From a virus, in IMG/VR virus record IMGVR_UViG_3300030103_003465, positions 1-46,762 of that record: a stretch of 46,762 bases of DNA. One strand, 5' to 3'. A model generated the notes under the pieces. It made no database searches. It was not told where the DNA came from and was given only the letters and a program-made list of their open reading frames with translations. Positions 1-46,762 of this stretch are shown here, piece after piece. Within the stretch, counting starts at the first letter, position 1. Every line of letters starts with the position of its first letter. The translations under genes and the position numbers were made by a program.

Positions 1-234
1 AGAGTTAAAAACTCTGTCAATACAAACCTATTAATTATGGATGAAGTATTCGATTCATCTCTTGATGGATTTGGAACAGATGAGTTTCTCAAAATCATTC
101 GTTATATCATAAAGGGTGCTAATATATTTGTCATATCTCATAAGTCAGACTTAAATGATAAGTTTGAGAATGTAATTCAGTTTGATAAAGTAAAAGGATT
201 TTCTAAATGTTCTTCCCAACATTATGAGCAATAA
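1..234 (+). CDS. 46: gp46 recombination endonuclease subunit, C-terminal end (5' truncated)
   Basis: The reading frame is open from the first base. It carries the end of an SMC/Rad50-type ATPase: a Walker B segment (LLIMDEVFDSS) followed by the switch-histidine region (VISHKSD). In T4, gp46 with gp47 forms the Mre11/Rad50-like nuclease that resects ends for recombination-dependent replication. Only about 77 residues are visible, so the zinc hook and Walker A lie outside the window. It is followed after 3 nt by an oxygenase gene on the same strand. Confidence 0.85.
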   Translation, partial: RVKNSVNTNLLIMDEVFDSSLDGFGTDEFLKIIRYIIKGANIFVISHKSDLNDKFENVIQFDKVKGFSKCSSQHYEQ

Positions 235-237
235 CGT

Positions 238-816
238 ATGAATGCAACTAGAGTACAATTATTTCCAACATTAATATATGATGTCGAATGTTCATATTTA
301 ATTGATGATGTTTTAGAGGAATTAAATAAAGTTAAATGGAGACATGATTGGTCAAATATAAATGATACTGTTTTTACTTTAAAAAGTAATAAAAAATTAG
401 TAAAAAAAATTGAAGATATAGTTAATGAAACATTATCTGAAATAAAATATACTGTACCACTTAAAATGTCTACAAGTTGGTTTACTCGTATTCCACCTGG
501 TGATGTGGGTAGAAATCATTATCACACAAATTCTTTTTATAGTGGAATATTTTATTTTCAAGATCATAATTCTAACTTAGTTGTTTCAAAGCAACAACCT
601 CAAATTCATGTTCCATTTAAAACTAACGATTTTGGATTAGTGTCATCAGGTGATGTTGGACTCAAAGCGGATAAAGGGCATATGATATTGATTCCTGGTG
701 ATATCAGACATTGGGTTGAACAAAATACTAACAATATAGATCGACACTCACTTGCCATGAATTTTATGCCAAATGGATTTTGTCATGCTGATGATTCATC
801 TTATAACTATAAATAA
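238..816 (+). CDS. putative 2OG-Fe(II) oxygenase
   Basis: This 192-residue protein looks like the phage branch of 2-oxoglutarate/Fe(II) dioxygenases (2OG-FeII_Oxy_5 type). A double-stranded beta-helix pattern is visible. H94 and H96 in the NHYHTNSFYSG segment and H158 in GDIRHWVEQ are likely iron ligands, and R169 in DRHSLAMNF is the likely 2-oxoglutarate-binding Arg. Such enzymes are common in T4-like cyanophages, where the substrate is unknown and protein or nucleotide hydroxylation has been proposed. The start follows the gp46 stop by 3 nt. Confidence 0.75.
   Translation: MNATRVQLFPTLIYDVECSYLIDDVLEELNKVKWRHDWSNINDTVFTLKSNKKLVKKIEDIVNETLSEIKYTVPLKMSTSWFTRIPPGDVGRNHYHTNSFYSGIFYFQDHNSNLVVSKQQPQIHVPFKTNDFGLVSSGDVGLKADKGHMILIPGDIRHWVEQNTNNIDRHSLAMNFMPNGFCHADDSSYNYK
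808..815 (+). promoter_or_regulatory. late-type promoter box TATAAATA
   Basis: This is an exact T4 late-promoter octamer at the end of the oxygenase gene, 21 nt before the ATG at 837. The spacing matches other boxes of this kind in the window. The promoter role is inferred. Confidence 0.5.
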
Positions 817-836
817 TTTTAGATTCGGTTATCCGT

Positions 837-1085
837 ATGCTTTTACAACAAGCTTGTGATTCTCTAAAATTAGAATGTGCATTAAGAGATTTAGGATTTG
901 TAGATATTGGATGGAAGTGTGTGGCACATGCAGGAATATTTTTTGTGCAACCCATGGGCATACCTGATGATCCCGAAGGGGATTTACTTGGATTTGCATT
1001 GACAGTCCCTTATGCGAAGGATTATAAGAAAGTTAAGTTGATGACCACAGCGAAGAAAGCACTTGACTATGCTCAAGGTATATAA
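837..1085 (+). CDS. conserved small phage protein, unknown function
   Basis: This 82-residue protein has no motif I recognise. It is rich in hydrophobic residues, with Cys at positions 7, 14 and 28. It lies behind a TATAAATA box and immediately before a strong terminator, so it may form a one-gene late transcript. The ATG at 837 has no clear Shine-Dalgarno sequence. Confidence 0.55.
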   Translation: MLLQQACDSLKLECALRDLGFVDIGWKCVAHAGIFFVQPMGIPDDPEGDLLGFALTVPYAKDYKKVKLMTTAKKALDYAQGI

Positions 1086-1108
1086 GGACAGTTCACAAAG
1101 TGTCCACT

Positions 1109-1136
1109 AACCGTCCTTCGGGACGGTTTTGTTGTT
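1109..1136 (+). terminator. rho-independent terminator
   Basis: There is an 8-bp perfect stem (AACCGTCC/GGACGGTT) with the very stable TTCG tetraloop, followed by a T-rich tail (TTGTTGTT). A weaker GGACA/TGTCC inverted repeat lies just upstream (1086-1105). It ends the 5' gene block before the CobT-like gene. Confidence 0.85.
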
Positions 1137-1141
1137 ATAAT
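1136..1141 (+). promoter_or_regulatory. possible -10 box (TATAAT) for the CobT-like gene
   Basis: A TATAAT hexamer lies 23 nt before the ATG at 1165, directly after the terminator. No convincing -35 is seen because the position where it would lie is occupied by the terminator stem, so the site is tentative. Confidence 0.35.
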
Positions 1142-1164
1142 GAATATATCAGATACAAATCCTC

Positions 1165-3351
1165 ATGACTATTCAATACGAAATCAAATCCCAACTAGCA
1201 AAACTACTTGCAACAGAAGACCTTGTTGTGGAGCATAAGAAAGTTGAGACTGCATCATTCAATGTACATTCCAGAGTATTGACACTACCTATGTGGGATA
1301 ATACTACAGAAGATGTAGTTGATATGCTTGTCAGTCATGAAGTTGGTCATGCTCTCTTTACTCCAAACGAAGAGTGGTACAAGGAGTACAAAATCAATCC
1401 AAGCATTGTAAACATCGTAGAGGATGCTCGTATTGAGAAACTTATGAAACGTCGTTATGAGGGTATCACAAAGACATTCTACAAGGGATACAATACTCTA
1501 TGTGAAGAGGATTTCTTTGAGGTAAAGAAAAAAGATATATCTAGAATGTCACTTGCTGATCGTATCAATCTATTCTTTAAGATTGGATCACACTACATTA
1601 TATACTTCACTGACTTTGAGCAGACACTTGTAGATCGTGTTGCATCTTGTGAAACATTCAAACAAGTATTGGAAGTATCAAAGTTAATCAATGATTATTG
1701 TCTAGAAGAGATTGAGAAGAAGAAAGAAGAAATGAAGATGAATAATAATTCTGAATTGGATATGGGTGATACTGAGGATGGTGAAGATGGATTCTCTGTC
1801 AAAGGTGATTCACAGGATGAACAAGATGGTGATACAGATGGTGATGATTCTGAAGAAACATCAGAAGAAGAATCTGGTGATGTTACTGAAGCAACAATGG
1901 AAGGTGGCAATTCTCCAATAGAGATTCCAATGGTAGAAACTGTAGAGAGTCTTGAAAATGCAATCAAGAATCTTGCCAAGATGGATGGTATTGAGAATCG
2001 TTATCTTGAGTTGCCTGATGTTGATACATCTAAAATTATTATTAGTAATGAGAGAGTACACAATTTAATTAATGAGCATTTTGCATCACTTAATGAAGAT
2101 ATAGAAGAAGAATCATCATATGATTCAGATTGGATAAGAATACAACGTCAATCTGCAAAAAACTTCATTGTGCAATCAAGTGAAGATTATGTTAAATTTA
2201 AAAGAGATGCACAAAAGGAGGTGAACTATCTTGTCAAAGAATTCGAAAGACGCAAGTCTGCAGGAGCTTATGCTCGTGCTACTACTAGTCGCACTGGTAT
2301 CCTTGACACCAAGAATCTTCACACTTATAAGTTCAATGAAGATCTATTTAAGAAAGTCACTCTCTTGCCCGATGGCAAAAACCACGGATTAGTATTTGTT
2401 CTTGATTGGTCTGGTTCGATGTCTCGTGAGATGTTAGACACCATCAAGCAACTTTACAATCTTATCTGGTTCTGCACAAAGTTACAAATACCATTTGAGG
2501 TGTATGCATTTACACAGTGTTTCCCTAATCAGAATGAAGAGACTGGTCTAATGGAAACATCTTATGAACCAAAAGATGGATTATTTGTTGTTGATCGTAA
2601 CTTTAGTTTGATGAATCTATTCACTAGTAAAGTTCGTGGTAGAAAGTTAGATGATCAACTCAAAAATCTATTTACAATTGTAGGTTCATTCTCAAACTAT
2701 GAAGCACAAAAAGTTGTTCCTCTTGGTATGGGTTTATCTGGAACACCACTTAACGAATCAATTGTGGCACTACATAAAATCATTCCACAGTTTCGTAAAG
2801 AAAACAATGTTGAAAAAGTTAATTGTGTAATACTCACTGATGGTGAAGCATATCCCCTACATTATCATAATGAGGTTCATAGGAGTTGGGAAGATGAACC
2901 ATATCTTGGAACAAGAAATGTAGGTTCGAATTGTTTCCTACGCAATCGTAAGACAGGTAAAACATATAAGTCAGGTGCTCATTACTCCGATTTCACACCA
3001 ATCTTACTTCGTGATATATGTGATACTCTACCTGACGTTAATTTTATTGGCATTCGTATTATGCCATCAAGAGAGATCGGAAACTTCCTTCGTCAAAATA
3101 TGGAAGATTGGAATGCTCCAGACTTTTACAAAAATAAAGAGTATTGGAGAAAGACAAAAACAGTCGCACTCAAGGGAACTGGATATCACATTTACTTTGG
3201 ATTATGCTCTTCTGCTCTATCAAATGATACAGAGTTTGAGGTCGATGAAGATGCAACAAAGTCTCAAATCAAAAGAGCATTCACCAAATCACTTTCTGCC
3301 AAAAAGATGAACAAAAAAATCTTAAGTCAGTTTGTAGATCTGATTGCCTAA
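1165..3351 (+). CDS. zinc-peptidase-like/VWA-domain protein (CobT-like)
   Basis: This 728-residue protein has three visible parts. The N-terminal region contains HEVGH at 58-62 and an ED-A-R-x-E segment near 86-91, typical of gluzincin-like metallopeptidases fused to VWA domains. A very acidic Asp/Glu/Ser linker follows at about 195-250. The C-terminal von Willebrand A domain has the MIDAS motif DWSGSMS at 414-420. Related proteins are annotated in phages as cobaltochelatase CobT subunits or peptidases. The AAA+ partner CobS is encoded three genes downstream, which suggests a MoxR/VWA-type ATPase pair. No CobN-type chelatase subunit is visible. The substrate is unknown. Confidence 0.75.
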   Translation: MTIQYEIKSQLAKLLATEDLVVEHKKVETASFNVHSRVLTLPMWDNTTEDVVDMLVSHEVGHALFTPNEEWYKEYKINPSIVNIVEDARIEKLMKRRYEGITKTFYKGYNTLCEEDFFEVKKKDISRMSLADRINLFFKIGSHYIIYFTDFEQTLVDRVASCETFKQVLEVSKLINDYCLEEIEKKKEEMKMNNNSELDMGDTEDGEDGFSVKGDSQDEQDGDTDGDDSEETSEEESGDVTEATMEGGNSPIEIPMVETVESLENAIKNLAKMDGIENRYLELPDVDTSKIIISNERVHNLINEHFASLNEDIEEESSYDSDWIRIQRQSAKNFIVQSSEDYVKFKRDAQKEVNYLVKEFERRKSAGAYARATTSRTGILDTKNLHTYKFNEDLFKKVTLLPDGKNHGLVFVLDWSGSMSREMLDTIKQLYNLIWFCTKLQIPFEVYAFTQCFPNQNEETGLMETSYEPKDGLFVVDRNFSLMNLFTSKVRGRKLDDQLKNLFTIVGSFSNYEAQKVVPLGMGLSGTPLNESIVALHKIIPQFRKENNVEKVNCVILTDGEAYPLHYHNEVHRSWEDEPYLGTRNVGSNCFLRNRKTGKTYKSGAHYSDFTPILLRDICDTLPDVNFIGIRIMPSREIGNFLRQNMEDWNAPDFYKNKEYWRKTKTVALKGTGYHIYFGLCSSALSNDTEFEVDEDATKSQIKRAFTKSLSAKKMNKKILSQFVDLIA

Positions 3352-3354
3352 ATA
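3348..3354 (+). promoter_or_regulatory. late-type promoter box CTAAATA
   Basis: This box spans the stop codon of the CobT-like gene, 19 nt before the ATG at 3374. It matches the CTAAATA variant seen before other probable late genes here. Late expression would fit the head-targeted product of the next gene. Confidence 0.45.
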
Positions 3355-3373
3355 CCTAAAAGTGTGTGCAATA

Positions 3374-3865
3374 ATGAAAACATTCCAAGAGTTTATGCAA
3401 GAGAGCAGTCTCTCAAGAATCAAGAGTAAATCTGATAAGGGTGGCATCGCCATCCTCTCAGGTTCAAGGGGTGATAAATCAAAGAAAGAAAATCAGGCAA
3501 GGGCAAAGCAATTAGATAAAGATATTAAGGGTAAAGGTTTACCAGGTGCCACAAAGGTTACTGGATCATATATGGAGAAAGATAAGAAAACTGGTGAGGA
3601 GAAAAAAGTTAAAGAGAGGAGTCATGTAGTCTCCTCTGGTAAGATGGGAAAAAGAAAATTTAAAAAGGCAGTTAAGTCACTTGGTAAGAAATATGGACAG
3701 GATTCCGTATTGACACAAACTAAAAAAAGTGGTACACTATCAGCAACTAGAAAAGGTGGTCTCGGTAAAGATAAAAGAGTAGGTGTAGGAAGATTTAAAC
3801 CACAGGGTAAAAACCCAGAGGGTCAATCTCAAATCAAAGGCAAAACTTTTACATATGGAGATTAA
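3374..3865 (+). CDS. basic protein with capsid-targeting-like leader, DUF3293-like
   Basis: I place the start at the internal ATG 3374. The product then begins MKTFQEFMQE-S, nearly the same as the T4 internal protein III capsid-targeting sequence MKTYQEFIAE, which the gp21 protease cleaves after Glu. The product is then 163 residues, very rich in Lys and Gly. The body (GIAILSGSRGD, ERSHVV, LGKKYGQDSVL) resembles the layout of DUF3293 domains. The inference is a protein packaged in the head and possibly injected. An upstream in-frame ATG at 3344 would bury the leader and overlap the previous gene. Confidence 0.65.
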   Translation: MKTFQEFMQESSLSRIKSKSDKGGIAILSGSRGDKSKKENQARAKQLDKDIKGKGLPGATKVTGSYMEKDKKTGEEKKVKERSHVVSSGKMGKRKFKKAVKSLGKKYGQDSVLTQTKKSGTLSATRKGGLGKDKRVGVGRFKPQGKNPEGQSQIKGKTFTYGD

Positions 3866-4114
3866 ATGACAAAAAAACTTTATGATGACTCCAATTGGAG
3901 AGAAGAATACAAGAGTTACACCAGTAACAAAAAAGAATTAGAATTACTTGAGAACGGACCTCATAGTCTTGCTCAATCTTGGCATCTTCAAGCAATGTAT
4001 AATCAATGGAAAAAGAAAAAGGGATATCATAAATTAGATCCAAAAGAAAATGTAGGACAAAATCAATCTTCTTTACAAGATTTTTTTGAGAAATATAAGG
4101 ATCAAGGAATCTAA
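3866..4114 (+). CDS. conserved hypothetical protein
   Basis: This 82-residue, charged and aromatic-rich protein starts directly after the preceding stop codon. It has no signal peptide, membrane segment or recognisable motif. It probably shares a transcript with the head-targeted protein upstream. Confidence 0.6.
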   Translation: MTKKLYDDSNWREEYKSYTSNKKELELLENGPHSLAQSWHLQAMYNQWKKKKGYHKLDPKENVGQNQSSLQDFFEKYKDQGI

Positions 4115-4141
4115 CCAATTAAATAAGTGGCACATATGGGG

Positions 4142-4169
4142 TTGTTTGTATGATGACTTATACTATAAT
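4142..4169 (+). promoter_or_regulatory. sigma70-type promoter for cobS (TTGTTT-N16-TATAAT)
   Basis: A perfect -10 box (4164-4169) with a weak -35 at 16-nt spacing lies 26 nt before the cobS start, in the only gap between 4115 and 4195. Confidence 0.5.
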
Positions 4170-4195
4170 AAGTATATCAATCAAAGAACTACATC

Positions 4196-5305
4196 ATGAC
4201 TTACACTCCCTTCACTGTTAAAATGACTGAAGAGCAAATCGTTGACAAACTAACAACCCTCTATGGATCAGAGGTTACTACAGCAGACATCAAAGCATTC
4301 TGCTCTATGAATGACATTCACTATAATACAGTAACCAGAAAATTACAGAAATACAAAGTATCTAAAGGTAAGTGGAATCTTGAAGTGACTCAAGAGGCAG
4401 TTGAGCAGATTGAGAAAACATTCAATGCTCCATCAGCATCAGTCGAAGAGAAGAACCTAGTTCCATCAAAAGATGACACATTCGTTCCTTTCGGTGGATT
4501 TAAGGATGTTAAAAAAATCATTCAGTCCAAACAATTCTATCCTGCATTTATCACAGGTCTATCAGGTAATGGTAAAACATTTTCTGTAGAGCAAGCATGT
4601 GCTCAACTTGGTAGAGAACTTATTCGTGTAAACATTACAATTGAAACAGATGAAGATGATCTTATTGGCGGTTTCCGTCTTCTTAATGGTGAAACCGTAT
4701 GGCACAATGGCCCAGTCATCGAAGCACTTGAACGAGGTGCAATCTTGCTCCTTGACGAAATCGACCTTGCCTCTAACAAAATTCTCTGCCTTCAGAGCGT
4801 CCTTGAGGGAAATGGAGTTTTCCTTAAGAAAGTTGGTAGATTCGTTAGACCAAGAGCAGGATTCAACGTATTCGCAACCGCAAATACTAAGGGTAAAGGT
4901 TCAGACGACGGACGCTTTATTGGAACTAACGTGCTCAATGAAGCATTCCTCGAAAGATTCCCTGTAACCTTTGAGCAATCATATCCTTCTTTAAAGATAG
5001 AAGAGAAGTTACTAACACTTCACTCTGCAAGTGTTGGTGTACATGATGATAAGTTTATCAAGAAACTTGTTGACTGGGCAGACATCATTCGTAAAACATT
5101 CTATGATGGTGGTATCGAAGAGATCATATCCACTCGTCGTCTTGTGCATATCATTCGTGCATTCTCTATCTTCAAAGATAAAGCAAAAGCAATCCAAGTT
5201 TGCACAAATCGTTTTGATGATGATACTAAGCAGTCATTCATGGAACTATATGACAAAGTAGATGCAGACTTTAACCTACCAGTTGACCAACAGGAAGGTG
5301 AGTGA
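4196..5305 (+). CDS. cobS: CobS-like AAA+ ATPase
   Basis: This 369-residue protein is the cobaltochelatase CobS-like AAA+ (MoxR family) ATPase widely found in cyanomyoviruses. Walker A GLSGNGKT is at 121-128 and Walker B ILLLDEIDLA at about 183-192. The sensor region FATANTKG and the ERF segment are present. An N-terminal domain of about 95 residues precedes the ATPase. In bacteria CobS and CobT power cobalt insertion by CobN in cobalamin synthesis. Here the VWA partner is upstream but no CobN is seen, so the phage pair may act on a host chelatase or another target. Confidence 0.9.
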   Translation: MTYTPFTVKMTEEQIVDKLTTLYGSEVTTADIKAFCSMNDIHYNTVTRKLQKYKVSKGKWNLEVTQEAVEQIEKTFNAPSASVEEKNLVPSKDDTFVPFGGFKDVKKIIQSKQFYPAFITGLSGNGKTFSVEQACAQLGRELIRVNITIETDEDDLIGGFRLLNGETVWHNGPVIEALERGAILLLDEIDLASNKILCLQSVLEGNGVFLKKVGRFVRPRAGFNVFATANTKGKGSDDGRFIGTNVLNEAFLERFPVTFEQSYPSLKIEEKLLTLHSASVGVHDDKFIKKLVDWADIIRKTFYDGGIEEIISTRRLVHIIRAFSIFKDKAKAIQVCTNRFDDDTKQSFMELYDKVDADFNLPVDQQEGE

Positions 5306-5311
5306 TATAAT
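5283..5311 (+). promoter_or_regulatory. strong sigma70-type promoter (TTGACC-N17-TATAAT)
   Basis: The -35 is at 5283-5288 and the -10 at 5306-5311 with ideal 17-nt spacing, inside the end and just after the stop of cobS. Transcription would start near 5318, within the hairpin at 5313-5332. Confidence 0.7.
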
Positions 5312-5312
5312 G

Positions 5313-5332
5313 AGGGGAGAGAAATCTCCCCT
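5313..5332 (+). promoter_or_regulatory. 8-bp GAAA-loop hairpin at the predicted mRNA 5' end
   Basis: AGGGGAGA/TCTCCCCT pairs perfectly around a GAAA (GNRA) tetraloop. It has no T-tract, so it is unlikely to be a simple terminator. It ends one base before the ATG at 5333 and would sequester that ribosome binding region, or cap and stabilise the transcript. Confidence 0.6.
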
Positions 5333-6073
5333 ATGACTAATGCTTGGAGTTTAGCAGCATCTATTTTAAATGGAACATTTGACAAGGACTATCCGATTAT
5401 GACAGATACAAAAATCACACCACAAGAAAGTGATGAGTATGATATACCTCACTCAGATTATTACTATGATTATACTCGTAATGATCCCAATGCAAAAAAT
5501 CCTTTTACTGATCCAAAGGATAGGATAAGAGCAGATTTTGTAATTGAAAGATGTAGTAGTGATGATTGGATAGAAAGGAGTGGAGGATATGAGTGGACAC
5601 CTGGTTCACCTTGGCCACCATCAGTGGATGATGACGATGGTCTTGATTATGAAACTCATTATTATGGTGATACAATGGCAGATGTAGATGACCAGAGAGC
5701 ACATCATTTCAACTATTACGGAACAGGAAAAATGGATTACGAACCACAAAGAAATCATCAATACAAATATCATGAACAAGAGATTCTAAAGGATGTTGAA
5801 GAGTATGTTTCTAATACTTACAATGGACATTACACAGGAACAAAACATGAGTTTCGTAAAGTCCAAACAATTGACTTAATGGCAGCAAGAGATATTGCAG
5901 CACAATTCTGTCAAGCAAATATATTAAAATATGGAAGTCGATATGGAAGTAAAGATGGTAGAAATAAAAAAGACTTGCTAAAAGTAATACACTATGCTAT
6001 GCTATTATTACACTTTGATGGACATTACGGAAAACCATCAACACCAACTGACGAATTTGACCAAATGCCTTAA
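5333..6073 (+). CDS. conserved hypothetical protein with DUF3310-like C-terminus
   Basis: The protein has 246 residues from ATG 5333. ATG 5399 (MTDTKITPQ) is a serious alternative because it has an AAGGA about 11 nt upstream and is not blocked by the hairpin. The first 150 residues are acidic and Tyr-rich with repeated YYxD-like stretches. The C-terminal part (FCQANILKYGSRYG, DLLKVIHYAMLLL) resembles the helix pair of DUF3310 phage proteins. Its function is unknown. It precedes the sliding clamp gene. Confidence 0.55.
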   Translation: MTNAWSLAASILNGTFDKDYPIMTDTKITPQESDEYDIPHSDYYYDYTRNDPNAKNPFTDPKDRIRADFVIERCSSDDWIERSGGYEWTPGSPWPPSVDDDDGLDYETHYYGDTMADVDDQRAHHFNYYGTGKMDYEPQRNHQYKYHEQEILKDVEEYVSNTYNGHYTGTKHEFRKVQTIDLMAARDIAAQFCQANILKYGSRYGSKDGRNKKDLLKVIHYAMLLLHFDGHYGKPSTPTDEFDQMP

Positions 6074-6093
6074 TGATGAAATTACGTGATTCT

Positions 6094-6759
6094 ATGAAAC
6101 TATCTGACAGCACTCTTACAGTTCTTAAAAACTTTGCAGGTATCAACAATTCTATACTTGTAAAGCAGGGTAGTAAACTTCGCACAATATCTGTTGCTAA
6201 AAATATTTTAGCAGAGGCAGATATCACAGAAGACTTCCCAAAAGATGTTGCAATCTATGATCTTAATCAATTCTTAAATGGATTGAGTTTACATCAAGAT
6301 CCTAATTTAGATTTTACTGAAGACTCCTACCTTACAATACGTGAGGGTAAGAGAAGAGTAAAATATTTCTTTGCAGATCCAGATGTTATTGTATCTCCTC
6401 CAGAGAAAGAAATTACATTACCATCAGAAGATGTTACTTTCCAATTGGAGAGTGTAACCTTAGATAAATTACTTAAGGCAGCAGCAGTATATCAATTACC
6501 AGATCTTGCAGCAGTTGGTGAAGCAGGTGTTGTTAAGTTAGTTGTAAGAGATAAAAAGAATGATACATCAAATGAGTTTGCGGTTGTTGTAGGTGATACT
6601 GATAAAGAGTTTAGTTTTAACTTTAAGGTAGAAAATATTAAAATAATACCTGGTGCATATGATGTTACAATTTCATCTAAACTACTTGCTAAATTTACTA
6701 ATTCAAGTTATAATCTAATCTACTACATAGCATTAGAACCAGACTCTACTTTTGGATAA
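6094..6759 (+). CDS. 45: gp45 sliding clamp
   Basis: This is the processivity clamp for gp43, also needed for late transcription in T4. I choose ATG 6094 because the product then starts MKLSDSTLTVLKNFAGIN, matching the T4 gp45 start (MKLSKDTTALLKNFATIN). The 221 residues compare with 228 in T4. The segment VAIYDLNQFLNGLSL and the C-terminal end LEPDSTFG also match the family. In-frame ATGs at 6073 and 6076 would add seven or six residues. Confidence 0.9.
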   Translation: MKLSDSTLTVLKNFAGINNSILVKQGSKLRTISVAKNILAEADITEDFPKDVAIYDLNQFLNGLSLHQDPNLDFTEDSYLTIREGKRRVKYFFADPDVIVSPPEKEITLPSEDVTFQLESVTLDKLLKAAAVYQLPDLAAVGEAGVVKLVVRDKKNDTSNEFAVVVGDTDKEFSFNFKVENIKIIPGAYDVTISSKLLAKFTNSSYNLIYYIALEPDSTFG

Positions 6760-6932
6760 TGAAGTATCATCTCTATAATGAAAATCATATACATCAGGGA
6801 TGCTTTCATTCCATCGATGAGTTAAGAAGATTTTTAACTAATCGAAAATATGATATAAATGATAGAACATATATGGCAGATACGTTTGATTATATCAAAC
6901 AGATAAAATGGCACTGGGATATAGAAGAATAG
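6759..6932 (+). CDS. small hypothetical protein (57 aa)
   Basis: The ATG overlaps the gp45 stop by one base (TAATG), and the frame runs 57 codons to a stop at 6932, three bases before the next start. The product (MKYHLYNENH... IKWHWDIEE) has no known motif. Tight coupling to both neighbours supports it being real. Confidence 0.55.
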   Translation: MKYHLYNENHIHQGCFHSIDELRRFLTNRKYDINDRTYMADTFDYIKQIKWHWDIEE

Positions 6933-6934
6933 GT

Positions 6935-7393
6935 ATGTTTTTTGATAAAATAAGTTTAGTTACTGGTGGATTTGATCCCATACATAGTGGTCACATACAA
7001 TACTTTGCAAGAGCTAAAGATTTATCAAACTATCTTGTGGTTGGATTGAATGGTGATCCTTGGTTAAAAAGAAAGAAAGGACAATATTTTCAATGTTGGA
7101 CTGAACGTGCAGATATTGTTCGTCATCTTGATATGGTTGATGCTGTAATATCTTGGGATGATAAAGATGATTCTGCATGTGGTGCAATAGAGAAATGTCT
7201 TGACATATCAGAACAAGTTATTTTTTGTAACGGTGGTGACAGGGGAAAAGGCAATACTCCTGAGTTAAATAAATTTAAAGATAATGAAAGAGTGATATTT
7301 GAATGGGGTATTGGGGGTACAAATAAAATGAATAGTAGTTCATGGATTTTACATGGATACTTTGAGAGACAACGTAAACTATTAGGCATATGA
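6935..7393 (+). CDS. cytidylyltransferase-like nucleotidyltransferase
   Basis: The start is set at ATG 6935, since an in-frame ATG at 6908 lies inside the preceding gene. The 152-residue product begins MFFDKISLVTGGFDPIHSGH, with the HxGH-type nucleotide-binding motif (HSGH) of the TagD/RfaE/CoaD superfamily, and has a later NSSSWI segment equivalent to the ISSSxI motif. It would transfer a nucleotide to a phosphorylated acceptor. The acceptor (glycerol-P, sugar-P or other) cannot be told from sequence. Confidence 0.75.
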   Translation: MFFDKISLVTGGFDPIHSGHIQYFARAKDLSNYLVVGLNGDPWLKRKKGQYFQCWTERADIVRHLDMVDAVISWDDKDDSACGAIEKCLDISEQVIFCNGGDRGKGNTPELNKFKDNERVIFEWGIGGTNKMNSSSWILHGYFERQRKLLGI

Positions 7394-7473
7394 ATAATAT
7401 CGGATTAGAAGTTGTATTTTGGACAGCATTATCAATTTATCTTTTAGCAAAGTTGGGGGTATTTAAAAAATGA
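7390..7473 (+). CDS. 27-aa single-pass membrane peptide
   Basis: ATGA overlaps join it to both neighbours (start at 7390 in the preceding stop, stop overlapping the ATG at 7470). The product (MNNIGLEVVFWTALSIYLLA then LGVFKK) is one hydrophobic helix with a basic C-terminus. Its function is unknown. Confidence 0.5.
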   Translation: MNNIGLEVVFWTALSIYLLAKLGVFKK

Positions 7474-7661
7474 ATTATTTTCTTTCTGATGAAGAGTGGG
7501 AATGTGTTAGAGTATGTGTATCAAATGCACCCATACCTTATGATATTACTAAGAAAAAAATACCTGCCAATATTCTATCAAAGATTGGACAACCAACTCT
7601 AAAAAATGAGGAGGGATTACCTAAAGTAAAATACGATTTAACACCATATGGAATCAACTGA
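7470..7661 (+). CDS. hypothetical protein (63 aa)
   Basis: This is a small soluble protein starting MNYFLSDEEWECVRV. It is coupled by an ATGA to the membrane peptide upstream and overlaps the next gene by 14 nt. I recognise no motif. Confidence 0.55.
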   Translation: MNYFLSDEEWECVRVCVSNAPIPYDITKKKIPANILSKIGQPTLKNEEGLPKVKYDLTPYGIN

Positions 7662-7947
7662 ACCTAGATTTACTGTAGATGGGAATAAATATAATTCTGA
7701 TTTACATAAGAAACCTACAGAAAATTTACAACAACTTAAAGAAAGATTTACTAAAAGAATGAAGCAGGTAAGTCCAGAGGATACAGAAACAAAAGCTTAC
7801 CTTCTAGGTTGCCTCGACGTTGTTGAGTATTTGGCAACAGGAAAACTGCCGAGTGATGGAAATCATGATGGTATGAAACCACACGATCCAAATAAATCAG
7901 CATTACAATTTAAAGATAAGGTAGACTTCGATCCAAGATACGTATGA
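7648..7947 (+). CDS. hypothetical protein (99 aa)
   Basis: This hydrophilic protein has a helical middle part (LQQLKERFTKRMKQ... AYLLGCLDVVEYLATGK). It overlaps the preceding gene by 14 nt and the next by an ATGA. Its function is unknown. Confidence 0.55.
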   Translation: MESTEPRFTVDGNKYNSDLHKKPTENLQQLKERFTKRMKQVSPEDTETKAYLLGCLDVVEYLATGKLPSDGNHDGMKPHDPNKSALQFKDKVDFDPRYV

Positions 7948-8261
7948 AACTAACACAAGAAATGATTGACGAAATCCAAGAGTTAATGAACCATACAAAA
8001 AAGAATGGTGACTTAAACTGGGTAGATGGAGAAGAATTACAAATTAATTTGGCAGGTACATTTGCTGCTGATCGATTTATTGTAATACGAAATGTATCCA
8101 AAAAACCTTGGGAACCATCAATCAACAGTTCTAAACATCCTGATTATGATCCTAAATTTGCCGAAGAGTTTTATGAAAAATGGCCTATATTAAAAAAACA
8201 AACACCAACAGAAAGATTACATAATGATATGAGAAAATCAAATGATGACAATAACGATTAA
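7944..8261 (+). CDS. hypothetical protein (105 aa)
   Basis: It starts MKLTQEMIDEIQELMNHTKK and has an acidic, helical N-terminus followed by a Pro/Trp-rich second half. It is translationally coupled upstream by an ATGA. No family is recognised. Confidence 0.55.
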   Translation: MKLTQEMIDEIQELMNHTKKNGDLNWVDGEELQINLAGTFAADRFIVIRNVSKKPWEPSINSSKHPDYDPKFAEEFYEKWPILKKQTPTERLHNDMRKSNDDNND

Positions 8262-8400
8262 TGATTTTGCAACTGATGAAGAGATTGCAACTCTATGGAA
8301 AATTGCAGAACGTATCATAAAAGAGGGTCATGTATTTGATGATCCAAATTATAAAATTCAATTAAATCTAGTTACCGAACCTTGGAGACCTGATGAGTAA
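8242..8400 (+). CDS. small hypothetical protein (52 aa)
   Basis: ATG 8242 (or 8245) opens a 52-codon frame overlapping the previous gene by 20 nt and the next by 8 nt. The product (MMTITINDFATDEEIATLW... LVTEPWRPDE) is acidic and has no motif. The overlap chain is the main support. Confidence 0.45.
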   Translation: MMTITINDFATDEEIATLWKIAERIIKEGHVFDDPNYKIQLNLVTEPWRPDE

Positions 8401-8536
8401 AGAAGAAATAATACAACTGATTGGAAATCTTGTAGAAGAGTTGGATGGAACTATGCAGAAAACATTAAGATGTGATCATACTGGTAGACAAAGCAGAATA
8501 ATTACGATAGAATATGATGTAAAGGAAACAAAGTGA
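8393..8536 (+). CDS. small hypothetical protein (47 aa)
   Basis: It runs from ATG 8393 to TGA 8536 and starts MSKEEIIQLIGNLVEEL, likely an amphipathic helix, followed by a short beta-rich end. Its stop overlaps the GTG start of the next gene (GTGA). Confidence 0.45.
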   Translation: MSKEEIIQLIGNLVEELDGTMQKTLRCDHTGRQSRIITIEYDVKETK

Positions 8537-8733
8537 AAACACTGTGGAGAATTTGGGCAAAAGCACTTGGAGACAAGTCTGGTAAATCTGACCGAGAGGC
8601 AGATTTTGTTGCATTGATTCGCACATTAATTTTCATACAACTCGTTGTTACCAATTGTTTTATCGTTGCAGGAAACATACGACACTGGAACGATCATTAT
8701 ACACCACCACATTATGAACATCTTCGTGACTGA
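8533..8733 (+). CDS. single-pass membrane protein (66 aa), GTG start
   Basis: The GTG at 8533 is the start, overlapping the preceding TGA. The product begins MKTLWRIWAKALGDKSGKSD, then has a hydrophobic helix at about 28-46 (ALIRTLIFIQLVVTNCFIVA). I recall this N-terminal motif from other cyanomyoviruses. The function is unknown. The basic N-terminus suggests a cytoplasmic N-terminal end. Confidence 0.6.
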   Translation: MKTLWRIWAKALGDKSGKSDREADFVALIRTLIFIQLVVTNCFIVAGNIRHWNDHYTPPHYEHLRD

Positions 8734-9250
8734 TCCCGATCCTCTTGAGTCCGCAAGAGTATTGCCTGATAAACATATAGTTAAGATGCCACTTGAGACC
8801 TGCCAGATGTTGGCAGTAGTCTATTCCAAGTGGTATTTTGATTGGGGTAATGATTTACTACCCAAGAAAGATGGAACACCTTACAATACCGAGAAGGGTG
8901 CTTTCCGTGGACATCCATGTACTATCTGGGCAGCAGAGAGTATTGCAAATACTGCTTGGTTAATTCAACATGGATTTGGATTACTGCAAGAATATGAAAA
9001 CAGATATAACAAAACTCATTCTTGTCAGACTGCAATGAATGCAGCAGAAAAAGTATTCGAAGAAAAGACAGGAAGAACATTACTATGTCACAAAGAGGCA
9101 ACACCATTTGCCTTTGCAGGTCCTGATCAGTTTAAGTATGATAAGAGTATTGATATTTTTACTGCATACAAACGTTACATATCATCTAAACCTTGGGCAT
9201 CATCTAATTATCTTCGCATCCCATCACGTAAACCAGAGTGGTTAGTATGA
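8714..9250 (+). CDS. conserved phage protein, unknown function (178 aa)
   Basis: I start at ATG 8714 (MNIFVTDPDPLESARVLPDK), just inside the end of the membrane protein gene. The conserved-looking block RVLPDKHIVKMPLETCQML is followed by Trp-rich helices and a C-terminal KPEWL. I remember the block from phage hypothetical proteins but cannot assign an activity. It is coupled by an ATGA to speD. Confidence 0.6.
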   Translation: MNIFVTDPDPLESARVLPDKHIVKMPLETCQMLAVVYSKWYFDWGNDLLPKKDGTPYNTEKGAFRGHPCTIWAAESIANTAWLIQHGFGLLQEYENRYNKTHSCQTAMNAAEKVFEEKTGRTLLCHKEATPFAFAGPDQFKYDKSIDIFTAYKRYISSKPWASSNYLRIPSRKPEWLV

Positions 9251-9597
9251 AACATATATTATTTGATTTGATAGATTGTCCCTTTGATCTTCTTAACGAA
9301 GAGGAGTTTATAAAGGATAGTTTGTTAAACGCATCTATTATTGCCAGATCACCTTACTTGAAAGTTGAAACATATAAGTTTGATCCACAAGGTGTAACTG
9401 GATATATTTTACTTAAAGAAAGTCATATTAGCATACACACATGGCCTGAAAAGGGTATTGCAAAATGTGACATTTTCTGCTGTGGTGAGAAAGCATTACC
9501 CAAGAAAGCAGTAGAATATTTACATCGTCGTTTTAAATCTCAAGAACTAAGACGATGGGTGTGTGATAGATCCAGTAAAATAATTACTGTATTATGA
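9247..9597 (+). CDS. speD: S-adenosylmethionine decarboxylase proenzyme
   Basis: This 116-residue bacterial-type class 1 AdoMetDC makes decarboxylated SAM for spermidine synthesis. The self-cleavage site is at E58-S59 in KESHISIHTWPE, so S59 would become the pyruvoyl group. H64 and C78 match the processing His and catalytic Cys. ATG 9247 overlaps the upstream stop (ATGA). An in-frame ATG at 9238 would add only three residues. speD is a recurrent metabolic gene of cyanomyoviruses. Confidence 0.92.
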   Translation: MKHILFDLIDCPFDLLNEEEFIKDSLLNASIIARSPYLKVETYKFDPQGVTGYILLKESHISIHTWPEKGIAKCDIFCCGEKALPKKAVEYLHRRFKSQELRRWVCDRSSKIITVL

Positions 9598-9710
9598 ATC
9601 ATTCACCAAACAATGATGACAAAATACCCAGATGGTTCTATAATACAGTTATTAGCATGGGTATTATGGTATTCATTGCCTTTGGTCTAATTTTATTTGG
9701 TATGCTATGA
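9594..9710 (+). CDS. 38-aa single-pass membrane peptide
   Basis: ATGA overlaps lie at both ends (with speD and with the DUF4385 gene). The N-terminal 17 residues are polar (MNHSPNNDDKIPRWFYN) and are followed by a hydrophobic helix to the end (ISMGIMVFIAFGLILFGML). It lacks the ExxNGRxAM motif of high-light-inducible proteins. Confidence 0.5.
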   Translation: MNHSPNNDDKIPRWFYNTVISMGIMVFIAFGLILFGML

Positions 9711-10171
9711 AGGAATTTGATTATGAACTCGATTACAAGAGACTTGATTTTAAGGACGAGGAAACTCGTAAACTTTATCGTATTGGAAGGGGAGAGCAAG
9801 GAGTATTATTGGTTCGCCCTTATACTCACGATATATGCCCTTATTGGAGATTTAAGACTCCAGAACTTGCAATAAAATCTTCAAATCATATTTTTGGTAT
9901 GTATCTTGACTATCGTGATGAAAAAGATTTTATCGGTATGGATATGTGTCGTAAGTTTTTAGAGATGGGATTTACTCGTGCTAGAAGATATGCAAATCAT
10001 AATTCTGGTAGAAAATATAAGAAAGGAACAAAAGAAATTTTACCACAGGAAGATGATTGTTTAAAAAGTGATTATGCACGTTCCGCAACAATTTTTAAGA
10101 AAGTTCGTGATTTGGTTGCATATAACGATACATATAGTAAGATGAGAAAGGCATGGAGGTCTAACGAATGA
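9707..10171 (+). CDS. DUF4385 family protein
   Basis: This 154-residue protein carries the family features I recall for DUF4385: RIGRGEQGVLLVRPY, WRFKTPELA and GMDMCRKFLEMGFTRARRYANH, then a region ending in KKV. The biochemical role is unknown. The protein is widespread in cyanophages and some bacteria. It overlaps both neighbours by 4 nt. Confidence 0.8.
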   Translation: MKEFDYELDYKRLDFKDEETRKLYRIGRGEQGVLLVRPYTHDICPYWRFKTPELAIKSSNHIFGMYLDYRDEKDFIGMDMCRKFLEMGFTRARRYANHNSGRKYKKGTKEILPQEDDCLKSDYARSATIFKKVRDLVAYNDTYSKMRKAWRSNE

Positions 10172-10341
10172 TTTTTCTATCTAACCCACCAGTATATTTT
10201 TTACCTGGTACTTGGGAAGCAACTGATGTAGTTTACAATACGGCAGGAGCTATGTTACAATTAAGTATAATCTTTATAATGTTTGCAGTTTATGCAACAC
10301 TATCAATTAGATTAAGAAAGAGAAAGAGAAAACTAAATTAA
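10168..10341 (+). CDS. 57-aa membrane protein
   Basis: It starts in an ATGA overlap. A short extracytoplasmic-like N-terminus is followed by a hydrophobic helix (AMLQLSIIFIMFAVYATLSI) and a strongly basic tail (RLRKRKRKLN), so the C-terminus should face the cytoplasm. Its function is unknown. Confidence 0.5.
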   Translation: MIFLSNPPVYFLPGTWEATDVVYNTAGAMLQLSIIFIMFAVYATLSIRLRKRKRKLN

Positions 10342-10365
10342 TCTTCTTTTTTTATTTTATGAACT

Positions 10366-11307
10366 ATGAGTGATTTTATATGGGTCGAAAAATATCGACC
10401 CAAAACAATTGAAGAATGTATTTTACCTGAAGGTATTAAAAAAACCTTTCAGGATTTTCTAACTGCAGGTGAAATACCAAATATGTTATTGTCAGGACCA
10501 CCAGGTATTGGTAAGACCACTGTGGCAAAAGCATTGTGTAATGAACTAGGATCAGATTACTATGTCATTAATGGATCGGATGAAGGACGTTTTCTCGACA
10601 CTGTTCGGACGAACGCAAAGAACTTCGCATCTACAGTCTCTCTTACAAGTGACTCGAAACATAAAGTCATCATCATTGACGAAGCAGACAATACCACTTC
10701 CGACGTACAACTCCTCCTTAGAGCGTCTATTGAGGAGTTCTCCAGAAACTGTAGATTTATTTTCACCTGCAACTATAAGAACAAAATTATTGAGCCACTA
10801 CATTCTCGTTGCTCTGTGGTTGACTTTTCTGTTAATAAAAAAGACAAGCCAGCAATAGCGGCACAATTTTTTTCTAGGATAAATCACATACTCGAAGTCG
10901 AGAGAGTCGAATCAGATAAGAAAGTTATAATACAATTAATTAATAAACATTTTCCTGATTGGAGGAGAGTGTTAAATGAGTGTCAGAGATATTCTGTAAG
11001 TGGTAAAATAGATAGTGGTATATTAGCAGCATTTTCTGATGTTGCTGTGGATGATCTTGTCAAAAATCTTAAACAGAAAAACTTCTCTGAAGTTCGCAAA
11101 TGGGTTGTTACTAATTTAGATAATGATCCAACTGTTTTACTTCGACGTATCTATGATACTTTATATGATACAATGGTGCCGACCAGTATTCCTGCAGCAA
11201 TATTAGTGATTGCAAAGTATCAATATCAAATGGCATTTGTTGCTGATCAGGAAATAAATTTACTAGCAGCACTAACTGAGATTATGGTGGAGTGCGAGTT
11301 CAAATGA
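10366..11307 (+). CDS. 44: gp44 clamp loader large subunit
   Basis: This 313-residue AAA+ ATPase opens and loads the gp45 clamp together with gp62. Walker A GPPGIGKT is at 44-51. Walker B VIIIDEADN, the sensor-1 segment FTCNYKNKI and an SRC arginine-finger motif (HSRCSVV) are present. The length is close to T4 gp44 (319 residues). The product begins MSDFIWVEKYRPKTIEE, typical of RFC-type subunits. Its partner gp62 lies five genes downstream, not adjacent as in T4. Confidence 0.93.
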   Translation: MSDFIWVEKYRPKTIEECILPEGIKKTFQDFLTAGEIPNMLLSGPPGIGKTTVAKALCNELGSDYYVINGSDEGRFLDTVRTNAKNFASTVSLTSDSKHKVIIIDEADNTTSDVQLLLRASIEEFSRNCRFIFTCNYKNKIIEPLHSRCSVVDFSVNKKDKPAIAAQFFSRINHILEVERVESDKKVIIQLINKHFPDWRRVLNECQRYSVSGKIDSGILAAFSDVAVDDLVKNLKQKNFSEVRKWVVTNLDNDPTVLLRRIYDTLYDTMVPTSIPAAILVIAKYQYQMAFVADQEINLLAALTEIMVECEFK

Positions 11308-11399
11308 ATGTATTTGGACTTTTGGGTATCTTTCTGCTACTATCAGGTATAGGATCGGGATTTATTGTTTATTATGCTATTATGGAGACTTTAAAATGA
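11304..11399 (+). CDS. 31-aa membrane peptide
   Basis: It lies exactly between gp44 and pyrE with ATGA overlaps at both ends. It is almost entirely hydrophobic (FGLLGIFLLLSGIGSGFIVY) with a charged end (METLK). The size is like that of small photosystem subunits, but no match is claimed. Confidence 0.5.
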   Translation: MNVFGLLGIFLLLSGIGSGFIVYYAIMETLK

Positions 11400-11974
11400 A
11401 AATCTATCGAGATGAATTATTAAAATTATTAAAAGAACGTTCTTATAAAGAAGGTGAGTTTACTCTATCCTCTGGAAGAAAAACAAATCATTACGTGAAT
11501 TGTAAAAATGTCACTTTAGATGGTAGAGGATTAGCAATAGTAAGTGCTATGCTTGCTGAATGTATTGATGAAGATACTGTGGCAGTTGCAGGTCTTACTC
11601 TTGGTGCTGATCCATTAGTATCAGGTGTTGCTATGGTCTCTGCATTAAATCAAGGTAAACTAAATGGATTGATCGTTCGTAAAGAATCAAAAGGTCATGG
11701 CACTGATGATTACATCGAAGGTCCATTACCACCAGAAGGATCTAGAATAACTGTATTGGAAGATGTTGTTACTACAGGTGGTTCATCTATCAAAGCAGTG
11801 AAAAGACTTCGTGACGCAGGTTATGAAGTTAAACGTGTTGTTTCTATCATAGATCGTCAAGAAAATGAAGAAGCAGATACAGCATTCAAGTTAGCAGGAC
11901 TTGAATTTTATAGTCTATTCACTTTAGAGGAAATCACAAATGAAAGCAATTTCAAAACTGAAACATCAGATTAA
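11396..11974 (+). CDS. pyrE: orotate phosphoribosyltransferase
   Basis: This 192-residue type I phosphoribosyltransferase converts orotate and PRPP to OMP in pyrimidine synthesis. The PRPP-binding motif VLEDVVTTGGSS is at 120-131. The N-terminal GEFTLSSGRKTNHYVN segment and VRKESKGHG loop are typical of PyrE. Its position among replication genes fits nucleotide supply, together with PurM, MazG and RNR in this window. Confidence 0.9.
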   Translation: MKIYRDELLKLLKERSYKEGEFTLSSGRKTNHYVNCKNVTLDGRGLAIVSAMLAECIDEDTVAVAGLTLGADPLVSGVAMVSALNQGKLNGLIVRKESKGHGTDDYIEGPLPPEGSRITVLEDVVTTGGSSIKAVKRLRDAGYEVKRVVSIIDRQENEEADTAFKLAGLEFYSLFTLEEITNESNFKTETSD

Positions 11975-12152
11975 ATCAAATAAATATTACCTGTTTTGGG
12001 GTGCTGCAACTATTGCGGTTATGGCAGGTCAAATTTATGTTGGAAATGGATATCGTCAAATGTCACAAGATGTAAGAGATCTTACAGAAATGATTACAAT
12101 TAAAATGGAACTAGAAGAATTAAGATCTGGAATGGGAGGACTTATTTACTAA
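11940..12152 (+). CDS. small membrane protein (70 aa)
   Basis: It overlaps the end of pyrE by 35 nt and ends at the base where the next ATG begins. A basic N-terminus (MKAISKLKHQIKSNK) precedes a hydrophobic segment (YYLFWGAATIAVMAGQIYV), then an amphipathic, probably coiled-coil tail. Its function is unknown. Confidence 0.55.
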   Translation: MKAISKLKHQIKSNKYYLFWGAATIAVMAGQIYVGNGYRQMSQDVRDLTEMITIKMELEELRSGMGGLIY

Positions 12153-12427
12153 TGAATTACATTACTACTTTGATTAATCATGGAAGTTATAGTGGATTAC
12201 CACCAACTGGTATATTCATTTTTTGGATTGTTGTATCTTTAGTCTCACTGGTTGGGTATGGATTATATCTTACTTTTGGTCCAGGTGGTAAAGATCTTAA
12301 AGATGAGATTAGAGAACATGCTAGAATGCATGAGTTAGGAATAGCTCATGGTCATGAAGGTAAAAGACCAGTTATGACACAAAGAGCACAGGAACAAGAT
12401 TATCCGCAACATCATCATGACGATTAA
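12152..12427 (+). CDS. PsbN-like membrane protein
   Basis: This 91-residue protein has a single membrane helix (GIFIFWIVVSLVSLVGYGLY) followed by LTFGPGGKDLKD and an REH. This matches the PsbN pattern of a helix ending GYxLYxxFG, then a basic-LxD segment and an acidic EH end. PsbN assists photosystem II assembly and repair. Unlike host PsbN (about 43 residues) it has a His-rich extension of about 35 residues. The assignment is from recalled similarity only. Confidence 0.55.
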   Translation: MNYITTLINHGSYSGLPPTGIFIFWIVVSLVSLVGYGLYLTFGPGGKDLKDEIREHARMHELGIAHGHEGKRPVMTQRAQEQDYPQHHHDD

Positions 12428-13298
12428 TTCCTTGAAGACACCACTAAGATATCCTGGTGGAAAATCAAAGGCAGTTAAAACTTTATCTAAATGGTATCCT
12501 GATAAGATATCTGAATATCGGGAACCATTCATCGGGGGTGGATCTATTGCAATAGATATTGCAAAGAAAAATCCTCGAATACCTATTTGGATAAATGATC
12601 TTTATGTTCCTTTATACAATTTTTGGGTGCAACTAAGAGATAATGGAGATCAATTATCTGAGAGAGTATATGAAGAAAAACAATATACACTTGATGCGGG
12701 TGATCCAGATAAAGTAACGGAAAGAGCAAGAGATTTATTTAATCAATATAAGGAAGAAATTGATAGTTACAATGATTTTGATAAAGCAGTAGCTTTCTTT
12801 ATTATGAATAAGTGTAGTTTTTCTGGTCTGACAGAGAACAGCACATTTTCACAGACAGCATCTAATTCTAATTTTTCATTGGTTGGTGCTAATAAGTTAA
12901 AAGACTTCTCAAAGATAATTAAGTATTGGAAGATAACAAATTTAGATTATGCAGATGTTATACACTCATATGCAACTGGTGACGCATTTATATTTTTAGA
13001 TCCACCATATGATATTAAAGATTTCTTATATGGTAAGAATCGTGAAATGCATAAATCATTTGATCATGATAGATTCGCACAAGAAGTTTATAAATGTAAA
13101 TCTAAATTTATGATTACATATAATCTAAATGATCGTTTATGTGAGTTGTATAAAGATTACAATCTAAAAGAATGGAAGTTAAGATATTCGATGGCACATC
13201 GTGGAGATAAGGGAACTGATGATAATATTAAAACTGAATTATTAGTTACTAATTATGATATACATCCTGTAACACCACTTGAACAATTACTTGTATAA
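12417..13298 (+). CDS. dam: Dam-type DNA adenine N6-methyltransferase
   Basis: This 293-residue enzyme of the D12 class 1 MTase family carries the N-terminal TPLRYPGGKSK motif, the SAM-binding motif REPFIGGGSIAI and the catalytic FLDPPYD (DPPY). It would methylate adenine, probably in GATC, modifying phage or host DNA. It starts within the end of the PsbN-like gene and ends one base into gp62. A restriction partner is not seen, which is usual for phage Dam. Confidence 0.9.
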   Translation: MTINSLKTPLRYPGGKSKAVKTLSKWYPDKISEYREPFIGGGSIAIDIAKKNPRIPIWINDLYVPLYNFWVQLRDNGDQLSERVYEEKQYTLDAGDPDKVTERARDLFNQYKEEIDSYNDFDKAVAFFIMNKCSFSGLTENSTFSQTASNSNFSLVGANKLKDFSKIIKYWKITNLDYADVIHSYATGDAFIFLDPPYDIKDFLYGKNREMHKSFDHDRFAQEVYKCKSKFMITYNLNDRLCELYKDYNLKEWKLRYSMAHRGDKGTDDNIKTELLVTNYDIHPVTPLEQLLV

Positions 13299-13678
13299 TG
13301 GAATTAAAAAATTGGTTAAACTCAATAAATCAAACAAAGAAAAACTTAATTGATGAGGATCCATCGATTGAGAAAGAGTATCCACCTTATATAATTAATC
13401 GTTGTTATTCTGGTCATCTTGATGCCATTATGTTTGCAAATGAGATGAATAGGTATAATTTCTTACCTAAGAAAATGCAATATGACTTTTTTATAAATAC
13501 ACTCAGAGTTAAGAAAAGATTTTCTCCTTGGCTTCGTAAGGATGAGATCAAAGATTTAGATTATGTGAAACGTTATTATGGATATAGTAACGAAAAAGCA
13601 AAACAGATTCTAAAAATTCTTTCCAAAGAACAACTTAATTTTATAAAATCGAAATTTGAAACTGGAGGATCGAAATGA
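13298..13678 (+). CDS. 62: gp62 clamp loader small subunit
   Basis: This 126-residue protein fits gp62 by context (directly upstream of regA, as in T4) and by features such as YIINRCYSGHLDAIMFANEMN and the RVKKRFSPWLRKD region. It is shorter than T4 gp62 (187 residues), as is normal in cyanophages. It assembles with gp44 to load gp45. Confidence 0.85.
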   Translation: MELKNWLNSINQTKKNLIDEDPSIEKEYPPYIINRCYSGHLDAIMFANEMNRYNFLPKKMQYDFFINTLRVKKRFSPWLRKDEIKDLDYVKRYYGYSNEKAKQILKILSKEQLNFIKSKFETGGSK

Positions 13679-14106
13679 GTGTGGTTAAAGAACCAGAAGT
13701 GAACTGGTCGTCTGACCAAATGATAGAAATTTCACTTGGTGAACCTGATGATTTTCTGAAAGTCAGAGAAACTCTTACAAGAATTGGTGTAGCATCCAGA
13801 AAAGAAAAGAAGATATATCAATCATGTCATATACTGCACAAGCAGGGAAGATATTTTATTGTACATTTTAAAGAGTTGTTTGCATTAGATGGTAAGCATG
13901 CAAATCTCACACAGAACGATGTGCAGAGACGTAATCGAATAGTTCAACTCTTAGTTGATTGGGGACTTGTTGAGATATTAAATGCTGATAAAATACAAGA
14001 CATTGCACCTCTAAATCAAATTAAAGTTTTATCCTATAAAGATAAAGGAGATTGGATATTGGAAACAAAATATAATATTGGAAGTAAGAAAAAGAAAACT
14101 GACTAG
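13675..14106 (+). CDS. regA: RegA translational repressor
   Basis: This 143-residue RNA-binding protein, T4 RegA-like, represses translation of early mRNAs by binding near start codons. The supporting segments are FLKVRETLTRIGVAS, CHILHKQGRYFIVHFKELF and a NDVQRRNRI helix, with a basic C-terminal tail. It overlaps gp62 by an ATGA, preserving the T4 gene order 62-regA upstream of polymerase, although several genes intervene before gp43 here. Confidence 0.88.
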   Translation: MSVVKEPEVNWSSDQMIEISLGEPDDFLKVRETLTRIGVASRKEKKIYQSCHILHKQGRYFIVHFKELFALDGKHANLTQNDVQRRNRIVQLLVDWGLVEILNADKIQDIAPLNQIKVLSYKDKGDWILETKYNIGSKKKKTD

Positions 14107-14152
14107 GCATTTCTTTTTGTTAAGAAACCCTCATAAAACTCCCATTTTTTAA

Positions 14153-14159
14153 CTAAATA
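14153..14159 (+). promoter_or_regulatory. late-type promoter box CTAAATA
   Basis: It lies 20 nt upstream of the ATG at 14180 in the gap after regA. A TAAGGAG Shine-Dalgarno follows at 14171-14177. Confidence 0.45.
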
Positions 14160-14179
14160 ATAATGTGAAATAAGGAGTT

Positions 14180-14338
14180 ATGCCTATGCACAACACAGTA
14201 TCATTCAATCATTTGAATTCTTGGGTGCCTTACAATAAACAAAATCCCGACCCAATAGATGAATATTTCGAATGTATGGTTGAATGTAATGAAGGTGACA
14301 GAACATGTGCACTAGAATGTAGAACACTCTTAGGATAG
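14180..14338 (+). CDS. 52-aa twin-CX3C cysteine microprotein
   Basis: ATG 14180 has a strong Shine-Dalgarno (AAGGAG), and 14186 is a second Met. The product ends with C-M-V-E-C, six residues, then C-A-L-E-C, a twin CX3C arrangement suited to two disulfide-linked or metal-binding helices. It has its own CTAAATA box and is followed by a strong terminator, so it may be made as a single-gene late mRNA. Its function is unknown. Confidence 0.65.
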   Translation: MPMHNTVSFNHLNSWVPYNKQNPDPIDEYFECMVECNEGDRTCALECRTLLG

Positions 14339-14358
14339 GAGAAGACCAATGAGTCCAT

Positions 14359-14394
14359 AAAAAAGAGGGAGGGTTATCCACCCTCTCTTTTTTT
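14359..14394 (+). terminator. rho-independent terminator
   Basis: A purine-rich arm (AAAAGAGGGAGGGT) pairs, with two G-U pairs, to ACCCTCTCTTTT across a TTATCC loop, followed by a T run. It separates the CX3C gene from hsp20. Confidence 0.85.
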
Positions 14395-14464
14395 GTGTTT
14401 TATGGTTAAATAGTATTGGATGCCGAAAGGATCCAAATCTAACACTCGCTTACTAAGGAGAACT

Positions 14465-14899
14465 ATGAACTTACAAAGGTATCACTCTGCAAACTTACCA
14501 GAGTTGGTAAAAATAATTTCAAAGAACGGCATAGGTATGGATGATTACCTTGATCGTTTTTTTAATTCTTACGAAACTGTATCAAATTATCCACCATACA
14601 ATCTTGTTCAGTTAAATAATGTTGAGTCTCTTTTAGAGATTGCCTTAGCTGGATTTAAGAAAAATGAAATTCATGTTTATACTGAGTATGGAAAACTTTT
14701 TGTTGAAGGACGAAAAGAAACTGATAAAGAGGGAGGATCCGAGTATATCCATCAAGGCTTGGCTCAAAGAAGTTTCACTAGAGAATGGGCACTTTCAGAA
14801 GATGTTGAAGTCAGAGAGGTTCAATTCAAGGATGGACTTCTTACCGTTAAGTTGGGTAAAATAGTACCAGAACATCATGCAAGAAAAGATTATCTATGA
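14465..14899 (+). CDS. hsp20: small heat shock protein Hsp20
   Basis: I set the start at ATG 14465 because it has a consensus CTAAGGAG 6 nt upstream. An in-frame ATG at 14420 would place that site inside the gene. The 144-residue protein has an alpha-crystallin domain (LLEIALAGFKKNEIHVYTE, GRKE, RSFTREWALSEDVEV, DGLLTVKLGK). It is a holdase chaperone and a core gene of T4-like cyanophages, probably protecting virion or host proteins. A TTAAATA-like box lies at about 14406-14412. Confidence 0.92.
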   Translation: MNLQRYHSANLPELVKIISKNGIGMDDYLDRFFNSYETVSNYPPYNLVQLNNVESLLEIALAGFKKNEIHVYTEYGKLFVEGRKETDKEGGSEYIHQGLAQRSFTREWALSEDVEVREVQFKDGLLTVKLGKIVPEHHARKDYL

Positions 14900-14925
14900 T
14901 ATAATAAAAGAACTTATTGTCACTT

Positions 14926-15891
14926 ATGGATTACAAAAGTTCTGGAGTTGATATAAAAGCAGGAAATGCTTTTGTAACTAAGATCAAAGATACTATCAAG
15001 TCCACCTATCGACCAGAGGTTGTGGGTGGATTTGGTGGTTTTAATGGTATGATTAAAATACCAGAGGGGTATAAGAAACCAATCTTAGTATCAGGAGCAG
15101 ATGGTGTCGGCACTAAATTATTAATTGCTCAGATTTGGGGTAAGCATTATGAGGTGGGCATTGATTTGGTAGCAATGTGTGTTAATGATGTGATCACATG
15201 TGGAGCAGAACCATTATATTTTTTAGATTATATTGCAACTGGTAAACTAAATTTTAAAAGTTTATCTGATATTGTTACAGGAATTGCTATGGGTTGCACG
15301 AAATCAGGATGCACACTATTAGGTGGTGAGACTGCAGAAATGCCAAGTATGTATGATTCAATGAAATATGATCTTGCAGGATTTTGCACTGGTGTCGTAG
15401 AAGAAGATGATATAATTGATGGTTCAGATATTACTAAAGGTGATTTAATAATTGGTATTGAGAGTAGTGGACTTCATAGTAATGGATATAGTTTAATTAA
15501 TGATATGCTTTGGAGACATAAGATTGCATACCTTGATATGCCTGAGTTATCAACACCAACACATATCTATGCATCAGTGGTCAAAGAACTAATAAATGAA
15601 GTTCCAATCTTGGGTATGGCACATATTACAGGTGGTGGTATTGTTGAAAATCTGCCAAGATGTATTCCTGATGGACTCAAAGTAAATGTAAATTATGATT
15701 CATGGCCAATGCCAGATATATTTAAGAAAATCATGTTTGCAGGAGAGATATCACCAGAGGAAATGAAAAGAGTATTTAACTTAGGTATTGGATATTGTAT
15801 TGTGATTCCAAAAGAAGCAGAGAAGAATGCTCATGATACAATAGATGCATTTGGATACAAAAGTTGGACAATCGGAGAAGTTGTGTTATAA
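14926..15891 (+). CDS. purM: phosphoribosylformylglycinamidine cyclo-ligase (AIR synthetase)
   Basis: This 321-residue enzyme catalyses the ATP-dependent ring closure of FGAM to AIR in purine synthesis. Visible signatures are DYKSSGVDIKAGN, VSGADGVGTKL, DLVAMCVNDVITCGAEPLYF, TLLGGETAEMP and HITGGGIVENLPR. ATG 14926 is preferred over an in-frame TTG three codons upstream. A TATAAT hexamer (14900-14905) lies 20 nt upstream without a clear -35. purM is a frequent cyanophage metabolic gene. Confidence 0.93.
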   Translation: MDYKSSGVDIKAGNAFVTKIKDTIKSTYRPEVVGGFGGFNGMIKIPEGYKKPILVSGADGVGTKLLIAQIWGKHYEVGIDLVAMCVNDVITCGAEPLYFLDYIATGKLNFKSLSDIVTGIAMGCTKSGCTLLGGETAEMPSMYDSMKYDLAGFCTGVVEEDDIIDGSDITKGDLIIGIESSGLHSNGYSLINDMLWRHKIAYLDMPELSTPTHIYASVVKELINEVPILGMAHITGGGIVENLPRCIPDGLKVNVNYDSWPMPDIFKKIMFAGEISPEEMKRVFNLGIGYCIVIPKEAEKNAHDTIDAFGYKSWTIGEVVL

Positions 15892-15892
15892 T
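15865..15892 (+). promoter_or_regulatory. sigma70-type promoter (TGGACA-N16-TATAAT)
   Basis: It overlaps the purM stop and lies 21 nt before the next start. It probably drives the gp43-uvsX-gp41 block. Confidence 0.6.
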
Positions 15893-15913
15893 ATATAAAG
15901 AAATTGAAATCAA

Positions 15914-16180
15914 ATGGAAAAGAATATACAGTGTATCATCCTGCCAAGTGGTATTATTTTGATATCGGAAGTCGAAGAAGTGTTTGGTGATATACCTGGT
16001 GAACCAGATTGTAAAATCATCAGTCCTTTTAAGTTGATTAAAACAAAAGACATATACACTCTGGAACCATGGTTGGATTTTAGCAACCAATCTGCTACAA
16101 TGATGAGGTCAGGTGATGCACTTACATTTGTCGAACCAAATGGTGAATTACGTGACAAATATATTAAATTGACATCCTAA
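15914..16180 (+). CDS. small beta-rich protein, possibly Sm-like fold
   Basis: This 88-residue protein is a series of short beta strands (CIILPSGIILISEVEEVFG, CKIISPFKLIK, TLEPWLDF) and ends in a VEPNGELRDKYIKL segment. I recall similar cyanophage proteins of Lsm/Hfq-like appearance, but this is not proven. It overlaps the first base of the polymerase gene, so expression is coupled to gp43. Confidence 0.55.
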   Translation: MEKNIQCIILPSGIILISEVEEVFGDIPGEPDCKIISPFKLIKTKDIYTLEPWLDFSNQSATMMRSGDALTFVEPNGELRDKYIKLTS

Positions 16181-18681
16181 TGAGGTTTTACACCAACGTT
16201 CAAATGGTTGGAGATAATTTCTTGGTTCGTGGTTATGAAAATGGAAGACATTTTGCCACTCGTGAGAAGTTCTATCCAACCCTTTTTGTTCCCTCAAAAA
16301 AGAAGACAAAATACAAAACTCTTGAGGGTGAGTATGTTGAGTCTGTTGAGCCAGGCACCGTAAGAGAGTGTCGTGAATTTATTCGAAGATATTCTGAAGT
16401 TGAGAACTTTAAGGTGTATGGCAATGACAGATACATCTATCAATATATTTCAGAGAAATATCCAGAAGAAGAAATCAAGTTTGATTCGAGTAAAATCAAG
16501 ATCACCACATTAGACATTGAGGTAAAGTCAGAGAATGGTTTCCCTGATGTAGAATCTGCTGCGGAAGAAATACTTCTTATATCAATACAGGATTACACAA
16601 CAAAACAGATTCGCACTTGGGGTCAAGGACCTTTCAATAATAAACAGAAGAATGTCATATACAAAGGGTTCGATAGTGAGTATGAGTTATTAAATTCATT
16701 CATTCACTGGTGGATGATAGAAGAGAATACACCAGAGGTTATCACTGGTTGGAATAGTGAGTTGTATGATATACCATATCTGGCACGTAGACTTGAGAGA
16801 GTCTTGGGAGAGAAACTTCGTAAACGTTTATCTCCATGGGGATTGGTAACTGAAGATGTAATTTATATCGCAGGACGTAAGAATATTACATATGATATTG
16901 GTGGTATCACACAGTTAGATTATCTGAATCTGTATAAGAAGTTTACCTATAAGGCACAAGAATCATATCGTTTGGATTATATTGCATCCGTAGAACTTGG
17001 GCAGAAGAAACTTGATCACTCTGAGTTTGATACATTTAAGGACTTCTATACAAATGGTTGGCAGAAGTTTGTGGAATATAATATCATTGACGTAGAACTT
17101 GTTGACCGTATGGAAGACAAGATGAAACTCATCGAACTTGCAATTGTTATGGCATATGATGCCAAGGCAAACTATGCAGATGTATTCTCACAGGTTCGGA
17201 TGTGGGACACGATAATTTATAACTACTTAAAGAAACAGAATATTGTAATCCCTCCGAAGGAGAGATCTGATAAAGTCGAAAAATACGCAGGTGCTTATGT
17301 CAAGGAACCGATTCCTGGAAAGTATGATTGGGTGGTTAGTTTTGACCTTAACAGTCTATATCCTCATCTCATTATGCAGTACAATATCTCCCCAGAGACC
17401 CTCCTCGAAAAGAGGCATCCCACAGCTTCTGTTGATCGAATCCTTGAAGAGGAAATAAACTTTGAGTTGTATCAGGATAGTGCTGTGTGTGCTAATGGTG
17501 CAATGTATCGAAAAGATAAAAGGGGTTTTCTCCCAGAGTTGATGGAGAAGATATACAAAGATCGCACCATATACAAAAAGAAAATGCTTGCTGCAAAACA
17601 GGCATATGAAAAAACTCCTACCAAAACACTTGAGAAGGAGATTGCCAGATGTAATAATATACAGATGGCACGTAAGATCCAACTTAACTCTGCCTATGGT
17701 GCTATTGGAAACCAGTATTTCCGATACTATAAACTTGCCAATGCAGAGGCAATCACTCTATCGGGTCAGGTTTCGATCCGATGGATTGAGAACCGAATGA
17801 ATACTTTCATCAACAAAATACTAAAAACGGAGAATGTCGATTATGTTATTGCTAGTGACACTGATTCTATCTACCTCAATCTGGGTCCTCTGGTCGAAGT
17901 TATATACAAAGGCAGAGAAAAGAATGCTTCGAGCATTGTCTCGTTCCTTAATAAGATCTGTGAAATGGAATTTGAGAAGTATATTGAAAGTTCTTACGAA
18001 ACGTTGGCGAACTACGTAAATGCCTATGAGCAGAAGATGGTGATGAAACGTGAGAATATTGCTGAACGTGGCATCTGGACTGCAAAGAAAAGATATATTC
18101 TCAATGTATGGGATAGTGAGGGTGTCCGATATGAGGAACCTAAACTGAAGATGATGGGTATCGAGGCAGTGAAGTCATCAACTCCTGCACCTTGTCGCAC
18201 CATGATTAAGGATGGACTTAAGTTAATGATGAATGGTACAGAAGAAGATGTGATTCATTTCATAGATGATTGTCGTGCAAAGTTTAAGACTCTTAATCCA
18301 GAGGACATCGCATTTCCAAGAACTGCATCTGATGTTCGTAAGTATAAAGCATCTTCTACCATCTATGCAAAAGGAACACCGATACATTGTAGAGGTGCTC
18401 TCCTGTTCAATCATTACATCAAAAAGAAACAATTAGATAAAAAATATTCTCTAATTAGTAATGGTGAAAAGGTAAAGTTTATTTACTTAAAGAAACCAAA
18501 TCTCATACAAGAGAATGTAATATCATTCATTCAAGACTTTCCACATGAACTTGGACTTGACAAATACATAGATTATGATCTACAATTTGAGAAGAGCTTT
18601 GTAGAACCACTTAAAGCCATTCTTGATGCGATTGGATGGAACGTTGAGAAAACTGTAAACCTTGAATTATTTTTCACATAA
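16180..18681 (+). CDS. 43: gp43 DNA polymerase (family B)
   Basis: This 833-residue replicative polymerase has a 3'-5' exonuclease (Exo I LDIEV with D112 and E114; Exo II TGWNSELYDIPYL) and polymerase motifs A (DLNSLYP from 389), B (QLNSAYGAIGNQYFR) and C (SDTDSIY, D560 and D562). It is shorter than T4 gp43 (898 residues), as in other cyanophages. It is coupled to the small gene upstream and to uvsX downstream. No intron or intein is visible. Confidence 0.97.
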   Translation: MRFYTNVQMVGDNFLVRGYENGRHFATREKFYPTLFVPSKKKTKYKTLEGEYVESVEPGTVRECREFIRRYSEVENFKVYGNDRYIYQYISEKYPEEEIKFDSSKIKITTLDIEVKSENGFPDVESAAEEILLISIQDYTTKQIRTWGQGPFNNKQKNVIYKGFDSEYELLNSFIHWWMIEENTPEVITGWNSELYDIPYLARRLERVLGEKLRKRLSPWGLVTEDVIYIAGRKNITYDIGGITQLDYLNLYKKFTYKAQESYRLDYIASVELGQKKLDHSEFDTFKDFYTNGWQKFVEYNIIDVELVDRMEDKMKLIELAIVMAYDAKANYADVFSQVRMWDTIIYNYLKKQNIVIPPKERSDKVEKYAGAYVKEPIPGKYDWVVSFDLNSLYPHLIMQYNISPETLLEKRHPTASVDRILEEEINFELYQDSAVCANGAMYRKDKRGFLPELMEKIYKDRTIYKKKMLAAKQAYEKTPTKTLEKEIARCNNIQMARKIQLNSAYGAIGNQYFRYYKLANAEAITLSGQVSIRWIENRMNTFINKILKTENVDYVIASDTDSIYLNLGPLVEVIYKGREKNASSIVSFLNKICEMEFEKYIESSYETLANYVNAYEQKMVMKRENIAERGIWTAKKRYILNVWDSEGVRYEEPKLKMMGIEAVKSSTPAPCRTMIKDGLKLMMNGTEEDVIHFIDDCRAKFKTLNPEDIAFPRTASDVRKYKASSTIYAKGTPIHCRGALLFNHYIKKKQLDKKYSLISNGEKVKFIYLKKPNLIQENVISFIQDFPHELGLDKYIDYDLQFEKSFVEPLKAILDAIGWNVEKTVNLELFFT

Positions 18682-19688
18682 TGGATTTTTTAAAAGAAAT
18701 TGTAAAAGAGATAGGAGATGAATATACGCAGATTGCGTCAGATATTGATGAAACTGAAAGATTCATTGACACAGGATCCTACATTTTTAATGGACTCATT
18801 AGTGGGTCTATTTTTGGCGGGGTTAGCAGCAATCGTATTACTGCTATTGCTGGTGAGACAAGCACTGGTAAAACTTATTTCTCACTTGCTATTGTCAAAA
18901 ACTTTTTGGATACTCACCCTGATGGGTATTGCCTCTATTTTGATACTGAAGCAGCAGTCAATAAAGGATTATTGGAGTCTCGTGGAATTGATACAACACG
19001 GTTGGTTGTTGTGAATGTCGTGACAGTTGAGGAGTTTCGTGGCAAGGCACTGAAGGCAGTTGATATATATCTTAAGACAGACGAAGAACAACGCAAACCC
19101 TGTATGTTTGTATTGGACTCATTGGGTATGCTTTCTACAGAGAAAGAAATCCGTGATGCTTTGGATGATAAACAAGTTCGTGACATGACCAAATCACAAC
19201 TTGTTAAGGGTGCATTCCGTATGTTGACTCTTAAACTTGGTCAAGCAAACATACCACTTATAGTTACAAATCATACCTACGATGTTATCGGATCTTATGT
19301 CCCAACTAAAGAAATGGGAGGAGGCAGTGGCCTCAAATATGCCGCGAGTACAATCATTTATCTCGGAAAGAAGAAGGAAAAGGATAAGACAGAGGTTGTT
19401 GGAAACATTATTAAAGCTAAGACGGTTAAATCGAGACTCAGCAGAGAAAACAAACAAGTCGAAATAAGACTTTACTATGATGAGAGAGGACTTGATCGTT
19501 ATTATGGTCTTCTTGAGTTAGGAGAACTTGGTGGTCTCTGGAAAAACGTTGCGGGTAGATATGAAATTGATGGTAAGAAGATATATGCAAAAAATATTTA
19601 CGCAGAACCAGACAAATATTTTACTGATGATATAATGAATAAGTTAGACGAAATTTCAAAGAAGAATTTTTCTTATGGAACGAATTGA
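18681..19688 (+). CDS. uvsX: UvsX RecA-like recombinase
   Basis: This 335-residue strand-exchange protein needed for recombination-dependent replication has Walker A GETSTGKT at 58-65. Walker B is CMFVLDSLGML, and the L2/DNA-binding region (KEMGGGSGLKYAAS) is typical of UvsX. It is smaller than T4 UvsX (391 residues). It ends in GTN-stop, and its last codons lie inside the left copy of a 16-bp repeat (see the repeat entries). Confidence 0.95.
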   Translation: MDFLKEIVKEIGDEYTQIASDIDETERFIDTGSYIFNGLISGSIFGGVSSNRITAIAGETSTGKTYFSLAIVKNFLDTHPDGYCLYFDTEAAVNKGLLESRGIDTTRLVVVNVVTVEEFRGKALKAVDIYLKTDEEQRKPCMFVLDSLGMLSTEKEIRDALDDKQVRDMTKSQLVKGAFRMLTLKLGQANIPLIVTNHTYDVIGSYVPTKEMGGGSGLKYAASTIIYLGKKKEKDKTEVVGNIIKAKTVKSRLSRENKQVEIRLYYDERGLDRYYGLLELGELGGLWKNVAGRYEIDGKKIYAKNIYAEPDKYFTDDIMNKLDEISKKNFSYGTN

Positions 19689-19690
19689 AT
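19675..19690 (+). repeat. 16-bp direct repeat, left copy
   Basis: ATGGAACGAATTGAAT covers the last codons and stop of uvsX. An exact second copy lies at 20065-20080. The sequence also reads as a start codon plus MERIE, the N-terminus of gp41. Confidence 0.9.
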
Positions 19691-20078
19691 GACACATGAA
19701 ACTAAATTAGATAGTATTTACACTGGAAAAAAACAAACTTCTGGACAAGCAAATTGGTATGCTGCTAGGAAGGATGATCCTAAGTTTAAAAAAGAACAAC
19801 AGGAAAAGAATAGATTGAGAAGAGAAAAGAAAAAGAAAATGTGGTTAGAATATATGGAGGGAAAATCTTGTTGTGATTGTGGTTCAACAGACATTATAAA
19901 TTTGGAACATGATCATCGCACTGGTGAAGAAAAATTATTCAACATAGGTGATGGAAAATTTCGTTATGGTTGGAAAAGATTGATGGTAGAATGTTCTAAA
20001 TGCGACATACGATGTCGTCCCTGTCATATGAGAAGACATTACGGAAATGGATGGTGGAATAAAAATGGAACGAATTGA
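19689..20078 (+). CDS. HNH homing-type endonuclease
   Basis: This 129-residue protein has a zinc-bound HNH fold: CxxC at C61/C64, the LEHDH motif (H74-D-H76), CxxC at C102/C105, then C112-H113 and H117. The basic helical N-terminus may bind DNA. It is inserted between uvsX and the helicase gene. Its last four residues (NGTN) copy the UvsX end because both lie in the 16-bp repeat. It is a likely freestanding mobile endonuclease. Confidence 0.8.
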   Translation: MTHETKLDSIYTGKKQTSGQANWYAARKDDPKFKKEQQEKNRLRREKKKKMWLEYMEGKSCCDCGSTDIINLEHDHRTGEEKLFNIGDGKFRYGWKRLMVECSKCDIRCRPCHMRRHYGNGWWNKNGTN

Positions 20079-20080
20079 AT
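20065..20080 (+). repeat. 16-bp direct repeat, right copy
   Basis: This exact copy of 19675-19690 contains the stop of the HNH gene and the start codon of gp41. Flanking bases differ on both sides, apart from one upstream purine/pyrimidine position, so the repeat is exactly delimited. Confidence 0.9.
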
Positions 20081-21441
20081 CTACAATTCTAAAAAATTTA
20101 ATACACAATGAGGAATATTCTCGAAAGGTAATTCCTTTTATTCAACCTGACTACTTTGAGGATCGAAAAGAAAAAGTAATCTTTGAGGAAATTATATCAT
20201 TTATTGTCAAGTATGGATCATCCATAACTGTAGAGGCACTAAATATTGAGGTTGAGAATCGAACTGACCTTTCAGATACAGAAGCAAAGGAGATTCATGA
20301 GATAAATCAACATCTTATGAAATCAGTTGTTGATGAGCAATGGTTACTCGATTCGACTGAAAAGTGGTGTCGTGATCGTGCAATTTATCTTGCATTGATG
20401 GAATCGATTCACATTGCAGATGGTAATGATGACAAAAAGAATCGTGATGCAATCCCAACAATACTATCAGATGCACTAGCAGTTTCTTTTGATAATAATA
20501 TTGGACATGATTACTTACTAAACTACGAAGAAAGATATGAGTTCTATCACAAGAAAGAAGAAAAAATCGAATTTGATCTGGAATACTTTAATAAAATTAC
20601 CAAAGGTGGTCTACCTAATAAGACTCTTAACATCGCGCTTGCTGGTACAGGTGTCGGGAAGTCTTTATTCATGTGCCACGTTGCTAGCTCCGTGTTGTTA
20701 CAAGGGAGGAACGTACTCTACATTACAATGGAGATGGCAGAAGAGAAAATTGCTGAAAGAATTGATGCAAACTTATTAGATGTTTCGATACAGGACTTAA
20801 CTGATTTACCCAAAACAATGTTTGAGAATAAGGTTACTGCCGTATCCAAGAAAACTCAAGGTCATTTAATCATAAAAGAATATCCAACTGCGGGTGCACA
20901 CAGTGGACATTTTAAAGGATTACTTAATGAACTAGCATTAAAAAAATCTTTCAGACCTGATATAATATTCGTAGATTATCTAAACATATGTGCATCTTCA
21001 CGTTACAAAGCAAATGCTAATGTCAATTCGTATTCCTATATTAAAGCGATTGCGGAAGAACTTCGTGGTCTTGCCGTCGAATCGAACGTTCCGATTGTTT
21101 CCGCAACTCAAACTACTCGTAGTGGTTTTGCTAGTAGTGATGTTGACCTTACCGATACCTCTGAGTCATTTGGTCTTCCTGCAACTGCTGATCTTATGTT
21201 CGCTCTTATATCTACTGAGGAACTCGAAGGGTTAAACCAAATTATGGTTAAACAATTAAAGAATAGATATAATGATCCGACTATCTTTAAGAGGTTTGTG
21301 ATAGGAATAGATCGTGCAAAGATGAGATTATATGACTGTGAGCAGAAAGCACAGGATGATATTCTTGACAATGGTAGTGAAGACGAGTATAATAAAGAGG
21401 ATAAAAAACCTAAAAAATCTTTCGCAGAGTTTAAATTTTAA
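20065..21441 (+). CDS. 41: gp41 replicative DNA helicase
   Basis: This 458-residue DnaB-family hexameric helicase works with gp61. The start is set at ATG 20065 (MERIESTILKNLIHNEEY), matching the T4 gp41 N-terminus. An in-frame ATG at 20047 lies within the HNH gene. Walker A GTGVGKS is at 194-200. YITMEMAEEKIAERIDANLLDV, IIFVDYLNICASS and the QTTRSG/ESFGLPATADL segments are conserved with T4. It ends KSFAEFKF, like the T4 LANELKF end. Confidence 0.95.
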   Translation: MERIESTILKNLIHNEEYSRKVIPFIQPDYFEDRKEKVIFEEIISFIVKYGSSITVEALNIEVENRTDLSDTEAKEIHEINQHLMKSVVDEQWLLDSTEKWCRDRAIYLALMESIHIADGNDDKKNRDAIPTILSDALAVSFDNNIGHDYLLNYEERYEFYHKKEEKIEFDLEYFNKITKGGLPNKTLNIALAGTGVGKSLFMCHVASSVLLQGRNVLYITMEMAEEKIAERIDANLLDVSIQDLTDLPKTMFENKVTAVSKKTQGHLIIKEYPTAGAHSGHFKGLLNELALKKSFRPDIIFVDYLNICASSRYKANANVNSYSYIKAIAEELRGLAVESNVPIVSATQTTRSGFASSDVDLTDTSESFGLPATADLMFALISTEELEGLNQIMVKQLKNRYNDPTIFKRFVIGIDRAKMRLYDCEQKAQDDILDNGSEDEYNKEDKKPKKSFAEFKF

Positions 21442-21851
21442 TGACAAAACAAGTTGACTTTTCTAAGTATGCTCTATTCGTGGATGGTGTCACATCCAAT
21501 CCCAGTAGGGATTATAAATCTTTCATTGAGAGTCTTAGTGTTCTTGACGGACAGGGTGCCAATATTAATCGCCTTACCACTGCTGCTGTTGGGATTAGTG
21601 CTGAAGGTGGTGAGTTTATGGAGATCGTTAAAAAGATGGTATTTCAAGGTAAACCTTGGAACGACGATAATCGAGAACATCTTATTATTGAGTTGGGTGA
21701 TGTTATGTGGTACGTAATGCAAGCGTGTATGGCACTTGATGTTTCAATAGAAGATGTAGTCGCAGGTAATGTTGAGAAATTAAAGAAGAGATATCCTGGT
21801 GGAGAGTTTGATGTCTTTTATTCAGAAAATCGTAAGGCAGGTGATAGATGA
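21441..21851 (+). CDS. mazG: MazG nucleotide pyrophosphohydrolase
   Basis: This 136-residue all-alpha NTP-PPase has the metal-binding EGGEFMEIVKK (ExxE) and ELGDVMWYV (ExxD) motifs. It hydrolyses (d)NTPs to monophosphates. Cyanophage MazG has been proposed to affect ppGpp or deoxynucleotide pools. It overlaps the gp41 stop by one base. Confidence 0.9.
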   Translation: MTKQVDFSKYALFVDGVTSNPSRDYKSFIESLSVLDGQGANINRLTTAAVGISAEGGEFMEIVKKMVFQGKPWNDDNREHLIIELGDVMWYVMQACMALDVSIEDVVAGNVEKLKKRYPGGEFDVFYSENRKAGDR

Positions 21852-22051
21852 GAGAACAAATTATTAAAGCATTGATATCACATGCTCAAGGTGATATAGA
21901 AAAACATAAGGCAAACATTGAGGTTTATCTGACTAATCCTGCAGGTATTGGAGAGCACTCTGATATCTTGGAAGCAATTGAGAATGAACTTAATATGATT
22001 GCAAAGTATATGGATCAAATTGAAGTTATTCAAAAGTATATTAAAAAATGA
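21848..22051 (+). CDS. small helical hypothetical protein (67 aa)
   Basis: It starts in an ATGA overlap with mazG and ends in one with the next gene. It is predicted helical throughout (IIKALISHAQGDIEKHKANIEVYL... IENELNMIAKYMDQIEVIQKYIKK), possibly a coiled coil. Its function is unknown. Confidence 0.6.
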   Translation: MREQIIKALISHAQGDIEKHKANIEVYLTNPAGIGEHSDILEAIENELNMIAKYMDQIEVIQKYIKK

Positions 22052-22467
22052 GCATAGACAAAGATATTAAAGTCACTATCAATTTGAATAAAATTGTTGA
22101 AGAAAGACTTACAAAAATGATGGGGTACATGAATTTTGGTGATAAAGTCATTAATGGTACTTTAATCAGCACAGATAATATTGACGAAATTGCTGTTAGT
22201 GCTCGATCTTATGTAGATTTAAATGCACTTCATGATTCGATTGATATTTTAATTTGTGAATATCTAGGTGTGCCAAAACCGACAGTTAATGATATGGTGT
22301 ACGGGGTTCATTATGGTGAGATTCAACCAGAACCTGGTAGAGAAGCATATCTAACGAAACTTGAATCAGAGGCAAAGAAACGTAAAGCATACTTTGAAAA
22401 GAATTTTGAACTAAAGGAATTGGAAGGTGGTTCGTGGACAATAGAGGTTCCAGTAAGGAAGAACTAA
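22048..22467 (+). CDS. hypothetical protein (139 aa)
   Basis: It has mixed alpha/beta composition with an amphipathic N-terminus (DIKVTINLNKIVEERLTKMM). No catalytic motif is recognised. It is the last gene of the mazG group before a late-type promoter box. Confidence 0.55.
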   Translation: MSIDKDIKVTINLNKIVEERLTKMMGYMNFGDKVINGTLISTDNIDEIAVSARSYVDLNALHDSIDILICEYLGVPKPTVNDMVYGVHYGEIQPEPGREAYLTKLESEAKKRKAYFEKNFELKELEGGSWTIEVPVRKN

Positions 22468-22473
22468 TAAATA
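22466..22473 (+). promoter_or_regulatory. late-type promoter box AATAAATA
   Basis: It overlaps the end of the preceding gene, 18 nt upstream of the ATG at 22492. It suggests that the following block of unknown proteins is expressed late. Confidence 0.4.
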
Positions 22474-22491
22474 TTTTAAAAAGTAAGATAG

Positions 22492-23589
22492 ATGGCAGAT
22501 GCTAAAGGATTTCTTACTGGTGGTGAACAAACAACAATTAATGCTACCATAACTGAATTATTTCCAGCACTTGCATTTAATACTGGCAATAATCCTAAAA
22601 CACCAGAAGAAATGCAACAACTAATTACGGAGATGAATCTACAGGATAGTAATGCACAAGAATCATTTGTTGCTAAGTCTAATGTCTTGTCTGCGAAAGA
22701 ATATATAAGTCAAATTGATAAAATTAAACCTACGACTAGAAATACTAAGTTACAAAATTCTATCGCAATTTTAGATTGGATTAACCAATATGATAAAGAT
22801 AGAAAAATACAAAAAGTTGTTTGGGGATATAGACAGAAACCAAAAGGAGTTCCAGACAATCATTCTGGAGATATATTTTTAATATTTAAAAATACAAAAA
22901 TTGAACCAAATATAATTGGAATTAGTTTGAAGGCAGGAACAAAATCCTCCAAAGAACCTAAACTAAACTCTTATGTTGGAACCACTCTTAGAAAACCTAT
23001 GTGGCAGAAAGCATATCCAAATGCCATGAATCAATTGAAAGATAAATTGTGGAGTGACGTATATTCTAAAGTCCCAAATTTACCTAAAACTGTAAAGAAA
23101 GATAATTGGTTGACACTCTCATCAACAAGACAAATTCCCAATAAAATACTTCAAGATAAAATTTTAAAATTATTTAAATATGATCCTTTAATGTTTGATG
23201 CCTTATACTCTAGAATGAATAAGATATGTAGAAATAAATTGTGTGATATGATAAATGGAAATTTGAATGCGACAAAAGAATGGATAGAACAGGAATTTAG
23301 ATTAGAAAAAAAAGATGTGAAAGTTCCTATGGTGTTAGTTAAAGCAATAGGTAATAAAGCCGAATCACAATCTACAGATCCTTTGAGAGATTTTCTACCC
23401 TCTGTAACTTCAGTGAACGCATACTTAGACAAACAATCTGTTCAAGAGTGGTTTATTGATTTGATGGGTGATAATGGTAAGAAAATGACACTTACTATGA
23501 CTATAAGAAGTGACTCTGAATATAGAGAGGCAAAACAAAAAGGTAAGTTAGGTGCTTTTATGATGCTTAAACTATTGTATAGGGGTTAA
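22492..23589 (+). CDS. unknown protein with PD-(D/E)XK-like nuclease signature (365 aa)
   Basis: I do not recognise the family. Around residues 124-149 it has HSGDIFLIF, a 17-residue gap and GISLKAG. This resembles the D...(E/Q/S)xK core of restriction-like nucleases (D127 and K147), with Ser at the usual Glu position. The rest is Lys/Asn-rich and mainly helical. The next gene encodes a larger protein with the same GISLK element, suggesting a functional pair. It might be a nuclease, a DNA-binding virion protein or an inactive relative. Confidence 0.5.
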   Translation: MADAKGFLTGGEQTTINATITELFPALAFNTGNNPKTPEEMQQLITEMNLQDSNAQESFVAKSNVLSAKEYISQIDKIKPTTRNTKLQNSIAILDWINQYDKDRKIQKVVWGYRQKPKGVPDNHSGDIFLIFKNTKIEPNIIGISLKAGTKSSKEPKLNSYVGTTLRKPMWQKAYPNAMNQLKDKLWSDVYSKVPNLPKTVKKDNWLTLSSTRQIPNKILQDKILKLFKYDPLMFDALYSRMNKICRNKLCDMINGNLNATKEWIEQEFRLEKKDVKVPMVLVKAIGNKAESQSTDPLRDFLPSVTSVNAYLDKQSVQEWFIDLMGDNGKKMTLTMTIRSDSEYREAKQKGKLGAFMMLKLLYRG

Positions 23590-23591
23590 AA

Positions 23592-25145
23592 ATGGCAGAA
23601 AAAATAAATGGTCAAGATATAGTAAATTATCTTTCTGATATAGGAAAAAAAGATTCTAAGGGAAAAATATTTTTTCAAAGAGTATTATTTGATGTAAAAA
23701 CTACAAAACTTGGTGTAGATATTATATTAGATAGTCCTGATACCGAACCAATTGTAAAAAAATTTAAAAGTGAGATGATTAAAATTCTCATGGAAGAATA
23801 CAAAGGTTTATTGCAAAAAACCGATAGAATGTTGCCTAAGATAGGAAAAGTAATCAGATTAAAATATATTGATAATGGAATGAAATTTATTGATTTTGAA
23901 ATTAATGAGTATCCAAAAAAAGGTAGATCAGGTGCTTTACCACCAAAAATATCTGAACCTGCCACCATGTTAGTGTTAAACGCAGCATTAGAATCAAAGG
24001 GTGCAAAATTTAAAACAGAAGAGGATATATTTGTTAATGATGTTTATAAAGATTTAGAAAAACTTTTTGGAAAATCATGGGGGCATAAGTTAGATGAATG
24101 GATCTATACCTTTCTTAAACAAAATCAATTATTTTTTGATAATTATTCAAGCGCTACTTGGGCACCATTTAAACATAAAGATTATAAAAAACAAAGAGAT
24201 CCTCAAGTATTTTTTAAAGAACATTTAAAAAATTTAGAGAGAGAACCTGGTGTCAAAGCAGGAACTTATGAACAATGGAACCCTTCTGATTTGTATGCTG
24301 TAAAAACAGCACAATTGAGAACACTTGAATCTGATATTAAAGAAGCTAGTTCATCACCAAATGCAAACACATTGTTAAAACTAAATGCTGATTTAATTAC
24401 TTTGATGGAGAAAAATGAATTGGTAGGAATATCATTAAAAAAAATACAATCTGGAGATAAAGCAACATTTAAAATATTTAACGTAGAAAATTCAAAATTG
24501 TTATCTGCTTTAAAATCATTTAAGGCACTTGAAAAATTTGGTATGAAAGATATTCATTTTTCATTGAAAAATATATTTCAAAACTTTTACTTTAAAGGTT
24601 CTCCAGCAGCAACTACTTCTATTTTTTTCGGTGGTAAAGAAGCATCATCTTCAAAATTTAAAATAGATGTCACTCGATCAGGTGATGCTCTTGTTTGGAA
24701 TACAAATATACCAAGCTCTAGAGGTGCTCAAGGTGGACAAACTCCAAGGGGTGTAGTCATTAAATTACTGAGTCATCAAAGTTCTGGTGTATCTTTTAGA
24801 AATAAATATACTGATTATCCAAAAGATGCTGGAGAATTTATGAAAATTTTAGAAAAACCAAATTCATTGGAGTATAAAACATATCACAAGTGGTTTGATT
24901 TTTGTCATAAACATCCTAAAAATGATTATAAATCATCAGTTGCATTTGATCAATGGGCAGATAGTGTATTGGAAGCATATGAGAATCGTGCAAAAGTAGG
25001 TAAAACTAAATTAGCACTTCTTAATTTTTGGTATGATGCACTTAATCATCATAGTGATGATGATGAATTTTGGACTGATTTATTATACTTTGGATTGAAG
25101 ATCACAAAAAAAGGGCAATTTGCTCCTCATGCAAAAATATCATAA
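23592..25145 (+). CDS. unknown large protein sharing GISLK signature (517 aa)
   Basis: No family name is certain. The segment WNPSDLYAVK (about 229-238), a linker of about 40 residues and VGISLKKI (278-285) again fit a PD-(D/E)XK-like core (D233 and K283). The N-terminal EPATMLVLNAALESKG and the C-terminal SSVAFDQWADSVLEAYENR regions look helical. I recall similar NPxDxW...GISLKK proteins in other large phages. It starts 3 nt after its smaller neighbour, and the two are probably co-translated. Confidence 0.5.
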   Translation: MAEKINGQDIVNYLSDIGKKDSKGKIFFQRVLFDVKTTKLGVDIILDSPDTEPIVKKFKSEMIKILMEEYKGLLQKTDRMLPKIGKVIRLKYIDNGMKFIDFEINEYPKKGRSGALPPKISEPATMLVLNAALESKGAKFKTEEDIFVNDVYKDLEKLFGKSWGHKLDEWIYTFLKQNQLFFDNYSSATWAPFKHKDYKKQRDPQVFFKEHLKNLEREPGVKAGTYEQWNPSDLYAVKTAQLRTLESDIKEASSSPNANTLLKLNADLITLMEKNELVGISLKKIQSGDKATFKIFNVENSKLLSALKSFKALEKFGMKDIHFSLKNIFQNFYFKGSPAATTSIFFGGKEASSSKFKIDVTRSGDALVWNTNIPSSRGAQGGQTPRGVVIKLLSHQSSGVSFRNKYTDYPKDAGEFMKILEKPNSLEYKTYHKWFDFCHKHPKNDYKSSVAFDQWADSVLEAYENRAKVGKTKLALLNFWYDALNHHSDDDEFWTDLLYFGLKITKKGQFAPHAKIS

Positions 25146-25369
25146 TGAAAATAACTATCGATCAATTGATTCGTTCATTCGAACCTAAGTCAAAAAATAG
25201 AAAACAAATCTTCAATGATTTTCTGTATCATTGTTTTGTAACTATTGAAAAATTAATTAATTCTGAAAAACGTAAACGGAAGAAGGATAAATATGTTATA
25301 ATGAGACAGAATCTCATCAATTATCTTATCGCCAACGAAAGAAAAGTAGTTACTAAACTTTGTAGATGA
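25145..25369 (+). CDS. small basic protein (74 aa)
   Basis: It overlaps the preceding stop by one base and the next start by 4 nt. It is highly basic and helical (KITIDQLIRSFEPKSKNRKQ, EKRKRKKDK), which would suit nucleic-acid binding or a cofactor of the two nuclease-like proteins upstream. No motif is recognised. Confidence 0.55.
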   Translation: MKITIDQLIRSFEPKSKNRKQIFNDFLYHCFVTIEKLINSEKRKRKKDKYVIMRQNLINYLIANERKVVTKLCR

Positions 25370-26565
25370 AAACTTTTTTCCAATTTATAAGTGAATCTCT
25401 TGCTGTTCAACAAGCCACACGTATGGGTTTGAAGAGTGACGGTCATGGAGGATGGTATGATAAGAATGGAGAATTTGTAGCAAAGACTGATAAGGGAAGA
25501 CTTAAATTTTTTAATAAAAGACAGAAGATAGGAAAGCAAGATCCACCACAATCAGATAAGGAGAAAAAATTATCACAACCAGCACCTCAACAGGAAAAAC
25601 CTATTGAGATGATCCCACCAGAGGTTGAGAAGACGAAGGGAACATTGACGATTGCATTTGGTAGATTTAATCCACCAACCACAGGACATGAAAAACTTTT
25701 AGATACTGTGGCAACATCATCAGATGATGGAGATTATGTAATTGTGCCATCAAGAAGTCAAGATAAGAAAAAGAATCCATTAGATGCTGATATGAAAGTA
25801 TCTGCAATGCAACAGATGTTTCCAAAACATAAGGATAAGATCGTTAATGATGCAGCAAACCGCACAATCTTTGATGTATTAAAGAAGGCACATACTGATG
25901 GATATACAAATGTAAGAATTGTGGGTGGTAGTGATCGTGTTGGTGAGTTTGAAAAACTTACTGGAACTTACAACGGTAAACTCTATAATTTTGATAACAT
26001 TGAAGTTCGTTCTGCTGGTAATCGTGATGCTGATTCTGATGATGTATCAGGTATGTCTGCATCGAAACAAAGAAAGGCAGCTGCAGAGAATGACTTCGAA
26101 GGTTTCTTAAGGGGTGTTCCAACTTCGATGAACAGGAAGATGGCACAGGATTTATTTAATAATGTAAGAAAAGGAATGAATATTAAAGAGGGTTGGAATC
26201 TATGGCAGATTGCACCTAAGTTCGATTGGAAAAATTTAAGAGAAAATTATATTAATGAAAAAATATTTAAGTTAGGTCAAATTGTAGAGAATCTCAATAC
26301 TGGATTGGTAGGGAAAATTATACGTAGAGGAACAAGTTATTTGATATGTGTTACGGAGGATAAAATTATGTTTAAATCTTGGATAAAAGATGTGTCGGAA
26401 GAGGTTGTAAATGGCACAGATATATCTGGAGTTCCTCCAGATCAAAGACTTGTAGGTACAGATGCACATCGTAAATACGTCGAAACTATGGTTCCTGGTT
26501 CATCCTACGGAAAACAATTCATAAATAAATATAGAAAAAAGAAAATTGACACAAAAAATGGGTAA
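25366..26565 (+). CDS. nucleotidyltransferase-domain protein with capsid-targeting-like leader
   Basis: This 399-residue protein begins MKTFFQFISE-S, close to the T4 capsid-targeting sequence MKTYQEFIAE with a predicted gp21 cleavage after Glu10. A Lys/Pro-rich linker leads to a cytidylyltransferase-like domain from about residue 88 (TIAFGRFNPPTTGHEKLL, the HxGH-type motif as TTGH), with VIVPSRSQD and VRIVGGSDRVGEF following. The C-terminus is basic and ends in a KYRKKKIDTKNG tail. The inference is an enzyme carried in the phage head and delivered at infection. Substrate unknown. Confidence 0.7.
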   Translation: MKTFFQFISESLAVQQATRMGLKSDGHGGWYDKNGEFVAKTDKGRLKFFNKRQKIGKQDPPQSDKEKKLSQPAPQQEKPIEMIPPEVEKTKGTLTIAFGRFNPPTTGHEKLLDTVATSSDDGDYVIVPSRSQDKKKNPLDADMKVSAMQQMFPKHKDKIVNDAANRTIFDVLKKAHTDGYTNVRIVGGSDRVGEFEKLTGTYNGKLYNFDNIEVRSAGNRDADSDDVSGMSASKQRKAAAENDFEGFLRGVPTSMNRKMAQDLFNNVRKGMNIKEGWNLWQIAPKFDWKNLRENYINEKIFKLGQIVENLNTGLVGKIIRRGTSYLICVTEDKIMFKSWIKDVSEEVVNGTDISGVPPDQRLVGTDAHRKYVETMVPGSSYGKQFINKYRKKKIDTKNG

Positions 26566-28381
26566 CATAATATCTGAAGATGCCGCTAATGCACCTCAAG
26601 CTGGAGCTGGTGCTGCTGATAAAATTCGTAAATCTGCAAGACAACTTGCTTACGATGTAAGATATAAAGTTAAGCAAGGATTTAAGGATGGTCAGAAAAC
26701 AGATCCTGTAAATCTAAAGAGAGCATACTTGTCTCAACTTGGAAAGTCACCTGCACCTGGTAATGTAAAGGCATTGGCTAAAAAAATGCTTGTTGGTGAG
26801 GAGTATGATTTTATTGATGTATCAAATAGTATTTCGAAGTTAGTTAACAAAGCATTTTTAGAGCATCATCAAAAAGATAAGGATGGAAATACAATACCTC
26901 ATGGTGGTGATGATATCTCTGAAGAAGAAATGAAAGGTGGGAAGTATAAGATTCGTGTTAAAGATAAGAAAACTGGTAAGTCATATGTTCGTATGGCAGA
27001 CCGTGCTAAAATTAATGAGTTGAGAAAGAATCCTAATATTGAGTCTGTTGAAATGACTGGATATGGATCTGCCTATGAGGGTGAGAAGAAAAAAGGTGAG
27101 CAAACCGCAAAAACAAAATCAGGAAAAGGATTAGATCCAGTTGGAAAAGAAGATGGTGATGTAAACAATGATGGTAAAAAAGATAAGACTGATTCATATC
27201 TAATGAATCGTCGTAAGGCTATTGGTAAGGCAATGGCAAAGGAGGAATTTATTGGTGAAGTTGCAGAAACTAATAAAGTGGATGCAAATAAAAAGAAAGT
27301 TGACGTAATGAAAGGTAAAAATGTAATAAAAGTAAATCCTGATATGAAAGAAGGAATGGAGAAAGATAAAAAGAAAGAAGAGGATGAAGGTAGTTTTGAT
27401 GCAATGAAAACTTTAAAACCAGATGCATCAAAGGATGATCCTAGATCAATGCCTACTCTTGTAAATCTTATGAAGAATAAGTTGAGAGCCAAGGGTTTAA
27501 ATATGTCATTTAAGATGAATGGTGAAATGGTTGGACCGACTAGAGGACAAAAATTAAATATGTATGGTGAAATGTATGGATCTGGTGGTGAAGATAAAGA
27601 TACAAAACAAGTTGATTCACAGCAAAAGAAGGCAAACCAAGTGAAGAAGATGGTATTGCGTAAGAAAATACAGGCAGTCAGTTCAGGTGCTGGTGATGAG
27701 ATTATGGCATCAAAGCAAGTTGATGGTAAATTAGTTGATGAAGGGACTGAAAATAATCAAGGTCTTGCTGGTGCTTATCAGCAAGTATATGATCAACTTG
27801 ATGAAAAGAGGAGTCTTGCTGATAGAATGGATAGAAAGAGTAAACTTTATGATAAAACAGTCAAGAAAGCAATGGATTTTGCCAGAAATGAGGGTGAGGC
27901 ATCTGGTCATGCAAGATATAATATGAGTAGACTTGGTAGAGAAAAGGATAAACTTGCTGCGAAAAGAAGAGAAACAAATGAAGAAATGAATCCAACAGTG
28001 CAACAAGCAGTTGAAGCACTTGGTTCAGTAGTAAAAAAAAACTCTAACATAACTGAATTAAATCGTTTCGAGAAAGAAAAAGGAACTGATACGAAGACAG
28101 GTAAACCAATACAGAAAGGTGGATCTGCAAAGAAAGATCTTGCATATCAGGCAGTGATGAAGAAGTATAGTAATCAACGTATGGGTGGGAACGAACCTAA
28201 AAAGGTAAGAGGTGCGAAGTCTGATGAGGGCACTGGTAGAATAACTAAAATGGTTGCAAAGAAAAAAGAGCAACAGGCAAAGAGTAAAGCACTTGATGCG
28301 AAAGCAAAGAAGGCAGGATATAAGACCACACAGGATTATGTAAATGTACAGGCAGTACGTAAAGGTGGATTAGGGACTTAA
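26558..28381 (+). CDS. large lysine-rich repetitive protein with dockerin-like calcium loop
   Basis: The start is set at ATG 26558 (MGNIISE-DAANAPQ), which also gives a gp21-type I-x-E cleavage motif. An in-frame TTG lies 12 nt upstream. The 607-residue product is highly charged and probably disordered over long parts. It contains GDVNNDGKKDKTDSYLMNRR near residue 199, which matches an EF-hand/dockerin loop (DxNxDGxxxxxD), and an internal helical KRSLADRMDRKSKLYDK region. Composition and neighbours suggest a virion internal or core protein, but no homologue is proven. Confidence 0.5.
   Translation: MGNIISEDAANAPQAGAGAADKIRKSARQLAYDVRYKVKQGFKDGQKTDPVNLKRAYLSQLGKSPAPGNVKALAKKMLVGEEYDFIDVSNSISKLVNKAFLEHHQKDKDGNTIPHGGDDISEEEMKGGKYKIRVKDKKTGKSYVRMADRAKINELRKNPNIESVEMTGYGSAYEGEKKKGEQTAKTKSGKGLDPVGKEDGDVNNDGKKDKTDSYLMNRRKAIGKAMAKEEFIGEVAETNKVDANKKKVDVMKGKNVIKVNPDMKEGMEKDKKKEEDEGSFDAMKTLKPDASKDDPRSMPTLVNLMKNKLRAKGLNMSFKMNGEMVGPTRGQKLNMYGEMYGSGGEDKDTKQVDSQQKKANQVKKMVLRKKIQAVSSGAGDEIMASKQVDGKLVDEGTENNQGLAGAYQQVYDQLDEKRSLADRMDRKSKLYDKTVKKAMDFARNEGEASGHARYNMSRLGREKDKLAAKRRETNEEMNPTVQQAVEALGSVVKKNSNITELNRFEKEKGTDTKTGKPIQKGGSAKKDLAYQAVMKKYSNQRMGGNEPKKVRGAKSDEGTGRITKMVAKKKEQQAKSKALDAKAKKAGYKTTQDYVNVQAVRKGGLGT
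27152..27205 (+). other. dockerin/EF-hand-like Ca2+-binding loop coding segment
   Basis: It encodes DGDVNNDGKKDKTDSYL, with Asp/Asn at positions 1, 3, 5 and 12 and Gly at 6 of a calcium loop. Calcium binding is inferred from the pattern only. Confidence 0.45.
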
Positions 28382-28383
28382 TA

Positions 28384-29127
28384 ATGCCAGCACTATCTAA
28401 GAAACAACAACGATTCTTTGGAATAGTTCGTGCCATACAAAAAGGTGACTTGGCACCCACCACACCTGAAACTGCGAAAGCAGCATCTGACATGAAAAAA
28501 GGTGATGTAAAGAAATTTGCATCCACAAAACATAAAGGTCTTCCTGAGAAAAAGGTAACTAAAGAAGAGAACAATCCTCGCATCCCAAGAAAGAAGGGAC
28601 AACCTGCCAACTCAAAAAAACATTCTGATTTATATACTGATGAAAATCCTAAAGGTACTATTCATGGACTTGGGTTTAAGAACGTGGCTACTGCAAAGGC
28701 ATCTGTCTCAAAAATACGTAACTCTTCAAGATCACATGCTCACAAAATTCAAGCAGCAGTTGCTATGGAACAAAGAGCAAGAGAGATGGGTAAATCTTCA
28801 GAGGCAGCAGTCTATCGAAAGTTTATCAACTCGATGAAAAAGAAAACTAAAAAAATGAACGAAGCAGCAAACCCTGCACAACAAGCTGCTATCGCAATCA
28901 GTATGAAAGCAAAGGGTAAGAAACCCAAAGATTTTAAAGAAGACTTGACATATCGTGATTTTGTAAAAAAATCAAAAGACGCTTCAGCAAGAATGAAAAA
29001 AGACAAAGAAAAAAGAGCAGAGATGAATGCCATGTCTGCCTATAGAGATAAAAAAGAAAAAGGTATAAAGTTCTTTGACAAAAAAGGAACAGGTAGAATT
29101 AAGGCAGGTAAAAAAGTTTACGATTAG
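28384..29127 (+). CDS. basic DUF3008-like phage protein (247 aa)
   Basis: The N-terminus MPALSKKQQRFFGIVRAIQKG is typical of DUF3008-type small phage proteins. A second block, HSDLYTDENPKGTIHGLGFK then KIRNSSRSHAHKIQAAVAMEQRAREMG, is one I recall from many marine phage proteins without known function. The Lys content is very high and the C-terminus is GRIKAGKKVYD. It follows the 607-residue protein by 2 nt, and together with the genes upstream it forms a run of basic, probably head-associated proteins. Confidence 0.6.
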   Translation: MPALSKKQQRFFGIVRAIQKGDLAPTTPETAKAASDMKKGDVKKFASTKHKGLPEKKVTKEENNPRIPRKKGQPANSKKHSDLYTDENPKGTIHGLGFKNVATAKASVSKIRNSSRSHAHKIQAAVAMEQRAREMGKSSEAAVYRKFINSMKKKTKKMNEAANPAQQAAIAISMKAKGKKPKDFKEDLTYRDFVKKSKDASARMKKDKEKRAEMNAMSAYRDKKEKGIKFFDKKGTGRIKAGKKVYD

Positions 29128-29159
29128 TTGCTATATAATATAGTATACTAATTAAGATT

Positions 29160-29354
29160 ATGTTATCATTTTTACTACCATTTGCACAGAAGATTATTAC
29201 TGATGCAGTAAATAAGATTCCTGAAGATGCAGAGCTCGGAGAAAAACTTATAGATATTTGTTTAGTTATTATAGGTAAGGCAGTCAAGTTGACTAAAACT
29301 GATGCTGATGATAAACTATTCGCACAGGTAGAGAAAGCTATCAAAGCGCGTTAA
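29160..29354 (+). CDS. small conserved protein with hydrophobic N-terminus (64 aa)
   Basis: It starts MLSFLLPFAQKIITDAVNKIPE and is then helical (LGEKLIDICLVIIGKAVKLTK). A TATAAT hexamer at 29134-29139 lies upstream without a good -35. I recall similar cyanophage proteins but no function. A membrane-active peptide or small assembly factor are possibilities. Confidence 0.55.
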   Translation: MLSFLLPFAQKIITDAVNKIPEDAELGEKLIDICLVIIGKAVKLTKTDADDKLFAQVEKAIKAR

Positions 29355-29364
29355 TTTTAACTTA

Positions 29365-29372
29365 TATAAATA
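29365..29372 (+). promoter_or_regulatory. late-type promoter box TATAAATA
   Basis: This exact T4 late octamer lies 28 nt before the ATG at 29401, in the 46-nt gap between genes, which supports a late structural gene. Confidence 0.6.
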
Positions 29373-29400
29373 TCTTTAGAAAAGAATATAGGTAAAAAAC

Positions 29401-29979
29401 ATGTCCTTATGGGGAACGACTGATGGAACTAAACCAAAGTTCCTCACAGACGAAGAAAAAAAACTAGTATTTGCTAATCAGAGTGGATGGGTTCTTGAAG
29501 CAGGTGCTGAAAGTGCTAAATTTACTGGTAATGATAATCCAAATGCACAACCTGAAGTGTTAGTTGCAATCGGTAACTTAGCAGATTCAATTGGTGCTGC
29601 TACAATTACTGAGATTGAATTTATGACAACTGCCTTTAGTAAAGCTGCTGGTGGTACAATTTCTATGCGTGTAAGATATAATGAAGAAGTGACTGTAACT
29701 GGAGTACCACGTTTCGTTATTAATAACACAACAAACGCATCAAGACATCAAACTTGTACTTATGTTAGTGGATCTGGTACTAATGAATTAATATTTGGTA
29801 AGACGTTAGGTGCAAACTCAGGAGATATAAATGCTTCAGATGTACTTAATGTTATTGCTAACCCAATTGCACACAACGGTGGTTCAACAATCAAAGATAA
29901 GGGAACATCAACTAATGCAGAGATTACAAGTTCTACTGCTATTGGTACTGCTGCTGGTACATTGACTATTGCTGCATAA
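29401..29979 (+). CDS. probable virion surface/decoration protein, Ig-like beta-rich
   Basis: This 192-residue protein starts MSLWGTTDGTKPKFLTDEE, a start I recall from abundant cyanophage structural proteins. The second half has a repeat-like pattern (EEVTVTGVPRFVINN, then TCTYVSGSGTNELIFG) matching bacterial surface-protein beta-sandwich repeats. It is rich in Gly, Thr and Ala with almost no Cys, and has an exact late promoter upstream. A head or tail surface decoration role is inferred. Confidence 0.6.
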   Translation: MSLWGTTDGTKPKFLTDEEKKLVFANQSGWVLEAGAESAKFTGNDNPNAQPEVLVAIGNLADSIGAATITEIEFMTTAFSKAAGGTISMRVRYNEEVTVTGVPRFVINNTTNASRHQTCTYVSGSGTNELIFGKTLGANSGDINASDVLNVIANPIAHNGGSTIKDKGTSTNAEITSSTAIGTAAGTLTIAA

Positions 29980-29982
29980 CAA

Positions 29983-29989
29983 CTAAATA
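29983..29989 (+). promoter_or_regulatory. late-type promoter box CTAAATA
   Basis: It lies 19 nt before the ATG at 30009, directly after the stop of the decoration-type gene. Confidence 0.4.
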
Positions 29990-30008
29990 TTTGAAATGAT
30001 TGATAATT

Positions 30009-30380
30009 ATGAGATTTGACGAATTGAATGAAAGCAACTACATGCTCTTTGCTATAAAATTCTATGATAATCCTCAATCAGTCACAAAGGAAGACTTTGA
30101 GGATGATCTTAAAAGAATTAAATATATTAAAAGACTGTTAAAGAGATATCAGAATAATGGTGAACTCAAGGTTCATTTGATTCTGAATCACTTAACAGTT
30201 TTGTTTAATGTATTCCACGAAGCAGCTGTTCCCATACTATTCTATAATTTAGAAAAAGATCTTTGGCCAAGTATTAAAAGTTTTTTGATTTTTCTCGGTA
30301 GAATACCAGAATATCCTAAAACTGAAATTAATGATATCAAAGAAGATCCTGAGTGTCTATCCCAATTACGATCACTATAA
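30009..30380 (+). CDS. DUF7207-like T4-family protein (123 aa)
   Basis: The start is taken at ATG 30009 (MRFDELNESNYMLFAIKFYDNPQ). An in-frame TTG is 9 nt upstream. The block LKRIKYIKRLLKRY... LILNHLTVLFNVFH... WPSIKSFLIFLG is conserved in T4-like phages. The first residues MRFDELNE-S would also fit a gp21-type leader, but weakly. Function unknown. Confidence 0.6.
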   Translation: MRFDELNESNYMLFAIKFYDNPQSVTKEDFEDDLKRIKYIKRLLKRYQNNGELKVHLILNHLTVLFNVFHEAAVPILFYNLEKDLWPSIKSFLIFLGRIPEYPKTEINDIKEDPECLSQLRSL

Positions 30381-30652
30381 TGGACTTAGATAAAATTATA
30401 AACAAAATAAGATCATTAAAGGAAGGTAGGATAACTAATGATGGAAAGAAATTAGTTAATCCAAAGAAAAACCCATTGATCACAAAAGAGGAGATGGGAG
30501 CAGCTGCTGCAGGTGTTCCAACTAATAATGCAAGTAGTGGTAATATTGCAGGTCTACCACCTGATAGTCCTCCTGTGAAACAGAAGAAAAGATACATATA
30601 CAGTGGGAGAGGATCACGTAAAATGTGGTTGACAAACAAAAAAGATGGATAA
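30380..30652 (+). CDS. hypothetical protein (90 aa)
   Basis: ATG 30380 shares a base with the preceding stop. The protein has a helical, basic N-terminus, a Pro/Gly/Asn-rich probably disordered middle and a YIYSGRGSRKMWLT end. The residues upstream of this Met lie in the previous gene. No motif is recognised. Confidence 0.55.
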   Translation: MDLDKIINKIRSLKEGRITNDGKKLVNPKKNPLITKEEMGAAAAGVPTNNASSGNIAGLPPDSPPVKQKKRYIYSGRGSRKMWLTNKKDG

Positions 30653-31016
30653 TAATACTGCATTACTAGAAAGATTAGAAAAAGTAATTGATACACTTAG
30701 TGATAATTCAATTAAGATGGGACAGATGCTTGCTGTCCACGATGAAAAATTAGATAAACAGGATAGAATAGATGCGGTATTATTTGAGAAGATTGAATCG
30801 TTACACAAAGATCTGGACAGGTCAACTACAGAGATTAAGAAGGGGTGTGAGAGAGATATTCGCAAGGTAGATGAGAGACTTCGCATCATGGAAAAGAAGA
30901 TGTGGAGTATTTTTGGTGCATTAAGTATCATAAGTTTTGTGGTGTCACCAATCGGTCAAAGATTTGTGAGAGGATTGACACAACCGACAGTATCAAGTAT
31001 AATACAAACAAAGTAA
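30645..31016 (+). CDS. coiled-coil protein with C-terminal membrane segment
   Basis: It has 123 residues: a long heptad-rich coiled coil (residues 6-90, LLERLEKVIDTLS... VDERLRIMEKKM) followed by a hydrophobic segment (WSIFGALSIISFVVSPIG). This layout resembles phage holin-adjacent or haemolysin XhlA-type proteins, but that is only an architectural analogy. The end of this gene holds a perfect promoter for the primase. Confidence 0.6.
   Translation: MDNNTALLERLEKVIDTLSDNSIKMGQMLAVHDEKLDKQDRIDAVLFEKIESLHKDLDRSTTEIKKGCERDIRKVDERLRIMEKKMWSIFGALSIISFVVSPIGQRFVRGLTQPTVSSIIQTK
30975..31003 (+). promoter_or_regulatory. perfect sigma70 consensus promoter (TTGACA-N17-TATAAT)
   Basis: Both hexamers match consensus with ideal spacing, inside the 3' end of the coiled-coil gene. 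Transcription would begin near 31010, only about 17 nt before the primase ATG, giving a very short leader. Confidence 0.75.
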
Positions 31017-31018
31017 CC

Positions 31019-31034
31019 ATATCCATATGGATAT
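31019..31034 (+). promoter_or_regulatory. 16-bp perfect palindrome over the primase start codon
   Basis: ATATCCATATGGATAT is self-complementary and contains the ATG (31027-31029). It could fold at the mRNA 5' end or bind a dimeric protein. No Shine-Dalgarno sequence is visible in the leader. Confidence 0.6.
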
Positions 31035-31998
31035 AATTGATTCCAAGTATATTGGCTTGGTGTCTTCACGTCTGCAAAAATTTAAAAGAGTGAAGGCAAA
31101 CTTATATAATTTTCGTTGTCCTATTTGTGGTGATTCTAAGAAGCACAAGAATAAGGCAAGAGGGTATGTCTATGCATACAAAGCAGATATGAACTTTAAA
31201 TGTCATAACTGTGGTGCCTCTACAACTTTTAGCAACTTCCTTAAAACTTTAGACCCTAATCTTCATAAACAATACGTCCTAGAAAAATTTAAGGAACGTA
31301 ATACTGGAAAAGGATCTATTATTGAGGAACCTAAGTTTACATTTAAGAAACCGATATTTAGAAAAAAGTTAGATTTACCAAGAGCATCAGAGGTGCAATT
31401 AGCAAAGGAATATCTTGAAAGGAGAAAATTAGATCCGAGTAAATTTTTCTTTGCAAGTAAATTTAAACAATGGACAAATACACAGAAAAAAACATTTGAC
31501 ACTATCACTAGGGATGAGAGTAGAATTGTAATCCCACTATACGATAGTGATAATAATTTGATAGGATTTCAAGGTAGAAGTCTAGTTCCTAATTCTGTTA
31601 AATACATTACTGTAATGATTAATGAGGAAGCACCAAAAATTTATGGACTGGATAAAGTCAAGACCGAAAAACCTATTTACATCCTCGAAGGACCTTTCGA
31701 CTCCACACTCGTGGAGAACTCGGTTGCTATGTGCGGTTCCGATCTTGATATTCGGACGTTTGGTTGGTGCGATTATATTTGGGTTTTTGATAACGAACCT
31801 CGTAACAGAGAAATCGTCGAACGAATCAACAAAACCATTGGTAGAGGAGATCAGGTAGTTATCTGGCCATCTAACATCCAAGAAAAAGATGTGAATGATA
31901 TGATATTGGGTGGACATGATGTGATGAGTGTGCTACAATCAAACACATACTCAGGATTAAAAGCAAAAATCAAATTCAACAACTGGAAAAAAATATGA
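31027..31998 (+). CDS. 61: gp61 DNA primase
   Basis: This 323-residue DnaG-type primase makes RNA primers with gp41. An N-terminal zinc ribbon is visible: CPICGDSKK then CHNCGAS (C36, C39, C58, C61 region). The TOPRIM core includes YILEGPFDST and the metal-binding DNEPRN segment. RIVIPLYDSDNNLIGFQGR is typical of primase basic strands. It overlaps nrdA by 4 nt, and a perfect promoter lies just upstream. Confidence 0.92.
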   Translation: MDIIDSKYIGLVSSRLQKFKRVKANLYNFRCPICGDSKKHKNKARGYVYAYKADMNFKCHNCGASTTFSNFLKTLDPNLHKQYVLEKFKERNTGKGSIIEEPKFTFKKPIFRKKLDLPRASEVQLAKEYLERRKLDPSKFFFASKFKQWTNTQKKTFDTITRDESRIVIPLYDSDNNLIGFQGRSLVPNSVKYITVMINEEAPKIYGLDKVKTEKPIYILEGPFDSTLVENSVAMCGSDLDIRTFGWCDYIWVFDNEPRNREIVERINKTIGRGDQVVIWPSNIQEKDVNDMILGGHDVMSVLQSNTYSGLKAKIKFNNWKKI

Positions 31999-34292
31999 GT
32001 AACGGGACAAAAGTCGTAAAAAGAGATGGTTCTATTCAACCATTAGATCTAGAGAAAATGCATGTTATGGTAGAACAGGCATGTAATGGTCTTGCAGGGG
32101 TCTCTGCAAGTCAAGTAGAGATTCAGTCAGGAATCCAATTTTACGATGGTATAAGCACCGCAGAGATACAGGAGATACTCGTTCGTTCAGCAAGTGATCT
32201 TATTGATTTGGATCATCCAAATTATCAATTTGTTGCTGCAAGATTATTACTCTTTGCATTACGTAAAAATTTATATGGTAGAGTTCATGAATTACCTAAA
32301 CTAAAAGATCATGTTGCCAAATGTGTTTGGAAAGGAATATACGATTCAGAGATAATGGACTCTTATACTGATGAAGAGTTTGACAAATTAGAATCATTTA
32401 TAGATCATGACCGTGATTATTTGTTCACATATGCAGGTTTAAGACAGGTTGTAGACAAATATCTTGTACAAGATCGGAGTACTGGTGACTTATACGAAAC
32501 ACCACAGTTCATGTATTTGTTGATTTCCGCAACAATATTTTCTAAATACCCAAAAGATGTTAGACTAGATTACGTCAAGAGATACTACGATGCCATTTCA
32601 AAACACAAAATCAACATCCCCACCCCAATCATGGCGGGAGTCAGAACACCCCTTCGGCAGTATGCGTCTTGTGTTCTCGTTGATATTGATGACACCTTGG
32701 ATAGTATTTTTAGTTCTGATATGGCCGTGGGTCGTTATGTTGCACAAAGGGCAGGAATCGGTATCAACGCAGGTCGAATCCGTGGGATCAATGCTAAAAT
32801 CAGGGGTGGAGAAGTTCAACACACAGGGGTTGTACCTTTTCTCAAAAAGTTTGAAGCAACTGTCAGATGCTGCACTCAAAATGGCATTAGAGGTGGATCA
32901 GCAACTGTCCACTTCCCAATCTGGCACCAAGAAATAGAAGATATAATAGTTCTTAAGAACAATAAAGGCACAGAAGATAATCGAGTTCGTAAACTTGACT
33001 ACAGTATTCAGTTAAGTGCATTATTTTATCAAAGGTTTATTGACAATGAAAGCATTAGTTTATTCAATCCTCATTCTGTTCCTGGGCTTTATGATGCTTT
33101 TGGCACTCCATCCTTTGATGAGTTATATGTTGCTTATGAAGCAGACGATAGAATACCAAGAAAAACTATTGGAGCGCAAGAACTCATCCTTGACCTATTG
33201 AAAGAAAGGGCAGAAACTGGTAGAATATATTTAATGAATATAGATCATTGTAATACTCACTCATCATTTATTGATAAGGTGGAGATGAGTAATCTATGTC
33301 AGGAAATTACATTACCAACCAAACCAATCCAACATATCGATGACGAAACTGGTGAAATTGCTCTCTGCATCCTTTCTGCTATTAATCTTGGCAAGATACG
33401 TGATCTTTCCGATCTCGAAAGTCTTTGTGATCTTAGTGTTAGGGCTCTTGATGAACTTATTGATTTTCAAGGATACCCCGTCAGAGCAGCAGAAATCGCA
33501 ACTAAGGCACGTAGATCCCTTGGTGTTGGTTTCATCGGTCTAGCACATTACCTTGCTAAACAGGGAGTCAAGTATGAAGATCCAAAGTCATGGCAACTAG
33601 TCCATGATTTGACAGAGGCATTCCAATATTATCTAATTCAATCCACAGTGAATCTTGCAAAAGAAAAGGGTGCTTGTGAATATTCTTCTAGGACTAAATA
33701 TGCACAGGGGATACTTCCAATCGACACATATAAGAAAGATGTCGATGAACTCGTACCCAATAACTTGAAGTATGACTGGGAATCTCTCAGGGAACTTGTC
33801 AAGGAGTATGGAGTTAGAAACTCAACACTATCAGCACAAATGCCCTCAGAAAGTAGTTCAGTTGTTTCAAATGCAACCAATGGAATCGAACCTCCTAGAG
33901 GATATCTGTCAACTAAGAAGTCAAAGAAAGGACCTCTCAAGCAGATTGTTCCTCAATATGGAACTTTGAAAAATAATTATACCCTCTTGTGGGAAATGCC
34001 TAACAACACTGGTTATATAAATATTGTTTCCGTGATGCAAAAGTTTTTTGATCAAGCAATCAGTGGAAACTGGAGTTACAATCCAGAACATTTTCCAGAT
34101 AATGAAGTTCCTGTATCAGAAATGGCAAATGATTGGTTGACAACTTATAAGTATGGTTGGAAAACAAGTTACTATCAAAACACATATGACATCAAGACAG
34201 ATGAAGTAGAAGAAGAACCTGCTTCACTTGATAATCTCGTTTCAGAAATTTTAGACACATCGGAGGAAGAGTGTGAATCCTGTTCAATTTAA
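31995..34292 (+). CDS. nrdA: ribonucleotide reductase class Ia alpha subunit
   Basis: This 765-residue catalytic subunit has an N-terminal ATP-cone (TKVVKRDGSIQPLDLEKM) and the active-site NLCQEI with the thiyl-radical Cys. The redox cysteines lie in YASCVLV and ALCILSAINL. The radical-path region is LLWEMPNNTGYINIV, and the C-terminal shuttle is a CESC pair (EECESCSI). It reduces NDPs to dNDPs. It is coupled to the primase upstream and overlaps nrdB. Confidence 0.96.
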   Translation: MSNGTKVVKRDGSIQPLDLEKMHVMVEQACNGLAGVSASQVEIQSGIQFYDGISTAEIQEILVRSASDLIDLDHPNYQFVAARLLLFALRKNLYGRVHELPKLKDHVAKCVWKGIYDSEIMDSYTDEEFDKLESFIDHDRDYLFTYAGLRQVVDKYLVQDRSTGDLYETPQFMYLLISATIFSKYPKDVRLDYVKRYYDAISKHKINIPTPIMAGVRTPLRQYASCVLVDIDDTLDSIFSSDMAVGRYVAQRAGIGINAGRIRGINAKIRGGEVQHTGVVPFLKKFEATVRCCTQNGIRGGSATVHFPIWHQEIEDIIVLKNNKGTEDNRVRKLDYSIQLSALFYQRFIDNESISLFNPHSVPGLYDAFGTPSFDELYVAYEADDRIPRKTIGAQELILDLLKERAETGRIYLMNIDHCNTHSSFIDKVEMSNLCQEITLPTKPIQHIDDETGEIALCILSAINLGKIRDLSDLESLCDLSVRALDELIDFQGYPVRAAEIATKARRSLGVGFIGLAHYLAKQGVKYEDPKSWQLVHDLTEAFQYYLIQSTVNLAKEKGACEYSSRTKYAQGILPIDTYKKDVDELVPNNLKYDWESLRELVKEYGVRNSTLSAQMPSESSSVVSNATNGIEPPRGYLSTKKSKKGPLKQIVPQYGTLKNNYTLLWEMPNNTGYINIVSVMQKFFDQAISGNWSYNPEHFPDNEVPVSEMANDWLTTYKYGWKTSYYQNTYDIKTDEVEEEPASLDNLVSEILDTSEEECESCSI

Positions 34293-35463
34293 AATCTCAG
34301 AAGGTAATAAGCCAATGACTGAAGTTAAGGGCATGACAGTTTTTAATACCGAAGAGGTAGATACAAAGAAACAACCAATGTTCTTTGGCAAACCTTTAGG
34401 TGTTCAGAGATATGACAATTTTAAATACAATCAATTTGAGAATCTAACTAAACAACAGTTAGGATATTTTTGGAGACCAGAAGAGGTATCTCTACAAAAA
34501 GATCGTGGTGACTATCAATCACTACGTCCAGAACAGAAACATATCTATACCTCAAACTTGAAGTATCAGATCATGCTTGATTCCGTGCAGGGTCGTGCAC
34601 CAGGTATGGCATTCTTACCATATTGTTCTCTACCTGAGTTAGAAGCATGTATGGAAGTATGGTCATTCATGGAAATGATTCACTCACGTTCTTATACCTA
34701 TGTGATTAAGAATGTATATCCAGATCCATCAGAAGTATTTGATAAAATATTAACAGATGATCGTATATTACAACGTGCTGCGAGTGTGACAGAATCTTAT
34801 GACACATTTATTAACTATGCACAGGAATGGGGTCAAGGTCATATGTGGGAGGAAGGATGGAAATCTTCACCAACATCAGTCTGGACTCGTAAAGATTTAA
34901 AAAGACACTTATACAGAGCGGTTGCCAATGTCAATATACTCGAAGGTATACGTTTTTACGTTAGTTTTGCTTGCAGTTTTGCATTTGGGGAACTCAAACT
35001 TATGGAGGGATCTGCTAAAATTATCTCCCTCATTGCCAGAGACGAGAACCAACATCTTGCAATAACACAAAACATTATTAACAATTGGAGAAAAGGTGAT
35101 GACCCTGAGATGACAGAGATTGTTAAGGAAGAAGAACAATGGACATATAAAATGTTTGATCGTTGTGTGAATGAGGAGAAGGTATGGGCAGAGTATCTGT
35201 TTAAAGATGGTAGTATGATTGGTCTGAATGATAAGTTACTTCATCAGTATGTTGAGTGGATTGCGAACAAGAGAATGAAAGCAATTGGTTTGAAACCTGT
35301 CTATGATATTCCTGCAAGAAACAATCCATTACCTTGGACACAACATTGGATTAGTTCTAAAGGATTGCAAGTTGCACCACAAGAAACAGAAGTAGAATCA
35401 TATATAGTGGGTGGAATCAAACAAGATGTGAAAAAGGACACATTTAGTGGTTTCAAATTGTAA
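34273..35463 (+). CDS. nrdB: ribonucleotide reductase class Ia beta subunit
   Basis: The GTG at 34273 has a strong GGAGGA Shine-Dalgarno 6 nt upstream and overlaps nrdA by 20 nt. ATG 34315 or ATG 34333 (MTVFNTEEVDTKKQ, the start used in many cyanophages) are alternatives. Iron ligands and the radical Tyr lie in EMIHSRSYTYV, ILEGIRFYVSF and IARDENQHLAIT. The product has 396 residues from GTG. It forms the diferric-tyrosyl radical that activates NrdA. Confidence 0.95.
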   Translation: MNPVQFKISEGNKPMTEVKGMTVFNTEEVDTKKQPMFFGKPLGVQRYDNFKYNQFENLTKQQLGYFWRPEEVSLQKDRGDYQSLRPEQKHIYTSNLKYQIMLDSVQGRAPGMAFLPYCSLPELEACMEVWSFMEMIHSRSYTYVIKNVYPDPSEVFDKILTDDRILQRAASVTESYDTFINYAQEWGQGHMWEEGWKSSPTSVWTRKDLKRHLYRAVANVNILEGIRFYVSFACSFAFGELKLMEGSAKIISLIARDENQHLAITQNIINNWRKGDDPEMTEIVKEEEQWTYKMFDRCVNEEKVWAEYLFKDGSMIGLNDKLLHQYVEWIANKRMKAIGLKPVYDIPARNNPLPWTQHWISSKGLQVAPQETEVESYIVGGIKQDVKKDTFSGFKL

Positions 35464-35474
35464 TATATGATACT

Positions 35475-35669
35475 ATGAATGATAAAGATCTGCTTGACGA
35501 GTTAAAGGAGAGGATCAAAGAAGGTCCTGTCCTTTTTACTCCTGATGAAGATTGGGTTGACCAACTCAATGATATAGAGTCAAGTAAGAAGGCAATCAGT
35601 GATGCTGCTGATAGTTATGATCAAATTATAAATAAACTTAATGATGATGAATCTGAAGAATCCATTTAA
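35475..35669 (+). CDS. acidic small protein (64 aa)
   Basis: It starts MNDKDLLDELKERIKEGPVLFTPD and ends in an acidic ESEESI tail. It lies 11 nt after nrdB, probably in the same mRNA. No known motif is recognised. Confidence 0.6.
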   Translation: MNDKDLLDELKERIKEGPVLFTPDEDWVDQLNDIESSKKAISDAADSYDQIINKLNDDESEESI

Positions 35670-35814
35670 CTTTGTCAAAAATACTCGTCAAAGTTATGAT
35701 AGATTTTATCAAAAAACATTCACTGAAGTGCAAGTGCAAATAGAAACTGAAGACCCTGCGTGGATTCCGCTAGATACTTTAGTTGCTATTACAAAAAAGT
35801 ATGAGTCAGTATGA
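35647..35814 (+). CDS. hypothetical protein (55 aa)
   Basis: The ATG at 35647 overlaps the previous gene by 23 nt. The product starts MNLKNPFNFVKNTRQSYDRF and is basic then acidic. It ends in an overlap with the GIY-YIG gene (14 nt). Its reality rests on this tight packing. Confidence 0.45.
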   Translation: MNLKNPFNFVKNTRQSYDRFYQKTFTEVQVQIETEDPAWIPLDTLVAITKKYESV

Positions 35815-36256
35815 AAATCCTTGGACTTATGATGATAAAATTTTTGACAGTGATCTAATTGGTGATTATTATGGATTTGTTTATCTGATAACAGGTAAGC
35901 AAACGGGAAGAAGATACATAGGAAGAAAATATTTTTGGCAGAAAAGAAAACCAAGAACGGGATCGAAGAGAAGAGTTACATCCGAAAGTGATTGGAAAAA
36001 ATATTACGGTAGTTGTCCAGAACTCAAGGAAGATATAAAGGAGTATGGTAAACTAGAGTTTAAGAGAGAGATATTAAGTTTACATAAAACAAAAGGTCTT
36101 GTTAATTTTGAAGAAACTAAACAGTTATTTTTAAATAATGTGTTAAGTGAATCACTTGACGATGGCAGACCTCTATACTATAATAGTAACATTCTAGGAC
36201 GCTATATGCGGAAAGACTATGGAAACTTTCGATCATACACTAAGAACAACACATGA
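35801..36256 (+). CDS. GIY-YIG endonuclease-like protein (SegE-type)
   Basis: The product has 151 residues from ATG 35801, in frame with a longer but unlikely upstream start. The segment GFVYLITGKQTGRRYIGRKYFW matches the GIY...YIG strands with a following Arg/Lys. An E downstream (DIKEYGKLEFKREIL) could be the catalytic Glu. SegE-like proteins in T4 relatives are freestanding homing nucleases. Its place beside nrdB is a typical homing target area. Activity is unproven. Confidence 0.7.
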   Translation: MSQYENPWTYDDKIFDSDLIGDYYGFVYLITGKQTGRRYIGRKYFWQKRKPRTGSKRRVTSESDWKKYYGSCPELKEDIKEYGKLEFKREILSLHKTKGLVNFEETKQLFLNNVLSESLDDGRPLYYNSNILGRYMRKDYGNFRSYTKNNT

Positions 36257-36422
36257 TTGGGCACTCCAACGTATCCAAGTATTATGCGAAACCTGTGATG
36301 TTGAATCTGTCACTAATGCCTGTTCTATTCACGATGAATTTGAGGAATGGTTCGATCCGAATGCGGGAGAACTTGATGTCTGTTCACTTGCTTACATAGG
36401 AGAGGGTAGTGAATACGCTTAA
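36219..36422 (+). CDS. Cys-containing acidic small protein (67 aa)
   Basis: It starts METFDHTLRTTHDWALQR and overlaps the GIY-YIG gene by 38 nt. It has four Cys (CETC, NAC and VC) and is strongly acidic. The family is unknown. Confidence 0.5.
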   Translation: METFDHTLRTTHDWALQRIQVLCETCDVESVTNACSIHDEFEEWFDPNAGELDVCSLAYIGEGSEYA

Positions 36423-36579
36423 TGATGAACAAATGAAACTAAGGCAACAAACTTTAAGTATTTTACTTAAAAATTTTGGTGACAATCGTGCCATTTATGA
36501 ATGTGCAGATGAGTGGACTCAGAAGTTTAAAACTACCTCTGGATTAGTAAAATACTATGAAACTTATTTTGCTAAATAA
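36409..36579 (+). CDS. small hypothetical protein (56 aa, GTG start, or 48 aa from ATG)
   Basis: GTG 36409 is preceded by GGAGAGGG. ATG 36433 is the in-frame alternative. The product (MKLRQQTLSILLKNFGDNRA... KYYETYFAK) is helical and soluble. It ends within a CTAAATA box. Confidence 0.5.
   Translation: MNTLNDEQMKLRQQTLSILLKNFGDNRAIYECADEWTQKFKTTSGLVKYYETYFAK
36572..36578 (+). promoter_or_regulatory. late-type promoter box CTAAATA
   Basis: It spans the stop of the preceding gene, 22 nt before ATG 36601. Confidence 0.45.
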
Positions 36580-36600
36580 GAGTGCATTGACTATTGAAAA

Positions 36601-37041
36601 ATGGTAGATAAAAAACCAGAAGAGAATCCAAAGTCTGAGAAAAAATCTGAGGAAAAACCAAAAGGTATTCTTGGAAAACTAAAAGATGCAGCAGAAGATA
36701 AAGAAGAGCAGATGATGATTCTGTCAACTTTTGTGCGTTTAGGAATTTTGATTTGGAGTGGTGCGATATTGACATTAGCATATGTCGATTTGCCAGAGGC
36801 ATTTAAAATGCCAAAGCAAGATCTCGATCCAACTTTCATAGCTTCGGTCTTCACAGGAGTTTTAGCGACATTTGGCGTCCAGACGACTAAAAAAGGTAGT
36901 GTCAGTGGTGGTGGTGGCGGTGTAAGTAAGGGTGATATGGAGAAGTTGATCGCAGCAGCATCACAGACTGCACCTGCACAAACAATTCGTATTGAACAGG
37001 CACCAGTGCAAATAGTTCCTAACTCGACACCTAAAAAATAA
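36601..37041 (+). CDS. holin-like membrane protein (146 aa)
   Basis: A charged N-terminus (40 residues of Lys/Glu) precedes two hydrophobic segments (FVRLGILIWSGAILTLAYV and PTFIASVFTGVLATFGVQT), a Gly-rich linker (GGGGG) and a C-terminal helix with Pro. Two-helix phage membrane proteins of this size are often holins. The assignment is by architecture only. The CTAAATA box upstream fits late expression. Confidence 0.5.
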   Translation: MVDKKPEENPKSEKKSEEKPKGILGKLKDAAEDKEEQMMILSTFVRLGILIWSGAILTLAYVDLPEAFKMPKQDLDPTFIASVFTGVLATFGVQTTKKGSVSGGGGGVSKGDMEKLIAAASQTAPAQTIRIEQAPVQIVPNSTPKK

Positions 37042-37056
37042 TTCATTAATTACAAA

Positions 37057-37710
37057 ATGATGATTGAAGATTTGTCAGTGAAACTTGAACAAGACAAACC
37101 AAAAACAAATAAACCTATAAACTTCACTAAATTGTTTGCAATCAGTTTAGGAGGTATTATAGGTTTGTCTCATATTGGATTGATTGGGATGGTGAGTCGT
37201 AAACATAATATACCACTCATAAGTCCACCTGTTGGTCCGTATACATCATATGTTATATCTGCAGATGAGGATGGATATAAGATAAGTTATACCGCAAATG
37301 ATCCTAAAACAATGATCATTACAAAGGACATTAAAGAGAAGGCAGGGTTCTTAGGTTTATCAAACAACACCACTCAAATTACAGAAGAGTATGTGATGGA
37401 TGGTAAGACTAATCAAGGTGGTGCCGTTTCCAATTCACGTTCATGGTTAGATCAACCACCTGGTTTGACTAACGACCAAGCAAAGGAGATGAAAGAATAT
37501 CGAAAAAGTGAAGCCTGTATTAAAGCAATCGGATCTGCGGAAGGTACAGGCAGAATCGTTGGGACAAGTGTTGGTGCTAGTGCTGCTCCTGCTCTTACCA
37601 ATATTCCCTATATTGGTTGGGTTGCGGCTGGTTGGGTAGCAATGTTCGGTGGCAATCAAGGTGCTGATATCGGTGGTAATATGGCAGAGAATTTAAATAA
37701 AAACTGTTAA
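37057..37710 (+). CDS. membrane-anchored protein with glycine-zipper C-terminus (217 aa)
   Basis: A membrane segment lies near residues 25-46 (LFAISLGGIIGLSHIGLIGMV), followed by a hydrophilic domain and a Gly/Ala-rich hydrophobic region (GRIVGTSVGASAAP, GWVAAGWVAMFGG) that resembles glycine-zipper membrane sequences. ATG 37057 or 37060 may start it. Function unknown. The next gene's ATG overlaps its stop. Confidence 0.55.
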   Translation: MMIEDLSVKLEQDKPKTNKPINFTKLFAISLGGIIGLSHIGLIGMVSRKHNIPLISPPVGPYTSYVISADEDGYKISYTANDPKTMIITKDIKEKAGFLGLSNNTTQITEEYVMDGKTNQGGAVSNSRSWLDQPPGLTNDQAKEMKEYRKSEACIKAIGSAEGTGRIVGTSVGASAAPALTNIPYIGWVAAGWVAMFGGNQGADIGGNMAENLNKNC

Positions 37711-38333
37711 TGAATATTTGGAAAGAATATAAAAATGTCCTACACAAAACATTTCCACTTCATAATGGAGTGGATAGTGTCTGGGCAGAATGGGAAAGTA
37801 AAGGCACTTGGTTGACTGCCAAGACATATACTGCTCCCTATATAATAAAGAGTAGAGAAGTGGAGATCTTTAATGAAAAGTCTTGCATTTACAACAACAT
37901 CATCTATCCTAAGACAGGCAGTAATCTTCCCTGTTTTGGTATGGATCTTATGGGATTTAATGAGAATCGGGTAATCATAGTATTCGATTTCCAACATCCT
38001 GTAGAAAACTATTTGTTCTCTGTGGAAGGTCTTCCAAAGGGAAAGGGAGATTATCGTTTCTTCGAACCAGGTAATCACTTTTCGGAAAATATTTACATAC
38101 AATATTGTAAGATATCTGAAGTGAATGATCACCTTGAGATGTTCACAACTTACTTGACAAAGTATCGTGATATGTTAGAATTAGAAAAACCGAAAGGAAC
38201 TGACATCAGTTTCTATAAAGACTTTGATACTTATATGACTAAACTTGATCCTGTGTCAGGATATCTGACTGGTAAGTTTGGAAAGAAAAGATCGGAAAGT
38301 CTTGTTAATGATTTTTTATTTTGTTTTAAATAA
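37710..38333 (+). CDS. pebS: ferredoxin-dependent bilin reductase (PebS/PcyX-type)
   Basis: This 207-residue protein of the FDBR family reduces biliverdin to a phycobilin, probably phycoerythrobilin. The core LPCFGMDLMGF... VIIVFDFQHP is diagnostic. Aligned to PcyA numbering, D105 is D79, E76 is E50 and H88 is replaced by Asn (N62), as in PebA/PebB/PebS. The C-terminal DFDTYMTKLDPV block holds the second catalytic Asp. No heme oxygenase gene is in the window, so biliverdin would come from the host or another phage gene. PebS versus PcyX cannot be settled here. Confidence 0.75.
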   Translation: MNIWKEYKNVLHKTFPLHNGVDSVWAEWESKGTWLTAKTYTAPYIIKSREVEIFNEKSCIYNNIIYPKTGSNLPCFGMDLMGFNENRVIIVFDFQHPVENYLFSVEGLPKGKGDYRFFEPGNHFSENIYIQYCKISEVNDHLEMFTTYLTKYRDMLELEKPKGTDISFYKDFDTYMTKLDPVSGYLTGKFGKKRSESLVNDFLFCFK

Positions 38334-38335
38334 CC

Positions 38336-38515
38336 ATGCCTAGAAAAAAAACTACCTTACAAAAAATTGAGGACGTATTAAATGATTTTGCAATGTGGCA
38401 TAAAAAGACAATTCGAATTGTTAGAAAGTGGTTGAATCTTACAGACTATAAGTTACTCTGGTTATCATTTGGTGAAGGAGTATTGTTAGGATTTGCTGTA
38501 GCATTATTGATTTAG
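38336..38515 (+). CDS. 59-aa basic membrane protein
   Basis: It starts 2 nt after the bilin reductase stop. A basic N-terminal half (MPRKKTTLQKIEDVLN) is followed by helix residues and a C-terminal hydrophobic helix (LLWLSFGEGVLLGFAVALLI). Its function is unknown. Confidence 0.5.
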   Translation: MPRKKTTLQKIEDVLNDFAMWHKKTIRIVRKWLNLTDYKLLWLSFGEGVLLGFAVALLI

Positions 38516-38548
38516 GTGTGGACGCCCACACATAAATGCGTATTTTTA
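38516..38548 (+). terminator. possible weak terminator
   Basis: A 6-bp GTGTGG/CCACAC stem with an ACGC loop directly follows the stop, then AT-rich sequence with a TATTTTT run 8-15 nt later. The gap weakens the call. Confidence 0.4.
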
Positions 38549-38558
38549 CCTAGTGTGT

Positions 38559-38569
38559 TATAATAAATA
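38559..38569 (+). promoter_or_regulatory. composite TATAAT/AATAAATA promoter box
   Basis: TATAATAAATA contains a sigma70 -10 (38559-38564) and an overlapping late-type AATAAATA (38562-38569). It lies 25 nt before ATG 38595. No good -35 is seen. Confidence 0.45.
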
Positions 38570-38594
38570 ATAATGTAATGGAGTTGAAACTATC

Positions 38595-38756
38595 ATGTCC
38601 CACTACACACTCGGTTGGCACGACCAAAAAAATGAATACCATGAAATAGGTGAGTATGCAGAAGACGCATTCGAAGCCGCAAGATTTGCAAGAGAGGATG
38701 TTCCGTATCTACACGAACATCCTTTTTCTTTGGATCTTATTAAAAAAGAGGAATGA
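38595..38756 (+). CDS. small acidic protein (53 aa)
   Basis: It starts MSHYTLGWHDQKNEYHEIGE, with helical AEDAFEAARFAREDVPYLHE next. It sits behind the composite promoter box and is coupled to a membrane peptide (TGATG). I recall similar short cyanophage proteins without assigned function. Confidence 0.6.
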   Translation: MSHYTLGWHDQKNEYHEIGEYAEDAFEAARFAREDVPYLHEHPFSLDLIKKEE

Positions 38757-38845
38757 TGAAAAATTTACCTTATAAATCAGCAACTATTATCTTAGGCACA
38801 ATTACATTTGCAGTTATAGTTTTACCACAACTCGCATATATGTAA
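38756..38845 (+). CDS. 29-aa membrane peptide
   Basis: The ATG overlaps the upstream stop by one base. The sequence is MKNLPYKSATIILGTITFA followed by VIVLPQLAYM, one membrane helix. Reality rests on coupling and on similarity of size to the other tiny membrane proteins here. Confidence 0.45.
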   Translation: MKNLPYKSATIILGTITFAVIVLPQLAYM

Positions 38846-38873
38846 ACTTAATTTAATAATTTCTTTAGATTTC

Positions 38874-38881
38874 TATAAATA
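38874..38881 (+). promoter_or_regulatory. late-type promoter box TATAAATA
   Basis: This exact late octamer lies 22 nt before ATG 38904 in a short intergenic gap. Confidence 0.5.
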
Positions 38882-38903
38882 TTTAAAACAACTTAAGTAT
38901 TAG

Positions 38904-39023
38904 ATGAAACCTAATATTGGATTAATAGGAACTATACCAAATACCTTGTTCTACTTTATTTTTGGAGCATGGATTGGTAGTATAATTGTGGTTTTATTGA
39001 CAATTATCATGTCAAATTTTTGA
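38904..39023 (+). CDS. 39-aa membrane peptide
   Basis: It has one hydrophobic helix (TLFYFIFGAWIGSIIVVLLT then IIMSNF), preceded by MKPNIGLIGTIPN. It lies behind an exact TATAAATA box, which supports it being expressed. Function unknown. Confidence 0.5.
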   Translation: MKPNIGLIGTIPNTLFYFIFGAWIGSIIVVLLTIIMSNF

Positions 39024-39057
39024 TCGTATAAATTATATTAATACGACACATTAAAAT

Positions 39058-39357
39058 ATGTTATCTACCCAATATCGCCTTCGGCTAGAAGGCATCTGCA
39101 AAGCAATCGCAGCAGGAACTGAAGTCGGAATTGACGATATGATATGGGCACAGAAATTAGCAAAAGCAAATACAAGTGCAAGGGGTATGTTAAGGGCAGC
39201 AAGAAGAATGAATATAAATCCTAATGATTCTTTTCTGAATAACTTGAATATCGGAGACCCCGATTCAAGTCAACACATCAGGGGTTTCCAAAATCCAGAA
39301 GATGTGGTAGACTGGTTTCATGAAGAACGTTCAGATGATTGGAGGCAAAGAGATTAA
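39058..39357 (+). CDS. conserved hypothetical protein (99 aa)
   Basis: It starts MLSTQYRLRLEGICKAIAAG and is helical with the segment MLRAARRMNINPNDSFL, which I recall from other cyanomyoviruses. The C-terminus is acidic (DVVDWFHEERSDDW). A 21-nt near-palindrome (39025-39045, CGTAT...ATACG) lies 12 nt upstream. Confidence 0.6.
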   Translation: MLSTQYRLRLEGICKAIAAGTEVGIDDMIWAQKLAKANTSARGMLRAARRMNINPNDSFLNNLNIGDPDSSQHIRGFQNPEDVVDWFHEERSDDWRQRD

Positions 39358-39506
39358 TGTTTGGATTAGTCCTTTTAGTTTTGGCGATCCCCTTTGTCAC
39401 ACTTACCCTTTACATGGGAACAAAGGGTGGATTCTATGATAGTGATGATTATGATGGTCATGGAACAGCACACAAGGTATTAATCGATGATGAGACGAGC
39501 ATTTAA
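39357..39506 (+). CDS. 49-aa membrane protein next to ndhI
   Basis: Its ATG overlaps the preceding stop, and it overlaps the ndhI start by about 20 nt. The N-terminal helix ([19 protein letters not shown]) is followed by an acidic [12 protein letters not shown] tail. Its position suggests a link with NDH-1, but it does not clearly match any small Ndh subunit I can recall. Confidence 0.5.
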
Positions 39507-40062
39507 ATATCTCACCGAGATTAAAGATGCAGCTAAATATATGTTACAAGGTCTCTCTGTAACATTATCCCATATGGGGAGAAGACCTGTTACAGTACAG
39601 TATCCCTATGAAAAACTTATTCCTTCTGAACGTTACCGTGGTCGTATTCACTACGAGTTTGATAAGTGTATTGCTTGTGAAGTTTGCGTCAGAGTTTGCC
39701 CAATAAATCTACCTGTAGTGGATTGGGTAATGAATAAAGAAACAAAGAAGAAAGAGTTGCGTAATTACTCAATTGACTTTGGAGCATGTATTTTCTGTGG
39801 AAACTGTGTCGAATATTGTCCCACCAATTGTTTATCTATGACGGAGGAATATGAACTTGCTACATTTGACAGGCACTCACTCAACTTTGATAATGTCGCT
39901 CTTGGACGACTGCCCACTAATGTTACAACTGATCCCACAGTTAGGTCATTGCGTGAACTTACTTATCTTCCCAAGGGTCAAATGGATCCCCATTCAGTAA
40001 AGGATTCAGATCCCAGAGTTGGTAAGTTACCAGAAGAAGTATTAGATTGGATGAAAGATTAA
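39487..40062 (+). CDS. ndhI: NAD(P)H dehydrogenase (NDH-1) subunit I
   Basis: This 191-residue iron-sulfur subunit of photosynthetic complex I carries two 4Fe-4S motifs ([12 protein letters not shown] and [12 protein letters not shown]). Long stretches ([46 protein letters not shown]) are almost identical to cyanobacterial NdhI, indicating acquisition from a host. It could redirect electrons in cyclic flow to favour ATP or NADPH use during infection. ATG 39487 or 39490 starts it. This is a rarer cyanophage metabolic gene. Confidence 0.95.
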
Positions 40063-40064
40063 TA

Positions 40065-40092
40065 TTGCAATTTTTTAAATGTATGATATAAT
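40065..40092 (+). promoter_or_regulatory. sigma70-type promoter (TTGCAA-N16-TATAAT)
   Basis: It lies in the gap after ndhI, 22 nt before ATG 40115. The -10 is perfect and the -35 has 4 of 6 consensus bases. Confidence 0.6.
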
Positions 40093-40114
40093 AATAATGA
40101 ACTAAAAATACACC

Positions 40115-40267
40115 ATGAATCCTATCGACACAAATCGCATTGCAAATGCACTTGAGAGAATTGCACAAGCACTAGAGCATTTAAATATCGAGAACATAGA
40201 ACATGCACATATTGATGATGTGGGTGAATTGCATGGAGATGTTATTACACATCCAAAAAGTTTTTAA
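40115..40267 (+). CDS. small hypothetical protein (50 aa)
   Basis: It starts MNPIDTNRIANALERIAQAL and is then rich in His and acidic residues (HLNIENIEHAHIDDVGELHG), probably a helical zipper. It is the first gene behind the TTGCAA/TATAAT promoter and is coupled to the next by a one-base overlap. Confidence 0.55.
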   Translation: MNPIDTNRIANALERIAQALEHLNIENIEHAHIDDVGELHGDVITHPKSF

Positions 40268-40440
40268 TGAAAATGAATAAACAAACAAAGTTGATGTATG
40301 CACTTGAGCATATTGATCACTTGTATGATTTGATAGAAGAAAATGAAGACGAAGAACAACTAAAAGAACATTTAATATATCTTGATTCTGAATTAACAAA
40401 ACAAATGACACTTGAAGTTAAAAAAAGATTAAAGAGGTAA
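40267..40440 (+). CDS. small helical hypothetical protein (57 aa)
   Basis: ATG shares a base with the stop upstream (TAATG). The product is fully helical and charged (YALEHIDHLYDLIEENEDEE, ending KKRLKR). It overlaps the next ATG in the same way. Confidence 0.5.
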   Translation: MKMNKQTKLMYALEHIDHLYDLIEENEDEEQLKEHLIYLDSELTKQMTLEVKKRLKR

Positions 40441-40604
40441 TGATTGTTTGGTCAGTAGTAATTATGATATCAATACTTGTAATTGTAGTTTCTTGGTACA
40501 TATACTATATACTAAGAATGTCATTTAAGGAGATGAAAGATGATACCACCGAGCAGGAAAAGTTGCTACAACTTCAGAGTAACGGAGATAAATCGTGTTC
40601 TTGA
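40440..40604 (+). CDS. 54-aa membrane protein
   Basis: It starts with a hydrophobic helix (IVWSVVIMISILVIVVSWYI) followed by a charged tail that overlaps the SNase gene by 65 nt in another frame. The overlap is long for this window, so the true end could be shorter in relatives. Confidence 0.45.
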   Translation: MIVWSVVIMISILVIVVSWYIYYILRMSFKEMKDDTTEQEKLLQLQSNGDKSCS

Positions 40605-40995
40605 CGGGGATACTATTGATGTCACCATTGATCTTGGGTTTGATTTATACAAGAAAGAAAGAGTTAGAATTGCAGGAGTTGATACGCCAGAGAAAAGAAC
40701 AAGAAACCTTGAGGAGAAAGCATTGGGAATAGATGCAACAAATTGGTTAAAGAAAAAGTTAGAAGATACTATCTCAGGTGATGGAGATGAATTAAGTATT
40801 CGAACAGAACTTGTTGGTGGTGTTGGTAAATATGGTAGACTCTTAGGATGGTTATATATAAATGACGAGGAGGTTTCCTTAAATGAGCAAATGATTACCG
40901 AAGGGTATGCATGGTCTTATGATGGAGGCACCAAAGATAAAGACTTCGAAGAACTACGTGAAATACGTAGATCATTCGGTACACTATTGGAGTAA
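40540..40995 (+). CDS. staphylococcal-nuclease-like (SNase) protein
   Basis: This 151-residue thermonuclease-fold protein has the core RVLDGDTIDVTIDLGF (Asp metal ligands), RIAGVDTPEKRT (catalytic Arg/Glu region) and GKYGRLLGWLY with a second Arg. No signal peptide is present, so it probably acts inside the cell, for example in DNA or RNA degradation. The MIPPSRKSCYNFRV start is one I recall from cyanophage homologues. Confidence 0.85.
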   Translation: MIPPSRKSCYNFRVTEINRVLDGDTIDVTIDLGFDLYKKERVRIAGVDTPEKRTRNLEEKALGIDATNWLKKKLEDTISGDGDELSIRTELVGGVGKYGRLLGWLYINDEEVSLNEQMITEGYAWSYDGGTKDKDFEELREIRRSFGTLLE

Positions 40996-40999
40996 AATT

Positions 41000-41239
41000 A
41001 TGTTACAAAAAATCGTAAATGGAATCGCCATTGCTAGTGGTGTAGTATCACTCACCGTCGTCGGTGTTGCGGGTTATGTATACGTGCGTAAGGATGCGAT
41101 TATCGATAACGTCAAAGGTAAGATTATAGAATCAGTATTACCTGCTGGAATCGGTGGAGCACTCGGAGGTGGAGATTTGCCATCATTACCATCATCTACA
41201 CCTGCTGAACCATCACTACCAATACCAAGTCCTTTCTAA
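41000..41239 (+). CDS. membrane-anchored Pro/Ser-tailed protein (79 aa)
   Basis: The start is set at ATG 41000, because residues upstream belong to the SNase gene in another frame. A hydrophobic N-terminus (IVNGIAIASGVVSLTVVGVAG) is followed by a short basic domain and a Pro/Ser-rich low-complexity end (SLPSSTPAEPSLPIPSPF). It is the first of four clustered genes, possibly a membrane or tail-associated complex. Confidence 0.55.
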   Translation: MLQKIVNGIAIASGVVSLTVVGVAGYVYVRKDAIIDNVKGKIIESVLPAGIGGALGGGDLPSLPSSTPAEPSLPIPSPF

Positions 41240-41481
41240 TGAAAGACTTTAAGATACCAGTAGCAGTATTAACATTTTTAGCAGCACAACTTGGAGGTGC
41301 CATTTGGTGGGCATCTCAAGTTGATGGTAGAGTTAAAAATTTAGAAACACAAAGTCTTAATATTGCCAAAGAGAATCGTAGATATATCAGAGAGGTGATT
41401 ATGCCATCTTACAATATAAGTGAATCGTGGAATAATCCTCACTATGATTCTTGGTTAAAGTCTGGAGGTTGGAAGGACTGA
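41239..41481 (+). CDS. single-pass membrane protein (80 aa)
   Basis: It starts MKDFKIPVAVLTFLAAQLGG with an N-terminal helix, then a coiled-coil-like ASQVDGRVKNLETQSLN region. One-base overlaps at both ends show coupling with its neighbours. This layout recalls small phage spanin- or holin-like proteins, but no motif proves it. Confidence 0.55.
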   Translation: MKDFKIPVAVLTFLAAQLGGAIWWASQVDGRVKNLETQSLNIAKENRRYIREVIMPSYNISESWNNPHYDSWLKSGGWKD

Positions 41482-41753
41482 TGGACTTGCAAAAGATTGC
41501 GATAGCAGGAGCAGGAATATGTGCAGTCGGTTCTGCATGCGTGGTAGGTGGTAGTGCTGTGGTTGATAAAGTCACAGACGGACCTTCTAAAAGAAGAGAT
41601 GCAACTGTTGAGGCAATTGTTAGTGAACTTAAACCTTTTATCAAGGAGCAGATTCGATTGACTTTTCCTCCTTCAACTGGTGATGTGATAAGGTTGCAAC
41701 AACCTATCAATGATTACAGGAAAGAAGTAAATGGAACCAATCGAAAAAATTGA
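41481..41753 (+). CDS. membrane-anchored hypothetical protein (90 aa)
   Basis: ATG 41481 overlaps the preceding stop. An N-terminal small-residue helix (IAIAGAGICAVGSACVVGGS) precedes a soluble alpha domain. It overlaps the next gene by 23 nt. Confidence 0.55.
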   Translation: MDLQKIAIAGAGICAVGSACVVGGSAVVDKVTDGPSKRRDATVEAIVSELKPFIKEQIRLTFPPSTGDVIRLQQPINDYRKEVNGTNRKN

Positions 41754-42480
41754 TATACCACAAGTAATTGTTCCACAAATTGATGGAAGAAGTTGGATGT
41801 ATCAAATTCCTGCTATTCCAAATAACGACCCACCTGTAACTATACAGTTGGGTTTTCCTATTGTTGAATTACCTGGTTGTGTAGAGGCACACCCAGACAA
41901 TAAAATAGGATCAAATAATTTACCCCTCGATAGAAACTTAGTAAATGATGATCCAAATGGTGTAACTATATTATGTCCGAATGGTGAGTATCCATCATAT
42001 AATGCACTCAATTATGAACCAGAACAAATAATTCCTACAACAGCAGCTCCACCTCCACCCGTTGCACCACCTGCACCAGAGATTCCAAACACGGGTGATA
42101 TTGTTTCTACTAAAAAAGAAACGGAGTGTCCTGCACCTAATCAACCACGTATTGGTGATGTGGCACAAAATCAAAAAGAAAAAGTCTCTGGGTATGAACT
42201 CAGAGACGGTATTTGTGTTATTTTATATGAAGATATCGGTATAGTCGAACAGTATTTACCCTCCGCACAGGTTGTTGCCACCACGGGTGGTATCGCAGTT
42301 GTTGCGACTACATCTGCCTTGCTTGCAAAACCTTTAGCTGATCTACTTCTTAAGGTAATAAAACCAGTTGTAAAAAAAGTAATTGCGAAAGTACAGAAGA
42401 TATTGGGAAAAGAACAAAGGAGACCTACTCGTTCTGAGATTCAGACGAAGAATTATCGTCAACAGAAGGGTTTGGAGTAA
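41731..42480 (+). CDS. proline-rich protein with hydrophobic C-terminal region (249 aa)
   Basis: It has a beta-rich N-terminus (IPQVIVPQIDGRSWMYQIP), a Cys at ELPGC, and a Pro-rich linker at about 105-115 (AAPPPPVAPPAP). The C-terminal part is Ala/Thr-rich and hydrophobic (VVATTGGIAVVATTSALL), followed by basic helices. The last 56 nt overlap the end of a convergent minus-strand gene. Conserved in cyanophages as I recall, with unknown function, possibly structural. Confidence 0.6.
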   Translation: MEPIEKIDIPQVIVPQIDGRSWMYQIPAIPNNDPPVTIQLGFPIVELPGCVEAHPDNKIGSNNLPLDRNLVNDDPNGVTILCPNGEYPSYNALNYEPEQIIPTTAAPPPPVAPPAPEIPNTGDIVSTKKETECPAPNQPRIGDVAQNQKEKVSGYELRDGICVILYEDIGIVEQYLPSAQVVATTGGIAVVATTSALLAKPLADLLLKVIKPVVKKVIAKVQKILGKEQRRPTRSEIQTKNYRQQKGLE

Positions 42481-43285
42481 GTTGATGACTATGTGGTCCT
42501 ACTGTACCTGGTGGATTTGTTAATACTACGTCAGCACATACACTATAGTATGGTGACTTTGGATGGAACATAATTCCTGCCTTCATCAATTCACCACAAT
42601 TTTTTAATCTTGCAATCTCAAAATCTAATCTCTTATTTGCCGTAATTTGTTGCTGTAATGCAATTTGTGTATCTGCTGCCTCTTTACATTGTGCCTGTAA
42701 CTCTTCATCAAGTGGTTTTGACCAAGTGGCAGAGAGACCTAGTGATAGTGTATAATTATCTTTTTGATTTGTTCGAGTAGGGATCTCATATAATATTTGA
42801 CCAGGATTGTCTGGTATATTATCATCATCGTTGTCTGCGTTGTTATATACTGGATCGTTAAATATTGCTTCGAATGGTTTTTTATATGACACACTACCAT
42901 TTGCATATGGTGTGATGTTCATTGTAGGTCCTTGACACTGTATGCCACCACCATAAGTATTAGTAATGTATGGACCTTGCAATACTTGAATTGCCTGGTT
43001 GGTCACTGAGCCCGAACTATTCGCAATCGGATTTGCAGTTGCACTTACACCTCCTACATCTGTAGCGTATGAGGGAAAGCATGTAGCAGTAGATAATATT
43101 AAGGTACTTGCTAATTTGAAAACTGACTGGTTGTGTTTGTGACACTTTGTATTTCTGTGGTGCGTTGTATTATTGTTTGCGTCTTGAGTCCTGGTCCAGA
43201 ATAACTTTCTGTAAATTGGAAACTTCCTACTCCGTTTGTTGAGAGTGTGAAGTTCGGTTTTGTATTTAGATCTAACCCAGTCCAT
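42425..43285 (-). CDS. exported protein, start uncertain (up to 286 aa)
   Basis: From about residue 55 the frame has a signal-like segment (VFKLASTLILSTATCFPSYA-TD) and then a mature domain with VGGVSATANPIANSSGSVTN and a Cys-containing C-terminal half (AQCKEAADTQIALQQQ, LKNCGELMKAG). No ATG, GTG or TTG precedes the signal segment in frame after 43285. Starting at 43285 would give 50 basic residues that overlap the upstream gene by 175 nt. I recall relatives in cyanophages and marine cyanobacteria, with unknown function. Confidence 0.55.
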   Translation of the reverse strand: MDWVRSKYKTELHTLNKRSRKFPIYRKLFWTRTQDANNNTTHHRNTKCHKHNQSVFKLASTLILSTATCFPSYATDVGGVSATANPIANSSGSVTNQAIQVLQGPYITNTYGGGIQCQGPTMNITPYANGSVSYKKPFEAIFNDPVYNNADNDDDNIPDNPGQILYEIPTRTNQKDNYTLSLGLSATWSKPLDEELQAQCKEAADTQIALQQQITANKRLDFEIARLKNCGELMKAGIMFHPKSPYYSVCADVVLTNPPGTVGPHSHQLTPNPSVDDNSSSESQNE

Positions 43286-43557
43286 GTAGATGTCACTCCT
43301 TCAATCGTATTTTCAGTGGTTATATTTGCTGTGGGTGATATTGATGTTCCATCCATCTGTACATTGGTACCAGTAATAACGTACTGATACCCTGTATCAT
43401 AGTTCATCGAATTTATGGTCTCCGTCACCGTACTCGTAGTTTCGGTGGTTGAAGTCATCGCGCCTTGGGTAAAATTAGGTACCACAGGCACAGCCGTCGC
43501 AGTCTTTGCATTCGCAAGGACAAACGTGACCACAGACAGAGCAATTATCTTTTTCAT
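43111..43557 (-). CDS. secreted Ser/Thr-rich protein (148 aa)
   Basis: A clear signal peptide is present (MKKIIALSVVTFVLANAKTA, cleavage near ATA-VPVV). The mature part is beta-rich with TxTxT repeats (TSTTETTSTVTETIN, IEGVTSTWTGLDLN, GPGLKTQTIIQRTTEI). It looks like an exported or surface-associated protein. It forms a minus-strand group with its neighbours and has no membrane helix after the signal. Confidence 0.65.
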   Translation of the reverse strand: MKKIIALSVVTFVLANAKTATAVPVVPNFTQGAMTSTTETTSTVTETINSMNYDTGYQYVITGTNVQMDGTSISPTANITTENTIEGVTSTWTGLDLNTKPNFTLSTNGVGSFQFTESYSGPGLKTQTIIQRTTEIQSVTNTTSQFSN

Positions 43558-43591
43558 TAGACATTATAGCACATTTAGAATAAGTTTACAA

Positions 43592-44104
43592 CTAATTAAC
43601 GGTAATTTCAGTTACGAATTGACCAACAGCATCAGTACCAGCGCCGCCAGCTGTTACTGTCATCACACCTGCTGATGTGATTGTACCTGCGAGTGTTCCT
43701 GCAACACCGCCACTTTGTGTGGTAACATTACCGAATGCTGGCATATCAGCAACCACACCTGCGGTTACGTCTACACCTGTTCCGATTGGAGCAATGGCAT
43801 CTCCATATGTGAATGTTTCACTGAAGCTATATGCAGAGCCTGTAGTATTAATTTCATAATCAGTTTGTTTCATGGTCGCAGCTGCTGTTGCTGATCCTGG
43901 TGCGGTTAACCCACCAAAGTCTGCTGAATCAGCAACTTTTATATTTGTGCCACTTGAACTATAAGATGATCCAAGACGAGTCGAAACAGTCGCAGCACCA
44001 TCCACTGATAACGATGTGCTCGTCGTCAGTCTATGCAACAAATCTGCTCTGGCAGAAAATGGTGCAGTCATCAAAAGCATAACGATAGGTAAAAATTTTT
44101 TCAT
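43592..44104 (-). CDS. secreted Gly/Ala/Thr-rich protein (170 aa)
   Basis: The start is taken at the second Met (MKKFLPIVMLLMTAPFSARA-D), giving a normal signal peptide. The mature protein is low-complexity and beta-rich (SLSVDGAATVSTRLGSSYS, GGVAGTLAGTITSAGV), resembling small surface or fibre-like proteins. It is the first gene of the minus-strand group and has a CTAAATA box 25 nt upstream. Confidence 0.65.
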   Translation of the reverse strand: MKKFLPIVMLLMTAPFSARADLLHRLTTSTSLSVDGAATVSTRLGSSYSSSGTNIKVADSADFGGLTAPGSATAAATMKQTDYEINTTGSAYSFSETFTYGDAIAPIGTGVDVTAGVVADMPAFGNVTTQSGGVAGTLAGTITSAGVMTVTAGGAGTDAVGQFVTEITVN

Positions 44105-44128
44105 GCCTTGAGACAATATATCTACCGC

Positions 44129-44135
44129 TATTTAG
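44129..44135 (-). promoter_or_regulatory. late-type promoter box CTAAATA (minus strand)
   Basis: It lies about 25 nt before the start of the secreted protein gene at 44104. With the plus-strand TATAAATA at 44150 it makes a divergent promoter pair. Confidence 0.45.
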
Positions 44136-44149
44136 GTATAAAAAAATTG

Positions 44150-44157
44150 TATAAATA
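44150..44157 (+). promoter_or_regulatory. late-type promoter box TATAAATA
   Basis: This exact late octamer lies 31 nt before ATG 44189. Confidence 0.5.
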
Positions 44158-44188
44158 AACGCAGAATAACATTAATTAATTAATTATT

Positions 44189-44458
44189 ATGTCAGAACAA
44201 CAGGACCATTTAACAAATCTTCTGAAGCAAAGACAGGATTTGATAGATGAGATAAATGGATTGCAGAATCAGGCAGCATCTAAGAGAGAATTACTTTTAA
44301 GAGCATCAGGAGCAATCGAATACTTACAACAAATCGGAGTAACACTTCCAGAAGAAGAGGCAGCAGCAGAAGGAGAACCAGAAGCACCAGCACCAGCAAT
44401 AGAGGGTGAGGTTGTAAACGCAGAGGGTGATATACCTGCACCTACACCAGAGGGTTGA
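44189..44458 (+). CDS. coiled-coil protein with acidic Ala/Pro-rich tail (89 aa)
   Basis: The first 50 residues form heptads (LTNLLKQRQDLIDEINGLQN... LLLRASGAIEYLQQIGV), then an acidic Glu/Ala/Pro tail. Similar small proteins occur in cyanophages and may be structural or chaperone-like. Its last codons are used by the -35 box of the next transcript. Confidence 0.6.
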   Translation: MSEQQDHLTNLLKQRQDLIDEINGLQNQAASKRELLLRASGAIEYLQQIGVTLPEEEAAAEGEPEAPAPAIEGEVVNAEGDIPAPTPEG

Positions 44459-44482
44459 CAAACATTTTTATAGTGCTATACT
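44455..44482 (+). promoter_or_regulatory. sigma70 promoter for the talC leader RNA (TTGACA-N16-TATACT)
   Basis: The perfect -35 overlaps the stop of the coiled-coil gene. The -10 is TATACT. Transcription would start near 44489 and run through a long noncoding region. Confidence 0.65.
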
Positions 44483-44488
44483 ATATTT

Positions 44489-44746
44489 GTAAGGGAAGGA
44501 CGCTTCTCTTGCAGGGAGTGACTGAATAAACTTACTGGCATATAGCTAGTTAAGGTGATGAGATACAGGTGGTGCTGCTACTCGCAAGAGTAGAATCGAC
44601 TTACCAGTCGGATCTCAGGCAGAGACGTTTTTCTAACTGTAGAAATGCCCGTCTCTTGTTGGTACACAGGAACCCAACCTCCCACCCCTATACACCTTAG
44701 ACCTAAGATGCAACTCATAAGAGTCGGGCAGATGGTCTTTTTTTTA
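44489..44746 (+). ncRNA. candidate structured RNA (about 255 nt) upstream of talC
   Basis: This stretch of more than 300 nt between genes holds consecutive stems. They are 44501-44507/44514-44520 (with G-U pairs), 44531-44539/44545-44554 (bulged), and an outer GAGAT 44560-44564 / ATCTC 44612-44616 enclosing two hairpins (44578-44593 with a GCAA tetraloop; 44597-44610). AGAGACG 44621-44627 / CGTCTCT 44650-44656 encloses TTTCTA-ACTG-TAGAAA. GTTGG/CCAAC is at 44658-44678. AGACC 44699-44703 / GGTCT 44734-44738 is followed by a T run. It could be an independent ncRNA or a regulatory leader. I match it to no named RNA family. Confidence 0.55.
44699..44746 (+). terminator. terminator-like element before talC
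   Basis: AGACC/GGTCT stem with an internal ACTC-ATAA-GAGT hairpin and a following run of eight or nine T. It lies about 30 nt before the talC ATG, so it could end the RNA or act as an attenuator. Confidence 0.5.
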
Positions 44747-44776
44747 TTATTAGCAAAAATGCATCTTCCAGAAGTT

Positions 44777-45439
44777 ATGAAAATTTTTCTAGACACTGCC
44801 GACACTGATATAATACGAAAGTATTACGGAACAGGTTTAATTGATGGTGTCACAACAAATCCCACATTAATAATGAGAAGTGGTAGAGATCCAGAGGATG
44901 TCTATAAAGAATTAGAAGATATTGGTTTAAGAGATATTAGCATGGAAGTCGTTGGTGATTCCAATCAAATGATCGAAGAAGGAATTAGATTAGCAACAAA
45001 GTTTGCTAAATCTGCAACAATTAAAGTTCCTTGCACACCTGATGGATTACTTGCATGTGCAGAGTTATCATGTAAAAACTTAATTAGAGTAAATGTAACT
45101 CTTATCTTTGATGTGGCACAAGCAATATTAGCAGCAAAAGCAGGAGCAGCATACATTTCACCATTTGTTGGAAGACTTGATGATAATTCGATTGCAGGAT
45201 TAGAACTCATTAAAAATATAGATGATGTTTTCAGAGTTCAATGTGTTCATAGAACAAAGATATTATCAGCATCAATTAGATATGTGAATAGTGTATCTCA
45301 ATCATTTGCAAATGGTGCTAACATTGTCACTATGCCACCATCAGTATTTGAGAAGATGTATAATCATGTATTGACAGATAAAGGATTGGAAATATTTGAT
45401 GAAGATTGGAAGAAAACACAAGATCTTATTAACAAATGA
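44777..45439 (+). CDS. talC: transaldolase (TalC type)
   Basis: The product has 220 residues from ATG 44777 (MKIFLDTADTDIIRKY), the usual start of this family. Signatures are DGVTTNPTLI, the Schiff-base Lys in ATIKVPCTPDG and AAYISPFVGRLDD. TalC moves a dihydroxyacetone unit between sugar phosphates in the pentose phosphate pathway. In cyanophages it is thought to boost NADPH and ribose for dNTPs. It probably shares a transcript with, or is regulated by, the structured region upstream. Confidence 0.95.
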   Translation: MKIFLDTADTDIIRKYYGTGLIDGVTTNPTLIMRSGRDPEDVYKELEDIGLRDISMEVVGDSNQMIEEGIRLATKFAKSATIKVPCTPDGLLACAELSCKNLIRVNVTLIFDVAQAILAAKAGAAYISPFVGRLDDNSIAGLELIKNIDDVFRVQCVHRTKILSASIRYVNSVSQSFANGANIVTMPPSVFEKMYNHVLTDKGLEIFDEDWKKTQDLINK

Positions 45440-45783
45440 TTAAATACGTATTACCTTTACTGCTATCATCAACAATGATGGGTGCTAGTGCAGATACTTT
45501 TATTAATTTTGAGGCGAATGGAGTTTATCCAAAAGGAAAATATGCTCTTGGAACTTTAGAACTTCAGTATGGTTATAAGACTGGTGATAATAAAAAGAGT
45601 TGGTATATCTCTGCAGGTCCTGTTGCAACAGACACAGCATTTACTGATGAATTAGAATATTCATTTGGTGGATTCCTTGGAGGATCATATCGATTTGATA
45701 ATAAAACTGGTGTATATGGTGAAATATTTGCAGATACTGAAGAAACAGTGGTTGGTAAAACTGGATTCACATACACGTTCTGA
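45436..45783 (+). CDS. small outer-membrane-like beta-barrel protein, copy 1 (115 aa)
   Basis: It has a signal peptide (YVLPLLLSSTMMGASA-DT) and alternating beta strands (FINFEANGVYPKGKYALGTL, SWYISAGPVATDTAF, GGFLGGSYRFD). It ends in aromatic residues (FTYTF), like outer-membrane barrel proteins. It is coupled to talC by an ATGA. It resembles the protein at 45954 in size, order of segments (GxYPxGxY, WYxSxGP, GGS) and ending. Confidence 0.65.
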   Translation: MIKYVLPLLLSSTMMGASADTFINFEANGVYPKGKYALGTLELQYGYKTGDNKKSWYISAGPVATDTAFTDELEYSFGGFLGGSYRFDNKTGVYGEIFADTEETVVGKTGFTYTF

Positions 45784-45803
45784 AATGCTAATAAATGTAT
45801 CGC

Positions 45804-45832
45804 TTGACAAGAATATAAAGAAAGTGTATAAT
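45804..45832 (+). promoter_or_regulatory. perfect sigma70 consensus promoter (TTGACA-N17-TATAAT)
   Basis: Both hexamers are exact with 17-nt spacing. The -10 merges into a late-type AATAAATA (45830-45837), forming TATAATAAATA as at 38559. Transcription would start near 45839. Confidence 0.75.
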
Positions 45833-45838
45833 AAATAC

Positions 45839-45928
45839 CATTACATATAACAAAGGCCCGAAAGATCGTCCCCTGCGTAGAATGTAAAATTCTTTGTCGA
45901 AAGAATTTCCATCCGCAGGTTTTTTTTA
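45839..45928 (+). ncRNA. candidate small RNA or attenuator leader (about 90 nt)
   Basis: It runs from the perfect promoter to a strong intrinsic terminator. It holds no start codon with a plausible reading frame. The only long structure is the bipartite terminator stem. The next gene starts 26 nt after the terminator, so it may be a leader controlling that gene. Confidence 0.55.
45872..45927 (+). terminator. bipartite intrinsic terminator
   Basis: CCTGCG (45872-45877) pairs with CGCAGG (45914-45919) and encloses a perfect 9-bp hairpin AAATTCTTT-GTCG-AAAGAATTT (45887-45908), followed by eight T. Confidence 0.8.
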
Positions 45929-45953
45929 CGCTTGCGAGATAATTATAAATTAA

Positions 45954-46313
45954 ATGTCTATTAAATCTACAATCGCAGCAGTAGCTGCAACCCCACTTCT
46001 AATCTCTGGTGCTGCCTTTGCAGGTCCATACGTTAATTTAGAAGCAACTGGTTCTTATCCTGATGGTGCTTATTCCTCTGGTGGTCTTGAGGCACAAATC
46101 GGATACGAAGGTGCAACTGAAGGTGGAATTGGATGGTATGCATCTGTAGGTCCTAAAGTGACTCATACAGAAGTTGCTGACGAGTTCGGTGATGTGGAAA
46201 TCGCAGGATACCTAGGTGGATCATATGATAAGTTCTATGGTGAAATCTATGGAGTAACTAATGATGATGAAGTTGACTTTGCTGGAAAAATCGGAGCACG
46301 TTTCAAGTTCTAA
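45954..46313 (+). CDS. small outer-membrane-like beta-barrel protein, copy 2 (119 aa)
   Basis: It has a signal peptide (TIAAVAATPLLISGAAFA-GP) and strands that parallel copy 1: GSYPDGAYSSGGLEAQIGYE, GWYASVGPKVTHTEV, GYLGGSYDKFYGEIYG. It ends GARFKF with a terminal Phe. Both copies probably insert in or cross the host outer membrane, or coat the virion. It is followed by a strong terminator. Confidence 0.65.
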   Translation: MSIKSTIAAVAATPLLISGAAFAGPYVNLEATGSYPDGAYSSGGLEAQIGYEGATEGGIGWYASVGPKVTHTEVADEFGDVEIAGYLGGSYDKFYGEIYGVTNDDEVDFAGKIGARFKF

Positions 46314-46337
46314 ATATCTTTAGTTCGAGATGGATCA

Positions 46338-46366
46338 GACCTCTGCATTGCAGGGGTCTTTTTTTT
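46338..46366 (+). terminator. rho-independent terminator
   Basis: A 9-bp GACCTCTGC/GCAGGGGTC stem with one G-U pair and an ATT loop, followed by eight T, lies 25 nt after the second barrel-like gene. Confidence 0.9.
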
Positions 46367-46382
46367 CTGTTATCATAATTAT

Positions 46383-46762
46383 ATGAAAAGATTTATTTTA
46401 ACACTAATTGTTTTTGCATGTGCTGTCACATCAGCTGTGGCAAAGAAAAATTCTGACTCCAAAAGTATTAATTTTATAATTACTACTGAACCTAGTGCAT
46501 TAAATTGCATGGCATCTCAAAGGTGTAAAGATGGAGTCAAGACAATCAACGATATCTCTGATATTTCTAGCACTTATCCCGATAGTAATTTTGATAACAT
46601 TGCTGATGAATTCAACAGAATGCTTGATGCCCTTGATCGGATCGGAGTTAAAGTGTTTTTAGGTGATAAAAAATATTTTCCTACACAATATCGTGGTATA
46701 TACAGCACAAAAAGAAATACTTTTTATTTAAATAAAGGATATATGAGTAATCCAAACTCCCT
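46383..46762 (+). CDS. exported protein, 3' truncated by the window end
   Basis: ATG 46383 opens a frame to the last base. The product has a signal peptide (MKRFILTLIVFACAVTSAVA-KK), then TTEPSALNCMASQRCKDG with paired Cys, and a partly helical domain (NIADEFNRMLDALDRIGVKVF). The catalytic or binding part, if any, lies outside the window, so function is open. Confidence 0.65.
   Translation, partial: MKRFILTLIVFACAVTSAVAKKNSDSKSINFIITTEPSALNCMASQRCKDGVKTINDISDISSTYPDSNFDNIADEFNRMLDALDRIGVKVFLGDKKYFPTQYRGIYSTKRNTFYLNKGYMSNPNS

Follow-up and report, generated by a model that had tools for sequence, protein, structure and literature searches.

A cyanophage manA RNA with an uncatalogued 3′ hairpin upstream of talC, a candidate autonomous RNA gene

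The noncoding gap upstream of the transaldolase gene talC in the viral record IMGVR_UViG_3300030103_003465 is occupied by manA RNA (RF01745), an already known structured RNA, followed by a conserved and uncatalogued hairpin, here called el2. Comparison with related loci leads us to favor, with modest confidence, a reading in which this gap holds a phage ncRNA gene that is autonomous, el2 being its optional 3′ domain and talC an incidental neighbor. This reading ranks as the most likely, and a leader or attenuator, which ranks next, is a weaker candidate. Our statements about family membership, el2, the promoter, copy number, changes of context and the U-tract rule are drawn from comparing sequences. 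The window refers to the whole stretch of 46,762 nt that was analyzed, and the genes, promoter and RNA elements described at the gap lie on the plus strand.

The source contig is viral and is most closely related to T4-like cyanophages, for example P-TIM68 (~75% identity). On one side of the gap is an 89-amino acid ORF (44189–44458), for which a Pfam search returned no family, and on the other is talC (44777–45439; TAL_FSA, PF00923, E = 5.5e-48). The noncoding distance from stop codon to talC measures 318 nt, in agreement with the original prediction of a gap of more than 300 nt. A promoter overlapping the preceding stop had also been predicted and, indeed, the −35 box TTGACA (44455–44460) covers the TGA at 44456–44458. 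With a 16-nt spacer and the −10 box TATACT (44477–44482), which is preceded by TG, it forms a sigma70-type promoter (44455–44482) that matches the consensus at 11 of 12 positions and has an expected +1 near 44489. Besides this promoter of the RNA's own, no second promoter for talC is visible in the window. The talC gene has a possible earlier start, ATG 44759, that would add MHLPEV (44759–44779); because the window and the related locus L202 share the identical bases TGCATCTTCCAGAAGTTATG upstream of talC, the start usually assigned may lie 18 nt too far downstream. Elsewhere in the window, positions 46303–46398 match the Rfam model of the rimP leader below its threshold (22.8 versus 47 bits); this segment looks like an ordinary terminator hairpin with a U-tract.

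The main body of the gap is manA RNA and so is not undescribed, contrary to the possibility raised in the original prediction; that description holds only for the 3′ hairpin, el2, which has no Rfam family. The Rfam scan that the original prediction had named as a check against itself matched RF01745 over its full length (model positions 1–192; window 44493–44688), with a score of 187 bits (E = 8.6e-52; gathering cut-off 55.2 bits) and zero non-standard pairs in the alignment. This was the sole match in the whole window, which holds a single manA copy. The predicted fold (−82.5 kcal/mol, z = −2.7 relative to dinucleotide shuffles) opens with a first hairpin (P1), branches repeatedly in its body and closes with an end hairpin. 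P1 (44489–44512; Rfam model positions 1–16) has 10 bp in this copy and a GACG loop, and it is predicted to start at the expected +1. The closing helix, P2, joins GGGAG (44514–44518) to CUCCC (44679–44683); as helix 1 of the covariation alignment, it is 99.5% paired, with two pairs changed on both sides. Within the body, a predicted closed three-way unit (44559–44617; alignment helices 4–7) contains a GCAA-capped hairpin of the GNRA type, CTACTC-GCAA-GAGTAG (44578–44593). The prediction of six or more stems is thus borne out by the multi-branched fold, and both the GNRA hairpin and the three-way unit, which corresponds to the predicted multi-branch unit, are real.

Covariation in homologues, the original prediction's own test, is strong for the manA body and, as described below, for el2. 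Across 37 diverse relatives, aligned over a region of which P1 is not part, 95% of cells are paired and 29 of 49 pairs have changed on both sides. None of 500 shuffles scored as high, and sliding the partners destroyed the signal. For this family, Rfam curators list 48 pairs with significant covariation (PMC7779021). We conclude that the structure in the gap is far beyond chance. The RNA also contains long invariant unpaired stretches.

The predicted terminator-like end was found where expected, with the hairpin AGACC...GGTCT (44699–44738) followed by a U-tract (T8, 44738–44745); 31 nt separate this end from the talC ATG (44777), versus the 30 nt predicted. The prediction did not recognize that the end is an RNA element in its own right, conserved, uncatalogued and always found together with manA RNA. 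The 40-nt el2 begins ten nucleotides past the end of the manA model, and its sequence, AGACC-UAAGA-UGC-A-ACUC-AUAA-GAGU-CGG-GCA-GAU-GGUCU, includes an asymmetric internal loop. A simple terminator scan misses el2 because this loop interrupts the stem, and its best Rfam match was a snoRNA on the wrong strand (E = 1.2; 17 versus 52 bits). We compared 27 el2 sequences, selected from 55 distinct ones. The internal loop and its flanks are nearly invariant among them, whereas variation, with compensation, occurs in the apical stem, the loop and the outer basal pairs. Pairing amounts to 97%, and four pairs have changed on both sides; between 0 and 2 of 500 shuffles scored as high in the main measures. 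By eye only, we considered whether the internal loop resembles a kink-turn or a UAA/GAN motif.

A scan of viral contigs with el2 only, blind to manA, returned at least 119 stretches. Among the matches listed are 120 el2 copies, 86 of which pass a strict test for an upstream manA RNA, and a further 18 come after a manA variant recognizable from the sequence. For the other 16, a nearby contig end prevents a judgment, although 15 of them show a manA 3′ end. Every listed copy with enough upstream DNA thus follows manA RNA. The distance from manA to el2 is nearly constant. An el2 covariance model found exactly one copy, adjoining the manA RNA, in each of ten el2-positive contigs, zero copies in 14 complete isolate genomes and nothing in the manA loci classed as el2-negative. 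We conclude that el2 is an optional manA module; all copies in this analysis come from uncultured marine phages.

Several other proposals concerning el2 were rejected. In the window, the talC frame is open from 44645 onward, yet it is not conserved, since the apical loop varies in length by non-multiples of three between relatives, which argues against el2 as coding sequence. Weak BLAST matches in S-SM2, S-SCSM1 and S-SRM01 proved to be partial el2 sequences inside annotated CDSs, and the covariance model found nothing in S-SM2 or S-SCSM1. Most matches in a 16-nt pattern search of the contigs were due to chance. Pairing of GGGCA in el2 with the invariant UGCCC of manA could form 5 bp but is unsupported, because UGCCC is kept in RNAs that lack el2 and broken in divergent ones (L199, L237). 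The pairing of AAGAUGCA (44705–44712) with UGCAUCUU (44760–44767) in the window also occurs in L202 and is absent from other talC loci, making it a local feature. Associations between manA alignment columns and the presence of el2 were weak and probably phylogenetic.

A reading of el2 as a plain terminator only was likewise rejected, because the hairpin is equally conserved where the U-tract is missing. We classified the 3′ ends of 193 manA loci, which come from related viral contigs so that the counts are not independent. El2 with a U-tract ends 61 of them, el2 without a U-tract 47 and an ordinary terminator 22; a tRNA directly follows in 6, and the last 57 have none of these. The U-tract after el2 follows a rule: it occurs in 0 of 34 loci before gp32 versus 61 of 74 elsewhere (Fisher p = 1e-17, a value inflated by the relatedness of the contigs). 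Of the 13 exceptions, 12 have a tRNA-Gly, or a sequence resembling one, within a few bases downstream, and the last precedes another terminator. From these patterns, el2 plus its U-tract appears to behave as the RNA's terminator, lost where the next gene needs read-through. The retention of el2 where the U-tract has been lost points to a role for the hairpin in the RNA product, beyond termination alone.

The tRNA-Gly-like sequence, which is conserved and has a TCC anticodon, lies a few bases 3′ of el2 in L089, L122, L164, L204, L212 and L219, and at the same site in L223, L224, L257, L272 and L282. It has a good acceptor stem and anticodon arm and no canonical D-loop or T-loop (GCAAT replaces the T-loop), and ARAGORN does not call it. 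A canonical tRNA-Gly occupies this position in L226. Possibly, the sequence is a tRNA mimic.

The 3′ ends also bear on a cis-regulatory leader, in which manA would be a riboswitch-like sensor in a 5′ UTR and el2 plus its U-tract a conditional terminator for talC or other metabolic genes. We regard this as possible but doubtful. El2 with a U-tract stands before talC, phosphomannomutase (PMM), Hsp20 and isomerase genes, and in the window it carries U8 directly before talC; since no further promoter can be seen for talC, its transcription may rely on polymerase reading through el2, as in an attenuator. Against this, el2 is conserved even where termination is impossible, and the terminators found in its place are unrelated in sequence and distance, leaving no shared switch. 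Additionally, we found no compensation-backed alternative in which el2 pairs with the manA body. Between the RNA and the gene, a motif that we take to be the cyanophage late promoter occurs in 33 of 143 distinct spacers versus 7.3 expected, and it is concentrated by neighbor, with 8 of 8 and 4 of 4 spacers in two gene groups. A co-directional gene usually follows, as for a 5′ UTR, but terminators, tRNAs or these late-promoter-like motifs often intervene.

The promoter is as much a part of the conserved unit as the structure. Immediately before P1, at least 10 of 12 consensus matches were found in 157 of 161 distinct upstream sequences, a level reached by 3% of control windows from the same contigs. 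In 62 of 146 flanks, versus 0.7 expected from shuffled flanks, the −35 box lies within the terminator hairpin of the upstream gene, an arrangement that separates the RNA from upstream transcription. In many loci, among them L115, L248 and L288 (2945–2970), terminator and promoter are combined as GAGGG-TTGACA-CCCTC-T7, with the −35 box in the hairpin loop. A promoter together with a 3′ end, as in a stand-alone gene, was found in many loci but not all, a visible end (el2 with a U-tract, or an ordinary terminator) being present in 83 of 193. This constant attachment of the promoter, together with a structure that begins at +1, could also suit a plain strong-promoter leader whose structured 5′ end stabilizes or boosts the following mRNA, with no sensing and no action in trans. 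The commonest downstream neighbor is gp32 (52 of 193 loci), which encodes a highly needed protein, and no terminator intervenes there. Such a leader nonetheless seems unlikely to us, as the long invariant unpaired stretches far exceed the needs of a stabilizing hairpin, and a leader role would be negated at the many loci where a terminator follows the RNA directly.

Copy number and gene context argue further for an autonomous RNA. Exactly one manA RNA was found in each of 12 complete isolate phage genomes (172–252 kb) and one in each of 13 further viral contigs (30–210 kb). None of the 12 genomes has several copies before related genes, the recurrence associated with riboswitches, and this single copy argues that manA RNA is no switch repeated before several genes. 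Its surroundings differ from phage to phage. Among isolates, it lies after gp23 in S-SSM5, P-RSM4, P-HM1, MED4-213 and metaG-MbCM1, after pstS in P-SSM3 and P-SSM4, and after ferredoxin in P-SSM7; it lies before gp32 in P-HM2, before talC in P-RSM6, between regA and a gene annotated purL in P-SSM2, and before a small ORF upstream of talC in P-TIM68. Hypothetical proteins annotated over the RNA in P-HM2 (PHM2_011, PHM2_012; RNA at 4771–4969), S-SSM5 (SSSM5_127), P-HM1 (PHM1_121) and P-SSM4 (PSSM4_169.1) are probably spurious ORFs. Owing to the P-HM2 annotations, gene counts from published RNA-seq of P-HM2 infecting MED4 (PMC5082946) may include the RNA. Only 18 of the 193 loci have a talC start no more than 170 nt from the RNA; PMM, mannose-6-phosphate isomerase, Hsp20, PurS and 2OG oxygenase (Pfam assignments) are among the other neighbors, and elsewhere a tRNA-Asn, tRNA-Asp or tRNA-Gly follows. 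The specific tie to transaldolase that had been proposed is therefore unlikely.

These changing neighbors count against the leader reading, as does the single copy. Nearly all downstream genes lie on the strand of the RNA and they are often metabolic (talC, PMM, mannose-6-phosphate isomerase, PurS), which speaks for it. On a tree of the RNA, which is noisy because the RNA is short, the downstream gene changes 64 times, versus 85.5 (sd 2.5) with shuffled labels; the association for PMM neighbors is no better than random. This loose association of RNA sequence with many different downstream genes would also fit a recombination site, at which a conserved block is kept as a point of homologous exchange for swapping cargo genes. 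The compensatory changes in the stems and the attached promoter indicate selection at the RNA level, and such exchange may be a side effect and not a function; we consider this reading very improbable.

Also in favor of an autonomous phage gene, host genomes lack the RNA. In the family of the picocyanobacterial host, 1 of 300 genomes, a single-cell genome, has a manA RNA, and the match lies on a phage-like contig. In one Vibrionaceae genus, probably Photobacterium judging from published gammaproteobacterial cases, 6 of 52 genomes have one chromosomal manA RNA each (L313–L318). At the three of these loci that were looked at, the RNA lies between a phosphoglycerate-mutase-like gene and a gene for a small membrane protein, which starts ~240 nt from the RNA and is not a mannose gene.

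Weinberg et al. (2010) described manA RNA as a riboswitch candidate from cyanophages and labeled it cis-regulatory, with riboswitch function considered probable (PMC2864571). The RNA in the window agrees with that family in sequence, structure, length and host range among T4-like cyanophages. It differs in that the Rfam model stops at position 192 (window 44688), before el2, and in that copy number, promoter and 3′ contexts point to an RNA gene instead of the published label. A single copy beside differing genes, the RNA's own promoter, and the terminator, late-promoter-like motif or tRNA that often follows all argue against calling it cis-regulatory. Several observations pull the other way: at 57 of 193 loci no such element lies between the RNA and the gene; before gp32, the RNA must be an mRNA leader if no other promoter exists; the sugar-gene neighbors (talC, PMM, mannose-6-phosphate isomerase) are compatible with a metabolite switch; and the downstream genes are nearly all co-directional. 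Weighing both sides, we give roughly even credence to the more specific proposal that manA RNA is not a riboswitch and acts as an autonomous, single-copy ncRNA in trans, with el2 an optional 3′ domain, for example a protein-binding hairpin, that doubles as a terminator only where read-through is unwanted.

Under the autonomous-gene reading, host RNA polymerase would start at the RNA's own consensus promoter and make an RNA of ~250 nt, from 44489 to about 44745, that would fold into the manA structure and then el2. El2 and its U-tract would end the transcript before talC, a 3′ end that we place from the sequence; in relatives, the end would instead come from an ordinary terminator or, where a tRNA follows, probably from processing upstream of it. 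Before gp32 or a tRNA, where the U-tract is missing, transcription would read on. The RNA would be the conserved product, probably acting in trans, for example in an RNA–protein complex with el2 as an optional binding domain, and talC would be an incidental neighbor receiving read-through at most. Our literature search found no report of a manA transcript.

Other systems offer partial parallels. The wcaG and PhotoRC-II RNAs are likewise structured, cyanophage-borne and labeled cis-regulatory (PMC2864571, PMC9602691), but they are other families, and neither matches the window in the Rfam scan. A riboswitch with an intrinsic-terminator platform shares the order of structured domain, hairpin with U-tract, and gene; in contrast, manA has no consistent platform, its hairpin is conserved without the U-tract, and it is present in single copy with unrelated genes downstream. 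Stable RNAs 1 and 2 of phage T4 (RNA C and D) are linked to tRNA genes and have no known function. They resemble manA RNA, by analogy only, in being phage-encoded and tRNA-linked, as some manA RNAs lie 9–20 nt before a tRNA.

The phages that carry manA RNA infect Prochlorococcus and Synechococcus, and cultured carriers include P-HM2, P-SSM2, P-SSM4 and P-TIM68. Since 2010 the RNA has been classed as a probable riboswitch lacking a ligand, and the literature we found on it reports no ligand or mechanism. Should it prove to be an RNA gene, screens for ligands would be misdirected, and the question would become which host or phage factor manA RNA binds, for which el2 provides a compact, invariant element that could be used as bait.
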